The notes under the pieces: model-generated
Databases searched by the model: none
Seen by the model: only the letters and a program-made list of their open reading frames with translations
What the model was told of the DNA's origin: nothing
Shown here: piece by piece, positions 1-64,000 of the stretch
How positions within the stretch are numbered: the stretch's first letter is position 1
Layout of the letters: the number at the start of each line of letters is the position of its first letter
Position numbers and translations under genes: made by a program
DNA from: Branchipolynoe longqiensis
Taxonomy: Eukaryota > Annelida > Polychaeta > Phyllodocida > Polynoidae
Assembly (NCBI GenBank): GCA_030323885.1
Contig: CM059193.1
Coordinates: 74,127,543-74,191,542 of the forward strand
Direction: 5' to 3'
Length of the DNA: 64,000 nucleotides

Positions 1-256
1 AGTGAGGAACGTTTGCCTAACGTCCGTTTAACATCATTGACGTTCGCTGAACGTGAACAGAACGTAGAGCAAACGTAAACCCTTATGTCATGTCCAAAAC
101 CTTGACGTAACTCGACGTAACACGACGTAATATGACGTAGCTCGACGTCATTCTAACGTCATTCTGACGTCATCATGACGTAACCCAACGTAATGACGAA
201 AAATGACCACGTTAGGCTCACGTTGGCTCGTTACGTTGTAGTGTGACAGGGGTATA
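1..256. mobile_element. Clan-S palindromic MITE, ACGT family (S1), cut by window edge
   Basis: The stretch is packed with ACGT tetramers in contexts such as TGACGTCA and AACGTAA and ends at about 256 in TGTAGTGTGACAGGGGTATA. It reads as the reverse complement of the left half of the 45136-45811 element, including the shared block AACGTAAACCCTTA, so it is a copy in opposite orientation whose other half lies outside the window. Part of the central hairpin remains near 88-108. No coding potential. Family assignment rests on the shared end and interior. Confidence 0.8.
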
Positions 257-506
257 AGCCAATGCACCATAACATGTGGTCTTTTATATCCTTACCAATA
301 TATTATTTAGGTATGATTTAATCAAAAAAGCACTGTCGATATTGTCATAAATCAGCTCCATCCACCAATGGCTACGCTTCTCAAAGCCATAGTGATAGCT
401 TTATTTTAACATTTTGTTCCACTAATAAATTGCGGGAAAATGATACTTTCTGTTGCAGATATACTAACCATACACAGTTGAATATCGATTAAAAACTACA
501 CTATGA

Positions 507-1260
507 CAAAGACCCTATAATACTAAGACGGCTCACTCAGCCTGTACTGTGTAATCAAAATGATCAAACCCACCACTTGGTGCACTGGCTGTTCTCATGG
601 TTAAACAGGTGCTATATTGTCCATGTTGCCGGAAACATGCATAATTCACAAACCCTGACTATGGGCTTGATATGAGCAGCACCATAGATACCGTTCGTAG
701 CGCGCGTCGCTATGTACAAAGTTAACTTCCGGTAGTAGATTCAAAGGCTTGTCCAGTCCTTACCTGGCCACCGTCGTCGACGGATCGATTGAGCGAATAA
801 GAAAATTGTGCTAATTGTTGCTCGACAATCATGCCTAAAGCATAGTAAAGTCAGAAGTGTTGTGGGGAAGTATTCGCAGGCATTGCTTGAATCAATGGAT
901 CCATCTGGTGGGTCGAGTGGTGCGAACAACAGGAGTAATGTTGTTGTTTGTACGGTGTCTTCGTCTTGACTTGGTGCGCTGGCTGTTCTCTTGGTTAAAC
1001 AGGTGCTATATTATATGTATAAATGTATATATGAATGTGAAAGATGTGTGATGATGGCGATGCTGATGATGATGTGTATTTGTTCATAGCAATTTCATAT
1101 TGATGTGTATTCATACTTACCTATCTGATGTATAATATAATTGTATGTGCTTACATGTGAAACACCAACCAGCAGCTGGGCTCCTCAAACCCACCACAAG
1201 GTGGCACTGCGAAATGTACATTACTAGGGGGTGAGCCATCTTAGTATTATAGGGTCTTTG
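507..1260. mobile_element. TIR element, AAGACCC family (R1), with internal duplication
   Basis: Terminal inverted repeats of about 30 bp start CAAAGACCCTATAATACTAA on the left and match the reverse complement of the right end. The 7-bp direct repeat ACTATGA directly abuts both ends (500-506 and 1261-1267), a likely target duplication. A segment of about 45 bp (near 575-617) recurs at 968-1011, so the interior is partly duplicated. A shorter relative lies at 9193-9488. No transposase frame; non-autonomous. Confidence 0.75.
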
Positions 1261-1325
1261 ACTATGACACAGAAAAGATTAATAATGCAAGCTTCAGCCA
1301 ACCAATTAGATACCTGAAAAGATAG

Positions 1326-1417
1326 ATGTCAATACACCTAGAAATACACCTCGAAATACGCCGAGATATACACGTAGAAATACACCTAGAAATACACCTA
1401 GAAATACAGCTAGGTGC
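1326..1417. repeat. 12-bp minisatellite
   Basis: About seven imperfect copies of a 12-bp unit close to AAATACACCTAG. Because 12 is a multiple of 3, both strands stay open and give artefactual frames with repeated IHLE or ISRC tetrapeptides. These should not be called genes. Confidence 0.8.
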
Positions 1418-1493
1418 ACAAATGATGTTTAAATGGACCAACACAAATTATAGTAAAAGCTGGATTTTGGACTGTTTGCAATCTACGAACAAT

Positions 1494-1723
1494 TCGTCAT
1501 CATCAGACTATCGGTCGCAATGCGACAAAGACTGCTTTCATTACTTGACTGCCGCTCTCCATTTAGCTCTCTTATTTCATGAAAGCTGCCTACAAAAGTG
1601 TTGAAGTGCTGCTGGCTTTTGCAAGTTACCAGCAGAGCAAATAGAGGTTTCACACTGGCAAGAACATGTCCAGACAGGCGCAAAAATATTTGTCCCTGCA
1701 TTGGCTGGTCGGGAGATGTTGGG
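1494..1723 (-). mobile_element. SINE-C copy, truncated
   Basis: Shares a long block with 19475-19860 and 24828-25272, beginning at a CATCATC run and TCGGTCGCGATGCGAC-like core. The trinucleotide run is read as the 3' tail, which puts the element on the minus strand. Middle and 5' parts are missing, and it abuts a SINE-A fragment. The LINE partner is not identified. Confidence 0.7.
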
Positions 1724-1727
1724 ACTT

Positions 1728-1975
1728 AAAAATTGATACGTGTTGCTTCATAGCCTGGCGCTCAGCATTATTAGGATATGGTTAGGACTGGTTGGCTCAG
1801 TGTCAGGATAATGTGACTGAGTGGGATATCAGGTCATGGTGCTGGCGGCCTGGTCTTCCAGTGGGGCAGCACTATAAAGTCGCCATGAGTGCGCACTGTC
1901 ACAAGTCGGTACCCGTCCTGATATGACCTTAAATGTTGCTAGGACGTAAAACAACAACAAACAACAACAACAACA
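1728..1975 (+). mobile_element. SINE-A copy, head missing
   Basis: Carries the SINE-A body (GGCGCTCAGCATTATTAGGA, GACTGAGTGGGATATCAGG, GGGGCAGCACTATAAAGTCG) and the AAAACAACAACAAAC-type tail. It lacks the tRNA-like promoter part, so it is a 5'-truncated insertion. The same body recurs some 35 times in the window as whole or partial copies. Confidence 0.9.
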
Positions 1976-2117
1976 ATGTCCTACAAATGTCAAGCTTTGT
2001 GTGGGAAATATTTGATTTTGGAGTCAGATTGGTTTCCATGCTATACTGTTATTTATTGGGTGTGAGCATCATTTAACCTACTTCAAAATGTCAGAATATG
2101 ATTATTTTCAATTATTC

Positions 2118-2610
2118 AGATGCAAAAGGATATTCACATTGAGGAAGCTTGTATATAGGACTTTGACAGCATTTTGATTGTGTGGTACTGATGTCCCAGT
2201 ATTGGCACACAACTTTTGAAAACGACCTATACGTGATATGGGTCTTAAAGATGCTGTTGGGAGTTCATTCCAAATGACACTTCCTTTGTAAATCGGAGCT
2301 CTGATTAACTTATTTGTATTAGGGTTGGGGAAGATTATTTGTACTAGGGCTAGGATGCAAATATCTTTTGATTCTTTGGACACTGTTATGAATATGTGAT
2401 ATGGGTCTTAAAGATGATGTTGGGAGTTCATTCCAAATGACACTTCCTTTGTTAATCGGAGCTCTGATTAACTTATTCGTATTAGGGCTGGGCAAGATTA
2501 TTTGTATTATGGTTAGGATGCAAATATCTTTTTGATTCTTTGCACACTGTTATGACTATGTGATATGGGTCGTAAAGATGCTGTTGGGAGCTCAATATAT
2601 GTGAACTATT
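2118..2610 (-). repeat. ~164-bp tandem repeat derived from a LINE C-terminus
   Basis: The phrase GTGATATGGGTC.TAAAGATG recurs at about 2233, 2395 and 2561, giving a period of 162-166 bp. Minus-strand translation of one unit reads RAPIYKGSVIWNELP, which matches RAPIYKGSKLWNELP near the C-terminus of the LINE at 9668-12302. A LINE 3'-end coding fragment has therefore been tandemly multiplied. No intact frame spans the array. Confidence 0.75.
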
Positions 2611-2806
2611 TAGCATTTGTTCAGTCTTATTAAAAAATATGAAATATAAATTCTCCCGTGTGTCTTGTTTGTCCGAGTGTGGGGAATTGTGTTCCCGAGA
2701 TAGTCAAAATATAAAAAAAGAGGTAACCCCCCTACCCGAGATATATGAAACAATAATTAAAATAATTAAATAATCCCCCCCCCCTCTCCCACGGTAGGAA
2801 ATATAC

Positions 2807-3183
2807 TCAAACTCAAGGCATTGTCAATGGTCGTGAGCAATCTTCATACAGAAAATACAGAAAAAGTGAAATATCTCTAAAACCACACCACCTATTAACA
2901 AATCGCTTTGTACACACATAGAAAACATCTTTACCAAAATGATTGTATTACATTTATAAGGTTAGTGTTCTTGATTTCTATTAATTTGGAATAAAACTAA
3001 TGTTTTGCACTGCACGTACCGTCAAACTCAAGCCATTGTCAATGGTGGTGAGCAATCTTCATACAGAAAATCCAGGAAAAGTGCCTGGTACACATATAGA
3101 AAACATCTTTACCAAAAACAAAAACATTATATTAAATTTATAAGGTTAGTGACTCACGACCATTGACAATGCCTTGAGTTTGA
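2807..3183. repeat. 215-bp Q-unit repeat, two units, inverted closure
   Basis: Two head-to-tail copies of a ~213-bp unit start TCAAACTCAAGGCATTGTC. The last ~30 bp flip orientation (CTCACGACCATTGACAATGC), so the block begins and ends in an inverted repeat. The same unit occurs at 39995-40205, 59825-60190 and inside 60464-61464. Confidence 0.8.
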
Positions 3184-3611
3184 GTCTATGCGGACGGCTG
3201 AACACGGCACACCGCCACACAGGCGGGCCTGACTAGTGGTCGGGTGATTGTATCACAATCAGGGCGTGTCTTCACTAACAGAATGACGCCAGGGTTCTGG
3301 TTCATGAGGACATGATCTCTGAGAGTTCTGTGGGAGCTCGCATGAGGAAAAGAATGATCACCCAATAAGCTTATGATAACACAAATAACATGAGAACCAC
3401 TCAGTCACGCACCGCGCACATGATTTCCGCTTGGTGGCGCCACGCGAATGTGGTTACCCAAATGAACAAGAGGTGGCGCCAAAGTCAATACGTCGATATT
3501 AACTGTTAACATTACAATTTTATACAAACAGCATCGTTATCAAAGGCACAACATAATATGCATCGCTTTGTTCACTATCCAATTGTTTGTTGGGGATTTA
3601 CATTCTAGCCA
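3184..3611. other. No recognisable feature
   Basis: Moderately GC-rich unique-looking DNA. Two GGTGGCGCCA-like palindromes occur near 3432 and 3470, and no open frame of note is present. Confidence 0.4.
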
Positions 3612-3653
3612 CAAATAAGGTCATATCAGGACGGGTCCTGACTTGTGAAGGTT

Positions 3654-3832
3654 TGGTGGATGTGGGAGAATGCTTACAAACAGAGAAAGAATGCATGTAG
3701 TAGTTAGCTACACAACAACTGAAAGTGATCAAAAGAAGGGGAGTCACACAACTATTACTGTCTACTGGCGAAAACAAGTCATTAGACTTAACCATTATGG
3801 GCAGCATAAATACACCCATCACAAAACAAACA
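3654..3832. repeat. Dispersed 178-bp repeat, copy 1
   Basis: Near-identical to 38046-38222 (for example GAAAGAATGCATG.AGTAGTTA and GGCGAAAACAAGTCATTAGA). In both places it lies just left of a minus-oriented SINE-A, and here a short SINE-A-like stretch (3612-3653) also precedes it. The two loci probably descend from one composite segment. Confidence 0.75.
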
Positions 3833-3856
3833 AAAAAACAAAAAAAATTGTGTGTT

Positions 3857-4733
3857 CATGGTGATGTTATAGTGCTGCCCCAATGGGAGGCCGGGCTGCT
3901 TGCCCGCCCCATGACCCAATCTTTGACTAAAGCCGTGTTCACACACACAACTTTAGGCCGAACTAGATAAGGCGAACTAGATGAGGCAAACTAGTTTTGT
4001 GTCCACACATGCAGTATTCGGGGCGGTTTAAGGCGGAAATCGATATCTGCGCATGAGCAGGTCCATACTAACCAGTGCCAGTTTCGGTTAGTCGACGTCG
4101 CCACGACAGAGTGTGGATTCGACCTAGATATGTATAGACTGAGTCGTATTGTTTTGGAACGGTCAAAACTTCTGCTGGGCAGTGAAAACCTAAAAATAAA
4201 TGATGAATAAAATATCTGTGCACAGCTAGCGGTTTCATATACCAAATTATATAATATGCGCTTTTGATCGACTGGAAAATCAACAAACTCAGGTCTCGAC
4301 TGCGCATGCGTGTGACGTGCTTAAGCCACTTCAAGTAAACCGATACCGTTCACATTAGGAAGTTGGGCCGACTTAAGCTAGTTCGGTTCATATAAGCTAC
4401 CTCGCGACGCGGTTTACATGAGGCGAACTAGTTGAGGCGAATCAGCACTAATCCGCCTCAGCGTCGCGTCCACATGGCGAATATGAGCCGAACTAGACAA
4501 GGCAAACTAGTTGAGTCGACTTAGCGCCCGTGTGTGAACACGGCTTAAGTCACATTATGCTGATATTTAGCTAACCATATCCTAGTAATGACAAGCGCCA
4601 GGCTAGGTAGTGATAAGTATCACTTCTGGAAGTGATGGAGTTTGATTCTGATTTGCCCAACCTTCCACATGTGAAGCCTGCCCTTTTACCACGTCGCAGA
4701 TATCAAAGTTAGGATCCCGGCAGCCACGGGGTA
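3857..4733 (-). mobile_element. SINE-A copy split by a MITE
   Basis: SINE-A body sequence stops at CATGACCCAATCTTTGACTAA (3910-3930) and resumes at TTAAGTCACATTATGCTGAT (4545). It continues to a degenerate tRNA-like head around 4690-4733. In uninterrupted copies these two points are adjacent (CCCACTCAGTCACATTATCC), so element 3931-4544 inserted here after the SINE. Confidence 0.85.
3931..4544. mobile_element. Clan-S MITE, CGAACTAG family (S2)
   Basis: Ends are AGCCGTGTTCACACAC and its reverse complement, flanked by CTAA and TTAA. The interior reiterates GGCGAACTAG / GGCGAAT in both orientations. A sister copy lies at 46674-47281 and shares the central segment GGAACGGTCAAAACTTCTGC. The SINE on both sides gives the empty site and supports a TTAA-like target duplication. 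Confidence 0.85.
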
Positions 4734-4741
4734 GGTTAGTT

Positions 4742-5082
4742 GATCATGGTTGGTTAGTTTATTGTTGGAATGTTGCGTCCTGGCAACATCTAAGGTCATA
4801 TAAGGGTTGATACCGACTTGTGACAAACGACACTCATAGTGACTTTATTGTGCTGCCCCACTGGGAAATTATGCCGATGGCACCATGAGCCGATATCCTG
4901 CTCAGTCACATTATCCTGACACTGAGATAACCAGTCATTGGCCTATCCTATTAATACTGGGCGCCAGGCTAGGAATCAACAAGTATCAATTTAATAAGTC
5001 ATTGATTTGCCTCGACCGGGAACCAAACTCCTGATCTCCCACATGCGGAGCCCGCGCTCTACCGATTCGGCCATTACGCCCA
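4742..5082 (-). mobile_element. SINE-A, near full length
   Basis: Runs from the tail side (TTGTTGGAATGTTGCGTCCT) to a tRNA-like head at 5030-5082. On the minus strand the head reads GGCCGAATCGGTAGAGCG followed by a B-box-like region, as in RNA polymerase III promoters. About 340 bp. Confidence 0.9.
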
Positions 5083-5173
5083 GAGCCAGATCATGGGGAA
5101 TAGGGTTGATGCCCAGTGCAGCAGTATGTACGGGAAGACATACATTAATCTAGTTGGAGATAACATGGGGCGG

Positions 5174-5645
5174 GGCGTAATCGATTAATCAACTCGCGTC
5201 ACCTGAGCCACTTTTTGGCGCATGCGCACATCCTACAGACTCGGGTCGAATAATCGAATACGCTTCTCCATGCTCGGGGTGGACAAAATGGTGGCTTAAT
5301 TCAAAACTTTACAACAAAACTGAAATAACCGATATAACTACAGCAAAATGGGATATAAAGTATTTATGATTGCATAGTTTAGTTATATTTCCATTTCATT
5401 AATCTGTGTTATTACCCAAAACAAACATGTAGAACTGGTACTGGTAGCTATTATGATGCAGGACGGTACCAGCACAATTGTGACATTATCGTTCCTAGCA
5501 AACCCCATGCAAGAGGTGGGTTACTGGGGTCGGGTCATTTTGCACACAGCACATGTTTTTGACAACTCCACTCTTGGTGTTCGATTTGAAATTCTAGCAA
5601 CTCGGGTGACCCGAATCGCCCGGGTCGTGTTAATCGATTACGCCC
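5174..5645. mobile_element. TIR element ending GGCGTAATCGATTA (H1)
   Basis: The left end GGCGTAATCGATTAATCAAC is inverted at the right end (GTTAATCGATTACGCCC). The next ~40 bp are also related in inverse (CACCTGAG and CACCCGAGT). It contains GCGCATGCGCA near 5217. A partial copy is at 39328-39545. Non-coding. Confidence 0.7.
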
Positions 5646-6011
5646 ATGATGATATCGTGGCAGATTATCATCAACCACAAGAACATGTGATGGTGACCTA
5701 ATACAAATTGAGAAAGCTGTTAAAATTATCTGCTTAACATCCTTCCATAATACCAGTTAAACATACATAGATAACATCATTGTAACACAGACAACAAATT
5801 CAACCACACATTTATTGATTACACTTTACAGTTAAGCCAAAAGAATTGTTTCTTAAAAGAAAAAAGTTGAAAAAAGCATTTGGGTAGATGTATGGTGTCG
5901 ATATGCAAATTTTCATATTTTCACTTTATCACAGAATCATATGGGTAGTATTTATTGCTAATATACTTAATACACAGAGGCAATAATAAATATTTGACTT
6001 ATTATCTCCCC
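5646..6011. other. No recognisable feature
   Basis: AT-rich sequence between two repeats. I see no family similarity and no credible coding region. Confidence 0.4.
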
Positions 6012-6082
6012 TAAACCCCATCCTGATATGACTTTGGATGTTGCTAGGACGTAAAACAACAACAAACAAATAAACAAACCTC
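6012..6082 (+). mobile_element. SINE-A 3' tail fragment
   Basis: Only the terminal CCTGATATGACTTTGGATG and GCTAGGACGTAAAACAACAA segments remain. Confidence 0.8.
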
Positions 6083-6237
6083 CCCCAAAAAAGGCAAACT
6101 CATTAACAATGTAACATGGACACAAAAAATGTGGTACGCAGTTTCTGAGAATGACCCATTTATACATGGGACGTACTGCTTCTCAAGTGCTGGTATACCC
6201 TAGATATAGGTCGTGGTCGCCAGTTATGTAGAGTCTA

Positions 6238-6738
6238 CGGCTCGAATCTGTGGTTGTGTCGGCAGGCTATAGTGAAATCAATGCAGACAAAGAGAAAGGA
6301 AGACTATAGAGTGTAAAGAAGGAGAGAGAGTCAAGCCCTCTGGTATATATGTATATGGTGACATGGGTTCATTGCAGAGTATCACCCCACTCCTTTCCCG
6401 CAATGGGAAACAATCATTATTGGCCCTACCAATATGGATCCAGCATTCCTGGTCCCCATGGCTACCAGTGGTCTGCCCACCACCACCAAGCTGTATGGGC
6501 CCATTACCCCCACCAACCTTGACCCTGAGTGTGGTAATCCTACCCAGCAGAGGGGGAGGGGGTAGGCCCTGAGTGCCCTCACACCCAGGCCTGCGAGCAC
6601 CACCATGTCTATTTACATCCCACTCAGGCACCACCAGCGCCTACATATATATACATACATGCGCTTGGTCACATACACTGATCAGTAATAGAACATTTGC
6701 ATTACCCACTATGCCGTAAATCGCGATATTTTACACAT
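6238..6738. repeat. Dispersed ~500-bp repeat D, copy 1
   Basis: Aligns along its length with 31489-32016, from CTCGAATCTGTGG to ATGCCGTA.AT.G.GATATT. Short open frames on both strands are not shared as proteins. The copy contains a short TACATATATATACATACATG tract where the second copy has a long (TA)n run. The element type is unknown. Confidence 0.8.
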
Positions 6739-6967
6739 GGGTGTGGCGTCCTGAAACCGAGGCAGCTATTAGTTTACAAACCTCTCACTTAGTATCTTAT
6801 GAATTTTTTCAAGGATATGATACTGCTAGATCTCATAATATTCCCCGATTAAAGGCAGAATGATGAAGACCAATAAAATATTGTCCGCAGTTGAAATTCC
6901 CCCTCCTTAATAAAAGAAAATGCAATGAAAAGAAATGGTGCTTTGACAATAATTGATGGAAGTCTGG

Positions 6968-7165
6968 ATATGTGTCAGGGGGCATTTCAAACAAATATGT
7001 CACTTTGCCTAGAGTGGGATTCAAACCCACATTTCTGCTATTCAGTGGTGAATTTCCTAGCCACTGGACAACCTTAGTTCCTGATGCAGCTAACTACCAC
7101 ATTCCTACCTGTAAATGTGCCACTTCCCCTGGTGAGCTGAGTGCAGCCCACTACACTCATGCCCT
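6968..7165 (-). mobile_element. SINE-B-like tRNA-derived element
   Basis: Contains the reverse complement of a tRNA-like head (GTGGGATTCAAACCCACAT is the B-box side). A conserved tail-side block GGTGAGCTGAGTGCAGCCCA matches the GACCACTACACTC-type region of the SINE-B array at 62501. Diverged copy. Confidence 0.65.
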
Positions 7166-7167
7166 GT

Positions 7168-7298
7168 ATTGTAAAGTACCAACTGTAGAAGCATTTGAGA
7201 GAAGGCTGGATAGACATTGGCGAGGACACCCACAATTATTTGACTTCAAGGCTCTGTCCACCTCCATATATGTGTGCAAAATAAATAGGGTTTTATAA
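7168..7298 (+). pseudogene. LINE reverse-transcriptase C-terminal fragment
   Basis: Plus-strand translation gives VPTVEAFERRLDRHWRGHP before a stop at 7298. I recognise this pattern (PTVxxFKxRLDxHW) from the C-terminal end of CR1-like non-LTR retrotransposon polyproteins. Only ~40 residues remain, and they are fused in frame to SINE-B sequence by accident. The exact clade cannot be named. Confidence 0.5.
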
Positions 7299-7472
7299 AA
7301 CCATAATGAGCTGGGCCTAGATTAGCCAGAAGAGCATATGTAAGCTAATCTGTAAGTAATTTGTGTGATTACGATTACACCTGAATCAGATATTGCACTT
7401 GGTTCACCAGCCATTCACACTATTCACACGTGACCTAATTAGGAGTCAGAACAAGGCTGAGTATGCATCAGG

Positions 7473-7626
7473 TGTAATATATGCGTAATAGACGTCTAGA
7501 CACGTCTGTAAGATATGCTAATGAGATGACGTCATGGAAAGTTTAGCCGGCAGTTCAGTGAGCCCTGGGCGGGAATAAACCATTCAGCATCCAGAACTCA
7601 AATTGTTCAGACATTGTACTTTCACA
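7473..7626 (+). repeat. Gypsy-type LTR, 154 bp, plus orientation
   Basis: Begins TGTAATATATGCG and ends CTTTCACA, the TG...CA ends of an LTR. It matches 8180-8333 in reverse complement over the full 154 bp with few differences. Its CA end directly abuts gag sequence of the opposite orientation. Confidence 0.75.
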
Positions 7627-8051
7627 TCTGATTTGGTGTCCTCCAACAGATCCGAACTGAATTCACTCATTTCACACATACTCACACACTTCTTCAGAGT
7701 TAACTCAGAAGTTTGCAGCAGTTTGTTACACAAATTAATGTTTTTAACGCCAGCCACCAACCGATCGTGCAACAGCGACTCCTCCACTGATCCGTATTCG
7801 CAATCCTTTACTTTGTCTCTTAGCGCTGTGATGTATGTGGCCATAGTTTCTGTAGCTTGATTATGCGAATTAAACTTGTACCTTTTTATTATCAAACTGC
7901 ACTTGCCTATACAATATGTCTGGAATGCTTCAGTGAGTGGTCCGGTCCTGTCTGGGTCAGCGAGCGCGATGGACATATTGGCGAAAACTTGTTGCGCTTC
8001 TTCGCCAGCGATGTGAAGAAAGATGCAGCATTGCACTCGTTCTGTCTTCAA
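7627..8051 (-). pseudogene. Gag fragment of a Ty3/gypsy-like LTR retrotransposon
   Basis: Minus-strand frame of about 140 gag residues, extended a little by read-through into the left LTR (stop near 7584). Recognisable gag pieces in order are FLHIAGEEAQQVF near the N-terminus, then YITALRDKVKDCEYG, SLLHDRLVAG and ELTLKKCVSMCE. These correspond to the central capsid-like region of gypsy gag proteins that usually precedes a zinc knuckle. The zinc knuckle, protease, reverse transcriptase and integrase are absent. The frame lies downstream, on the minus strand, of the LTR at 8180-8333 with the expected primer-binding spacing. It is cut by the second LTR in inverted orientation. Not functional as an element. 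Assignment to gypsy rather than another LTR group is by resemblance only. Confidence 0.65.
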
Positions 8052-8179
8052 TATGACACCTGCAGCAGTGGCGTATATGTTATATGCTATGATCCATGTT
8101 TTCCAGTTCGATCAAGCTGACCAGGCTGCCACAAACCCAGCAGTGTTTAGTGGGCGGCATTCTTCCTCATCTGACACCA

Positions 8180-8333
8180 TGTGAAAGTAAAACGTCTGAA
8201 CACTTTGACTTTTGGATACTGAATGGTTTATTCCCACCCAGGGCTCACTGAACCACCGGCTAAACTTTCCATGACGTCCTCTCATTAGCATATCTTACAG
8301 ACGTGTCTAGACGTCTATAACACATATATTACA
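8180..8333 (-). repeat. Gypsy-type LTR, 154 bp, minus orientation
   Basis: On the minus strand it begins TGTAATATATG, ends CTTTCACA and is followed at once by TGGTGTCAGATGAGG, a plausible primer-binding site of the TGGTGTCAG type. It is the 5' LTR of the gag fragment. Confidence 0.75.
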
Positions 8334-9192
8334 TTGGGTATTGCGAAACAGTGGAAATGGCTTTAATACACTGTTGTGTGCAGATGTCTATGAACTACAA
8401 CAGAAATAATAAGAGTAAAATTTGAAGATATTCACTTTTGAAACTACCATATTCATTTTTGCATACCTATTTTCTATTTATTGGGCAATATTAATGATTG
8501 GGTGGTGATCAGATTCATTTTGAGGATGAACAGAAAGTTGCTCACCCTGGTCGCCAATCTTTTTTAAAATTCAAAATTGCATAACTCTCTTAATATTTAT
8601 ATATATTTATATATATATTTTTTTTTTGGTGGTAAATATAGTTTATTCATTGAATAAAGTCTTTTGTCAGCGCCGTGGCACTGGTCTTCCAGCCATGTGA
8701 CAATACAGTTATTTTCAATATATGCAGCTAACCCAAATCAGCTGAAATAACAATATCAAACATTCAAAGACTTACATATGGTATAGTTTGACAATTCACA
8801 TACAAAAATAGCAGTTATATGTTGTACCTACACACTTGATACATACGTGTGTATTGATTAGACCTTTACATTACGGAGTGGTTAGGTGCATAGTTTTCCT
8901 TCATAGGTTTGTATGCCTACTATGTTGTGAATTGCAAAACCATCATGTTGTTGGAGTTAACATTTTGAGATGGAGTGAGTGTTAGTAGAATGGTTTGTTT
9001 ATTCTGTTAGATAGAGTGTGGCTAGCTTACAGGGTTATGCTTAAAAGGTTAATACCTCAGGTGTGTTTTTTGACTACATGAAGTAGTTTGAGTAAGCAGG
9101 TTGTTAGTAATGATGGGATAAACAATGCTTGGAGGATTGCATGTTTCAGTCATTTAGTAGTCTAGTACAGACTTTATTAGTGTCTATGTTTG
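8334..9192. other. Mostly unassigned AT-rich DNA
   Basis: No coding region. A block at about 8635-8720 (GGCACTGGTCTTCCAGCCAT) recurs inverted at 17385-17460, so part of this gap is an unnamed dispersed repeat. A T-rich tract lies at 8604-8630. Confidence 0.4.
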
Positions 9193-9488
9193 TACAAAGA
9201 CCCTATCCTACCAAGACAGCTCACTCAGCCTGTACTGTGTAATCAAAATGATCAAACCCACCACTTGGTGCGCTGGCTGTTCCCCCGGCTAAACAGATGC
9301 CATAATATATGCACAAATGTATATATGAATGTGAAAGCTGTGTGACGATGGCGACGAGGACGACAATGATGTGTGCCTGTTCATAGCAATAGCAGCTGGG
9401 TCGATCAAACCCACCACAAGGTGGCACCGCAAAATTTACATCACATGGGAGAGATAGGGAGTGAGCCGTCCCAGTACCATAGGGCCCC
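9193..9488. mobile_element. TIR element, AAGACCC family (R2)
   Basis: Shorter relative of 507-1260. The left end is CAAAGACCCTATCC, the right end is GTACCATAGGGCCCCC, and the subterminal block CCCACCACTTGGTGCGCTGG is shared. The ends have diverged, and no clear target duplication remains. Confidence 0.65.
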
Positions 9489-9667
9489 CGGTCTATAGCA
9501 ATACCACCAGACTGACACACCTTTCCGAATTTGCTGGGCAAATAATTTGTACGGTGGATAACTTGGTTTGTTGGCAGCAGGCAAAGGAGCCCGTGGGGTG
9601 GTGGGAGGGGGTAGGGTGGCCATAGGTGCTTATAATAGATAGCTAATTAAATATGGCGACCTCATCA

Positions 9668-12302
9668 CTAGGCCTGTAGAAGGGCCTGATTGGCTTGGTG
9701 AATTCTTACCAGGTTCTTGAATTCTAGTTGTGTTTGTGCATGTCTAATTCTGACTGGGAGTTCATTCCATAATTTGCTGCCTTTGTAGATAGGGGCTCTT
9801 GTCAGTCTATTTGTGAGTGGTTTAGGAACTTTGAGGAGTGTAGCATCCCCCTGCCTGGTAACTCTGGTAGTATGGTCTCTGTAGTTTTCATCCTTGGCTC
9901 TGATAAACATAAGAGATAGCAGATGTGCATCTCTCCTTTGGCTCAGGTATGTGATATTAGATCTAGTGTGCATCTCATTCACTGAGAGATCTTTGCCCCT
10001 ATATACTGTTCTAAGAGCTCAGTTTTGAGTTCTCTGTAATTTATTTTCTTGTTGTTTTGTTAAAAGGCCATAGATTAGATCATTATAATCTATTATTGGC
10101 AGTATTGTTGCCTTATACAGTTTTAGCGCTGTGTTCTCACTCATGTAGCATCTTATTTTTCTAAGGGTTGTCATTCTCATACCTAGATATTGGTTCAGCC
10201 TCGATAGTTGCTGGTTCGCATTCAGTGTAGAGTCAAGTGTGGTTCCTAAGTATTTGTACGAGTTCACTTCTCTTAGCACTGCATTGCCTATACATAGCTC
10301 TATATTTTGCGCGTGCAATTTTCTAGATTTTGTTCCAAATATCACATATTCTGATTTGTGTGTGTTTAAGGTAAGTCTGTTATCAGCACACCAAATATTG
10401 ACCTTTTTTAACACCTTGTTTACCATAGTAGCTGCCAGAATAATGTTTTTATTGTGCACTGTGAGGACAGCATCATCCGCAAAAAGTGTGAAATTAGCAC
10501 TGGTAGACAGCAATGGTAGGTCATTGATAAATATCAGAAAGAGGAGTGGTCCCAAAGTGGAACCTTGGGGCACTCCTGTTCTGACAGTTCTCGTGGAGGA
10601 TTCTGTATTATTAATTGGTGTGACTTGTTGTCTATTGTTTAAGTAGTTGGATATGAATCTACATGATCTTTTTCCCAGTCCAGCTCTTTTGATCTTACAT
10701 AGCAGGATTTGGTGGTCAATTGTATCAAAAGCTTTCTTGAAATCAAGAAAAACAGCTATTGTAAGCTCGCCTCTGTCTGTGCTAATCAACAATTCATCCA
10801 TTAATGAGGCAAGTGCCTTAGTCGTTGATCTTGCTTTTCTGAAGCCATTTTGTTGGGTGGCTAAATAGTTAGTGTCCTCAAGAAATGTTTTTATTTGGTT
10901 GCGAATTATCTGTTCAATTATTCTGCCAGTGAGAGGTAGTATGGATATAGGTCGCAGTTCATTACAGGACTTTGGGTTACCTACCTTGGGTATAGGGGTA
11001 ACTGTTGCTCTCTTCCATTATTCTGGGAAAATTCCAGTAGTAATTATGAGGTTGTATAGGTATGTAAATTCATCTATCAGAGCCTTGATGGTGCCCTTGA
11101 TAAAGGTTGAACTGATGTCCTTCATGCCTGAAGGTTTGAATGGTGATAGATTTTGTACTTTGGTAAGGATCTTGTCTTTTGTTGTTTCTATGAGATCATA
11201 TCTATGTTGGTTAACTACAACCTTATAGTTTTCCTGGACATCATCTTTTGGTTGAAATTTTTGGGCTAGGTTAGCTCCTATATCAACAAGGTATTTGTTG
11301 ATCTCTTCTGCTAGTTGAATATCAGGTATTGTTTCACCAGTACTGTCATTTATTAGATTACTGATTTTTGGCTTGGGATCAGGCTCTATTTGATCTAGTT
11401 CATACCAAAATTTCTTGGGGTTTTGGTTGTGAATGATGGCTTGGTCAAGATAGTACCTTGATTTTGCCTTTCGAACCTCAGTCCTGGCCTTTCTAGTTAA
11501 GCATTTTGCTATGAATGCATCCCCTGGGTCTTTGGTTAATTCAGCCTTTTGGCAAAAGTAGTCCCGATCTCGTTGTAGTTCTTGTAGTTCGTCATTTAAG
11601 TATTTAGCTGTGTTTTTTCTTATTATCAGTTCAATCATTGGGCAAAGTTTGTCAGCAGCTCTATTAAGGATAGCTTCTAACATGTCCCAGCACTTGTTCG
11701 GATCTTGCTCATAAAATATTTCATTGGTAGCAAATCCCCGTAATGTGGTTGAAAGGTCCTCATAGGTGCAGTTTCTATATGAGTGGCCCCAGTGTGATGT
11801 GGTTTGTTTGTCATTCCTTGTTTTTTTTTTATTATATAAATAGGTTTGTGATCACTTATGTTGTAGTTGAGGATACCAGATGTAGTACAATATTTTATAT
11901 TTGTAAAAGCCAGGTCAATTGTTGTATTTGAGGTTTGTGTGCTTCTAGTAGTTTTGTTAATCATCTGTTGCAGTTCATGTTCTGTGGCAAATTGTCTCGT
12001 GATATTAGCTGATGGTTGATTTTTTGCATTGTAATCTGCATTGTAATCACCAATGAGAAGAGTTTCATATTTGTTAATGTCTATAATTTGTTTCATGGTT
12101 GAGCTTAGTAGGTCAAAAGCTTCCTGCATATTCCCATTTGGGGGCCTATATACATTACCTATTAGAATTTTCCTCAATGTGGCTGTTTAGCCATGTTTCT
12201 GATACTGTAAAAATATCAAGTCCTGACCATGGCAGGTCCATTCTTAGTTGTTCAATTTTATGGGTTAGACTACGTACATTAAGGTGTCCTATTTTAAAGC
12301 CT
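9668..12302 (-). pseudogene. Decayed non-LTR retrotransposon ORF2 (endonuclease + reverse transcriptase)
   Basis: Encodes the pol-type protein of a jockey-superfamily LINE (CR1/L2-like). Reading the minus strand, 12302-12180 gives the start of an apurinic endonuclease domain (GHLNVRSL, VSETWLN). After an internal deletion near 12178, GNVYRPPNG, GDYNADY and the catalytic ISDHKPIYI follow. The frame shifts at a T10 run (11821-11830). From 11683 to 9668 one frame holds a linker, then RT motifs FLDFKKAFDTIDH, GVPQGSTLGPLL and the catalytic FADDAVL, and ends with the C-terminal block YKGSKLWNELP. This frame is broken only by TAA at 11018 and TGA at 10019; the latter sits where QNRALR would be expected, consistent with CGA to TGA. 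No ORF1 was recognised upstream. The protein would have nicked target DNA and primed reverse transcription. It is dead as it stands. Confidence 0.9.
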
Positions 12303-12999
12303 GGCAGACCCTTCAGGTCGTGCAGAGGAAGCCTGGCCAGTAATTGCCCCCAGTTGTGGTCCCAACGCGCTCAAACCTAAGAACCATTGTCTCCCCAGTA
12401 AACACTATTACTGCCCTGTCTGTTGCCAGCACAAGATTAGTTATGAAAGTTAAAGTTGTTATCCGACCCGCAATGGAATAAAGTAATAATGTCATATCGA
12501 TGACTATTTTCCAAGTAATTGACTGTTGCATAGAGTGCGTATAAGTTATATTGGTAGATGGGGGTGAGTTAATGATTTGGACATCAGTTGCTGGAGTGTC
12601 CGTAGATATCAAGGCCGTCTGTCTCATGGGTTAGGAGATGTAATATTATCTGATCGGTTTGTGACTGTGTAGCATGCTCACAAGGATTAGCAACCAAACA
12701 TCACCCACAATAGTTGTAAGGATGATATCATGCACCGTTAGGTAGTGCAGTGTAGAGTAATTATAAGTATCAACATGCTGTTAAAAGTACCAGCATGACA
12801 CCAAGTGCATCACCCACATCCCTGCAACTCACATGGTCAACAGTGATAGGTGCCATGTCATACAAAATATCAGGAGTCATGCAGATACTATTTATAACCT
12901 TTCAGCATCATGCCAAGCCACTGCAATTGATGTGTTCTAGGATATATACTTCTGTCAATGTAGTTGACAACAGTGACAAAGCAATGATAACTGATTTCA
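12303..12999. other. Region upstream of the LINE; 5' part unclear
   Basis: A 104-codon minus frame (12313-12627) abuts the LINE and may be degraded 5' leader or ORF1 sequence, but it shows no domain I recognise. The remainder is AT-rich with no feature. Confidence 0.35.
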
Positions 13000-13650
13000 T
13001 TTCAGTGTGTTGATTAACCACAGGTCACACATAATGACAATATTTGTGCGCACACTCACTATTGTCAACATAGTCAATACTGAAACCCAGCACTTTGCAT
13101 GATCTGGATGAACATTAATCTGGATGAACATTAATCAATTGGATGAACATTAATCAATTGGATGAACATCAATCAATTCCAGAAACCCAAAACCACCGGA
13201 CCATGCAACCTTAAACAATTACAAAGCAAGACAAAAAATGACAATTGATTACTCCTTTGTGTGGCAATCGATCACAGGTCACACAGACAATAGTACCAAA
13301 AGTAATGACAATTGATCACATTGTTGTGCGGTGATCAACCCCAGGTCACACATGACAACCATATTTGGACACATTTTAGTCAGCCTTGATACCTAGCTTT
13401 CTATGTGATCCATATGAGCATCAATCAATACCAGGATAATAAAACTAATGGGTATGGGTTATATTTTCGGCTGTAGGTTGGAAAGCATGCTTCAAATCTG
13501 AGGTGAATAAAGCTTAATACCACAGGTTAGAACACAATGACAATTGATCACATTGTTGCACGGTGATCAACCCCAGGTCACACATGCCGACCATACCCGG
13601 ATACATTTTAGTCAGTTTTGAGACCTAGCATTTTATGTGATATATATATA
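13000..13650. repeat. ~230-bp imperfect tandem repeat with nested 19-bp repeat
   Basis: The phrase GTGATCAACCCCAGGTCACA recurs at about 13328 and 13564, and a diverged form (GATTAACCACAGGTCACAC) occurs near 13011. Each is followed by GACA.CCATA-type sequence and ACCTAGC. Inside, 13106-13185 holds four copies of GGATGAACATTAATCAATT (19 bp). Function unknown. Confidence 0.7.
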
Positions 13651-14529
13651 TAAAGACTTTTAAACCTTTTATTAATTTGTAATTACTAAGGCTAGTTGTT
13701 TAATGATGTTACGCAGATAACTATGCTGCATGGTACATGACACCACCATAACTATCCAGACTTGAAGTTGACATTGTAGTTAAAGAATGGGAAAATCAAC
13801 AGGCAACGGTCACCCAATCTTTGTGTACATTGGCCAATAAATAGAAAATGGCATGCAAAGATGAATATGGTAGTTTACAAAATGACTACCCACAAATTTG
13901 AGTGATTTTGAGAGGTATTGGCCGAAAAAAAAGTATTCGCAGCACTTTTCATACAGCGGCGCCTCGTAGATGCTTACCTGGCCTCGATCTGGTTTCAACA
14001 TAGCATCAATACAGCGCTTAGCATGTAAATCACCCTGGTCATGGCACCAGTGCCATAGGTTGCTGCAAGCAGTTGATACATCAGGACTGTAGCGTTGAAT
14101 CGACAGTTCCAGCTATTCCGGGATAAATGCATGTTGGGGTTTTACGTCCAGGCAACATCTAAGCTAATATATCAGCAGCACCATAGATGTCCTAACAATT
14201 AAACACCTTAGCCCTTTCTGTGCTGCCTATCCACACCCTATCCACACCTTCTTGTGTCAATTAACCTGGTGAGATCAGTGCAGTGCACTGTATTCTAGGT
14301 CATTCATCATCATGTTGTTCTCCAGTTCATTTATCATATTGCTGCACAGGTGTTAGGCATGCACTCTTTGCTGCACCGAGTGGGGAGTTGCGCCCCTATC
14401 TCTCTGTTTGTCCAGAGCCAAGTGACACCCGAGGGCATGTCATAGAGGGAAAATCACCATGTTAAAGCCTGCCTCATACTAATCGACAATATGGCTGAAT
14501 ATAGTACTATTCCCGCATATATACCTGAC
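13651..14529. other. Unassigned DNA with a small SINE-A tail
   Basis: The only recognised piece is a minus-oriented SINE-A tail fragment at about 14138-14178 (TTTTACGTCCAGGCAACATC). Nothing else is supported. Confidence 0.4.
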
Positions 14530-14640
14530 TGGGTGGTCGAATCGGTCGTGGGTCGAAACCCTAACTGAATCAAATTAATGACATTACAAATTTGATAAGT
14601 GTCACTACCTGGCCTGGTGCTCAGCATTACTAGGATCGAT
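14530..14640 (+). mobile_element. SINE-A head fragment
   Basis: tRNA-like start GGTCGAATCGGTCGTGGGTC with B-box-like GGGTCGAAACCC, then the first part of the SINE-A body up to CATTACTAGGATCG. The rest is missing. Confidence 0.7.
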
Positions 14641-15196
14641 CAAGGTGCACTGGAATGAAGACAATTAATTTCCCAAATTGAAATGTATCCTGCTTAATCA
14701 AGCCAATGTCAGATACAATGAACCACAAATAAATTGTTGCTATCAAATTAATTGTTGGCATCAATTTTTCATCCCTTCAGCACTTTAAAATTGTATCAGA
14801 TATAATTGTTGCTGTCATTTGACATGGATCTGACCATTTCGGAATTTCACGTAAATTTCAATGTAGGCACGTGAATGTGATTAACGAGAATGGCAGAATA
14901 GATACCGTTAGTTTTTGTTAAACATGAATTTGGCCATTACTACCAACATAGCATTAAGGCATGAGCAATTAATCAATAAACTTCAATCCCTGGCTGCAAC
15001 TTCAATCTCTGATATAACATTTCATATGCTGATATCACTCACCTGAACACTTTATTTTAATCTTACATAATAGGTGGATTAACTACATTGAAACAACAGG
15101 GTTGAACTCAAAATACCAGGTCTTGTGCAGTTCTTTAAGGAATACTTGCATGGTTCAGCAAGTAGTACATACTTTTAGAGGACAACTCGGCATCAG
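14641..15196. other. No recognisable feature
   Basis: AT-rich sequence with no family similarity seen. It ends at the 9-bp target duplication of the next element. Confidence 0.4.
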
Positions 15197-15205
15197 GGCT
15201 AGTAT

Positions 15206-15609
15206 TAGATAAAGGATTCACCCTGTACTCCCAGTACATGGGTGAATACCAGCCCTATATAAAAATGGTCGAAAATGCGGGGGAAATGAAATGAGAGCCT
15301 AATTTCACAATCTAAGAAGCAACAATTATTCTTTACATATTTCTTATTATTTCCCCACTACCTTTGAGTTGAAAAATATAATAAAACATAATTTAATACA
15401 ATTTAAAGGTCAAATTAATGGCGTTCTATGGCTGCCATCTTGTCCTTTTGCATTCTCTCCCATTTCACCAACTCTGTGCCAATATATGTAGCCATTTGAT
15501 CCTGGAACCATAGTTTCTATTTCCTGTTTCATACTAAAGCTATTTTCGCCCATATTTACACTACGTTGTCCTTAACCCATGTACTAGTACAGGGTGAATC
15601 TTGTATCTA
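15206..15609. mobile_element. MULE-like MITE family G, copy 1
   Basis: Ends TAGATAAAGGATTCACCC and, reversed, TAGATACAAGATTCACCC. The perfect 9-bp duplication GGCTAGTAT flanks it (15197-15205 and 15610-15618). On the minus strand it carries the family's short conserved frame (MKQEIE... GEMGENAKGQDG). Subterminal GTACTCCCAGTACATGGGTG is a second inverted module. The 9-bp duplications suggest the Mutator-like superfamily. No transposase. Confidence 0.85.
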
Positions 15610-15652
15610 GGCTAGTATGTGTCCCCACATAGCAGCTGTCCTTTCATCAGGA

Positions 15653-15712
15653 GTTGCGGCATGATATGTCCTTATATGTTACTAGGACGTAAAACCATAA
15701 CAAAACAAATGA
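15653..15712 (+). mobile_element. SINE-A tail fragment
   Basis: Short terminal segment GATATGTCCTTATATGTTAC followed by TAGGACGTAAAACCATAACA. Confidence 0.7.
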
Positions 15713-15819
15713 AACAAGTCATTAAAAGGAGAAGTCAAATGAAAGCAGAACACTGTTTCCATTGGAAAATTGTCTGCTCATGGCGGGGCGGGTGGGGCAT
15801 CGTTGATCGCAGGTTGCTT

Positions 15820-16125
15820 GGTTGGTGGTTGGTTGTTGCAGTTTTATGTCCTGGCAACATCTAAGGTCATATCCGGACAGGAACTCACTTGTGACAGGGT
15901 GTACTCATGGTGACTTTATAGTGCTGCCTCAGTGCGAAATCAGGCCGCTGGCACCATGACACAATATCCCACTCAGTCATATTATCCTGACACTGAGCCA
16001 ACAATTAAAGTCCTTGCCCTATCCTATTAATGCCGAGCGTCAGGCTAAGTAGCGACAAGTACCAATTTGATAAGTCATGGCGTTGACTCGGCTGTGGTTG
16101 ACTCGCCTAGTGCTCTACCAGGTGT
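15820..16125 (-). mobile_element. SINE-A copy
   Basis: Complete body from the TTGGTTGTTGCAGTTTTATG tail side to the start of the head. The tRNA-like head is eroded beyond GACTCGGCTGTGGTTGACTC. Confidence 0.85.
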
Positions 16126-16809
16126 CGTCAAATACAGGTACTACTGTACATAGTTAATTACTAATACCAGCAGGCTTGTGATAAATCATAATAGACAACA
16201 TCACGTGATCGTGTGATACAAACACGCTTATTGCCTAGGACGTGTCAACTGGGCTGAGTGAGTGAGTGATATGGACTTCACGCACTAATAAGGCCTGAGG
16301 TCAAGTCAGGACAGGACACTGACTGAAGTGTGAAAGTGATCACTCCTAGTGCCTTTAAGATGTAGTCCAGTGAGATGTCATAAAACCAGCTTCATGATAT
16401 TATGTTGGTTTGCTGGAGACTCCCCTCGGCCGACACCTTATTCCACCCAAGATCCGTACATTAGCCGATTTGGTTAACCAAATGATGTAATAACGTTCAA
16501 GAATCCACTAGTACTATTCGACAGCCATATTACCAACCAACACTGTGCACATTGTTGAACCACCATATGCATTACACTTATCGTTGTCGTATATTTTGTA
16601 TCAATATTGATAAATATATTATATTCGGTTGATCAGCATAACATCTATTCTACTTTAGTTTGGATGAATATTGTACTATCATCTGTACAAACAATTAAAG
16701 ACAATTCCAGAAGCATGTCATACATATTCACGACATGTATACCACATTTACTATCGAACTGGAATTGTATGCAGTTACTATTTTGGGGGGGGGGGGGTAC
16801 ATCTGTTGT
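16126..16809. other. Unassigned DNA ending in a poly-G run
   Basis: No gene or repeat family recognised. A run of about 13 G at 16785-16797 lies just before the next MITE. Confidence 0.4.
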
Positions 16810-16813
16810 TTAA

Positions 16814-17165
16814 GCCCCAGTCACACCTACCCGGATCAGGGACCGGACGTGCCCTGGACCGTGATCCGGCGTGGTCTGTGGCGATCCGGCGTGATCCGTG
16901 GCTCATCCGTGGCTGGTCCTTGGTGATCCTTGCTGATCCTTGCTGATCTGTGGCTGGTCCGGGCAGGAGCAAGTCCACTTCAAGTCCGGGACTACTCTGT
17001 GGACACACCGCATAGTCCGGGGGGGTGGTCCGGCTCAGTCCGCGGTGATCCGGCCTCTGGTCCGGGGCTAGTCCGTGGCTCGTCCAGGTAGGTGTGACCG
17101 CGAGGTCAAAGACGACCAAAATAGCGATTTTATCCGGGGATGTCCGAGTAGGTGTGACTGGGGAT
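16814..17165. mobile_element. Clan-S MITE, ATCCGG family (S3)
   Basis: Left flank and end TTAAGCCCCAGTCACACC; the right end is its inverse (GGTGTGACTGGGGA) followed by TTAA at 17166. The interior consists largely of GATCCGG, AGTCCGG and GATCCTTG repeats in one dominant orientation per half. 352 bp, CpG-rich, no coding role. The TTAA flanks support a 4-bp target duplication. Confidence 0.85.
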
Positions 17166-17708
17166 TTAAGCAGGGGGAATTCCAGTCGCAGATGACTGGT
17201 CTTCCTCAACCCACTGCGCCTTGCCCTATCCTAATAATGCCGAGCGTCTGGCTAGGAATTATTACAACTATTACAAGTGATAATTTCATTTATAGCATTT
17301 ATAACACTTCAAAGTTTTATTTTCAACCGGGAATTGCATGAAATGTACCATTGCAACTAAGAGCTTGGCTTATGTAACAAGCAATGTTACTGCATGGCTG
17401 GAAGACCAGTGTTCTGGTGCTGACAGGAAAAATATTTATTAAATAAGTAAACTACATTTAGTGAAAATAAAATTGTAAAGAGGTTAACTTTGGAGATATT
17501 TGAAGTGAAAAGATCTGCAATTAATCTAAGTGTACACGTCGAAATGCTGGACCACATAGGCTTCAGCCGTAACAGGTTCTATTAAATTGACTTTGTATAG
17601 TCCTTTTGTGCAGCGACATATGCTTACTGAGTGCACCCGTATGTAGGTTAGGCTAGGTAGGATCAAATGTATGTCAGTATTTTCTTGGCGTAGTTTTTAT
17701 TTGCAGTT
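17166..17708. other. Small repeat fragments
   Basis: Holds a SINE-A scrap at 17215-17262 (CCTATCCTAATAATGCCGAG), the inverted partner of the 8635-8720 block at about 17385-17460, and a piece (17515-17640) resembling 63745-63880, part of the family T neighbourhood. Confidence 0.5.
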
Positions 17709-18070
17709 TTAAAGTTGCATAGTCCGATCAAATATCAAATTTTCAAAACCAAAGTAATTATCTAGATTTGATTTTACATATATAACTTAGATACTGATGC
17801 AATTATTAAACATTTATTTCTGCATTGAAGGGAATATTGAGTCAATTTAATAGAAGTTTTAGAACCTGATACTGCAGAAGTATATGGTGTCCGAGTTTTG
17901 GCAAGCTTGCCAAAACTAATTGTCGATGTTTGCACTTCAAATATCTCAAAAGTTTACTATTTAAAATAAAAGTTACTTTAAACTAATGTAAAGTAGATAC
18001 TAATGATCGCTTTAATATATTTATCTCAAAAGATTACAGAAATTCAATACCATCAGACTATGCAACTTTA
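17709..18070. mobile_element. Family T palindromic MITE, copy 1
   Basis: Ends AAAGTTGCATAGTCCGAT and, inverted, CAGACTATGCAACTTT, with TTTTAAA/TTTAAAA flanks. Shared interior landmarks are TCTAGATTTGATTTTACAT, AAGTCAATTTAATAGAA-type sequence and TAATGTAAAGTAGATACTAA. The family is numerous here (20.7, 34.8, 40.6, 42.2, 52.7 and 63.4 kb). Non-coding. Confidence 0.8.
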
Positions 18071-18714
18071 AAAAAAAAGTGTTTTTTTTAAATGATGCTT
18101 TCATTCTAAGATGGTAAAATGTCATTCTAAGATGGTAAAATGTCAACTGCGGATAATATGATTTCCCCCCGTTCTGCCACTCCTTATGCTATCCTAGAAG
18201 TGCGAAGTATAACTTGTTCAGTCATTCAATATATGAGAACATGTAGCCCTCAATATATGTAATCATTTTGATACATTTTGTTCTTAAAATACAATAGTGA
18301 ATGCTACACTAAGAAGTCTTGCGTTGTATATTTCACAATTTTTGAATGAGATGATGTCAGGTGATTCATTATCACTACATAAGTATTCTATGAAATGTCG
18401 ATGAACAAAATATTACCATTAATTGTCAAGTTCCTTGAAAATATGAAAATATACATTGTGCTCTCAATATATGGGTACACATTTTTCTTTTTTTAAAGAA
18501 AAAAAAGAAGGAAAAAGGTAATCGTGCATCATGGTATGATTGAAGCTTGTTCCTCGCCTCCATTGAGAGGGAAATGCAAAGTATGTGTGTTTCAATTGTG
18601 TTGTTGTCCGAACGCCCCCAGTGTGGCACAGGGTTACTTACGTCATGAGAGAATGTTCTAAATAAAGACAGTTGCAAACTAGATCTCACCGTGTTTAGAT
18701 CAAAATATATTACA
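18071..18714. other. Unassigned AT-rich DNA
   Basis: Contains a short tandem duplication of CATTCTAAGATGGTAAAATG near 18103-18142 and a polypurine tract near 18495-18520. No gene recognised. Confidence 0.4.
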
Positions 18715-18715
18715 G

Positions 18716-18842
18716 GTTCGACTCAGTCGAGTTTTGAACCCATCAGCTTCCACATAGGAAGCAGGAGTCCAATTCAGTAATAATATCCCACTCAGTCACA
18801 TTATTCTTACACTGAATCACCCGGCCCTACTCTATTAAAGTA
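18716..18842 (-). mobile_element. SINE-A fragment, internally deleted
   Basis: Head-side GACTCAGTCGAGTTTTGAAC and body-side TATCCCACTCAGTCACATTA are present but joined abnormally, with intervening parts lost. Confidence 0.6.
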
Positions 18843-19470
18843 TAAAACCCTTTTTTTCTCTTTTAAGTGTTCAACAATAAATGCCAGTGAACAAGTTACA
18901 GTATTTCGCAACAGTGGTTAGGGCTTGGGACGGTGGTGACGCCACCAGTCCCAAGAAGGCATGAGGTCACCAATAGAGTACGACAAAACGTAGCAGTGAA
19001 TAGGATCTTAATAAGAATATTTCCATTGAGCGCCTTTATTCTCGTATAATCCTTATGCATCACATATATAATTATATTAATATTTTGTAGTTGATTAAAC
19101 TAAATTGGTAATTATAACCTACACCACTTTTTTCCTGAATAACTTTTATATCATAATTTATTAATTTTGGAGATATTTGGAGTGCAAGCAAGCAAACTAA
19201 TTTGCGCAGGAAAACCAGTAGAGGCTAAGTGCCATACGAAAGTGGCATGAAAAAAAGCAGTCGCTTTTAACATTGATATTAGGGGTGTGTGTCGGGGGGG
19301 GGGGGGGGCTAAAGAGTACACTAGTATATATATATACAGTGGGTATGTAGGATCAAATCTAGACATATGCTTTTGTTTATGAAAGATTAGGATTTCAATG
19401 ATTATATATGCAGCTCTGATTGATCAACATATATTATGTGCGGAGTAATACAACCCTACAAATATCTTCA
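18843..19470. other. Unassigned DNA
   Basis: No coding region or family match. A poly-G run lies at about 19296-19309. Confidence 0.4.
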
Positions 19471-19474
19471 TATC

Positions 19475-19860
19475 TCATCATCATCATGCTGTCGGTCGCG
19501 ATGCGACAAAGTCTGCTTTCCTTACTTGACTGCCGCTCTCCATTTAGCTCTCTCCTGTGAAAGTGGTGTCCATGAGTCGGTCATAATGTCCATTTCATGA
19601 AAGCTGCCTGCAAAAGTGTTGAAGTGCTGCTGGCTTTTGAGAGTTACCAGCGGCACTCTCTCAGGGAGCAAATATAGGTGTCACACCGGTAAGAACATGT
19701 CCAGACAGGCGCAAAACTATTTGTCCCTTAATACTGGCACAGTGACATGGTTTTCTGTTTAGGGTTTGCTCCCTTAGCCTTCGGTTCTGTCAGGAACCTG
19801 TACCACAAGGCAGTGGTTTACAACTCTGCAAGGCAGGGGTGTCAAACTCCCTGAGGTATT
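19475..19860 (-). mobile_element. SINE-C, near full length
   Basis: Starts with CATCATCATCATGCTGTCGG and extends through GGTTTTCTGTTTAGGGTTTG and CAAACTCCCTGAGGTATTGC. Compared with 24828-25272 it has an extra TCTCCTGTGAAAGTGG-type block and lacks another. The trinucleotide run is the likely 3' tail. Confidence 0.75.
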
Positions 19861-19974
19861 GCAATACGTGCATACCTTCATAACTACAAATATATTAATA
19901 AAACAACATGTCTACTCTCACATCATGTGCTTCTTATCCAGCCCAAAGAATCCAAGGTAGCATCGTAGTCGGCA

Positions 19975-20230
19975 CTGACCTCTCAGACAAGGAGCATGAT
20001 AGACAGGGGGTGTCGTAGATATGGTGATTGCATCAGGAAACCTAGGGAATGTAATGGTCAGCGCGCTAGCCCCAAAATAGCAAGAAGAGTGGGTTTGGAT
20101 TTTACCCTAGCAGCAATAGTTCCCATTGTTATCACCCGCAAAAGAACTACGCGCTAACCATGAGGTGGAAAGAAGTGCAGTTCTAAGTCCTGCTCTAGGC
20201 GCAATATTTCCCATTTTCATCACCCCACAT
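19975..20230 (+). mobile_element. SINE-B, two degraded pieces
   Basis: The first piece runs from GGAGCATGATAGACAGG through CCTAGGGAATGTAATGGTCA (tRNA-like start) to CCCATTGTTATCACCC. A second partial copy follows at about 20150-20230 (CCTGCTCTAGGCGCAATATT). Confidence 0.7.
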
Positions 20231-20662
20231 CCACATCCCTATTTTGATAACAAATACTAGAATAACCTGCAGTGAATATCCAATGAAGGATAATTCTAGT
20301 AAATACACTTATGGGATTAATTGATTGATTGATTGGTGGTTGCTTTACACTGTGTCGGCAGCCTAGGCCATATTCACGGCGAGAAATGTTTGTTTTTGTT
20401 CAAACCATCGCTTTTACATGTAAAAGCAGACAATCATTAAATTAGAAAGCTCACAATCATATATTTGTGGTCAAGGGAAACAAATACCCATAGTAAAAGA
20501 AAAGTGTTATTAATAATTGATAGAATTTATTTAGTAAACTATATGAGGTGGTACAGTCCAGCTGCACTCAAAAAGGCTAAAATGTTTTCTTGTTTTACTT
20601 TAGTAAAATGGTCATGCTTGTGGGAAGAGAGGAGGATCATGCCATTGGAAACAGCGAATAAC
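20231..20662. other. Unassigned DNA
   Basis: Includes an (ATTG)n stretch at 20316-20335. Short frames here have no recognisable content. Confidence 0.4.
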
Positions 20663-21095
20663 AAATTAAAGTTGCATTGTCTGATTGTTTTGAGTTTCTA
20701 ACATTTCCTTTTAGATAAATAAATTAGGTTGATTTCTATAATCCACCTGACCTTAGTTTGAAGTACCTTAAATTATAAATGGGTTTTTATTTGGATATAT
20801 TTGAAGTGCAAATTTGATAAATTAACTTTGGCATGAATTTCAAAATGTTGACTGACAACTGCGTTAGTAGGCTTTAGCAGTAACATTTGTTTGTTTGTTG
20901 TTTTACGTCCTAGCACCATCTCAGGACATATCAGGACGGTTAGCAGTAACAAGCTACATTACCTTGTCTTAGCATGCCCTCCTATGCAGCAACAAGTGCT
21001 TAAGAAGTGCACCAATATTTTAATTCAATATGTAGAATCAAATCCAAGTAAGTGTTTTGCAAGTTGATATTTTCATTGGACAAGTCAGCTTTAAC
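20663..21095. mobile_element. Family T MITE, copy 2, holding a SINE-A tail
   Basis: Left half starts TTAAAGTTGCATTGTCTGAT and the right end is AAGTCAGCTTTAA-like. A SINE-A tail fragment (20885-20938, TTGTTTTACGTCCTAGCACC) sits inside, followed by continuation of family T sequence (TCTTAGCATGCCCTCCTATG). Confidence 0.7.
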
Positions 21096-21453
21096 TAATA
21101 ACTCAGTCACACCATTGCTTGCGACTGATGGCTACCACAAAAAAAAAGGAGAGTCACAAAGAGGTCGCACGTCGTCACAATATGGTCGCAAAATAGTCTT
21201 CAGTAGTCACTGACATACTTACGACCAAAATGGTCGCAAGGAGGTTGAAGCTACTACACTAAAAACCTCCTTGTGACTAAAATGGTCGCAAGGAGGTTGC
21301 AGCTACTGCACTAAAAACCTCCTTGTGACTAAAATGGTCGCAAGGAGGTTGCAGCTACTGCACTAAAAACCTCCGTGGTCGCCGGTGACTGTGTGTTCTT
21401 TGGTCCAAAGTGGTCGCAAAGTGGTCGCAAACTGTAGTGTGACTGGGGCTTTC
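21096..21453. mobile_element. Clan-S MITE, GGTCGCAAG family (S4)
   Basis: Ends ACTCAGTCACACCATTGCTT on the left and GTAGTGTGACTGGGGCTTTC on the right. The interior has a 52-bp tandem repeat (about three units, 21227-21383). Each unit holds its own hairpin, CCTCCTTGTGAC and GTCGCAAGGAGG. Confidence 0.8.
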
Positions 21454-21988
21454 ACGAAATGTGCAATAAAAGAAATTAATGACATAATATTGAATATATA
21501 TGTGAATGCAACTAAATATAATCCTCGTGGGTGGGGGGGGGGGGGGTCAGATTGGTTTCCAATGGGCCTCAACCTTTGGCTTCCGCCCACTCGAAATCAC
21601 TCAGCCCACCTCCACTGATTAATATGTAATACTACACCTCTTTCCACTATAGTAAGGTATATGGTTAACCCAATGACAATTCTGGTTTTAGGGATAAAAT
21701 ACGATATAAACATCGTTTAACTATTTTAAAAGTAAGCTATTATCTCTCATTTAATTATGAAAGGAAGTTTGATTTTAAATAGAAAGCTGCGATGAAAGAA
21801 ATCCTATTAAGCTAGCAAATTCGGAAGCGATAGTAAATGATAGATTTACATGAAGGATTTTTAAAAACTAGTCTAATAACTTGGCGTTAAAACGAGGCTG
21901 GTGTAGGAAGCACTTCCGGTCTAGAAACCTGGGAGTGTCATCCATGAGTAGTGGAAACGCTTGAGTCTTTAGCTTTGAACCCCGATCA
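21454..21988. other. Unassigned DNA with a poly-G run
   Basis: A G-run lies at about 21533-21546. Otherwise AT-rich, nothing recognised. Confidence 0.4.
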
Positions 21989-22325
21989 ATTGTTTGTTTG
22001 TTGTTGTTTTATGTCCTAGCAACATATAAGGTCATATCAGGTTGGGTACCGACTTGTGACAGTGCGCACTCATGGTGACTTTATAGTGCTGCCCCACTGG
22101 AAGACCAGGCCACCAGCACCATGACCTGATATCCCACTCAGTCACATTATCCTGATACTGAGCCAACCAGTCCTTGTCCTATGCTAATAATGCTGAGCGC
22201 CAGGCTAGGAAGCCACAAGTATACATTTTTAAGTCATTGGTTTGACTCAACCAGCGTTCAAACCCACGACCCGACAATCTACCAACATGGGAGACAGACG
22301 CTCTAACACATTCGGCCATCCCTTC
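21989..22325 (-). mobile_element. SINE-A, near full length
   Basis: All parts are present from TTGTTGTTGTTTTATGTCCT to the head (minus-strand GGCCGAATGTGTTAGAGCG). The head retains A-box-like and B-box-like segments. Confidence 0.9.
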
Positions 22326-22394
22326 TGGTCAACCCCGATCATGGTTTAATAATTAAATACTTGTCGCACCAGTATCACATAAAGTAAAGTACAT

Positions 22395-22497
22395 TTGAAT
22401 GAAGTTGTGGGGTTCAAATCCTGGCTGAGTAAAAGCAATGACTTAAAGAGTGATACTTGCAGCCACCTAGTCTGGCGCTTGCTAATTACTAGCCCAG
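22395..22497 (+). mobile_element. SINE-A fragment
   Basis: B-box-side GGGGTTCAAATCCTGGCTGA followed by body sequence to TCTGGCGCTTGCTAATTACT. Truncated at both ends. Confidence 0.7.
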
Positions 22498-22576
22498 GAC
22501 ACGGAGCAATGGAATGAGGAAGAAGAATTGTCCGTGTTTGAAATAGCACAACAACACATTCTATTGTACAGAGAAC

Positions 22577-23010
22577 TCAATCAATCAATCAATAGTTCCG
22601 TCCTCTAGTCGAGGGTTGGATGCAATGGTTCTCCACTTGTCCCGATGGTGTGCTGTTCTGATAGACTGTGAATAATTCAAGCCTGTCCACTGTGAAATAT
22701 TTGTAAACCATGATGTTCTTGGTGTCCCTCTCCCTCTGCTGCCATTCACCTTCCTTTCCAACAATGTACGTATATTGAACTCTGACAAATGATGTGGCCA
22801 AAATAAATAAGTTTCTTTGTCTGTATAGTGGCAAACAAGCGTTTCTTATTTTTAATTTTTCTGAGAACTTCTTTGTTGGTGATCTTCTTTGTCCATGATA
22901 TTTTCATCATCCTTCGATAAGTCCACATCTCAAATGCGGCTAAACGTTTGTACATTTTCTTAGAGATTGTCCATGTCTCAGCCCCATACATTAGAGTAGA
23001 CCACACATAA
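22577..23010 (-). pseudogene. RTE-type LINE 3' end, frameshifted
   Basis: Minus-strand C-terminal coding region of an RTE-clade retrotransposon. It reads YGAETWTISKKMYKRLAAFE, then MWTYRRMMKISWTKKI and LIYFGHI, shifts frame near 22750, and resumes with GRGTPRTSW and NPRLEDGTID. The 3' tail is TCAATCAATCAATCAA on the plus strand. It matches 41775-42184 along its length and extends ~20 residues further 5'. This is a dead, 5'-truncated insertion. Confidence 0.85.
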
Positions 23011-23039
23011 CACTGAAGAATACCCTTCCTTGTATGTAT

Positions 23040-23160
23040 TAATATCTTACTTGATGGAACTACTCAAATGGATTTGTCAGGTTTTGCACCTAAGCTCTTC
23101 ATATACATTGGCCGGAACTTAAAACCATCAGATTATGCATCTTTAAAGATTAACAATCCA
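23040..23160. mobile_element. Family T fragment
   Basis: Ends in AAACCATCAGATTATGCATC followed by TTTAAAG, the family T right end. The rest is too diverged to align by eye. Confidence 0.5.
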
Positions 23161-23342
23161 ATTATGTTGTGCTTTTAATGTGTTTAATTTCCTTTTTTGC
23201 TAGAGTTGTACCTTCTGACCGCTATGCACTGTTCGAGGTTGAGAACAGTGTGGAAGCTTGCTGCTGCAGGGCTACATTTGTTACCCAGTGTGTGCACTTG
23301 TGAAATGATTCAATTATCACCTTAAGTTTATGTTTTGGCTAG

Positions 23343-23644
23343 TAGTCAGGGGGCCAAAGGCCCAAAACAGCCATAGGTGTGAAAGTGCGTACTAATGCAA
23401 TTTTATTGCAGATTGTGATAGTCATATACCTATATTTTGAGAATCAGGAGGTGGCCACTCTGGCACCCTTGAGCACTTTTTTTTATAAGCCGTTTTTGAT
23501 ATCATGTCATATTGGATCAAACCAGCATTTTTGTGCTGTTCGACATTAGCGGGTAGTGTTCGTATATCAGGTGTAGTATCATTTCTAATAAACTTAGCAC
23601 TACATATATTATACCAGAAGAAAGGATATTGAAGTACCTTTCTC
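23343..23644 (+). repeat. Left terminal inverted repeat
   Basis: Pairs with 27022-27303. Matched landmarks on both arms are GTGTGAAAGTG.GTACTAATG, CTCTGGCACCCTTGAGCA, ATATTGGATCAAACC and GGTAGTGTTCGTATATCAG. The outermost 15 bp are identical. Confidence 0.85.
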
Positions 23645-24159
23645 CTGATGTATACAACTTCTATGTATGATACGAATGTGTAAATACAGAAAGGCTCAAA
23701 AGGAATTATTACTGCCAACTCACGTTAATCAAAATGTACATTTTTTGTGGAAAAACTAATCCCGATAATAAAGAAAATAATATGTCACTTTCAGACAATT
23801 TATTCGTCTCATTCATGGCTATTTAATTACGGTATAGGTGTGAAGATGCTATTCAGGTAAAATTCCCATCTAAAACAATTTTAACAATGCCTGGTCGTCT
23901 GTCAAAGTGTTCAGGACATGTCAATCAACAAAACCGAAAATGTTCAAAATATCGTTAAACTTGGATACCTTCAAAGACTTATGACATTATTGTGTTTGCA
24001 GACGTTATTTAAACACAAATATTACTATTCTGTAAAACAAGGTATGGAAGTGGTGTTTTGACCATTATATTCATTTCCAAACTATATAAACAATCTTTGA
24101 TATACTCCTAGGTTGAACTGGTGAGCCATCATAGATGATACCCGACGTGAATGATGGAA

Positions 24160-26539
24160 TCCACAGCAAAATGTTTCTTCCCAGGCTGAGACAATCCGAA
24201 GGGAACCCTCGTTACTGGAAAGTAACAGCGAATAAAAAACATTATTTCTGCAAGCATATCACGCGAAGATTTGATCCATATTGGGCTCCAAGAAGACCTC
24301 GACAACAATCCAAACCTCGCTTTACAGTTTCACAAGTCCTGCGTATCCAGCTATACATCAAAGACACATATTGCTAGGGAACGAAAGCGCATAGAAACCA
24401 TCGATACACATGATCATCAACAGAAAAGGAGGCGATCCAAATTCAGCTCTTTTGATTTCAGGGTGCATTTCCTCATATGTGGTGAAAAGTGCCTCTCGAA
24501 GGACTCAAAGAATCCTTATCGATGGAGGAGAGTCATCCAATGTTGCACGAGAGAGATGAAGAATGAACTTCTAACTGTATCTGAAGAACGAAACGATGCC
24601 TCAGCTGAGCAAGTTTGTATCCGGATTAATGGTTCTTTAGCAGATTTGCATGCCGCGGATGCACGCTACCATTTTGACTGTTTCACGCAATTCACTGGCG
24701 AGCGCAACGTCAAATTTGTCTCCAATATTGCTACAAAGTCAGAGCCATCCACATGTGATCTTGCATTCCAACATGTCGTGAACACTCTGAGAGGGAGTGC
24801 ATCTACAGTGTGGAATTCAGTCGAGATCATCATCATCATCATCATCATCATCATGCTGTCGGTCGCGATGCGACAAAGACTGCTTTCATTACTTGACTGC
24901 CACTCATGTGCGATTGTACATTTCATGAAAGCTGCCTGCAAAAATGTTGAAGTGCTGCTGGCTTTTGCAAGTTACCAGCTGCACTCTCTCGGGGAGCAAA
25001 TAGAGGTTTCACACCGGCAAGAACATGTCAAGACAGGCGCAAAACTATTTGTCCCTGCAGTGGCTGGTCGGGAGATGTTGGGAGTTCCATACATCAACTG
25101 CCTTTAATGCTGCCACAGTGACATGGTTTTCTGTTTAGGGTTTGCTCCCTTAGCCTTCGGTTCTGTCAAGGACCTGTACCACAAGGCAGAGGTTTACAAC
25201 TCTGCAAGGCAGGGGCGTCAAACTCCCTGAGGTATTGCTATACCTGCAATACTTGCATACCTCTGACCATTAGTCGAGATATACAGCTTGTATAGTCGAG
25301 ATATACAGCTTGTATAGAGATCACATGTCAGCTACAGTGAGAAGTAGCAGTTTGGCTGATGACATGTGTGCTGAGAATGTCATTCAGGCAAGAGACTGAA
25401 AGGACAGTTCACAACTTGTCACACGGTTTGAAGAGCACTTTAGACCAGCTCTGGTGATAATGCAGGTGAAAGGATGTGCCAGTCTAATTTGCTTAAAAAA
25501 ATATCTGCCAGCCACTCTGAAACTTGTGGAAGTAAATGATTCTGATGTTGTGAAGGACATGTGTCACAAGATACAAGCTGAGGTGCAGTCTAGGTCTCTC
25601 CCAAAAACAACTGCATACAAGTTGGGTGACTTCACCAAAGACAGTGCCGTTTATAATTGCAGTGAAACGCTTCTCACGCTACTGTCAAGCCTAGTGTCAA
25701 ATGGTAAAGTGTCTAAGAAGTCTCTGGCCTTGGCGCAAGTCATACAAGCTTTAGTGTTGCAGAGATTTAACCAGACAACACTGGGCCTGGCTCTCCAAAT
25801 ACACCATCGCTCTGGATCGAAGGAACTGGTTGACATTCTGTACTCCAATGGTTTCTGCTGCAGCTATGACAAGGTGAAAAGATTCAGGAAATCCGCTGCC
25901 TTGCATGCTTGTGAAAGCAAACGTATCATACCCATATGGCAAAGGGAAGGCTTCCGTGTGCAGTATGCTACTGAAATCTAAGGTTCCACTTTGGGATTTG
26001 CAGATCCTGATGCATCAGAAGAGGACTGGACAAGGGAAGGTTTCCAATTCTTGTCCTATTTGTATGGTGGTGTGGTGGCGTCAATACTAGATGGGCTGAG
26101 ATATCTACTGTTCAGCAAAAAGAAGGATCCACCAAAGATTAAGAGCCTTCCTCCAACGAGCGAAGCTGCACTACAGCACATCAAGAGAGCCTGTATCCAG
26201 GTACTACCATGGCGAGTGGCAGACCAGCTACACCAACCAGATATTGATGTTTGTCAGTATGGATGGGAGTTGAACAAAACCCTTCTTTGCCCTGTCAATG
26301 GCACTTCCACTGCTGCCCCACCGTCCCTCATGCAATTTGTGGCATGTGGTTGCAAATCGAGCATGCCATGTGGGAGCCTCAAATGCCGCTGTCGGGCAGG
26401 CAGGCTTTCCTGCATGACATACTGTAAATGCGGAGCAGACGAGGGATGCTCAAACGAACACACAAAACATGAATCTGCCCCATTCATGGATGGCGACGAG
26501 AACGACGAGGACGATAATGAGGAAAGCGCAGAGGACTGA
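24160..26539 (+). pseudogene. Broken gene of a cysteine-rich (CXC/tesmin-like) invertebrate orphan family
   Basis: Function unknown. The N-terminal part (24250-24827) includes NPNLALQFHKSCVSSYTSK, a Cys-containing block (FLICGEKCLSKDSKNPYRW) and LADLHAADARYHFDC. The frame is interrupted by a SINE-C (24828-25272) and a 22-bp tandem duplication just after it. From 25454 to 26539 one frame, with a single in-frame TAA at 25979, holds LPKTTAYKLGDFTKDSA, TTLGLALQIHHRSGSKELVD and SYDKVKRFRKSAA. It then continues with SLPPTSEAALQHIKRA and a C-terminal cysteine cluster of spacing CxCx5Cx4CxCx6Cx3CxCx5C, followed by an acidic tail. I recall large invertebrate families with this architecture, some carrying a central TGCDT-type domain. 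That centre is missing here, between about 25960 and 26000. Probably an internally deleted, non-functional copy. Whether the family is a transposase or cargo is unknown. Confidence 0.7.
24828..25272 (-). mobile_element. SINE-C insertion with target duplication
   Basis: Flanked by AGTCGAGAT at 24819-24827 and again at 25273-25281. Starts with (ATC)n, then GCTGTCGGTCGCGATGCGAC, and runs to CTGCAATACTTGCATACC. It splits the surrounding reading frame between codons for WNSVE and IYS. This gives the boundaries of the family: 445 bp. Confidence 0.85.
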
Positions 26540-27021
26540 TGGATTGGATCCTGAAACCTGAATCATGTGAAATGATGTGTCACAAACGCTTTACGTATGA
26601 CACATATGGCAACCTAAATGAATAAGACAATACACCATGTCTGTTTGTTATATTGGTTTATGTACTATTTCCCAAAGAAATACTAAAGCCATTTGACATA
26701 TTTCAAATTCATCTTGTGAAAAGTGTATCTCTGCATATGTCAGATCTTATTCCGGATTTAGTTTGGTTTACTTATGTATCCATCAATTGCTTTGTTTAAT
26801 ATTTTTTTCATTAAATGTATAAATAGGATTGGGACTTGCTTATTCCAATTTGATACATATTTGAGGTACAACTACTACATTTATTATTATTTTAATAGCC
26901 AAAATATCATACTGAAATGAGTATTTCGTAATATTTGTCAGTTTGAGTTGTCAATGACAATTGCTTGTGAATGTATACTGTGGCATGTATATTTGCTGTA
27001 CAATGATAATTTTTACACCAT

Positions 27022-27303
27022 GAGAATGGTACTTCAATATACTTTCTTCTGGTATACTATATGTAGTGCTACGTTAGAAATGTTACTATAGCTGATATAC
27101 GAACACTACCCCCTAATGCCACAAAAAATGCCGGTTTGATCCAATATGACATCATATCAAAAACAGCTTATAACAAAAATTGCTCAAGGGTGCCAGAGTC
27201 GCACCCTCTTGATTCTAACTACCAATAACCCTATCTAGCACAATCAGCAATAAAATTGCATTAGTACACACTTTCACACCTACGTGAGTTGGCCCCCTGA
27301 CTA
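27022..27303 (-). repeat. Right terminal inverted repeat
   Basis: Inverse of 23343-23644, ending TTGGCCCCCTGACTA. It is about 20 bp shorter than the left arm because of small gaps. Confidence 0.85.
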
Positions 27304-27306
27304 TAG

Positions 27307-28045
27307 GGTTTGAACAGGAAACTGGTAATTGTATATTCAACAGAAGGTGAGTTAAGCTTTTTTCCTTTTTTTTGAGTGACCCGGTTAAAGTTTGTTGATC
27401 AGTTTCCCCCCTGCAATTATGTGTTTCACATGTGCTGGAGGCTTATGTGTATATATTAACCGCTTATGGGCCGATATGAGGCTTGAGCCTCAAGGATCTG
27501 TCATATGGACTGAGCTGAAGCTGAAGTCTACATACTCAGTTCCAGATACTGAGGACTTAAATCCCCATATTTGGGGAGGTCATTTTGTTTATTAAAAACA
27601 GAAGAATAAATGCCAATAAATCGGACTGCGTCTGTCAAACATCAGTTTTAATCAATCCTCAGATAATATTGCGATATGTAATTGATTTACTGTCAACTGG
27701 TAAGTACAAGGTCCGTACGGATCCATGTGAAGATATGGAATTCAAGCCTATTTCAAGGGTTTTCAAGCCTTTCCAAGGCTTTCCAAGGCTGTTTTTGTAT
27801 GGAATTCAAGAATATTTTCATTTCGATTTCAAGAAAAAACAACAATGGTGAATGGCGATTTCAGACTAATTTAGATCAATCAAGAGAGTTTATGGAATTC
27901 AAGGCTTTTCCAGACGAATTACCCAAAATAGGTTCAATTCAAGACTTTTCAAGGCCTTGAAATGTGGCAAATGAAGTGGAAGACTTTTCTCAAGACTTTC
28001 CAGGTGCCAGACGAACGCTGTAAGGATAAGGCAAGAACTGGTTTA
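27307..28045. other. Unassigned DNA with a reiterated CAAGGCTTT motif
   Basis: From about 27735 to 28005 the motif TTCAAGGCTTT / CAAGACTTTCC recurs roughly a dozen times, largely in one orientation, with AAGGCCTTGAAA near 27950 as an inverse. It may be a diverged MITE. The rest shows nothing. Confidence 0.45.
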
Positions 28046-28047
28046 CA

Positions 28048-28205
28048 GAATAAAGTGACTGAGTGAAATATCAAGCTGTGGTAGCAGCAGCCTGATTTAC
28101 CAGTCGGGTAGCACCATGAAGTCGCCATGACTGGTGTGCACTGGAACAAGTCCAGTTCCCATTCTGATATGTCCTTAATTGTTGCTAGTGCATACAACAC
28201 CAACA
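28048..28205 (+). mobile_element. SINE-A copy, 5' truncated
   Basis: Contains GTGACTGAGTGAAATATCAA through CCTTAATTGTTGCTAGTGC. Diverged. Confidence 0.8.
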
Positions 28206-28225
28206 ATCCCTCGTTCTGTAAGTAG

Positions 28226-28530
28226 CTGGTTGGTTTTACAACCTGGCAACATCTAAGGTCATATCAGAACGGGTACCGACTTATGACAGTGCGCACTCAT
28301 GGTGACTTTATAATGCTGCTCCACTGGGAAATCAGGCCACTGGCAACCATGACCTGATAGCCCACTAAGTCAGATTATCCTGACACTGAGCCAACCAGTC
28401 CTTACCCTATCCTAATAATGCTGAGTGCCTGGTTAGGAAGTGACAAGTATCAATTTTAAAGTCATTGTTTTGACTCAGCAGGGTTCGAACCCATGAGCTC
28501 GAATCCCACGACCTACCAACACGTCTGTAA
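28226..28530 (-). mobile_element. SINE-A copy
   Basis: Complete body with GGTTTTACAACCTGGCAACA at the tail side. The head is partly lost after GGGTTCGAACCCATGAGCTC. Confidence 0.9.
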
Positions 28531-28667
28531 CTAGCAGGGTGGTGTGAGTTTAATGCAGCACTAATGGTCATGGAATGTGACCGCTGCCTGGAGGTCAGTC
28601 AAAAGGTCAGTCGTCCGTGGCGGCTTCACACCTGGGTAAGTGATAACTGCGAACTCCCTCGAGGTTG

Positions 28668-28987
28668 GTTCTTGGAATTTTACGTCCTATCAACATCTAA
28701 GGTAATATCAGGACGGGTACCGACTTGTGACAGTGAGCACTCATGGCGACTTAAGTTAATAATGGGAAATCAGGCCACCGACACTATGACCTGAATATCC
28801 CACTCAGTCAGATTATCTTGACACTGGGCTAACCAGTCCTATTGCCCTATCCTGTTAATGCTGAGCACCAGGCTAGGTAGTGACAAGTGTCAATTACATA
28901 AGTCATCGGTTTGATTCAGCTGGGATTCGAACTCCCAACCTTCCGCACGCGAGGACAGTGCTTTACCGATTAGGCCACGGCGCCCGG
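28668..28987 (-). mobile_element. SINE-A with well-kept tRNA-like head
   Basis: On the minus strand the head reads GGCCTAATCGGTAAAGCACT then GGGAGTTCGAATCCCAGC, a good A-box/B-box pair. Internal promoter sequence is therefore still readable. The body has a small deletion around 28755. Confidence 0.9.
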
Positions 28988-29099
28988 TACAAACTGCCTC
29001 GAGACACACAACGAACTGTTAAAGACTATTGTCGGGTTGACTCGGCTATACAGTGTCGAACCTGACATTTGCAGCAAGATCAAAGGATACGACCAGAAG

Positions 29100-29500
29100 G
29101 CATGGCCCAATCAGTTGAGCGTCCGTCTTCCGTTTTGGTAGATCGTGGAATTCGAACCCACCAGTTCAAACCATGTACGAGTCAAAGCAATGACTTAAAA
29201 ATTGATACTTTTCGCTTCCTAGCCACATGCTTGGCATTATTAGGATAGGTCAAGGACTGGCTGACCCAGTGTCAGCATAATATGACAGAGTGGGATATCA
29301 GGTCATGGTGCTGGTGGCCTGGTCTTCCAGTGGGGCAGCACTATTAAGTCGCCATGAGTGCGCACTGTCACACGTCGGTACCCTGGCGGCCTGCTCTCCC
29401 AGTGGGGCAGCACTATAAAGTTGTCATTAGTGTGCACTGTCACAAGTCGGTACCCATCCTGATATTACCTTAGATCTTGCCAGGACCTAAAACTCTAACA
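29100..29500 (+). mobile_element. SINE-A with internal 72-bp tandem duplication
   Basis: Head GGCCCAATCAGTTGAGCGTC, B-box-like GGAATTCGAACCCACC. The segment 29311-29382 (CTGGTGGCCTGGTCTTCCAG ... GGTACC) is repeated at 29383-29454, both exactly 72 bp and then diverged. The 3' end is CTAAAACTCTAACAACCAA-type. Confidence 0.9.
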
Positions 29501-29504
29501 ACCA

Positions 29505-29740
29505 ATGAATGAAAGGAGACAGTTCTAGTTGGCAAGATCTAAGACACCAATTATTGTAGTGTAGTGGTCTGTGCTGATTTGTGGGGTAAGGAGCCATACA
29601 GACATAAGTAGGTGTGGATAATGTGATTGCATCATGGAGCCTAGTCAATGTAATGGTTAATATTACTACAAGGCCCTTTAGCAGAATATTCGACAGGCTC
29701 AATATACTCTTTATGCCTTACTGTGCACTCAGTTTCATGT
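29505..29740 (+). mobile_element. SINE-B fragment
   Basis: Shares GTAGTGTAGTGGTCTGTGCT, AAGGAGCCATACAGACATAA and GAGCCTAGTCAATGTAATGG with the 62501 array (reverse complement). The 3' part is replaced by other sequence. Confidence 0.7.
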
Positions 29741-29774
29741 CCAAACCACTCTTACATTTTTTCTTTATTTTATT

Positions 29775-30090
29775 TTTTTCTTGAAGATTTATACTGCCTA
29801 TCATGGATAAGTCTGAAGAAACTTGTTTTCACCATTAGACAGTTTGTCGATAGAAAGCCCAAGTCTACACTTTTACTGACCCAAGGGATTTTTAACCTCC
29901 CACACCACATAGACATGGTATGAGAGCAACTGCCCTTTGATGACGCTGTAAGTTATACACAGTGGTGGAAATCCAAATTGGCAGAGATGGGGGGCACGGG
30001 AAATCGAACCACTGACATTCAGATTAGGAGTCCGACCTGGAAAAAAGTCAGACACTCTAACCACTCCGCCACAGAGAAGACCACATTTTT
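29775..30090 (-). mobile_element. tRNA-like dispersed element
   Basis: On the minus strand GGCGGAGTGGTTAGAGTGTC and GGTTCGATTTCCCGTG form a tRNA-like head (30000-30080). The segment TTGAAGATTTATACTGCCTA at 29785 recurs at the right edge of the window (63955), so the family is repeated. Function as a SINE is inferred. Confidence 0.6.
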
Positions 30091-30124
30091 TATTTATTTT
30101 ATTATAATAGTCCCATAATGTTAA

Positions 30125-30250
30125 GAAGTGTAGGTTCAAATCATGTTCTAGGCATAATATTTCCTATTTTCATCACCCCCCATGACATTGGTTGCTGTGA
30201 TCAGGATGCCATACAAGCTACAGACTGTATGGTTGTTGAACCTACCCTGT
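30125..30250 (+). mobile_element. SINE-B 3' part
   Basis: TAGGTTCAAATCATGTTCTA, ATATTTCCTATTTTCATCAC and the tail-side GTTGTTGAACCTACCCTGTG match SINE-B sequence. The head is missing. Confidence 0.65.
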
Positions 30251-30334
30251 GTGTGTATGCATAAGTAAAATGGGTGTATGTAATTGTAATCCTGAAGATG
30301 ACTTATTGATGTAAACAATTTAAAAGACATACAA

Positions 30335-31400
30335 TTCCAGGGGGACAAGACAATGTAGTAGTCTGTGCTGAAATCTTAGGCAAGGGACCACATAGACAGG
30401 TAGGTGTGGATATTGTAATGACATCAGCAAGCCGAAAGGGCCTGTCACACTACAATGTTTCTCACCAGCGTGCCAGCAACGCGCAAAATATTTGCAACCC
30501 GTCGACACACGTCCAACTCTTTGGCGTTTTGGGAGAAAGTTTGATGGGGCGCAGCGTGTTAGTAGCATGCTATGAGCGCGCGGCCAATGGGCTTCGACGT
30601 GCGGCGGAACAAAGTGTCAACGTCCTGCCAGCGGGTTCCCAGTGTGCCATCAGCGTGTTATCGGCACGTTGTCGGCGCGCCGTCGGTGCACCGATGGTGT
30701 GGGGGTAGTGGGTCATTAACGGGTGCCATTATATACTCAAAGCCGAAATGCTGACGAAATGTTCGCAGAACGCCGGGTAACGTTAGGCGCATGGCAGACG
30801 CACCAGCAACACGTCAAGACGTGCCAGCAACATGTCCGACGCGTCGAGAAACGCTGGAGCAACGCCAATAGCGCACCCACTACCGGTCGATGGGACGTTA
30901 CCGACGCGCCAACGGAACGGTCGCATTTTGGCGAAAGAAATGCCAACGTTAACCGACGTTGATCAACGTTATGCCAGCGTTTCGGCCGGCGCGCCACCAG
31001 CAGGTATCGACATGTTGTTAACACGTCCGTAATGCTCCCTCCAACCCGTTGGGGCGTGTCGGGGCGCGTCGAAAGTTTTGTGCAAGCACAAAACGATCGG
31101 CGCGACCAGACGCGCGCCGCCAGCCGCCGATGTGTCGATTCACGCGTTGCTATCACTCAACGTGTACCGACGCGCCGATAACGTGACGGTAATGCGCCGG
31201 TAACGTGTCCCGACGTGTACCGACGTTTCGACCAAAAAGGCAACACGTCAGTGCGCGTTGGTGGGAAACGTCGTAGTCTGACAGGGCCTTTAGCATGCTA
31301 GTCCCAGGAATGGCAAGACGTGTGGGTTCAAACCCTGCTCTAGGCCGCAATATTTCCTATTGTCATTACCCCCACAATAGTTGTAATAACCTACCAGTTA
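30335..31400 (+). mobile_element. SINE-B copy split by a Clan-S MITE
   Basis: The left part (30335-30436) runs from GGGGGACAAGACAATGTAGT to GACATCAGCAAG. The right part (31290-31400) resumes with GTGGGTTCAAACCCTGCTCT and CCTATTGTCATTACCCCC. The two parts are neighbours in the 62501 array, apart from about 20 bp lost at the junction. Confidence 0.75.
30437..31289. mobile_element. Clan-S MITE, GCG/ACG-rich family (S5)
   Basis: Left end AGGGCCTGTCACACTAC, right end GTCGTAGTCTGACAGGGCCT. Dense in ACGT, GCGC and CGACG words, with the central hairpin GAAAGTTTTGTGCAAGCACA at 31071. It is highly CpG-rich against AT-rich surroundings. Several long frames (for example 30737-31156 minus) come from the composition and show no domain. 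Confidence 0.8.
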
Positions 31401-31488
31401 GACAACATGTAATCATCACCACAAGGAGGGTGGCATGAGTTCACGGAAGCCCTCACAATTGGCACAAATCAGGGTGTAAACTGGCTAA

Positions 31489-31891
31489 GGCTCGAATCTG
31501 TGGCTGTATAGGCAGGCTATAGTGAAATCAATACAGACAGAGAGAAAGGAAGAGTATAAAGTGTAAAGAAAAAGAGAGAGTCAAGCCCTCTGGTTTATTA
31601 CTGATATGGTTACATGGGTGCATTGTAGAGTATCACTCCACCCTTTCCCCCAATGGAAAACAAGCATTCTTGGCCCTACCAATAGGGATCCAGCATTCCG
31701 GGTCCCCATGGATACCAGTGGTCTGCCCACCACCACCAAGCTGTATGGCCCCCATGTCCACCACCAACCTTGACCTTTGAGTGTGGTGTGATCACTATCC
31801 CAGCAGAGGGGGTAGGCCCTGAGTGCTCCCACTCCCAGACCTGCCAACACCACTATGTCTATTTACATTCCACTCAGGCACCACCAACCCT

Positions 31892-31939
<48 letters not shown>

Positions 31940-32016
31940 CATGCACCTTGTCACATACACCGATCAGTAATAGAACATTTGCATTCCCCCCTATGCCGTA
32001 TATGGGAATATTTTAC
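31489..32016. repeat. Dispersed repeat D, copy 2
   Basis: Partner of 6238-6738. The main difference is a (TA)n run at about 31897-31936 in place of a short TACATA tract. Confidence 0.8.
31897..31936. repeat. (TA)n microsatellite
   Basis: About 20 TA units within repeat D copy 2, followed by CATACATACATGC. Other TA-rich tracts occur at 32370-32436, 32673-32740 and 43580-43631. Confidence 0.9.
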
Positions 32017-32399
32017 AAGGGGTCAGATCGCTTTACACTCCCATGAGAACGAAACCTGTTCCACTTCACCCCACGACAGTCTCAACCCGCGGTTCACTGA
32101 CTCTGCAATCTCTAATCGCCCTTCAATGTCTACTCCCACTTCATCATAGACCTCTGGTTTTACTTCATTTTCTTATTTTGGTAAATGTTAGTTCAAGTTG
32201 CATAATCCGTTGATTTTGAAGGACAGTCAACCTTTATATATACATACAACCTTTATAATATATATACAAAAACAATAATAATAATAATAACAATAACATA
32301 CATACTCACATACAGGTACAATTCCGCCTACCTAGATACATATAATTTCTTAGCAATTATATTCCTTATATACATATATATATATACATATATATATAT

Positions 32400-32437
<38 letters not shown>

Positions 32438-32441
32438 AACT
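32017..32441. other. Unassigned AT-rich DNA with microsatellites
   Basis: AT- and TA-rich tracts (32216-32436), including an (AAT)n stretch near 32275. No gene. Confidence 0.5.
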
Positions 32442-32596
32442 TGTTGGAATGTTTCACCTTTTCAGCATCTAAGGTCATATCAGGACGGGTACCAAGTTTG
32501 TTAGTACACACTCATGGTCAATTTATAGTGCTGACAAAATGGAAAATCAGGCTACTAGCATCATGACCCAATATCCCACTCAGTCACATTATCCTA
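32442..32596 (-). mobile_element. SINE-A, tail-side half
   Basis: From CAGCATCTAAGGTCATATCA to CCCACTCAGTCACATTATCC. The head half is missing. Confidence 0.8.
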
Positions 32597-32771
32597 AATG
32601 TGATGTGGTGGCGCCTCCTAGATGTGTCCACCTCTCTACCCGTTCATCTAGCCTGTACTAGTCTTATCGAATTGTATATATATATATATAATTTATAATA
32701 TATATATACATACATGTATATACATGTATATAGATATATAATTGTAACCATTGTAGACTATCATAGCTTAA

Positions 32772-33166
32772 GCTAAGATTCCATATACACGGTATGCGAC
32801 ATGCGGCATGCGAATGCGAATGTGGTATATGCGGCATAGATATATGCCAACCCCCAATAACCAATGTTTACTTTTTGTGCTTGGGGATCGTTAAACATAC
32901 AAACACACCAAAAAGAATACCCATGATATTTTGGGGGTTTTTTGCTCCAATTCTGTGAAGGAAGATCAAAGTTACTATTGTTTTCTATTGCAAACGCAGC
33001 AGTAATCGCATTCGCATTTGCACCGATCGGTCCATGGGTCGATCCATTTGCCGCATTCGCATTCGCATTCGCATTTGGATGGATGGAAGCAACACTATTC
33101 ATTTACATGCTTTTTTATTTGTTGCCGCATTCGCATGCCACATACCATGTATATGGAATCTTAGCT
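32772..33166. mobile_element. Palindromic MITE, CGAATG family (S6)
   Basis: Ends GCTAAGATTCCATATACACG and the inverse CCATGTATATGGAATCTTAG, flanked by TTAA on the left and TTTA on the right. The interior repeats ATGCGAATGCG / CATTCGCATTCGC in both halves. It lacks the GTCACAC terminus, so it is placed next to clan S by flank and architecture only. Confidence 0.75.
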
Positions 33167-33204
33167 TTAGTCCAGAGTAATGATTATTACAATGTACTGG
33201 TAGT

Positions 33205-33815
33205 ATCTTGCTTGGCACTTGACATTACTAATAGTAATACTAGGATAGGGCAATGAATAATTGGTAGAGTGTCAGGATAATGTGAGTGGGTGCTGGCAGG
33301 ATATCCCATAGATAAAAGATTCACCCAGTACTTGTAGTACATGGGTGAAGACCAGCCTTATATAAATACGGGCGAAAATAGGCGTTAGTATGGAACAAGA
33401 AGTAGAATGCCTGGCACCAGTGTCAAATGGTTACTTATATCAGAACAGAGTTGGTGAAATGGGAGAGAATGCAAAAAGACAAGATGGCGGCCCGAGAACG
33501 CTGTCGATTTCACTTTTAAATTGCATTAAAGTATGTTTTATTATATTTTCAAACTCAAAAGTAGTTGGTAAACATGAAGACATATACAAAGAATAAATGT
33601 TGCTTCTTAGATTGTGAAATTATGCTCTCATAAAGACTCAGTTCATTAGCCCGATTTTTCGACCATTTTTATATAAGGCTGGATTTCCCCCCTGTACTGG
33701 AAGTATGGGGTGAATCTTTTATCAAGATATCCCAGTGGTGCAGCACTGTGAAAACTGTCATAAATTATTGTGTTGTCACAAGTCACAAGTCTTCTTGACT
33801 GGCCTAGAACGCAAA
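33205..33815 (+). mobile_element. SINE-A copy split by a family G MITE
   Basis: Left part ends GATATCCCA (33300-33308), and the right part resumes with GATATCCCAGTGGTGCAGCA (33726). The SINE is diverged and lacks its head. Confidence 0.8.
33309..33725. mobile_element. MULE-like MITE family G, copy 2
   Basis: Starts TAGATAAAAGATTCACCC, ends GGGTGAATCTTTTATCAA, and is flanked by the perfect 9-bp repeat GATATCCCA. The plus strand carries the conserved short frame at 33390 (MEQEVECLAPVSNGYLY ...) and the YY1-like CAAGATGGCGGC at about 33480. Confidence 0.85.
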
Positions 33816-34507
33816 ACCCCATCGAATAAATCGCTACAGTCGGTTCTGACAAAGGCTGTAGACAAAGGGAAGCACATCAAAGGAAACATGGCAGTTTTCT
33901 CAAATGCACATCTGCATATAATGTCGAACTACGCACAAAATGTACAGATAGATAGTTGACATAACAAATTGTAGATAATTATATATCTATTGACGACTTA
34001 ATTGGGCTCCAGTCCATAATTGCAACAGTCACTCCATCCATCGCCTATCCCCCGTGTAGATTGAAACCCGTGATAAATAATAGCCACAATGGCCCTACGG
34101 GTAACGGTACATCCACGTACCACCCATTTACACAATGCGTACCCTTCAGCCGGAAACACAGGCGTCAGTGCGCAGCTGGGCCTGTCGTCTGCTCCGAATA
34201 ATTGTCGTCTGCCGTCATTGAAATTAGTCAATCGTCGTATGTTTTCACTGAAAATTGATGAATTTGTGTTTGTTTATTTAACCATAGATGTGTGGGTTGT
34301 GAGCACTCAGCCTGTGACTTCGGGTCACAACATGAATTGATATGGCTATTTCGTGGCCAGCTGGTTACTGCGATTTGACAGGATTCGATGAACAATCCGG
34401 GCGCTGCCCTTATATGGAGGTGTCGAGTGGCTGGAGGGCGCGGGGTTGGAATAGAAGGGTGTTGACATACTATTACCAAGGTAATATTACAACAGTGCCC
34501 TCTAGCG
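33816..34507. other. Unassigned DNA
   Basis: No coding region or repeat recognised. Short overlapping frames between 33998 and 34479 show no domain. Confidence 0.4.
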
Positions 34508-34789
34508 GAATATGCCGGGCGTGCTGGCCAAATCGGTAGAGCGCAGGCCTCGCATCTGGGAGATCGGGAGTTCAGTTCCCGGTCGAGTCAAATCAATGAC
34601 TTATCAAACTGATATTTGTTGTTTCCCAGCCTGGCGCTCAGTATTAATGGGATAAGGCACGGGCTGGTTGGCTCAGTGTTAGTATAATGCGACTGAGTGG
34701 GATATCGGCTCATGGTGCCAGCGGCCTGATTTCCCAGTGGGGGCAGCACTATATAGTCGCCATGAGTGCTTGCCAAATTAATTTGGCAT
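34508..34789 (+). mobile_element. SINE-A with tRNA-like head
   Basis: Head GGCCAAATCGGTAGAGCGCA and B-box-like GGGAGTTCAGTTCCCGG are followed by the body to GTCGCCATGAGTGC. The 3' end is replaced by family T sequence. Confidence 0.9.
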
Positions 34790-34937
34790 GACTTGGCATC
34801 AAATATATCCAAAGTTTGCCATTTAAATTAAATGTTACTTCAAACTGAAGTAACGTAGACTATAATGATTAATCTAATGTAGTTATCTCAGGAAATGGCT
34901 AAGACTTAAAACCATTGGACTGTGCAACTTTAATGGA
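34790..34937. mobile_element. Family T right half
   Basis: TTGGCATGACTTGG, GTTTGCCATTTAAATTAAAT and the right end GGACTGTGCAACTTTAATGG. Confidence 0.7.
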
Positions 34938-35764
34938 TGGCACACACACAAAGTAAAGTAGCATGCAGGGAGGCGTTACTTCAATTTACTCAGTGAATAC
35001 CGACTTTTATTTGATAGTTTTTTGTACGCCAAGCACTGTTTTCATATGGAGGTTATTCACCTCATTTATTCCTGCTTTATTTTTTATATATGAACAAAGA
35101 GTTCCAACAGAATCGGGCAGAACTTAGACCTATCCTTGGGCGTGTTCGTAATCTTGATGCTTACAGACTGCAGCGATATATAACGCCCCAATAAATCGGT
35201 CCATTTTCTGGATGAAGAGTAAACTTTAGTGGGGACGGTTGGAGAAGCCGGTGGGTTCTTTACAACATTAACGACACATCATTGTAGCGGCACCGGTTCA
35301 CTCTGGTCTGATTGTAGAAGTGCACTTGGGTCCAGTAGCCAATGGTTTAGGAGGAAGGGAGGGGGAAATGTGGGATCTGCAGCAAGAAGAAAGCGAAACA
35401 GTGAAAAAAGAAAAGGGCCCCACCCAAGAAAACAACTCCCTTGATCAGGGGTATGAGTAAGCCTGAGAGAGAAAAAAGAACGGGTAGTATAGAGGAAAGA
35501 GAAATGAGGAGAGTTGAGTCAAAGGGCCGTGCCTCCTTGCCCTGTCGTTTGCAGTCAGCGAGCCAGACATAGAGGAGTAAGAGGTAGAAAGTGAAATGAT
35601 GGCCGGCTCCCTCTCCTGCAACTCTTTTCAGACATAATCAAGGAGGAGTCTGGCAGCGGAGAGGCGAGAGAAGAGGTGTGGATGAAATAGGGCCCAGACA
35701 GGAAGTGATAATTGTGAGGATAAATAAGGTTATGATATAGCAGAACTGGAACCAGAACTGATTC
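34938..35764. other. Unassigned DNA, partly purine-rich
   Basis: 35340-35700 is strongly A/G-rich (for example GGAGGAAGGGAGGGGGAAAT). No coding similarity was found, and no repeat partner is seen in the window. Confidence 0.4.
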
Positions 35765-36290
35765 ATATTGCTTGTTTGCTTTCTGTTGTTTTACATCCTA
35801 GCAACATCTAAGATCACATCAAGATAGGTGTCGACATGTGACAATGCACACTCATGGCGACTTAATAATGTTGTCCTCCTGGGAGATTAGGACGCAGTAT
35901 CCCGCTCAGTCACACAATCCTCTCACTGGGCCAACCAGTCTTTTCCCCATGAATTTGTGGGTTCGAATCCTGGTCGAGTCAAACCGATGACTTAATAATT
36001 GATACTTGTCACTTCCTAGCCTGGCACTCGGCATTATTAGGATAGTGCAAGGAATGGTTGGCTCAGTGTCAGGATAATGTGACTGAGTGGGATATCAGAT
36101 CATGGTGCTTGTGGCCTGGTGTCCCAGTGGGGCAGCACTATAAAGTCGCCATGAGTGTGCATTGTCACAAGTCGGTTCCCGTCCTGATATGACATTAGAT
36201 GTTGGTAGGACGTAAAACAACAACAAACAAACCAGTATTTCCCCTATCCTAGTATTAAGGAGTGTCAGCCCAGAATGACAACACAGCTTA
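35765..36290 (-). mobile_element. SINE-A copy split by a second SINE-A
   Basis: The left part runs from TTGTTTTACATCCTAGCAAC to CCAGTCTTTTCCCC (35948). The right part resumes at CCAGTATTTCCCCTATCC (36232). The duplicated ~13-bp target marks the retrotransposition event. Confidence 0.85.
35949..36231 (+). mobile_element. SINE-A inserted into SINE-A
   Basis: 283 bp, beginning at ATGAATTTGTGGGTTCGAAT, just upstream of the B-box-like part, and ending ACAACAACAAACAAA. The flanking direct repeats CCAGTCTTTTCCCC and CCAGTATTTCCCC are the target duplication. The copy lacks its A-box. Confidence 0.85.
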
Positions 36291-36359
36291 AATCCGAGCA
36301 ATAGAAATTAACTGTGGATATAGTGGTTTCAGTGCAGTCTATATCCATTTAGGCTTAAA

Positions 36360-36480
36360 TTTGAAAAATGGAGAGAAAGTGCAAAAAAAAACACACCCCA
36401 AAACAAGATGGCGGCCACAGAAAGTTCTCACTTCGACTTCTAAAGACTATTATAGTATTAATCTACATGATTTCTTCAAT
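36360..36480 (+). repeat. Diverged segment of family G interior
   Basis: ATGGAGAGAAAGTGCAAAAA and ACAAGATGGCGGCCACAGAA parallel the family G core (GGGAGAGAATGCAAAAAGAC, CAAGATGGCGGC). The G termini are not found here. Confidence 0.55.
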
Positions 36481-36528
36481 TATTCACCCAAAAGTAACAC
36501 ACTGTGACAGATACGTATTTGAACTTAA

Positions 36529-36842
36529 AGCGGCTGTCACACATCACTGGATTGAGCAACGGACAGAATTGTCTAGTCTTTTGGTGATAAGTATCAAAAT
36601 GTATTAAAATGTGTCAAAGTGTTGCGACATCGGGTCTACAAATGGACATGAAACAGACATGAAACCAACATGAAACCGACAGCCAACGGACGAAACAAAC
36701 TCAAACCGGATAAGAAGAGTAGATGTCAATCTGGCGGCATCCATTCACAGTTTTGTGCATGTTCAAAACTTGAACGGACACAAACCGGACTTTGTTTGGT
36801 TTCTGTCCGTTTCCCCCAATCCGGTGATGTGTGACAGCTACT
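36529..36842. mobile_element. Clan-S MITE, ACCGGA/CATGAAAC family (S7)
   Basis: Left TTAAAGCGGCTGTCACACAT, right inverse GATGTGTGACAGCTACTTTA. Repeats of GACATGAAAC and AAACCGGA lie inside, and the central hairpin is CAGTTTTGTGCATGTTCAAA at 36747. About 314 bp. Confidence 0.85.
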
Positions 36843-37312
36843 TTATATGTCTCACTTTAGATTGCAAATTCATGTGGTTATGTCAATAACCCACCTTCGC
36901 AACACTTTTATTAGCGGGTTGTTGAGCAGCCCTGTCTTGGCGACAGTGCTGTGGGACTATCTAATGTTGGCTGTGGTATGTTGTCGGACTCGCTCAGCTG
37001 TGGTTGTCTTGGTTAAAGCCCAGCATAAAAAAAGCCTTTAACACGTACTCTCCATGGTTCGATGATCATACCGCCTTCACTCCCACCCTCACCCCCAGAA
37101 CCACCCACCACCCCCAATAACACCACACACGTGACTTGCACGCCCACCTTACATGAGGTCATTGCAACTGAGCTGTGACCTTTAACTCATCCAATACCTG
37201 CAGGGTAGTATTCACGAAAGTGAGCCCTTACTTCACATTTGGTTATTAAATTTGCACACACCAAAAAGTGTAATCTAAAAATAATTAATTAAAAAAGTTA
37301 ATATGCACTATT
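36843..37312. other. Unassigned DNA with a C-rich tract
   Basis: A C-rich stretch lies at 37077-37115 (CACCCCCAGAACCACCCACC). No gene recognised. Confidence 0.4.
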
Positions 37313-37315
37313 TGT

Positions 37316-37827
37316 TTGAATATACATTTGATCAATAACTTTAACAGAAAATACATAACTACAAATATGGCTATTAAAATCTATAAAGGTATGATACTAC
37401 CATACTTCGACTATGGTGATGTAATATGTATGCGGAGTAACAAAAATATGTTGGATAAACTACAAAGTCTACAAAATAGAGCACTTAAGATATGTCTGAA
37501 GGTGGAACATAGACACCCAACTGATGATCTCCATAGAAAAGCAAGAGTCAACACACTAAATGACAAGAGAAAAGCACATCTCAAAATAGCAGCATTCAGG
37601 GAGACAAGGAAGCCTGGGATGGTGCAGGTAACAAAAAAGGCAACAAGAGGTAGTGATGGCGCAGACTGATAAGAAACAGAGCCAAAAACAGATCATATGA
37701 GGGGAGTACCGAGTACATGAAGGCAAGGGAATGGAATACACTGGGAGTAGAAGAAAGAAGTACAGGGACAATAGAAACATATAAAACAATAATCAAAAGA
37801 GAGCTAAATGCACTGGTAGACTATTGA
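37316..37827 (+). pseudogene. LINE reverse-transcriptase C-terminus, frameshifted
   Basis: The first frame reads IYKGMILPYFDYGDVI, LQSLQNRALKICLK and RRKAHL-like sequence, the region just after the catalytic RT motifs in jockey-superfamily LINEs. After a shift near 37660 the next frame gives YMKAREWNTLGVEERS and ends with ELNALVDY and a stop at 37827. Behind it is an A-rich tail with AAATAAATAAATAG. It belongs to a different family from the 9668-12302 LINE. 5'-truncated and inactive. Confidence 0.75.
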
Positions 37828-38045
37828 AAACAACAAATAAAATGAATCAAAAAAGAAAAAGAAAGATAGATAAATAAATAAATAGACAATACACTGATAA
37901 TTCAAGCAAAGTTTTACATACAAAGGTAAACTTTAAACTTATAGCCAAAACCTAATGACCACTAACACAGCAAAGTGAAGCCATTCAGAGAAATTAACTA
38001 TTGGTAACCAAACAATTATCCGATTGTAGAACAAACAAACTCACA

Positions 38046-38222
38046 GATGTTTGGGGGATGTGGGAGAAAGCTTACAGACAGAGAAAGAATGCATGCAGTA
38101 GTTAGCTACACAACAACTGAAAGTGATAACAAGAAGGGGAGTCACCAGACTATTACTGTCTAGCGGCGAAAACAAGTCATTAGACTTAACCGTTATGGGC
38201 AGCCTAAATACACCCATCACAA
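38046..38222. repeat. Dispersed 178-bp repeat, copy 2
   Basis: Partner of 3654-3832, followed in both places by an A-rich run and a minus-oriented SINE-A. Confidence 0.75.
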
Positions 38223-38249
38223 AAAAAAAAGAAAAAAAAGTATAAATTG

Positions 38250-38520
38250 CATGTTAGGTCACTTCAGGCCGTGTTTCGACTTGTAACAGTGCACACTCAT
38301 GGTGAATTTATAGCGATGTCCCACTGGAAGACTGAGCCACTGGCACCATGACCCAATATCTCACTCAGTCACATTATCCTGATATTGAGCAAACCAGTCA
38401 TTGCCCTGTCCTATTAATGCTAAGCACCAGGCCAGAGAGCGACAATTATCAATTTTGTAAGTAATTGATTTGACCCAGTCAGAGTTTGAACCAAAGACCT
38501 CCAGAACATGAATCCGATTC
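38250..38520 (-). mobile_element. SINE-A copy
   Basis: Body from GGTCACTTCAGGCCGTGTTT to TTTGACCCAGTCAGAGTTTG. Head remnants are diverged. Confidence 0.85.
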
Positions 38521-38980
38521 AGCCACGAACACAGCAAATATAGTTAAGCCTCTTTATTACAATTTTAGTTCTTTCATCAGTACAGTCTCTTAGGTAGTTA
38601 TGTGATGGTGATGAGGCTTAGGCACGCTTATAACCAAGTAAGTTTGATAGCATGGCTGTAGCCGAAGAGATGGGACTCTTGTAAGGTAAGTGTGCACGGC
38701 ATCAGAGGTGCTACGCATCGTGAAAGTAACTATTTTGCTGTTTTTTATTTGTTATTTACAATGTGGATATACTGTTTCGACTATGTTCTATATCGCATAC
38801 TTTTGCCCTGAGTGGTTTTTGTTGTGTCTGACTACGTTGAATAGAACATTGCTGTATATGAGATAAGATATATGATGGCAGTCTATTTTCTGAAAGAATG
38901 ATTTATTTTTGTGTTGCAGAAGCTTGCCCCCATCGTGGCCCTATACAGCAAACTAGCAGTGGTTTCAACTCTAGTAAGTT
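38521..38980. other. Unassigned DNA
   Basis: No repeat or coding similarity recognised. Confidence 0.4.
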
Positions 38981-39313
38981 ATAGAGGGGGTGTAATGACG
39001 TCACAAGACAACTTTCGGTGGCCATATTGGATTACATACAGAAGGCTTGCAACTGCCTACACTGTGCTTATTTACTGATTTGTTGGTTTATTTGTCACTG
39101 TTTTGAGCAGTTTGGCCTCAGAAGTTGTTGCTGAAGTGCTGCAAGTAAACACATTGGATATAAACCTCCCAGAACCTCCCATAACACAAGGAAACTCTGT
39201 TTTACTGCATCTGCATGCATTCCCAACATGACTAGGGAGGGTGCTCATAATCCAAGATGGCTGGCCACTGACCGCTGACTGCTGAGTGATGACGTCATGT
39301 GCACTCCCTCTAT
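38981..39313. mobile_element. MITE with GAGGG...TGACGTCA ends
   Basis: Left end ATAGAGGGGGTGTAATGACG, right inverse ATGACGTCATGTGCACTCCC. Both sides have a TGACGTCA-type word about 15 bp from the end and a GGCCATATTGGATT / AATCCAAGATGGC inverse pair further in. Similar end design to 60464-61464. Confidence 0.75.
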
Positions 39314-39327
39314 ACACCCATGCCGTA

Positions 39328-39545
39328 ATTGATTAAACACCTCGGATCACCCGAATCACTTGTTTTGCTCATGCGCAGACCTTACAACCTCGAGTAGCAT
39401 AACCGAATGCGCTCGGGGAGGAAACAATGGTGGCTTAATCCAGCACTCTTTTTTTTCTTTAATAACCAATATATCGACAGACAAAATAGGGTTTAAAGTA
39501 TTTTATGATTGCATAATTTAGTTATGTAAAATATAATTTATTATA
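39328..39545. mobile_element. Partial element H2
   Basis: GCCGTAATTGATTAAACACC, GATCACCCGAATCACTTG, CTCATGCGCAGACC and ATGGTGGCTTAATC match 5174-5645. The other terminus is not found. Confidence 0.65.
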
Positions 39546-39994
39546 GATATATAAATGGGCGGTGCGGGGGATCCCCTCCTTGTTCATTTTAATTATGATT
39601 TGATGATTTGATTAATATTATATTATTGACCAATGATATGTCGACGCAGCCTACGCTTTGCTGCAAGCCGGCTGGATGAGCGCATGTGGCACCACCATCC
39701 ACCTTTTCGCTGTTCCTACCTGTATACTCTGTCCATTCGCACCTGTATTTTACTTTTATGATTGACGGGTAGGCCTATATTGCCCAGCCAAAGAGAGCCT
39801 CGTGAATAAATAGGAATATAGCTATATGGTTAAGCATCTCAGGGCCTTATCTTGACTTCACTCCAGCATGTACGAAATCTAAAACTGAATGAATTCCAAA
39901 TATATACTGTATAGACTACATCACGGTTCCGACTGCGCATGCGCTGAAAACGGCCTTGGGAGCAAAGCAAAGCCGTACGGCCATTGAGTTTGCC
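39546..39994. other. Unassigned DNA
   Basis: Nothing recognised except an NRF1-like CTGCGCATGCGC at about 39932. Confidence 0.4.
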
Positions 39995-40205
39995 TATATG
40001 CGCATTGAAAAACGTCAGTTTTATTCAAAATTAATAGAAATCCAAAACCCTAACCGTATCAATTTAATATAATCTTTTTGTTAAACATGTTTTCTATATG
40101 TGTTCCAAGTGGTTTCTGCCTAGGTGGTGTCGTTTTATCAATATTTTACTTTTTCTGTATGGAGATTGCTCACTGCCATTGACAATGCATTGAGTACTCT
40201 GGCTA
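39995..40205. repeat. Single Q unit, inverse orientation
   Basis: AAAAACGTCAGTTTTATTCA to GCCATTGACAATGCATTGAG, one ~210-bp unit related to 2807-3183 and 60464-61464. Confidence 0.75.
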
Positions 40206-40549
40206 TGGCTCTAACACTAGTCTGAGTGCCTAGATCTTTCTAAATCTAAATTCACATGCCATAAGATGTGCTGATTATATTTATGTAAATGCAATGCTGG
40301 ATAAAAGATTAATATCTTAATTTATTATATATATTGTTTTAGTTAGTATTCTATGTTTCAAACAAGAGCTGAGATGAGCTGAAACTGGCACATTTCATAG
40401 CTGCACCCAGTGTATTAGCATGTGCCATGTGCTTTTGGGGGGGTGGGGGGTTTTTGCTCTGATGCATCCCACAATGCACCGCGCCGGTGGAACCTTGATG
40501 TAGTCTATTGATTTGTGTTTGTGTTGTTCAATTACACTTTCGAGTCTTG
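40206..40549. other. Unassigned DNA with a G-rich tract
   Basis: A G-rich stretch lies at about 40436-40450. No gene. Confidence 0.4.
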
Positions 40550-40905
40550 TATGCCCTACTTAAAATGTCCTAATCCATACAAACATCACATTCTCGAAAC
40601 CAAAGCACTTCCCTAGATGTTATCCTATATTTTCATCTTGGTTACTGATGCATATTTTAAGCATGTGTTGCTGTAAAGTAAGGATCCTAAGTCAATTTAA
40701 TAGAACCCAATATGAAGCCTTATGATGTCAAATATTTCGGCATGTGTGCCCACCTAATTCTGCATTTTTTCACTTTAAATATTTATAAAGTTATCCTTTT
40801 GAAAAATGAAAGTTACTTCAAACTAAAGTAAAGTAGATTATAATGATCAACCTGATACATTTATCAAAAGAAATATGGAGACAACTCAAAACAATACATA
40901 ATACA
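40550..40905. mobile_element. Family T, diverged copy
   Basis: CGAAACCAAAGCACTTCCCT, AAGTCAATTTAATAGAACCC and CTAAAGTAAAGTAGATTATA match family T. Both ends are worn. Confidence 0.6.
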
Positions 40906-40994
40906 GTGTTAATGGATCCCCATGCAGCCAATAGATATATATATATCTATATGTCTCAGCATATATATATATATAATATACATCGAATGACTTG

Positions 40995-41190
40995 AAGTGA
41001 TGCAAAAAGAATGGGATGTTCTGCCCACAGCAGGACTCGAACCCATGTTGCTGCCATTCTGGGGCTAGTGTTGAAACCATTAGTCTATTTACGGTGCATT
41101 CTAAAACTTCCTCCCTACATCTACCTGCGTATGTGGCATTTCACTTGTAGATGTAAACTTGTAACTCACTACACTCACCCCTTTATGTCT
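40995..41190 (-). mobile_element. SINE-B-like element
   Basis: tRNA-like head on the minus strand (B-box side GGGTTCGAGTCCTGC). The tail-side block AACTCACTACACTCACCCC matches the SINE-B GACCACTACACTCGTCCCCC block. Confidence 0.65.
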
Positions 41191-41205
41191 CAGACTGACA
41201 ACTAG

Positions 41206-41537
41206 TTGGTTGATTGGATGTTCGAGTTTTAAGTCCTGACAACATCTAAGCTCACATCAGCATAGGTACTGACTTGTGACAGTGTGGACTCATGGCAACC
41301 TCATAGGGCTGCCCAACTGGGAGACCAGGCCACCAGCACCATGACATGATATCCCACTCAGTCACATTATCCTGACACCAAACCAACCAGTCCTTGCACT
41401 ATCCTAATATTGCTGAGCGTTTGGCTAGGAAGCAACAAGTGCCAATTTTGTAAGCCTGGTTTGACTCGACTGGGAATTGAATTTCCGACCTTCCGCACGG
41501 AAGGCCTGCACTCTACCGATTCGGCTACCGCGTCCGC
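41206..41537 (-). mobile_element. SINE-A, near full length
   Basis: From GATTGGATGTTCGAGTTTTA to the head (minus-strand GTAGCCGAATCGGTAGAGTG). B-box-like GGTCGGAAATTCAATTCCC. About 330 bp. Confidence 0.9.
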
Positions 41538-41679
41538 TAGCTGACAGTTATAAATATACAGGTAGCGAAGGCCGATAACATACACACACCAGGTTCAGGG
41601 GTGTATTTAAATAATTTTAGTCACAACATCATGAGGTGTCAAAGGGGTGGGGGGGGGGGGCGATGATACAAACAAACAG

Positions 41680-41774
41680 GATACTATGCATAGAATGGGA
41701 CTTGAACCTATACTTCTGCCATTCCGGGGTCATCATTCTACCCATTAGTCTATTTAGGCTCCCTGATGCAATTG
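41680..41774 (-). mobile_element. SINE-B-like head fragment
   Basis: GAATGGGACTTGAACCTATA, CATTCCGGGGTCATCATTCT and TAGGCTCCCTGATG parallel the SINE-B head. It is cut by the RTE insertion. Confidence 0.6.
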
Positions 41775-42184
41775 TATGGGGCTCAGACATTGACAATCTC
41801 TAAGAAAATGTACAAACGCTTAGCAGCATTTGAGATGTGGACTTATCGAAGGATGTTGAAAATATCATGGACAAAGAAGATCACCAACAAAGAAGTTCTC
41901 AGAAAAATTAAAAATAAGAAAAGCTTGTTTGCCACTATACAGACAAAGAAACTTATTTATTTTGGCCACATCATTCGTCAGAGTTCAATATACCGTACAT
42001 TGTTGGAAGGGAAGGTGAATGGCAGCAGAGGGAGAGGGAGACCAAGAACATCATGGTTTACAAATATTTCACAGTGGACAGGCTTGAATTATTCACAGTT
42101 TATCAGAACAGCACAACATCGGGACAAGTGGAGAACCATTGCATCCAACCCTCGACTAGAGGACGGAACTATTGATTGATTGAT
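41775..42184 (+). pseudogene. RTE-type LINE 3' end with 11-bp target duplication
   Basis: C-terminal ~135 residues of an RTE-clade polyprotein: YGAQTLTISKKMYKRLAAFE, MWTYRRMLKISWTKKI, LIYFGHIIRQSS, EGKVNGSRGRGRPRTSW, ending NPRLEDGTID. The 3' end is a short (TTGA)n tail, typical of RTE elements. TGATGCAATTG flanks it on both sides (41764-41774 and 42185-42195). The frame is open throughout, so the insertion is younger than its relative at 22577-23010. It is strongly 5'-truncated, so it cannot act alone. The apparent ATG at 41766 belongs to the target sequence. Confidence 0.9.
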
Positions 42185-42546
42185 TGATGCAATTGCGTAC
42201 TATATATGGAAATTGTGAATAAAACATGTCTTATAAAGGTCTTAAAGTTGCCTGGTCTGATGATTTTGAGCTTCTGCCATTTTTCTGAGATACATATATT
42301 TAATTGATTGTCATAGTCTACTTTACCATCATTTGAGATAACTTATAATTTAAATGGCTAACTTTTGGGATATTTGAAGTGCAAACATGGGAAATTAATT
42401 TTGGCAAGCACACAGAAACTCTGACACCACAGACTTCTGCAGTAACAGCTTCTATTAAATGAACTCAGTTGTCCTTTCTATGTTGAAACAAATGCTGAAG
42501 AAGTACGTCAGTATCTAAGTTAGACATGTAGAATCAAATCTACATA

Positions 42547-42882
42547 CAGTATAACCCCATTAAACCAAGCTCGGTTAATCCACATTATCGGTTAATCCAA
42601 ACTTTTTTCGGCTGCCCGCCAAAATACTATCATTTATCATACAATAAAGTTGGTTAAGCCAAAGTCGGTTAATCCAAATTATTGGTTAATCCAAACAGAA
42701 TGTTCGGACCTCAGGCCACTTCCAGTACGGTTAAACCAAACTTTCATGTGCTGATAAGGTCATATGAGACCCCACCGAATTTTGTATATGATAAATGGTA
42801 GTATTTTGAAGGGAACCTAGAAATTTGTTCGGATTAACCAATCGTTTGGTTTAACCAAGCTTGGTTTAACTGGGTTATACTG
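42547..42882. mobile_element. Pogo/Tigger-like MITE (P1)
   Basis: 336 bp with 27-bp inverted ends starting CAGTATAACCC.ATTAAACCA, flanked by TA on both sides. The interior reiterates GGTTAATCCAAA. CAGT ends plus TA targets suggest the Tc1/mariner group (pogo branch). Non-autonomous. Confidence 0.8.
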
Positions 42883-42974
42883 TATGTACATAAAAGACAA
42901 TAATCAAAGTGTCCACATGCGTTGTATATTACATGTGCAATACACGCTTACTCTAAGTCAAAGTCAAAGCCAAA

Positions 42975-43053
42975 GCTAGATTAAGCCAATGATCGGTTAA
43001 TCCAAGCAAATTCCTACGGTCCCTTCAAGTTTGGTTTAATGGGGGTTATACTG
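42975..43053. mobile_element. Pogo-like MITE fragment
   Basis: Right part only: ATCGGTTAATCCAAGC to GGGGGTTATACTG followed by TA. Confidence 0.7.
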
Positions 43054-43107
43054 TATTTGTTCTGGTTTCGAAAATGTGGATGTTTCATCGGACTATGCAG
43101 CTTTAAA

Positions 43108-43575
43108 TCAGCCTACCACACCCACCTACGATTTCATCAAGGGAGGTGACTTCAACTCTATTGCAGTAAAACTAATTTATCACAGGAAATGGGGAAAAGG
43201 CGTATCGGTATGTACAAACAGACTACAGCCTGGAGACATGGTAACACAACCTATTGTTGCAGGTTGCCCATGCCTCACCAGGTAAGGGGTCAGGATCGCA
43301 GGTAATTTGATTTGGGAGTATGCATACACCAATGGTTTGGATGCGGGTGAGCGGGGGGGGGGGGGTGATCCCTGAATATAATATATTATGGTTTATTGAA
43401 TTTGTGAATTGTTTCCGGATATTTGTTATTATTGTTGGTCCATGTGCTGCAGGCCTGTGCTCTGGCCCATGCTGTGGTCCTGCATTGATCAATATATATA
43501 TTCTTGGTGTGCGCGGGACTGGCCCCACTCACCTCAATTTTCCTTTTATCGGTATGGGTATGCCCGAGCCAGTGG

Positions 43576-43635
<60 letters not shown>

Positions 43636-43749
43636 TGCCAACCCATTACCCTCTAGTTCTCTCTTGTTATTTGTAGACGGAACCTATATAATAATATGCT
43701 TATAACTGATATAAGAGAGTTTTAAATGTTAGGCCAATTGTGGGACCAG
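43108..43749. other. Unassigned DNA with poly-G and (TA)n
   Basis: A poly-G run lies at about 43352-43363 and a (TA)n run at 43580-43631. Short frames spanning the microsatellite are artefacts. Confidence 0.5.
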
Positions 43750-44078
43750 GTGAGGGGGCCAATTCGGTTAAGCACAGACCTTATGTGCGAGAGATTAAGA
43801 GTTTGGTTCCTAGTCAAATCAAACCAATGACTTATAAAATTGATACTTGTCGCTTGCTAGCCTAGTGCTCGGAATTAATACGATAGTGCAAGGACTGGTT
43901 CGCTCAATGTCAGGATAATGTGACTGAAGGGGATATCGGGGCATGGTGCAGGCAGCCTGATTTTCCAGTGGGGCATCACTATTAAGTCGCAATGAGTCCG
44001 CACTGTCACAAGTCTGCACCCGTCCTGATATGACCTCAGATGTTGCAAGGGCGTAAAACTCCAACAACCAACCAACCT
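43750..44078 (+). mobile_element. SINE-A, near full length, CCAACAACC tail type
   Basis: Head GGCCAATTCGGTTAAGCACA, worn B-box, full body, and 3' end GCAAGGGCGTAAAACTCCAA followed by CAACCAACC. Represents the second tail subtype. Confidence 0.9.
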
Positions 44079-45135
44079 ATTGTGGATCGATTGGCAAAAA
44101 ATAGTGTTGAGATACAAGGGATGGTTGTTTCGTAATCTTTTATTAAAGTAAGTTTTTTTCGTCATTGAGGAGTTCGTGGCTTTTATCCTTAAAAAAAAAA
44201 CACATCAGGAATGCGAACCGACCTACTGTGCACCCAAGTCACGATCCACAATTTCTGTTCTAGTGTCACACATCGGCTGTTTCTAACATCTAAATTTCTG
44301 CTTTTTCACCTCAGCTAAATACTTTCAAAGTATTCATTGTCTTGAATGAGTGAGGTCGCTCATTCGGTGTCATTGCTGGACATGGCAGGCTCAAGGCCGA
44401 AGCCCTCCCCCCTGCCACTACTCTGGTGGTGGTGGGCGGGGGGGGGGGGAGTGAGTGATGAGGGGGGGGGGGAGAGGGGGGAAGCCATCTTCCCCCCTCC
44501 AGCCCAACTCCTGCCAGCCATCATGGCCAAGCACTATCCTGGGCTCATATGCCCTCATCACATTTCATTTTCCCAATATATCGGGGCCTTCGCTTGTTCG
44601 CTTCTTGCCCGATGATACACAGTCAATGTAGATGCCGCCGGGCGGGCAGCGCCCGAATAAAAGCCTTGATTAACCCCTCATGCCTATGAGTCAGCTGTGT
44701 CCGTGAGCAATGGTGTTCCCATGTTTGAATGTGTCTACGTCAGTCATTCGTCTCATTACTGGTAATTGTGGATTGTTTTGGGGTTTTGTTTTTTTTGCAT
44801 TGCAGGTTTTCATTGGAAGGGAGTGTTTCAAATGTCCTTACTGTATTAGGATACACACCTTAATTTAGATAAGAGTCTCTAATTCATAAAAATGCAATGC
44901 GATTGCATTACATTTGAAAGGAATAATGATATCATTGTTTTAATGTCGATCAGCATTCGATTGTTATAGTGATGAAGTATTCGCATATAATTCTGAGAGT
45001 TTGCAGGACTGAACTCCCACAAATGGCCAACTTGTAAGATGAGAGGCTGATTTTGTGGGAAACCATTCCCGCAACTCTCTAGACTTAGCTTCGATTGTAT
45101 TTAGTTCCCTCACTGGCTACTAGGCGGCTCTGTTA
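44079..45135. other. Unassigned DNA with a poly-G cluster
   Basis: 44400-44530 is GC-rich with G runs at about 44437-44449 and 44462-44482. An 89-codon plus frame (44346-44615) crosses them, but its content reflects the homopolymers. Nothing else is recognised. Confidence 0.45.
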
Positions 45136-45811
45136 TACCCCTATCACACTACGACGTAGCAAGCCAACATAGGCCTGACATGCTCACGTTTCGTCATTAC
45201 GTTACGTTATGATGACGTCAGTATGACGTTAGACTGACGTCGAGCTACATCACGTTATGTCTTGTTACGTCAGCATGCATCAAGGTTTTGAACCTGTTCA
45301 AAACTTTCGACGTATCTCGAACGTAAGGGTTTACGTTTGCCGTACGTTCTGTACACGTTTGGCGAACGTCAATGACGTTAAACAGACGTTAGTCAAACGT
45401 TGCTCACTCTGTTCCACTACGTTCCACTACGTTGACCCACATTAAATCCAGTGGAAACGTCCACACAGCGTAATGGGACCGTCAGGAGAATGTATGCCGA
45501 ATGTACGTCCAACGTACATTCAACGTACGTTCAGCATTTCAATACCGTGTCATGACGTATGTAATGTCACGTAATGTAAAGCAATGTAGTTCTGGCGATG
45601 GAATAACGTTCATAACGTTCCGTGAGCGTAATTACGTTGTCCTCTCTCGTTGAATGACGCTATCACTACGCTTTACCGACGTTACACTTTCGTCAACTAC
45701 GCTGCATCCACGTTCAACTTGTGCCCAAATTTGTATACTACGCCGAGAAGTTCGACGTTTTTCATGTTCTCCGTACGCTGACGTCATTACGTCGTAGTGT
45801 GACAGGGCCTT
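45136..45811. mobile_element. Clan-S MITE, ACGT family, full length (S8)
   Basis: Left ATACCCCTATCACACTACGA, right inverse ACGTCGTAGTGTGACAGGGC. About 676 bp crowded with ACGT, including several TGACGTCA words and ACGTACGTTC-type runs. Central hairpin CAAGGTTTTGAACCTGTTCA (45281-45308). Reverse of the left half equals 1-256. Best-preserved reference copy for the family. Confidence 0.9.
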
Positions 45812-45929
45812 TAAATACAAAGAGTGGCTTGCCTATGTTTACTGTATAGAGAGTTTTGCCTATCACTTGGGAGGAAGTTGAACACTGTCACCAACCTTGG
45901 TTGGCCCTTCTCCTTTGAGATTGACTCTT

Positions 45930-46178
45930 ATACCCCCATCACACCAAAATAGTCCTCAAAACATCCGACCCTGTTCTAAAACGGGGTAGAACGTGGTCGC
46001 CGAAAATGTTGAACATGCTCAAAGTTCTAGAGCACCATTCCGTCCTTGCCCATCCATGCACTTCCTAGAAAGTTTGTAAAACGTTGCTACTACATTCACT
46101 ACGTGAGCACGCAGTTTGAGCCCGTTCGGCCACATTTTCAAGAACGTAGTAAGAACTACTTTGGTGTGATGGGGGTAT
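45930..46178. mobile_element. Clan-S MITE, short family (S9)
   Basis: Ends TATACCCCCATCACACCAAA and inverse TTTGGTGTGATGGGGGTATT. Hairpin ATGTTGAACATGCTCAAAGT (46006-46025). About 249 bp, the shortest clan member here. Confidence 0.85.
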
Positions 46179-46544
46179 TACCAGCTTACACCCTGATTGT
46201 TCATTGCCTTGTGACATTGTGAAATCACCGGTACACTGGAACAGGTGACATTGATTTTTGTGTTTTCAGTTCCGTTTCCATCTAAACCATCACTATTTGT
46301 GTCGGTAAGAAAACACAAGAGCAAGAAATATGGTTAACCTGCCATTTAATCTATTAAGAAATTGAAAACATATTGTATATATATATAATATGTGGCATGT
46401 AACTAGTTACGCAACTATTATTGAGCAAAGTGTCGGTTAGTCATTGGTACTACAGTCCAGTGGGACAGTGCATCCTATGTGTTTGTGCAGCACTGTGCTG
46501 CTTTGAAGTCGGGCCTGCCTAGTTGGCAGCCGACATCCGGTGTC
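46179..46544. other. Unassigned DNA
   Basis: A short TATATA tract lies near 46376. No other feature. Confidence 0.4.
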
Positions 46545-46545
46545 A

Positions 46546-46665
46546 CAGTTTGAGCGCCCTGCCAGTTTGAGCGCCCTTCAGTTGCTTCTGCGCATGCGCG
46601 GAATTTAACAGCATCGTCTGCGCATGCGTCAAATTCTACCCAGTTTCAAACTACCGTGGCCTAAG
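46546..46665 (-). repeat. NRF1-motif module N1
   Basis: On the minus strand: TGCGCATGCGCAGAAGCAAC, then AAGGGCGCTCAAACTGGCAG and a second GGCGCTCAAACT. Two NRF1-like palindromes lie at about 46592 and 46618. Shared with 49283-49412 in the opposite orientation. Confidence 0.7.
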
Positions 46666-46673
46666 ACAGACAT

Positions 46674-47281
46674 AAGCCGTGTTCACACGGACAAAATGTG
46701 AGGCGTATCACACAAATCGAATCACGTGAGGCGAATTAGGCGCCCGTTCACACGGACACTGCGTGAGGCGGAAGTGAGGCGGAAGTGGATATCTGCGCAT
46801 GAGCAAGTCCAGGCTAACCAGCGCCATTTTGGGTTCGACGACGCCGGCACCAGAGAGTGTGGGTTCGACCTAGATATGTATTTAATGATTCGTATTGGTT
46901 TGGAACGGTCAAAACTTCTGCTGGGCAGTGAAACCCTACAAATAAATGATGAAAAAAATATCTGTGCATAGATAGCGGTTTCATTAATTAAATTATATAA
47001 TATGCGCTTTTGATCGACCGGAAAGTCAACAAACTGAGGTGTCGACTGCGCATGCGTGTGAGGTGCTTAATCCGCCTCAGAGTGTCCACACGGGCAAAAT
47101 TATCCGCATCACAGGAATCGATTCACGTAGACTACCTAGCTTAGGTGGTTTACATTAACCGGATCACGTGAATCGAATCAGCCCTAATCCGCCTCAGACG
47201 TGCGTTCACACGTGAAATGTGAGGCGAACTATACAAGTCGCTTTCTACGAATCGATTTACATTGCCCGTGTGAACACGGCT
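46674..47281. mobile_element. Clan-S MITE, CGAACTAG-related family (S10)
   Basis: Ends ATAAGCCGTGTTCACACGG and inverse CCGTGTGAACACGGCTATAG. The central part GGAACGGTCAAAACTTCTGC and the frame around ATCTGCGCATGAGCA match element 3931-4544. Repeats of GTGAGGCG and AATCGATTCACG lie inside. Confidence 0.85.
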
Positions 47282-47665
47282 ATAGTTGGATATTCACGAG
47301 AAGTACAAGTACAATCAACCACAGTTGACTTAGACATAGTTGGATATTCACTACAACTTACAAGTAGGGACATTGTTCGCTGCATGTCGCTATTCGACGT
47401 CATTTTTAAGTATACACAACGATCGATATCCTACAAATGACTCACTTTACACCCCAATAAAATCATGACTTGAAACTTTGTGTATCAAACCTATGAAATG
47501 ATTCACACTGAACATACCATGGTGTCAAGTATTTCAGTGTCCTTTTAAGAATATACACCATTTTACCAACTATGTTTGAAAACTCGAAGTATAACCCTGC
47601 AATGCTTGTCAGGGATTAGTTTACTGAAAATGTGCATGGAGAGTGAGGTATGTTCCAATCACCTT
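47282..47665. other. Unassigned DNA
   Basis: Only a short duplication, TAGTTGGATATTCAC (47283 and 47337), is seen. Confidence 0.4.
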
Positions 47666-48500
47666 AAGGCCCAGTCAGATGAGGCCTGCGTTTGCTTACG
47701 ATCGATCCGCGAGGATCTTGCAATTAAATTACGACCATCTTACGACTAATCACCGAATGCTCTGCGAGTGATCGCCGACTGATCGCCTACCATTTCATCT
47801 TTTTTGGTCACAAGGAGATTGTCGCTGCAGTGCCAACATCCTCCTTACGACCTCTGGCGTCTCCACCAATCGCCTACCGATCGGCGCCGATTGGCGACCA
47901 GTCGGCGATCGTTCGCCGACCGATCGCAGTCTGATCTGCGACCATAGTAGCAGTACTCCAGCATCACACGAGGCATTTTGCAGTTAAATTATGACCATCT
48001 TACGACCACCTTACGACTACTCGCCGATCGATCGCCGACTGACGCGATGTGGCACGTGTAAGATAAGCCTCGGTCACACGATGGTCTGCGTTCGCCTACG
48101 ATCGATCCATGACCAAAAGTCTGCGATCTCTTTGCGACAAAATTGAAACAATTTGTTACAAACTATTTAATACGTTGCCATGTCGACCAGGCGACATTGT
48201 GATCTCATCGTACACGCGCGACATCACATCGGTCGGCGATCACTCGGCAATTAGTCGTAAGGTGGTCGTAAGATGGTCGTAAAATGGTTGTAAGATGGTC
48301 GTAAGATGGTCCTAATTTAACTGCAAAATGTTCGCGAATCGATCGTAAGCGAACGCAGGCCTTGTGTGATGCTTGAGTACAGCTACTATGGTCGCCGATC
48401 GGTCGGCAATCGGCGCCGACCAGTCGGCGATCAGTGGAGACGCCACAGGTCGCAAGGAGATTGTTGGTGCTGCAGCGACAACCTTCTTGCGACTTCTAAT
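47666..48500. mobile_element. Clan-S MITE, GATCGCCGA family, composite (S11)
   Basis: Left TTAAGGCCCAGTCAGATGAG then GCGTTTGCTTACGATCGAT. A second start CTCGGTCACACGATGG lies at about 48068, and the inverted end GTAAGCGAACGCAGGCCTTG at 48343. Many CGCCGATCG, GTCGTAAG and CGACCAC words. It appears to be two overlapping or nested copies. Confidence 0.75.
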
Positions 48501-48989
48501 TAATTTTAAACTTGATTTTTGAGTGTTATATTCATATATATGCTAAATGGCATATCAGGCAATGGAATACAGTAGTTAAATTAGATACTAAATCATGTAT
48601 TTAGATGGTACAACCCATCAAATATGCCAATTCAGACAGCCCATGAGGTTGGTTTGCCTGGCAAATTGGCTGGTCAAATAAATCCCCAGTTTTGGTTCAC
48701 ATAAATTGGCATAGCGCGATAAATATGTACCGCAGAGCAACAAAAGTATATATATTCTTAATCCTCACAATGAGCTCTATTGATTTAACATGGTTACAAT
48801 GCAATCAGAAAAACTTTGAAAAATCACCGATGTCCCTACTACAAGTACAATCAATCATGACGCTCCAACTGATGCCCCAACTGATAAGATTGCAGGCCTA
48901 CGTTGAGATTGGTATGCATGTGACTACGCAAGCCATTTAAAATATTTAAAACAATAGTTATATATTTTTTTGAATCAAGTTTTTGGTTA
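48501..48989. other. Unassigned DNA
   Basis: An 82-codon plus frame (48692-48940) has no recognisable content. Nothing else. Confidence 0.35.
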
Positions 48990-49253
48990 ATCTGGCAGCA
49001 CTATAAAAGTCGTCATGAGTGCACTGTCACAAGTTGGTACTCGTCCTGATATGACCTTAGATATTGCTAGGATGTAAAACAAACAACAAACTTTTAAATG
49101 TTTTATGGACATAGCCATATCTAATGCACAACAACCACTGACACATTTGGCATTTTAATATTTAGAACAAGAATTAATCTGGGTCTGCCAGTGAGGGAGC
49201 ACTGATATGACCTTAGATGTTGCTAGGATGTAAAACAACAACAAACAACAAAC
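48990..49253 (+). mobile_element. Two SINE-A tail fragments
   Basis: 48990-49090 (GGCAGCACTATAAAAGTCGT to AAACAACAAAC) and 49202-49253 (GATATGACCTTAGATGTTGC to AACAACAAAC). Confidence 0.8.
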
Positions 49254-49282
49254 TTGTATGTCTAATGCACAACAACCACTGG

Positions 49283-49412
49283 CAGGGCGCTCAAACTGGC
49301 AGGGCGCTCAAACTGCGACATTCTGCAGCTTGAAGGCGTCAGAAAATCTGCGCATGCGCAGAAGCAACAGAAGGGCGCTCAAACTGGCAGGGCGCTCAAA
49401 CTGCGACACCGG
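49283..49412 (+). repeat. NRF1-motif module N2 with 17-bp tandem units
   Basis: GGCAGGGCGCTCAAACT occurs twice, then CTGCGCATGCGCAGAAGCAA, then twice again, ending CGACACCGGCAG. Inverted relative to 46546-46665. Confidence 0.75.
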
Positions 49413-49599
49413 CAGTAGGAGCGCGCCGGGCTCCAAGTGCGGAAGCACGATACAGTATCTGCCTCCAGCCGGCAGGAAAATGTGCTTCATGAATAAACGG
49501 AGGGGCCTTTAGAGGTACCAGCCAGAGGAATTACACATCCAACTATATATGTCAATTGTCTTGTCTTGTTAATTGTCGTACGGAGCGCACAATAATATA

Positions 49600-49739
49600 C
49601 AGTAACAACTCCCTAACCGACCACCTCCACAGATCGACCACTCCTCCATATCGATCGCTTTATTTGGCTCTCAAACGATCGCCCATACAATACCATTGTC
49701 ACGATTTAAAAAACTCCCTAAACCGACCACCTCCCATAT
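49600..49739. mobile_element. Pogo-like MITE fragment (P family 2)
   Basis: CAGTAACAACTCCCTAACCG, ATCGATCGCTTTATTTGGCT and CTAAACCGACCACCTCCC match 53955-54146 and 61665-61858. The right half is missing and family G copy 3 follows. Confidence 0.75.
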
Positions 49740-50097
49740 TAGATAAAAGATTCATCTGGTACTTGTAGTACACCGGTGAAAACCAGCCTTATATAAAAAC
49801 GGTCGAAACATCGGGCTAATGAACTGAGTCTTTATGAGTTCTTTTCAGTTGGAAAATATAATAAAACATATACTTTAATACAATTTAAAAGTGAAATCGA
49901 CGGCATTCTCTGGCCGCCATCTTGTCTTTTTGCATTCTCTCCCATTTCACCAACTCTGTTCTGATATAAGTAACCACCATTTGACACTGGTGCCAGGCAT
50001 TCTACTTCTTGTTCCATACTAATGCTTTTTTCGACTGTTTTTAGATAAGGCTGGTTTTCACCCCTGTACTGGAAGTATGGGGTGAATCTTTGATCTA
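49740..50097. mobile_element. MULE-like MITE family G, copy 3
   Basis: TAGATAAAAGATTCATCTGG to GGGGTGAATCTTTGATCTA, flanked by the perfect 9-bp repeat CTCCCATAT (49731-49739, 50098-50106). The conserved short frame is on the minus strand (MEQEVECLAPVSNGGYLY). Confidence 0.85.
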
Positions 50098-50274
50098 CTC
50101 CCATATGTGCTGAGACCACGGAATGCATATATATAGAGAGAGAGGGATCTATGCAGTACTCACCTAGTCCCTGATGTTGTCTTCCCACCTCTTCCTTTGC
50201 CCACCTGTGTGAATGTACGAATATAAGCTGGAACCGACAGCATTCACGTTGCTAGATCTGATTGTATTTAGTAG

Positions 50275-50586
50275 GGAGGAGTCCTCAGGGCCAAGAAGCA
50301 TTAGGACCCAGAGGCAAGTAGGACCCAGAAGCATGTGTAGCCAAGAGGCTGGTAGGACCAATAGGCTAGTAAGATCAATAACCAAATAGGACCAAGAATC
50401 CAATAGGACCAAGAGCACAGTAGGACCAAGAAGCCACTAGGACCAATAGTCCAATAGGACCAAGAACCCAGTATGATCAAGAACCCGGTTGGACCAAGAG
50501 GCCAGTGGGACCAAGAGGCCAGTAGGACCAAGAGGCCAGTAAGGCCAAGATACCAGTAGGGTCAAGATACCAGTAGGGCCAAGTGG
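50275..50586. repeat. 17-bp minisatellite
   Basis: About 18 units of a 17-bp motif near GGACCAAGAGGCCAGTA, best preserved toward 50510-50560. Because 17 is not a multiple of 3, all frames cycle through similar Leu/Trp/Ser-rich peptides on the minus strand. No gene. Confidence 0.9.
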
Positions 50587-50755
50587 CTAATAGAGCACCA
50601 TAATCTGATATCCTACTCAGTCATATTATCCTTGCCCTATCCAAATAATTCTCTTTGCTCGGTTAGGAAGGGACTAGTATACATTTTTACGTCATTGGTT
50701 TAACTCGACCAGGTTTCGAACCTGTGGGTTCTAATCCCACGATCTACCAAACACC
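50587..50755 (-). mobile_element. SINE-A, head-side part with deletion
   Basis: CACCATAATCTGATATCCTA through the head remnant GGGTTCTAATCCCACGATCT. The region between TTATCC and CTTGCCC is deleted. Confidence 0.8.
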
Positions 50756-50869
50756 AGACGAAAATGCAGTCAACCCAAACCGCCGGTGGCACTTGTGAGG
50801 CTTTCTCACCCCTTCACATCTGTTCAGTCCACGCATCAAATATCCCCTAACTCATTGTCTTTCACTTAA

Positions 50870-51787
50870 GGGCCCTGTCAAACTATGACGTAACACAATA
50901 GCATAAGCTGACATAGGTGCAATTTGGCCATCACGTGGAGATACGTCGAGATGTGTTACTCGTTCGTTAAGCCTACATCGAGAAACGTTGAGTTACGGTG
51001 AGATACGGTGACACACATCAAGGTTTTGGACATACCCAAAACCTTCGGCGTAGCTCGACATACAGCCCGTTATGTTGGGTTACGTTGCGCTCACGTTAAA
51101 TTTATGTCGAGATACATTAGACGTTCGTTAGAGCTATGTTGGTCTACATTGAGCTATGTCAACTTACGGTAGGTTGACGGAGAGCCGGAAGGAACGTGCA
51201 GCCCGTGCGCTGCCACCGTGCTGCTAACATATATCGACTTAGGTCTAACGTGTCTCTGATGTGTGTCTAACCTTAGTCAAACGTAAGTCCAATGTGTCTT
51301 AACGTATTCGACGTAGTTGACGAACGGCTGGCGCGCGCGTAACATATGTTCTTCGAACGTAAGCAAACGTGCTGTGAACATGGTGTGAATGTTTTGCCTC
51401 GCTGTCCTTACGCTGAGCACGCTGGACTGTCATTAGACTGACGGTGTTCACTCGTGGGCCTGACGTCAACTCATGTTATGAATTATGCCAGTCGTAGCTA
51501 TGTTAGGGCTGGCATAATTACGCGAGTCCTATGCTAAGCCGTTGCTAGGGTTTCGCTAGCCTGATGATGTGCGCACTGGAGGCTCGTTAGCCTTCTGTTG
51601 GGCCATATTTGTTTATACGTTGAGACACGTTACAACTAAATTGGACCAACGTTTCGCCTATGTCCACTATGTTGCACTGACGTCCAATTTGGCTCTGAAA
51701 TGCCGAGAATTTCTATGTATCTCAACGTAAAAAAGTAATGTTTACGGTGCAAACTCACTGGCCTGTTACGACGTAGTGTGACAGGCG
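50870..51787. mobile_element. Clan-S MITE, ACGT-related family, long (S12)
   Basis: Left TTAAGGGCCCTGTCAAACTA, right inverse GACGTAGTGTGACAGGCGTA. 918 bp. Hairpin CAAGGTTTTGGACATACCCA (51019-51046). ACGT words are reduced to ACATCG/ACGTTA variants, so it is older than S8. Confidence 0.85.
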
Positions 51788-51989
51788 TATAAGATGTAAT
51801 CTCCAGTTTAATTCAGATTGCTTACTTCTTGAACCACCAACATCTCTGCATGTGTTTTCTGTGGTCAGACAGAATGATACTTTTTAAAACGGATACAAAA
51901 AAAGATCAAAAGCGAATCAACTCCAACAACCAACAAACTATAATGTCACCCCCAAAGTCGCTATGATGAGGGACCCTAATATAGTGTAA

Positions 51990-52325
51990 ACAAAAGCTTT
52001 GTTTTATTTAATGCTGCTTTTAGAGCACATTGATTTTTATCATCGGCTATATGAAGTCAAACATGTGGTCATTCTGACATATTTCTTTGGAGGAAACCTG
52101 CTGCCACCACATAGGTTACTCTTTCTGTTAATCAGCAAGGGGTCATTTATATGCACTTTCCCACAGACAGGGCAGCATATACTACAGCCTTTGATGAACC
52201 AGTTGTGGGCCACTGATTGGAACGGAATATAGCCCAAACTGCAAATGGGTCCACTGAGCAGGATCGATCGGATGACCCACACCTTCTCAAGTGAACACTC
52301 TACCGCCTGAACTACGTCCCACTCC
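51990..52325 (-). mobile_element. SINE resembling a mollusc-wide tRNA-derived repeat
   Basis: On the minus strand it starts GGGACGTAGTTCAGGCGGTA (tRNA-like) and continues to TGCATATAAATGACCCCTTG and GGTTTCCTCCAAAG. It ends in AGCATTAAATAAAACAAAGC. I recall this arrangement (…GCGGGTTTCCTCT…GTCGTTAAACAAAACAAAC) from many mollusc sequences. The taxonomic reading is from memory. Confidence 0.6.
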
Positions 52326-52726
52326 CTTTATATAGTGCCTTGCTGGTGATAATGCACAAGAAAGGCCCACACGTATTTATTATTTAAAATTGCCTAGTCC
52401 GATGTCTTTTGAATTTGTTTCCTTATTTTTTAGATAAGTATATGTAGTTGACAATTGTAATCTACTATTCATTAGTTTGGACTAACCTTGATGAAATATG
52501 GTTACATTTGGAGCAATTTGAACTGAAAGAACCCAAAATAATTTGAACAAGCCTGCCAGAGCTTTTGTAGCTATGAGTCAGATTTCCATCTCGCCATGCC
52601 TACATGATATACTAGGCTGACCTAGTCTCCTGGTACCTGTCTTAAGGTACACCTGGTACTTACAACCAGGGCATGGCTAATCAGGTCATGAGCTCGACCT
52701 AATTCATTTGTGGTGTCCTTGCTTAA
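52326..52726. other. Unassigned DNA with a family T scrap
   Basis: AAAATTGCCTAGTCCGATGT (52386) is a family T left end. The rest (including tandem CCTGGTACCTGTC / ACCTGGTACTTAC) is unassigned. Confidence 0.45.
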
Positions 52727-53052
52727 AGCGGCATAGTCCAATGAAAACATCAAATTTTCAAAACCAAAACACTTATCTAGATTTGATTTTACATGTCTAA
52801 CTTAGATACTGATGCACTTATTAAGCATTCGTTTTTGCATACGAGGCGATACTGAGTCAATTTAACAGAATCTGTTACTGCAGAACTCTTTGGTGTCAGA
52901 GTTTTGGCATGTTTGCACTCAAAATATCTCAAAGGTTTACCATTTAAAATAAAAGTAACTTTAAACTAATGTAAAGTAGATACTAGTGATCGATCTAATA
53001 TATTTATCTCAGAAATAATACAGAAATTCAAAACAATCGGACTATGCAACTT
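52727..53052. mobile_element. Family T MITE, copy with both ends
   Basis: TTAAAGCGGCATAGTCCAAT on the left, AATCGGACTATGCAACTT on the right. The interior is close to 17709-18070. An extra right-end-like piece follows at 53100-53185. Confidence 0.8.
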
Positions 53053-53224
53053 GTATGGCTTTCTCAAAGTATGTGTTCCAAATCATTAGTTAATGCACCA
53101 GTATCTAAGTTGGATATACAGGATCAACTGTAGGTAAGTGTTTTGATTTTGATAAAATTATGCTTCATTGGACCATGCAGCTTTAACCCCCCCCCAAAAA
53201 GGAATCCATACAAACACACACACA

Positions 53225-53420
53225 CACACACAAGATGCTAGGTTCGAATCCCGGTCAAGTGAAACCAATGACTGATACCTGTTGCTCCCTAGCTTGATGC
53301 TCAGCATTCTATGACCAGGATAGGGAAAGGGGTCGTTGGTTTAGTTTCGCGAAAAGGTGTTGGGATATCGGGTAATAATAGTATCAGGTTATGATGTCCC
53401 GTGGGGCACCATTACAAAAG
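53225..53420 (+). mobile_element. SINE-A fragment
   Basis: GGTTCGAATCCCGGTCAAGT (B-box side) and diverged body to CCCGTGGGGCACCATTACAA. Confidence 0.75.
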
Positions 53421-53444
53421 TCGCCAGTAGAGGGCGTTGCCAAC

Positions 53445-53745
53445 CAAATAAGATGGCCGCATTGGATGTTGTGGGTGCGAATGTTGGTTGAGTCAAACCA
53501 ATGACTATCAAAGTTTATACTTGTCATGACCTAGTCTGATGCTCGGAATTAATAGGATAGTGCAAGGACTGGTTTGCTCTGTATCAGGATAATGTGACTG
53601 AGTGGGATATCAGATCATGTTGCTGGCAGCCTGGTCTCCCAGTAGGGGACCACTATAAAGTTGCCATGAGCGTGCACTGTCACACGTCGGTACCCATCCT
53701 GATATGACCTTAGATGTTGCTGAGCGTAAATTTGCAACAAACAAA
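53445..53745 (+). mobile_element. SINE-A copy
   Basis: Worn head TTGTGGGTGCGAATGTTGG, full body, tail GTAAATTTGCAACAAACAAA. Confidence 0.85.
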
Positions 53746-53954
53746 CAATGGATGTAGATATAAATACATTAGAATTCCAATCTCATGAATAATAACATTT
53801 TGACAACACTTCCCCTGGTTGAAATATTAAATTCAGAATGTATATGTTATGCCTTCAGGGCCAGGTGTGAGGAGAGAAACTTTAACAGCCGCACCCCTTA
53901 CCACTACCACCCATCACTTATGTTTTTGGAGACCACTCCCACCATAATTATGCT

Positions 53955-54146
53955 ATAGTGTAAATCCTCTCTAATCGACCCCCTCTACAGATCGACCACG
54001 CCCCAATATCGATCCCTTTATTTGGGTCACAAACGATCGCCCATGGTATTATTGTAACAATAAAAAAGCTCCCTAAACCGACCACCACCCTAAATGGCCC
54101 ATTTAAAGTTGGTCCCATGGTCGGTCGACTTAGAGAGGTTTTACTG
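53955..54146. mobile_element. Pogo-like MITE (P family 2), full
   Basis: TAGTGTAAATCCTCTCTAAT to GACTTAGAGAGGTTTTACTG. Reiterated CGACCAC and CGATC words. Close to the reverse complement of 61665-61858. Confidence 0.8.
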
Positions 54147-54407
54147 CATTTCTTATTAGTGCACAATTGCTCATTTAACCCTTCGGCTGAAACCAAGTTT
54201 GTGCCAATAATATAAGAAGGTCATCAGGGTTAACATTGACGATGTACTTATCAAGTTCAAAGATTGACAAGTTGCCCAGCAAGTTTTCAATGAATGTTTG
54301 ATGTGAGACAGTTTGTTGTGTGTTTGGATCCATCTCTCTGTGGTGTGGTGCGTTTGTTGTTGTTGTTTTGTCAGGGGGGGGTGGTGCTATTTTTTCATAC
54401 CTCTTAA

Positions 54408-55600
54408 GAGGCTGTCATATTATGACGCATCGTGCCAACGTATATGATTTTTGCCAGCTACGTCTGGATACATCATTATGCGTTATGCATGCGTTAGGCG
54501 CTTGTTGGTATACGTCAATGTATGTCAACGTTTGTCGAGATACGCCATTGCGCGTCAGGGGGTCGGCAAAGTTGTGTACATGCACAAAACTTTCGACGTA
54601 CGACAATGTTATATCCCTGTCACATTACGACGTTTCTCGGCAACGCCCGTCAACGTATGTGATTTTTTGCCGCACCGTCGAGATACGTCAGGCAGCGTTA
54701 CGCGCGCATTAGGCATTCGTTGATTTGATGGACGGTGACGGTCGGTGAGGATTGACAGTGGGCATCAGGGATTCGGCAAAGTTTTATGCTTGCACAAAAC
54801 TTTCAACGTGTGACAACGCGCGGGTGCCAACATTATGGCGACGTTAGGGGCTCGTCGAGATCGCTGGAATAACGTTATGCGAACGATAGGCACACGCCAC
54901 GCATGCGTGAGTGTCGTTCCCACACGTTGCGCCAAACTGTTGCTTTTTGTTGTTTTACATGCTAGCAACATCTAAGGTCATATCATGATGGCGCCCCAAA
55001 CTTTTACCACAATGTTTGCCGCACACTACCAATATGTTGCCTGACCGCGAAAAGTATGATGTGTCTCGACGATTAAAAGTGATTTTGCGCATTGGCGGCG
55101 CACCGGCGAGAAGCGTCGTAATGTGACAGCCCCATTAGACAACGTGTTGATTTTACGTCGGGCATACGTTATGTATACGTTAGGCGTACGTCGATGTATG
55201 TTAGCCTACGTTAGACAAACGTTGTTTGCTATGTTGCACTATGTTAACGCATAGTCCATTTACTGACAATGTATGGATAACGTACGTCTAACATACATCT
55301 AAAGTACATTTAGCATTTTTCCAGCATGTCTTGACATATGTAACATATGAGGCGTAGTTCTGGCGGTCGAATAAATTATATAACATTCACCGGCGTTCTG
55401 CGAACATACCATGAGAATAATTTGAATGTTTTTCGCCCAGAAGCACATTAGCCATACATTGGTCATACGTTGGCCATATCCTATGTATACGGTATGCATA
55501 CGTCCAACTTTGCCCCCTGCGCCGAAAACTGTGATGCTTCTCGATGTAAAAAAGTGATTTTATGCGTTGACCACTCCCGTGTGAGATGCGTCAGGGCCTT
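54408..55600. mobile_element. Clan-S MITE, composite ACG family (S13)
   Basis: Left TTAAGAGGCTGTCATATTAT (54404), a second left end ATCCCTGTCACATTACGACG at 54613, one right end GTCGTAATGTGACAGCCCCA near 55125 and another near 55590 (GTCAGGGCCTTTA). Two hairpins, CAAAGTTGTGTACATGCACA (54567) and CAAAGTTTTATGCTTGCACA (54778). Probably one element nested in or recombined with another. Confidence 0.75.
54945..54992 (-). mobile_element. SINE-A tail inside S13
   Basis: TTGTTGTTTTACATGCTAGC and AACATCTAAGGTCATATCAT. A 48-bp fragment embedded in the MITE. Confidence 0.7.
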
Positions 55601-55742
55601 TACCTAGACAATGTATAGGTGTCTCACCATCATACAGGCTGCGACTCTCACCTTCTTCAGTTCATGCATCAGTGAACACCAGCCACAGCCGCAGTGCAGG
55701 CTCAACTGGCAGTGTGAATTGAAAGGAAATGGGTCAGAGGGA

Positions 55743-56080
55743 TGGTTGGTTGGTTGTTGGAGTTTCACATCCTGGCAACATCCAATTTCAAATCAGGACG
55801 GGTATCGATTTGTGTCAGCGCACCACACTCATGGCGACTTTTATAGGGCTGCCCCACTGCGAAATCAGGCCGCCAGCCCCATGACCCAATATCCCACTCA
55901 GTCACATTATCCTGACACTGAGCTAACCAGTCCTTGGCATATCCTATTAATGCCCAGTGCCAGGCTAGGAAATGACAACTATCAATTTTTAGAAGTCATT
56001 GGTTTAGTCTCGACCGGGAACTGAACTCCCGATTTCCTACACACAAAGCCCATGCTCTACAGATTCGGCCACTGCGCCCA
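55743..56080 (-). mobile_element. Full-length SINE-A with 27-bp target duplication
   Basis: 338 bp from TGGTTGGTTGGTTGTTGGAG to the tRNA-like head (minus-strand GGCCGAATCTGTAGAGCATG). The 27-bp direct repeats 55716-55742 and 56083-56109 match at 24 positions (both end GTCAGAGGGA). This copy defines the element's true ends. Confidence 0.95.
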
Positions 56081-56379
56081 GCGAATTAAAAGGAAAATGG
56101 TCAGAGGGAGATATGTAGGAAAGTTAGGCGACGCCCTCTTGTCGAAGCTCTGTTGTAAAGGAGAGATGGATATGGTGTGACGACGGTGGGATTCAACAGA
56201 CGTGTGCCACTCTGTACACAGCTGCAGTTTGCAAGTATCAAAGAATGTCGCCATGCTATTTGATGTGTTTTACAATTGCGCACGAGTGGAAATGTGAAAA
56301 TGTATTTTTATTTTATTACCATAAACAAATAACCAAAGAATCAAGTAATGTATATATTTAATCAAGATACAGATGCACA

Positions 56380-56610
56380 CACTCACTATGTTTACTATGT
56401 TTATTGTGTTTGCTATGTTTACCATGTTTACCACATTTACGCTGGTTACGATGATTATGCTGGTTACTATAGTGACTATGGTTAGTTACTATGGTTACTA
56501 TGATTACTAGGAGTAGTATGGATACTATGGTTGGTATGATTGATATGGTTGTTGTGGTTGCTATCGTTGTAATGGTTGCAATGGTTATTATGGTTGCTAT
56601 GATTACTCCA
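56380..56610. repeat. Degenerate ATGGTTACT short tandem repeat
   Basis: Variants of GTTTACTAT / ATGGTTACT repeat for about 230 bp. The minus strand reads through as an Ile/Thr-rich frame, an artefact. Confidence 0.75.
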
Positions 56611-56971
56611 GGTGTCATAATTCAGAACAAGAGGCGGAAGTATAGTATGGAAATATATTAATCAAAGGTAGTAAGGAGCAATGTAGTAGTGAAGGTCAAT
56701 GTAGGTAATAAGGATCAAGTGAAGTGACAATCAATGTGTAAGTTAAGTAAACAATATAAGGAATCAATGTCTAGATAAGAGGTCAATGTAGGTATAAGCA
56801 TCAAGTGAAGGATAATCAATGAGTAATTCAAGTAATCAAGATAAGGAATCGATGTATAGATAAGAGGATGATAGGAGTCATCATTAAGTGATGAGTATAA
56901 TGAGTAAGTAATATTTGGTAGGTAAGTGGGGCGGAAGTCGAGATGGATAGAGTCTGGTGGTGACCCGGGCC
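56611..56971. repeat. Imperfect ~90-bp tandem repeats
   Basis: AGATAAGAGGTCAATGTAGG and AAGGAATCGATGTATAGATA-type phrases recur (about 56757 and 56838). AG/T-rich, no gene. Confidence 0.5.
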
Positions 56972-57924
56972 TCAACCAAATAGTGTTGAGAGTGCCCAGG
57001 TTGCCACGGTAAAGGCTCGGGCCGGGACGTAGGTGTGTACGGCCGCGGACCGCCAGTGGCCGAGGTCGCTGACATCTTGAAGGGGTGCGCCGGCTGCTGC
57101 ACAGGCCTGGGCGGCCCCTCGTCGGAGGCTATGGAGCGTGTAGGTGTTGGGGTCTGGGCACCCGGTGTGTTGGAGAGCAGCGCGAAGCGCGGTGGTGAGT
57201 GTTCGGACGGTGAGTGGTGCGCCGTCCGGGGTCAAGAAGGCCGGGTCGAGGGGAAGAGATGGCGTGCTGGCCGCGTACCGCCTCCAGGCGCGTACGGGGC
57301 AGCAGTCGGAGGAGGGGATCCTGGGGATCCTGATGGTGAAGGCGTAGGTGATGGATCTGGAGGTCTTGGTGGATCGGACCTTGATGGTAAGGTGGGTTGT
57401 GTCGTCCAGTACGTCGCCATGCCTCAAGGTGTGGCCCGGATCATCGGGGCGCCCGGTTATGAGCAGGTTCCCTTGCCAAAGCAGTGAGAAGTAGCCGATG
57501 AGGAGGGCGGATGTTAGGACCTCAGCGAGAGGGCCACCTCGGCGGAAGTAGCGGACGACGTGGAGAAGGTGGTGGGTTGTGAGCGGCGGGACCTGGCGTG
57601 GGAGGTGGGTGGACGACCGGAGGACGCCGCGCTTGATTACTGATATGAGGTAGGAGTCGAAACTGCGTGTTCTGCCATTCCAGAGCCTCACCCAGGTCCA
57701 GGCCACGCTGAGGTAATTCATGATGGCGCCATCCGAAGTGAGGGAGGCGGAGAGGTGTGCGATATAGGATGCTATGTCGAGCTGGGTCGGGGACAAGGGG
57801 TCATAGTCTCGTGTCCGGGCGTGCGCGTGGTAGACCTTGAGCTGGAGGTGTTTGTTCCGCCATGTTCCACGGGCGAGGCCGGCACGGAAGAGGTGGAGTA
57901 CGTCCTGGTGGTCTTGTTGTGTGC
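56972..57924 (-). pseudogene. Tyrosine recombinase (DIRS/Crypton-like), terminal exon
   Basis: Would catalyse site-specific strand exchange, as in YR-type transposons. The minus-strand frame of ~316 codons starts after a strong splice acceptor (TACTAAC branch-like sequence, then CCTCTCTCTCGCCAG, exon from 57924). It begins with TQQDHQDVLHLFRAGLARGT. The catalytic domain runs ALLIGYFSLLWQGNLL (first-arginine region), then HSLRRGAAQ (HxxR), LGHWRS (H/W) and HTYV (tyrosine), ending at 56972. The first catalytic Arg appears to be Trp (LLWQ where LLRQ is usual), explainable by CGG to TGG, so the copy is probably inactive. GC content is far above the surroundings. No reverse transcriptase lies nearby, so DIRS versus Crypton cannot be decided. 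Confidence 0.8.
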
Positions 57925-58654
57925 CTGGCGAGAGAGAGGCAAGTTAGTATCTCTTCCCAGGCTAGTCAATGTCGGCGACAATTGAGGAGTCATGGTGGAC
58001 ACGTATGCGGACGAGGTCCATGTCGTGCACGAAACGGGCCACCCTCCGCCGCGGTATTCCGAAATGTATAATATATAATACATAAAATTCTCGGGCGCGA
58101 ATGACAATGTGCGCGCCCGTAGTTAGGGTTTGGGCCGGTGGTGGCACCACCATTCCCAGGGTGGAAGGAACGGAACAAATACATTGGTAATAAATAGATA
58201 ATAAATGGGTAATAACTGATAACAATCATACATTCCCTTCCACGCTTTTATACTTGCATAATGCTTTTACATCATATATATATTGTAGCATATATATATA
58301 TGGAGAATGAAGCTGGGTTCATTGGCAGTCCATCATAAATCGTGATGCAAAATCCACTTTTACATGCGTACAAAAGGGAATTAATTATTTAGTTAATGAG
58401 AGGGTGGAAGACCAGTGGGAAACCATATTAATGAGTATATTACTCCCGCAAAGGCCTATTATAGGAGAAACAAATATAAGAGTAATAACAACTCCCTTCC
58501 GTGTATTTATACTTGCATAATGTTTATACATAATATAAATATATATATATATGAAGATCCTAGGGAAGTCTCTGGTATAGACCCCTTTCAATGTTTGAAA
58601 ACATTGGGTAGGCGCGTGCAGCTTGGCTGCAGAAGGAATGCACACTGCCACATA
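57925..58654. other. Putative intron / flank of the recombinase
   Basis: Directly upstream (minus strand) is intron-like sequence. Two related AT-rich blocks, CTTTTATACTTGCATAATGC (58245) and ATTTATACTTGCATAATGTT (58503), with following TATATA tracts, show a ~260-bp duplication. No donor exon was identified. Confidence 0.45.
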
Positions 58655-58772
58655 ACCCAGTCACATAATCCTGACACTGAGCCCACCAGTCCTTACCCTA
58701 TCCTAGTAATGTCGAGCGCATGGCTAGGAAGTGACAAGCCTACATTTTTAAGTCATTGGTTTGACACACTAC
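58655..58772 (-). mobile_element. SINE-A, middle part
   Basis: CCCAGTCACATAATCCTGAC to TTTTTAAGTCATTGGTTTGA. It leads straight into the CA-rich tract. Confidence 0.8.
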
Positions 58773-58774
58773 CT

Positions 58775-59060
58775 CACTTAACACCACCCCATACCACCCC
58801 ACACCACACCACATCACATCACCCTACCCCACACCACACCACTCCACACTACCCATACCACACTACCCTCACCACATCATCCCACACAACCCCAAATCCC
58901 ATCACCCCACACCACCACACCCCACACTACCTCACTTAACACCACCCCACACCACCCCACCCCACACCACACCAACCCACACCCCACCCCACCTCACCCC
59001 ACACCACCCTAGCCAATACCACCCCGACCTCCACCACACCACACTACACCCCCCCACACC
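58775..59060. repeat. CCACACCAC low-complexity tract
   Basis: Almost only A and C on the plus strand in ACACC/ACCCC words for about 285 bp. Overlapping His/Pro-rich frames are artefacts. Confidence 0.9.
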
Positions 59061-59149
59061 TCCGCCCCCCTTATCCAGTAGGCATGCTCCTGTTTGAGTT
59101 GTCACCCAGGTGATCCCTCTGCCTCCCCTCAAATGCATGTCCTGAATCT

Positions 59150-59235
59150 CGTCTGAATCAAGCCGATGCCTTAAACATGTTATTCTTGTGACTACCTATC
59201 CTGGCATTGAGCATTAATAGGATAGGGCAAGGAGC
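59150..59235 (+). mobile_element. SINE-A fragment
   Basis: GAATCAAGCCGATGCC through CATTAATAGGATAGGGCAAG. Confidence 0.7.
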
Positions 59236-59553
59236 AGTGGACAAAGGTGGATTGATTGATTGTGATTGAAATATTTAAAAATATTTTGTTGGTACATTAG
59301 TGAATGATTGAATATGAAGTGGGGCAGGTGTGGGCGGGGTGTGTGGGGGGTGTTGGGGGGTGTTGGGGGGGGGGGGGGAGTGTGCTCTCATAAAGAATGG
59401 AGAGATACCGAAATGCAGCTTGATTCGATGCATGGTGCGCGCGCATCGGTAATCATAGCAAGAGCATCTGAGCATGCGCTCGTCAGTGTAAGATTCCGGT
59501 TCACGCTGGCAGTGTCGTGGAGTGTATTCCTGCCTTTATGTTTCACCATTACA
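59236..59553. other. Unassigned DNA with G-rich tract
   Basis: 59320-59380 is G-rich, with a run of about 14 G at 59364-59378 and GGGTGTTGGGGGGTGTTGGG before it, a likely quadruplex former. Otherwise nothing. Confidence 0.5.
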
Positions 59554-59592
59554 GTTTGCACCCACCCCTCAAGTGGAGGGGTGGGTGCAAAC
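59554..59592. repeat. Perfect 17-bp-arm hairpin
   Basis: GTTTGCACCCACCCCTC, loop AAGTG, then the exact inverse. A third partial copy of the arm (ACCCACCCCTCC) follows at 59593. Confidence 0.9.
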
Positions 59593-59634
59593 ACCCACCC
59601 CTCCAACAGGAGGATCACAAATCACGCCACCACA

Positions 59635-59705
59635 CCCTCTCCCGCCTCTGACAATACCCCACCCCCAGCCCCCCGCCCCCGCCCCCCGCCCCGACTCCGC
59701 CCACG
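59635..59705. other. C-rich tract with GC-box-like words
   Basis: CCCCCGCCCCCCGCCCC and neighbours, on one strand. Could form an i-motif or bind Sp/KLF-type factors. No linked gene. Confidence 0.5.
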
Positions 59706-59824
59706 CAGGGACTACCTGCTGTCGTTGCGTCATTACACAGTTGCCTGGTTACCACCACATATATGTCGTCTGCCAGCACTCGCCCGGTGATGCAAATTCC
59801 GAGGGAAACCAGTTTGCCAGAGAC

Positions 59825-60190
59825 ACTTCCATTCAAATGCATTGTCAACGGCCGTGAGCAAATCTTCATACAGAAAAAGTCAAATATCTCTAAAATTACA
59901 CCACCTAGAAACAAATCACTTCGTACACATATAGAAAACATCTGTACCATTAAGATTATATTAAATTGATAAGGTTAGGGTTCTTGATTTCTATTAATTT
60001 TGAATAAAACTAATGTTTTTCACTGCGCGTACCGTCCAACTCAAGGCATTGTCAATGGTCATGAGCAATCTTCATACAGAAAATACAGGAAAAGTTAAAT
60101 ATCTCTAAAACGACACCACCTAGAAACAAATCGTGTGGTACACATATAGAAAACATCTTTCCCAAAAACATTATATTAAATTCATAAGGG
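59825..60190. repeat. Two Q units, direct orientation
   Basis: Starts CAAATGCATTGTCAACGGCC and again at about 60033 (CAACTCAAGGCATTGTCAAT), period ~210 bp. Opposite in orientation to the units in 60464-61464. Confidence 0.8.
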
Positions 60191-60327
60191 TAGAGACGAT
60201 GCTGTTAGATTTTGATGCATGCGCAGAAGCGATGTGTCCCTGGCAAACCGGTGTCCCTGGGAAACACCGGTATGACTTCCGCCCATTCCTCAATACAACA
60301 CTTTTGAATGTTGTTTTACGTCCTAGC

Positions 60328-60460
60328 TGATGGCCTGATTTCCCAGTGGGGCAGCACTATAAAAGTCGCCATGAGTGTGGTGCGCTGACACAAATCGGTG
60401 TCCGTCCTGATTTGACCTTAGATGTTGCCAGGATGTGAAACTCTAACAACCAACCAACTA
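60328..60460 (+). mobile_element. SINE-A 3' half, CCAACAACC tail type
   Basis: GATGGCCTGATTTCCCAGTG to CTAACAACCAACCAACTAAG. It is preceded by an inverted tail scrap (TTGTTTTACGTCCTAGC, 60310), so two opposite copies have fused. Confidence 0.8.
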
Positions 60461-60463
60461 AGA

Positions 60464-61464
60464 CTATATAGGGTATTCACGTGACGTCATGAACCGGATG
60501 CGCGGCCATTGTGGCGATATCAACTAGTAAACATCCCATAGAGTTTGCCTGTACGCGCAGTGGAAAACTTCTATTTCATTCAAAATTAATAGAAATCCAG
60601 AACCCTAACCTTATAAATATAAACCCTAACCTTATATAATATAATCTATTCGTTGAATATGTTTTATATATGTGTACCAAGCGATTTCTTTCTAGGTGGT
60701 GTGGTTTTAGAGTTATTTCACTTTTTCTGTGTGAAGATTGCTCACGACCATTGACAATGCCTTGAGTTTGCCGGTATGCGCAGTGCAAAACGTCTATTTC
60801 ATTCAAAATTAATAGAAATCCAGAACCCTAACCTTATAAATTTAATATAATCTATTTGTTGAATATGTTTTCTATATGTGTACCGAGCGATTTCTTTCTA
60901 GGTGGTGTGGTTTTAGAGATATTTCACTTTTTCTGTGTGAAGATTGCTCACGACCATTGACAATGCCTTGAGTTTGCTGGTAAGTGCAGTACAAAACGTC
61001 TATTTCATTCAAAATTAATAGAAATCCAGAACCCTAACCGTATAAATTTAATATAATCTATTCGGTGAATATGTTTTCTATATGTGTGCCAAGCGATTTT
61101 TTCTAGGTGGTGTGGTTTTAGAGATATTTCACTTTTTCTGTGTGAAGATTGCTCACGACCATTGACAATGCCTTGACTGGCTGAGTTCGCCGGTACGCGC
61201 AGTGAAAAACATTAGTTTCATTCAAAATTAATAGAAATCCAGAACCCTAACCTTATCAATTTAATATAATCTTATTGGTAAACATGTTTTCTATATGTGT
61301 ACCAACCGATTTGTTTCTTGGTTTAATAGATATTTCACTTTTTCTGTATGAAGATTGCTCATAGCCATTGAGTTTGCAGTGTGACAGTGTGTTATTATTC
61401 TAGTTACTATCACTACAATGGCCACACTTCCGTTTAGTGTGACGTCAGTGCATACCCTATATAG
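60464..61464. mobile_element. TIR element enclosing four Q units
   Basis: Left CTATATAGGGTATTCACGTG then ACGTCATGAACC, right inverse GACGTCAGTGCATACCCTAT then ATAG. Inner inverse match GGCCATTGTGGCGAT / CACTACAATGGCC. Between the ends are about four head-to-tail ~213-bp units (period seen from CAAAACGTCTATTTCATTCA), all in one orientation. 1001 bp, non-coding. Confidence 0.8.
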
Positions 61465-61664
61465 TGAAAGGATCAGGTCGACAGTGTGTCGGACAGTAGC
61501 ACGGGCAATTTCCGCATTTGCTAGGGAGTGTTATGGTTACGCCCTGAGCCAAGGGCGGACATACACTCACCGACATTGGAGAGTGGGTGATGGAGAATGA
61601 GTGATCTGGTGTGAAGGGAAAAGTGTGCTCTCAGTAAATGTATGTAGACATGCTATTTAGAATA

Positions 61665-61858
61665 CAGTAAAACCTCTCTAAATCGACCGACCATGGGACC
61701 AACTTTAAATGGTCCATTTAGGGAGGTGGTCGGTTTAGGGAGTTTTTTTATCATTACTATGGTATTGTATGGGCGATTGTTTGGGACCCAAATAAATCGA
61801 TCGATATAGGGGAGTGGTCGATATGTGGAGGTGGTCAGTTAGAGAGGTTTTATTGCAT
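61665..61858. mobile_element. Pogo-like MITE (P family 2), full
   Basis: CAGTAAAACCTCTCTAAATC to AGTTAGAGAGGTTTTATTGC with TA at the left flank. Repeated GGTCGGTTTAGGGAG / CGACCGACC words. Confidence 0.85.
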
Positions 61859-61889
61859 ACACATATGTATAGCATAGCATAGCATAACG

Positions 61890-62297
61890 TAGATAAAGGA
61901 TTCACCCGGTACTCGCAGTACACGGGTGAACGACAACATAGTCTAAATACGGGCGAAAATAGCTTTAGTATGGAACAGAGAGTAGAATGCCTGCCTCCAG
62001 AATCAAATGGATACTTCAATAGGCACAGAGTTGGTGAAATGGGAGAAAATGCAAAAAGACAAGATGGCGGCTGCAGAACGCCGTTGATTTCACTTTTAAA
62101 TCTTATTAAACTAGATATTATATTATATTTTTCAACTCAAAGGTAGCGCGGTATCAATAAGACATATCTAAGGAATAATTGCTGCTTCTTAGATTGTGAA
62201 ATTAGGCTCTCAATTCTTTGACCCGCATTTTCGACAGCTTTTACATAGGGTTGGTTTGCACCCCTACTGCAGCAGTATGGGGTGAATCTTGTATCTA
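61890..62297. mobile_element. MULE-like MITE family G, copy 4
   Basis: TAGATAAAGGATTCACCCGG to GGGGTGAATCTTGTATCTA. The 9-bp flanks AGCATAACG and AGCATAACA differ at one base. It sits inside an (AGCAT)n microsatellite. Plus-strand short frame at 61972 (MEQRVECLPPESNGYF) and CAAGATGGCGGC at about 62060. Confidence 0.85.
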
Positions 62298-62327
62298 AGC
62301 ATAACATAGCATAGCATAGAATAGTAC

Positions 62328-62395
62328 ATTACTCAGTCACGCTATCATGACACTAAGCTACCCTAGTAATGCAGAGCACCCGGCTAGGCAGGGAA
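62328..62395 (-). mobile_element. SINE-A fragment
   Basis: TTACTCAGTCACGCTATCAT to GAGCACCCGGCTAGGCAGGG, diverged. Confidence 0.65.
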
Positions 62396-62500
62396 GATCA
62401 TTAAGTAATGTCAATCACTCATGCATGAGGGATACTAAACAGTTAATCTGAGTTGCATAATCCGATGGAATTATGTGTTTGCCTTATTGCTGGTTTTAAA

Positions 62501-63326
62501 TAGTGTCATGGGGGTGATGAAAATGGGAAATACTGTGCCTAGAGCGGGACTCGAACCCACATCTCTTTGCATTCCGGGCCAGTGTGCTAACCATTACACC
62601 CCCTAGGCTCCCTGATATCAAAACACATCCCACGCCTACCTGTCTATGCGGCTCCTTGCCTGAGAGGTCAGTGCAGACCACTACACTCGTCCCCCTGGAA
62701 TTGTAAGTCTTTTAATGCTTACAATTACATACACACAGGCAAGGCAACGCATTTACATACACAGGGTAGGTTCAACAACTATACAACGCGTAGCTTGTAC
62801 AGAATCATGGTCACGGCAACCAGTGTCATGGGGGTGATGAAAATGGGAAATATTGTGCATTGCGCGGGACTCGAACCCACATCTCTTTGCATTCCGGGCC
62901 AGTGTGCTAACCATTACACCACCTAGGCTCCCTGATATCAACACACTACCCACGCCTACCTGTCTATGCGGCTCCTTGCCTGAGAGGTCAGTGCAGACCA
63001 CTACACTCGTCCCCCTGGAATTGTAAGTCTTTTAATGCTTACAATTACATACATACAGGCAATGCAACACACTTATATACACAGGGTAGGTTCAACAACT
63101 ATACAGCGCGTAGCTTGTACAGGATCATGGTCACGGCACCAGTGTCATGGGGGTGATGAAAATGGGAAATACTGCACCGAGAGTGGGACTCAAACCCACA
63201 TCTCTTTGCATTCCGGGCCAGTGTGCTAACCATTACACCACCTAGGCTCCCTGATATCACCATACTACCCACGCCTACCTGTCTATGTGGCTACTTGCCT
63301 GAGAGGTCAGTGCAGACCACTACAAT
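62501..63326 (-). repeat. Tandem array of SINE-B (period ~320 bp)
   Basis: Unit starts at 62501, 62821 and 63140 (AGTGTCATGGGGGTGATGAA). Each holds a tRNA-like head on the minus strand (GGTGTAATGGTTAGCACACT, B-box GGGTTCGAGTCCCGC) and a second part with GGTCAGTGCAGACCACTACA. The first two units are complete and close to identical, the third is truncated. The near-identical minus frames (62496-62681, 62753-63001) are repeats, not proteins. Confidence 0.9.
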
Positions 63327-63420
63327 AGCATCGTTAATATCTACATTGATTCAGTTTGAAGTGACTTTGACGATAAATGGCAAACTTTGCAGATTTCAAT
63401 TTACCTGAAAACAAGCAATA

Positions 63421-63890
63421 TTAAAGTTGCAGAGTCCGATGGTTTTGAATTTCTGTATTTTTTCTGACATAAATATATTAGTTCGATCACTTGTATCTAC
63501 TTTACATTAGTTCAAAGTTACTTTTATTTTAAATGGTAAACTTTTGAGATATTTTGAGTGCAAACATGTGAAATAAGTTTTGGCAAGCTTTCCCAAACTC
63601 GGACACCATGGACTTCTGCAGTAACAGGTTCTGTTAAATTGACTCAGTATTGCCTTCTATGCAGAAACAAATGCTTAATAAGTGCTTCAGTATCTAAGTT
63701 AGATATATAACATCAAATCTAGATAATTGGTTTGGTTTTGAAAATTGTTGATGTGTACATCGAAACGCTGGAAACCATAGGCTTCAGCAGTAACGGGTTC
63801 TATTAAATTGACCTATTATTCCCTTTTATGCAACAACAAATACCTAATAAGGGCATCGATATCCAAGTTATGTATCCAGAATCAAATCTA
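63421..63890. mobile_element. Family T MITE
   Basis: TTAAAGTTGCAGAGTCCGAT at the left and the shared interior through AGTTAGATATATAACATCAA. A second interior-like stretch (GTAACGGGTTCTATTAAATT) follows, so part is duplicated. Confidence 0.75.
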
Positions 63891-63939
63891 GGGATATGTC
63901 CTGTTCTTGAAAAAAATGTGTGGTTTTGTTTTCGTTTTT

Positions 63940-64000
63940 TTTCTTGTTTTTTTTTCTTGAAGATTTATACTGCCTATTATGGATAAGTCTGAATAGACTT
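63940..64000. repeat. Start of a dispersed element cut by the window edge
   Basis: TTGAAGATTTATACTGCCTA and GGATAAGTCTGAA match 29785-29825, the tRNA-like element at 29775-30090. Confidence 0.7.

Follow-up and report, generated by a model that had tools for sequence, protein, structure and literature searches.

The window, a stretch of 64,000 nucleotides from contig CM059193.1 of Branchipolynoe longqiensis, contains a DNA transposon with terminal inverted repeats (TIRs) and a 3-bp target site duplication (TSD). It carries an internally deleted gene for a predicted fusion of a DDE transposase with a FEN1/XPG nuclease, and we assign it with good confidence to a known group, most likely Academ (AcademX).

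Sequence reading and a repeat search placed the element at 23343-27303 (3,961 bp). The outermost 15 bp at 23343-23357, TAGTCAGGGGGCCAA, are the exact inverse copy of 27289-27303, TTGGCCCCCTGACTA, and four more inverted blocks of 45-93 nt (83-94% identity) extend the arms to 23667 and 26999. Identical 15-bp outer ends, inverted arms aligning across approximately 300 bp and a TAG abutting both ends had been described in the original prediction, and direct reading together with the repeat search confirmed all three. The features are as follows:

23340..23342, no strand: left TSD copy (TAG), read directly; a 3-bp duplication was found in 28 of 33 pairs
23343..27303, plus strand: internally deleted element of 3,961 bp (reading and repeat search)
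23343..23667, plus strand: left TIR arm, outer 15 bp exact (repeat search, alignment)
24160..24825, plus strand: gene remnant, N-terminal cysteine/histidine-rich region, P0007 residues 11-236 (tblastn)
24826..25318, no strand: DNA without family-protein match, with an (ATC)n run at its start (tblastn gap and tandem repeats)
25319..25922, plus strand: gene remnant, P0007 residues 229-416, stopping short of the first catalytic Asp (tblastn)
25922..25923, no strand: deletion junction at which the predicted DDE core is lost, as is most of the nuclease (common to 8 of 32 copies)
25923..26536, plus strand: gene remnant, P0007 residue 1253 to the C terminus, with a frame change and TAA (frame reading, tblastn)
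26345..26449, plus strand: C-terminal cluster CxCx5Cx4CxCx6Cx3CxCx5C (read in frame 25982-26536)
26999..27303, minus strand: right TIR arm (repeat search, alignment)
27304..27306, no strand: right TSD copy (TAG), read directly

Residues of the gene are numbered after P0007, a relative of 1,448 aa. As predicted, the gene is broken: an unmatched stretch of about 490 bp lies within it, an in-frame TAA at 25979-25981 and frame changes disrupt it, and its centre, about residues 417-1252 of P0007, is absent. The C-terminal cysteine cluster has precisely the spacing that had been noted, and a similar cluster ends the uninterrupted protein of a sister family described below.

The relatives of this gene are proteins of approximately 1,450 aa with a conserved D...D...E set and a transposase-like predicted fold. 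In the covering rows of an alignment of relatives (P0019 and P0024 left aside), the acidic residues were conserved in 23/23 (D), 33/33 (D) and 38/38 (E) cases; in the uninterrupted sister protein the predicted catalytic acids are D439, D613 and E745. The predicted fold of the core matches, with moderate Z scores, those of the P element, Hermes and RAG1; in the model a helical insertion interrupts the RNase-H-like core, a putative FEN1/Exo1-like nuclease follows, and a winged helix possibly precedes them. Pfam listed no family above cut-off for the window pieces, locus L015, seven relatives or the sister protein, and none of 40 relatives had a precomputed Pfam domain. Sequence searches of the PDB returned no match below E 0.5, nor did the alignment profile return a match, and no relative was confirmed among the viral and prokaryote contigs scanned. 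The domain DUF6589 (PF20231) was pursued because its matches recur near one spot in several proteins. The best reached 21.3 bits, others 19.9 and 17.2, and membership was rejected as the cut-off of 27 bits was never attained in family proteins. This sub-threshold similarity (14-21 bits) surrounds the catalytic Glu, at residues 730-791 of the sister protein from L062 and 271-328 of the protein encoded by L015:1353-2594. Searched against the genome, the DUF6589 model exceeded its cut-off at two short places; no paper in the collection searched mentions the domain by name. By this similarity, the domain may itself represent a related transposase core.

The 1.85-Gb source genome holds 271 copies of the 15-bp terminus (136 forward, 135 reverse) and none of the reversed 15-mer; hence the inverted ends are not a product of chance. 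Among 100 of the 271 termini (those on contigs C1-C4 and part of C5), at least 32 convergent pairs lie within 10 kb, one of them taken as its two ends only. With the window copy added, 33 pairs were scored and 28 showed a perfect 3-bp duplication. The pairs without a perfect triplet were L017, L020, L021, L031 and L040/L041, the last (9.96 kb, no matching triplet) standing outside the 32-pair TSD count and added afterwards. Duplications of 4-8 bp were found in none of the 32 pairs of that count, and shuffled partners gave a mean of 2.0 triplet matches in 32 pairs. The target triplets were varied, with 17 kinds among the 28 perfect duplications.

When the flanks were joined, they matched the sequences compared across the join for 9 of 32 copies, some of these matches (e.g. 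L014) falling in the copy's own flank. At five of six inspected target sites (L011, L015, L028, L032 and L036) the triplet was present once in the uninterrupted copy, and the site of L034 differed by one base from the expected triplet. Two empty sites lie in the window itself, that of L011 at 22773-23056 (96.1%, no gaps) and that of L028 at 507-618 (96.4%, no gaps); the remaining inspected matches had identities of 73-92%. An empty site of the window copy was sought and not found. The recurrence of the terminus, the 3-bp target duplication and the existence of empty sites, which the original prediction had named as points to check, are borne out by these data.

Other repeats also occupy the window. 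The segment at 22773-23056 is a copy of another repeat, without the insertion that L011 carries in it. A non-LTR retrotransposon remnant at 10022-12186 (minus strand) encodes, in separate frames, a reverse transcriptase (PF00078, E 1.1e-36) and an endonuclease (PF14529, E 2e-10), and a 157-aa frame at 41706-42176 resembles a reverse-transcriptase tail by eye, with no Pfam match. At 56975-57943 (minus strand), a frame of 323 aa matches the tyrosine-recombinase family PF00589 just above cut-off (E 2.5e-6) and possibly represents a Crypton- or DIRS-type element.

The gene family had been proposed to belong to these inverted ends, and its copies support this. Gene copies were scored for 77 of 2,026 first-look candidates, and the association was counted on C1-C4, for which all termini had been listed; one second piece of a gene copy at C4:39823081 was merged into its copy. 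Each of the 22 gene copies scored there lay no more than 6 kb from a 15-bp terminus in the correct orientation (14 had one at both ends), versus 0.07% of random segments. In each of the best 12 matches to the C-terminal half, the 3' end (outer 11 bp) follows approximately 630-780 bp past the gene. The association of gene and ends, the 3-bp duplications, the empty sites and the transposase-like protein together indicate that the copy number reflects transposition, as had been suggested.

A sister family in the same genome is built alike, with TIRs, a 3-bp TSD and the same type of protein. A search with the relative P0028 yielded four genomic open frames of 1,483 codons with zero stops, located on C4, C10 (two) and C14 (ends in L054-L061, gene in L062), and further matches with 44-87% identity to the query, which we read as further copies or families. 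Counted from its first ATG, the protein from L062 has 1,481 aa; it shares 34% identity with the window family across about 1,000 residues. The sister element measures 6,233 bp, most of it (about 4.4 kb) a single frame of 1,483 codons, and its ends read TAGTCCGGTAGCCAA. This terminus occurs 19 times versus twice for the reversed control, forming seven pairs approximately 6.2 kb apart, each enclosing a gene match from the P0028 search; five termini are unpaired. Four of the seven pairs were examined and all had 3-bp duplications (ACA, AAT, TAT and GTA). In the four copies whose ends were compared, these are 99-100% identical across nearly all of the compared stretch; by its sequence the family appears young and is possibly still active.

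Mapping of 32 genomic copies by tblastn showed that fuller copies carry the centre missing from the window gene, another of the points to check; a near full-length match (25-1437) occurs in L033 only. Eight of the 32 (the window copy, L028, L029, L031, L034, L035, L037 and L039) have one deletion gap in common; the junction is identical in all eight, and seven have their own perfect triplet. A second class of 15 copies has lost the part that begins near residue 90-93 and ends near 479-530, and 13 of these have one common junction string, the pattern being unmatched in L013 and L026. The two junctions cover 21 of the 32 mapped copies. Pairwise K2P distances were 0.035-0.050 among six of the eight window-class copies (the two nested long copies, L031 and L034, left aside) and 0.011-0.037 among 11 copies of the second class. 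The end pair of L031 spans 8.55 kb without matching triplets and holds frames of 778 and 485 aa (locus 5138-7471 and 886-2340), for which Pfam gave no match; perhaps one element is nested in another, or halves of two different copies have come together.

Since one junction recurs at different target sites, the deleted forms moved after they had arisen, presumably with protein from other copies. The window copy is without the catalytic core and has a junction in common with seven other copies, and therefore a complete copy probably supplied the protein that moved it in trans. The KP-type derivatives of the Drosophila P element are likewise internally deleted, keep the ends and the N-terminal part, and spread. 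In the window copy, by contrast, the reading frame is broken, and it is not known to have repressor activity.

The nuclease of AcademX elements is of the XPG type. In PMC10045372, duplications of 3-4 bp are given for AcademX and of 9-10 bp for AcademH, and these lengths are tied to the nuclease encoded by the former and the helicase encoded by the latter. Compared with that description, the present element is like AcademX in four respects: duplications of 3 bp (28 of 33 pairs, all four examined in the sister family) with none of 4 bp in 32 pairs, a nuclease predicted in the same protein as the transposase, a DDE/D core indicated by the conserved residues and the moderate-Z matches of the predicted fold, and TIRs in both families. 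It is unlike AcademX in that both catalytic parts are lost from the window copy. AcademH belongs to the same superfamily by name but has a helicase and duplications of 9-10 bp according to PMC10045372, versus 3 bp here, and Pfam listed no helicase in the sister protein. As a nuclease and a 3-4-bp TSD are already given for AcademX in PMC10045372, the element very probably belongs there, and the original prediction of an undescribed transposon is not supported. Most likely it represents a new family of AcademX and not a new superfamily, AcademX having been compared by description only. No paper in the collection searched mentions Academ, XPG and transposon together. A so far unnamed superfamily combining DDE transposase and XPG nuclease, separate from Academ, would agree with the lack of a curated family match above cut-off, Academ itself being compared by description only; we nevertheless consider it unlikely, as nuclease and 3-bp TSD fit AcademX in the account of PMC10045372, and PMC10294476 reports that Academ was amplified specifically in bivalves and counts 100 curated elements of this superfamily.

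The P element, Hermes (hAT) and RAG1 resemble the present element in the predicted RNase-H-like core and its helical insertion before the catalytic Glu. The P element, hAT and Transib/RAG are unlike the present element in its fused nuclease and its 3-bp TSD, the duplication being 8 bp for P and hAT and 5 bp for Transib/RAG; none of the 32 pairs had one of 8 bp, and membership in P or hAT was rejected. Compared with FEN1, Exo1 and XPG nucleases, the predicted nuclease differs in that it belongs to a transposon protein, one that carries a cysteine tail. Duplications of 3 bp would also suit other superfamilies such as CACTA/EnSpm or PIF-Harbinger, yet CACTA/EnSpm ends begin CACTA/G and those found here, TAGTCAGG and TAGTCCGG, begin TAGTC, while PIF-Harbinger targets the triplet TWA and not the 17 kinds recorded here. 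Both memberships were rejected on these grounds, we know of no XPG-type nuclease in either superfamily, and we give an assignment of this sort very little credence. Scarcely more probable is that the gene is passenger cargo of an element moved by another protein: the window copy without a catalytic core would suit cargo, but the family protein has its own DDE-type residues, transposase-like predicted fold and putative nuclease, and its frame fills most of the sister element. Of the original alternatives, transposase or obligate cargo, the DDE core leaves the former standing and speaks against the latter. Nothing was found in favour of unrelated gene debris lying by chance between inverted repeats, and the genomic counts of termini and of gene copies beside them, set against their controls, make this reading negligible.

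The DDE residues, the predicted fold and nuclease, the link of gene to ends and the sister family lead us to conclude that the orphan gene family is very probably the transposase of the AcademX-like element. DNA binding would fall to the N-terminal part together with the cysteine tail; the DDE core would cut the ends and join them to the target at a 3-bp stagger; and the nuclease may cut or trim the second strand or handle flaps, the least certain step. We tentatively suggest that one protein with two nucleases might perform the whole cut-and-paste reaction, the DDE part joining the ends and the FEN1/Exo1-type domain cutting or trimming the other strand, with the near-identical, uninterrupted sister copies as the live version. 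If true, neither a hairpin nor a host flap nuclease would be needed.

As none of the 40 relatives has a precomputed Pfam domain, proteins of this kind would receive an orphan annotation; read as transposases, apparent lineage-specific genes would become mobile DNA. The two junctions in 21 of 32 mapped copies show how non-autonomous copies arise, and the young-looking sister family offers a way to test the two-nuclease design, its ends matching and four of its genes being uninterrupted.
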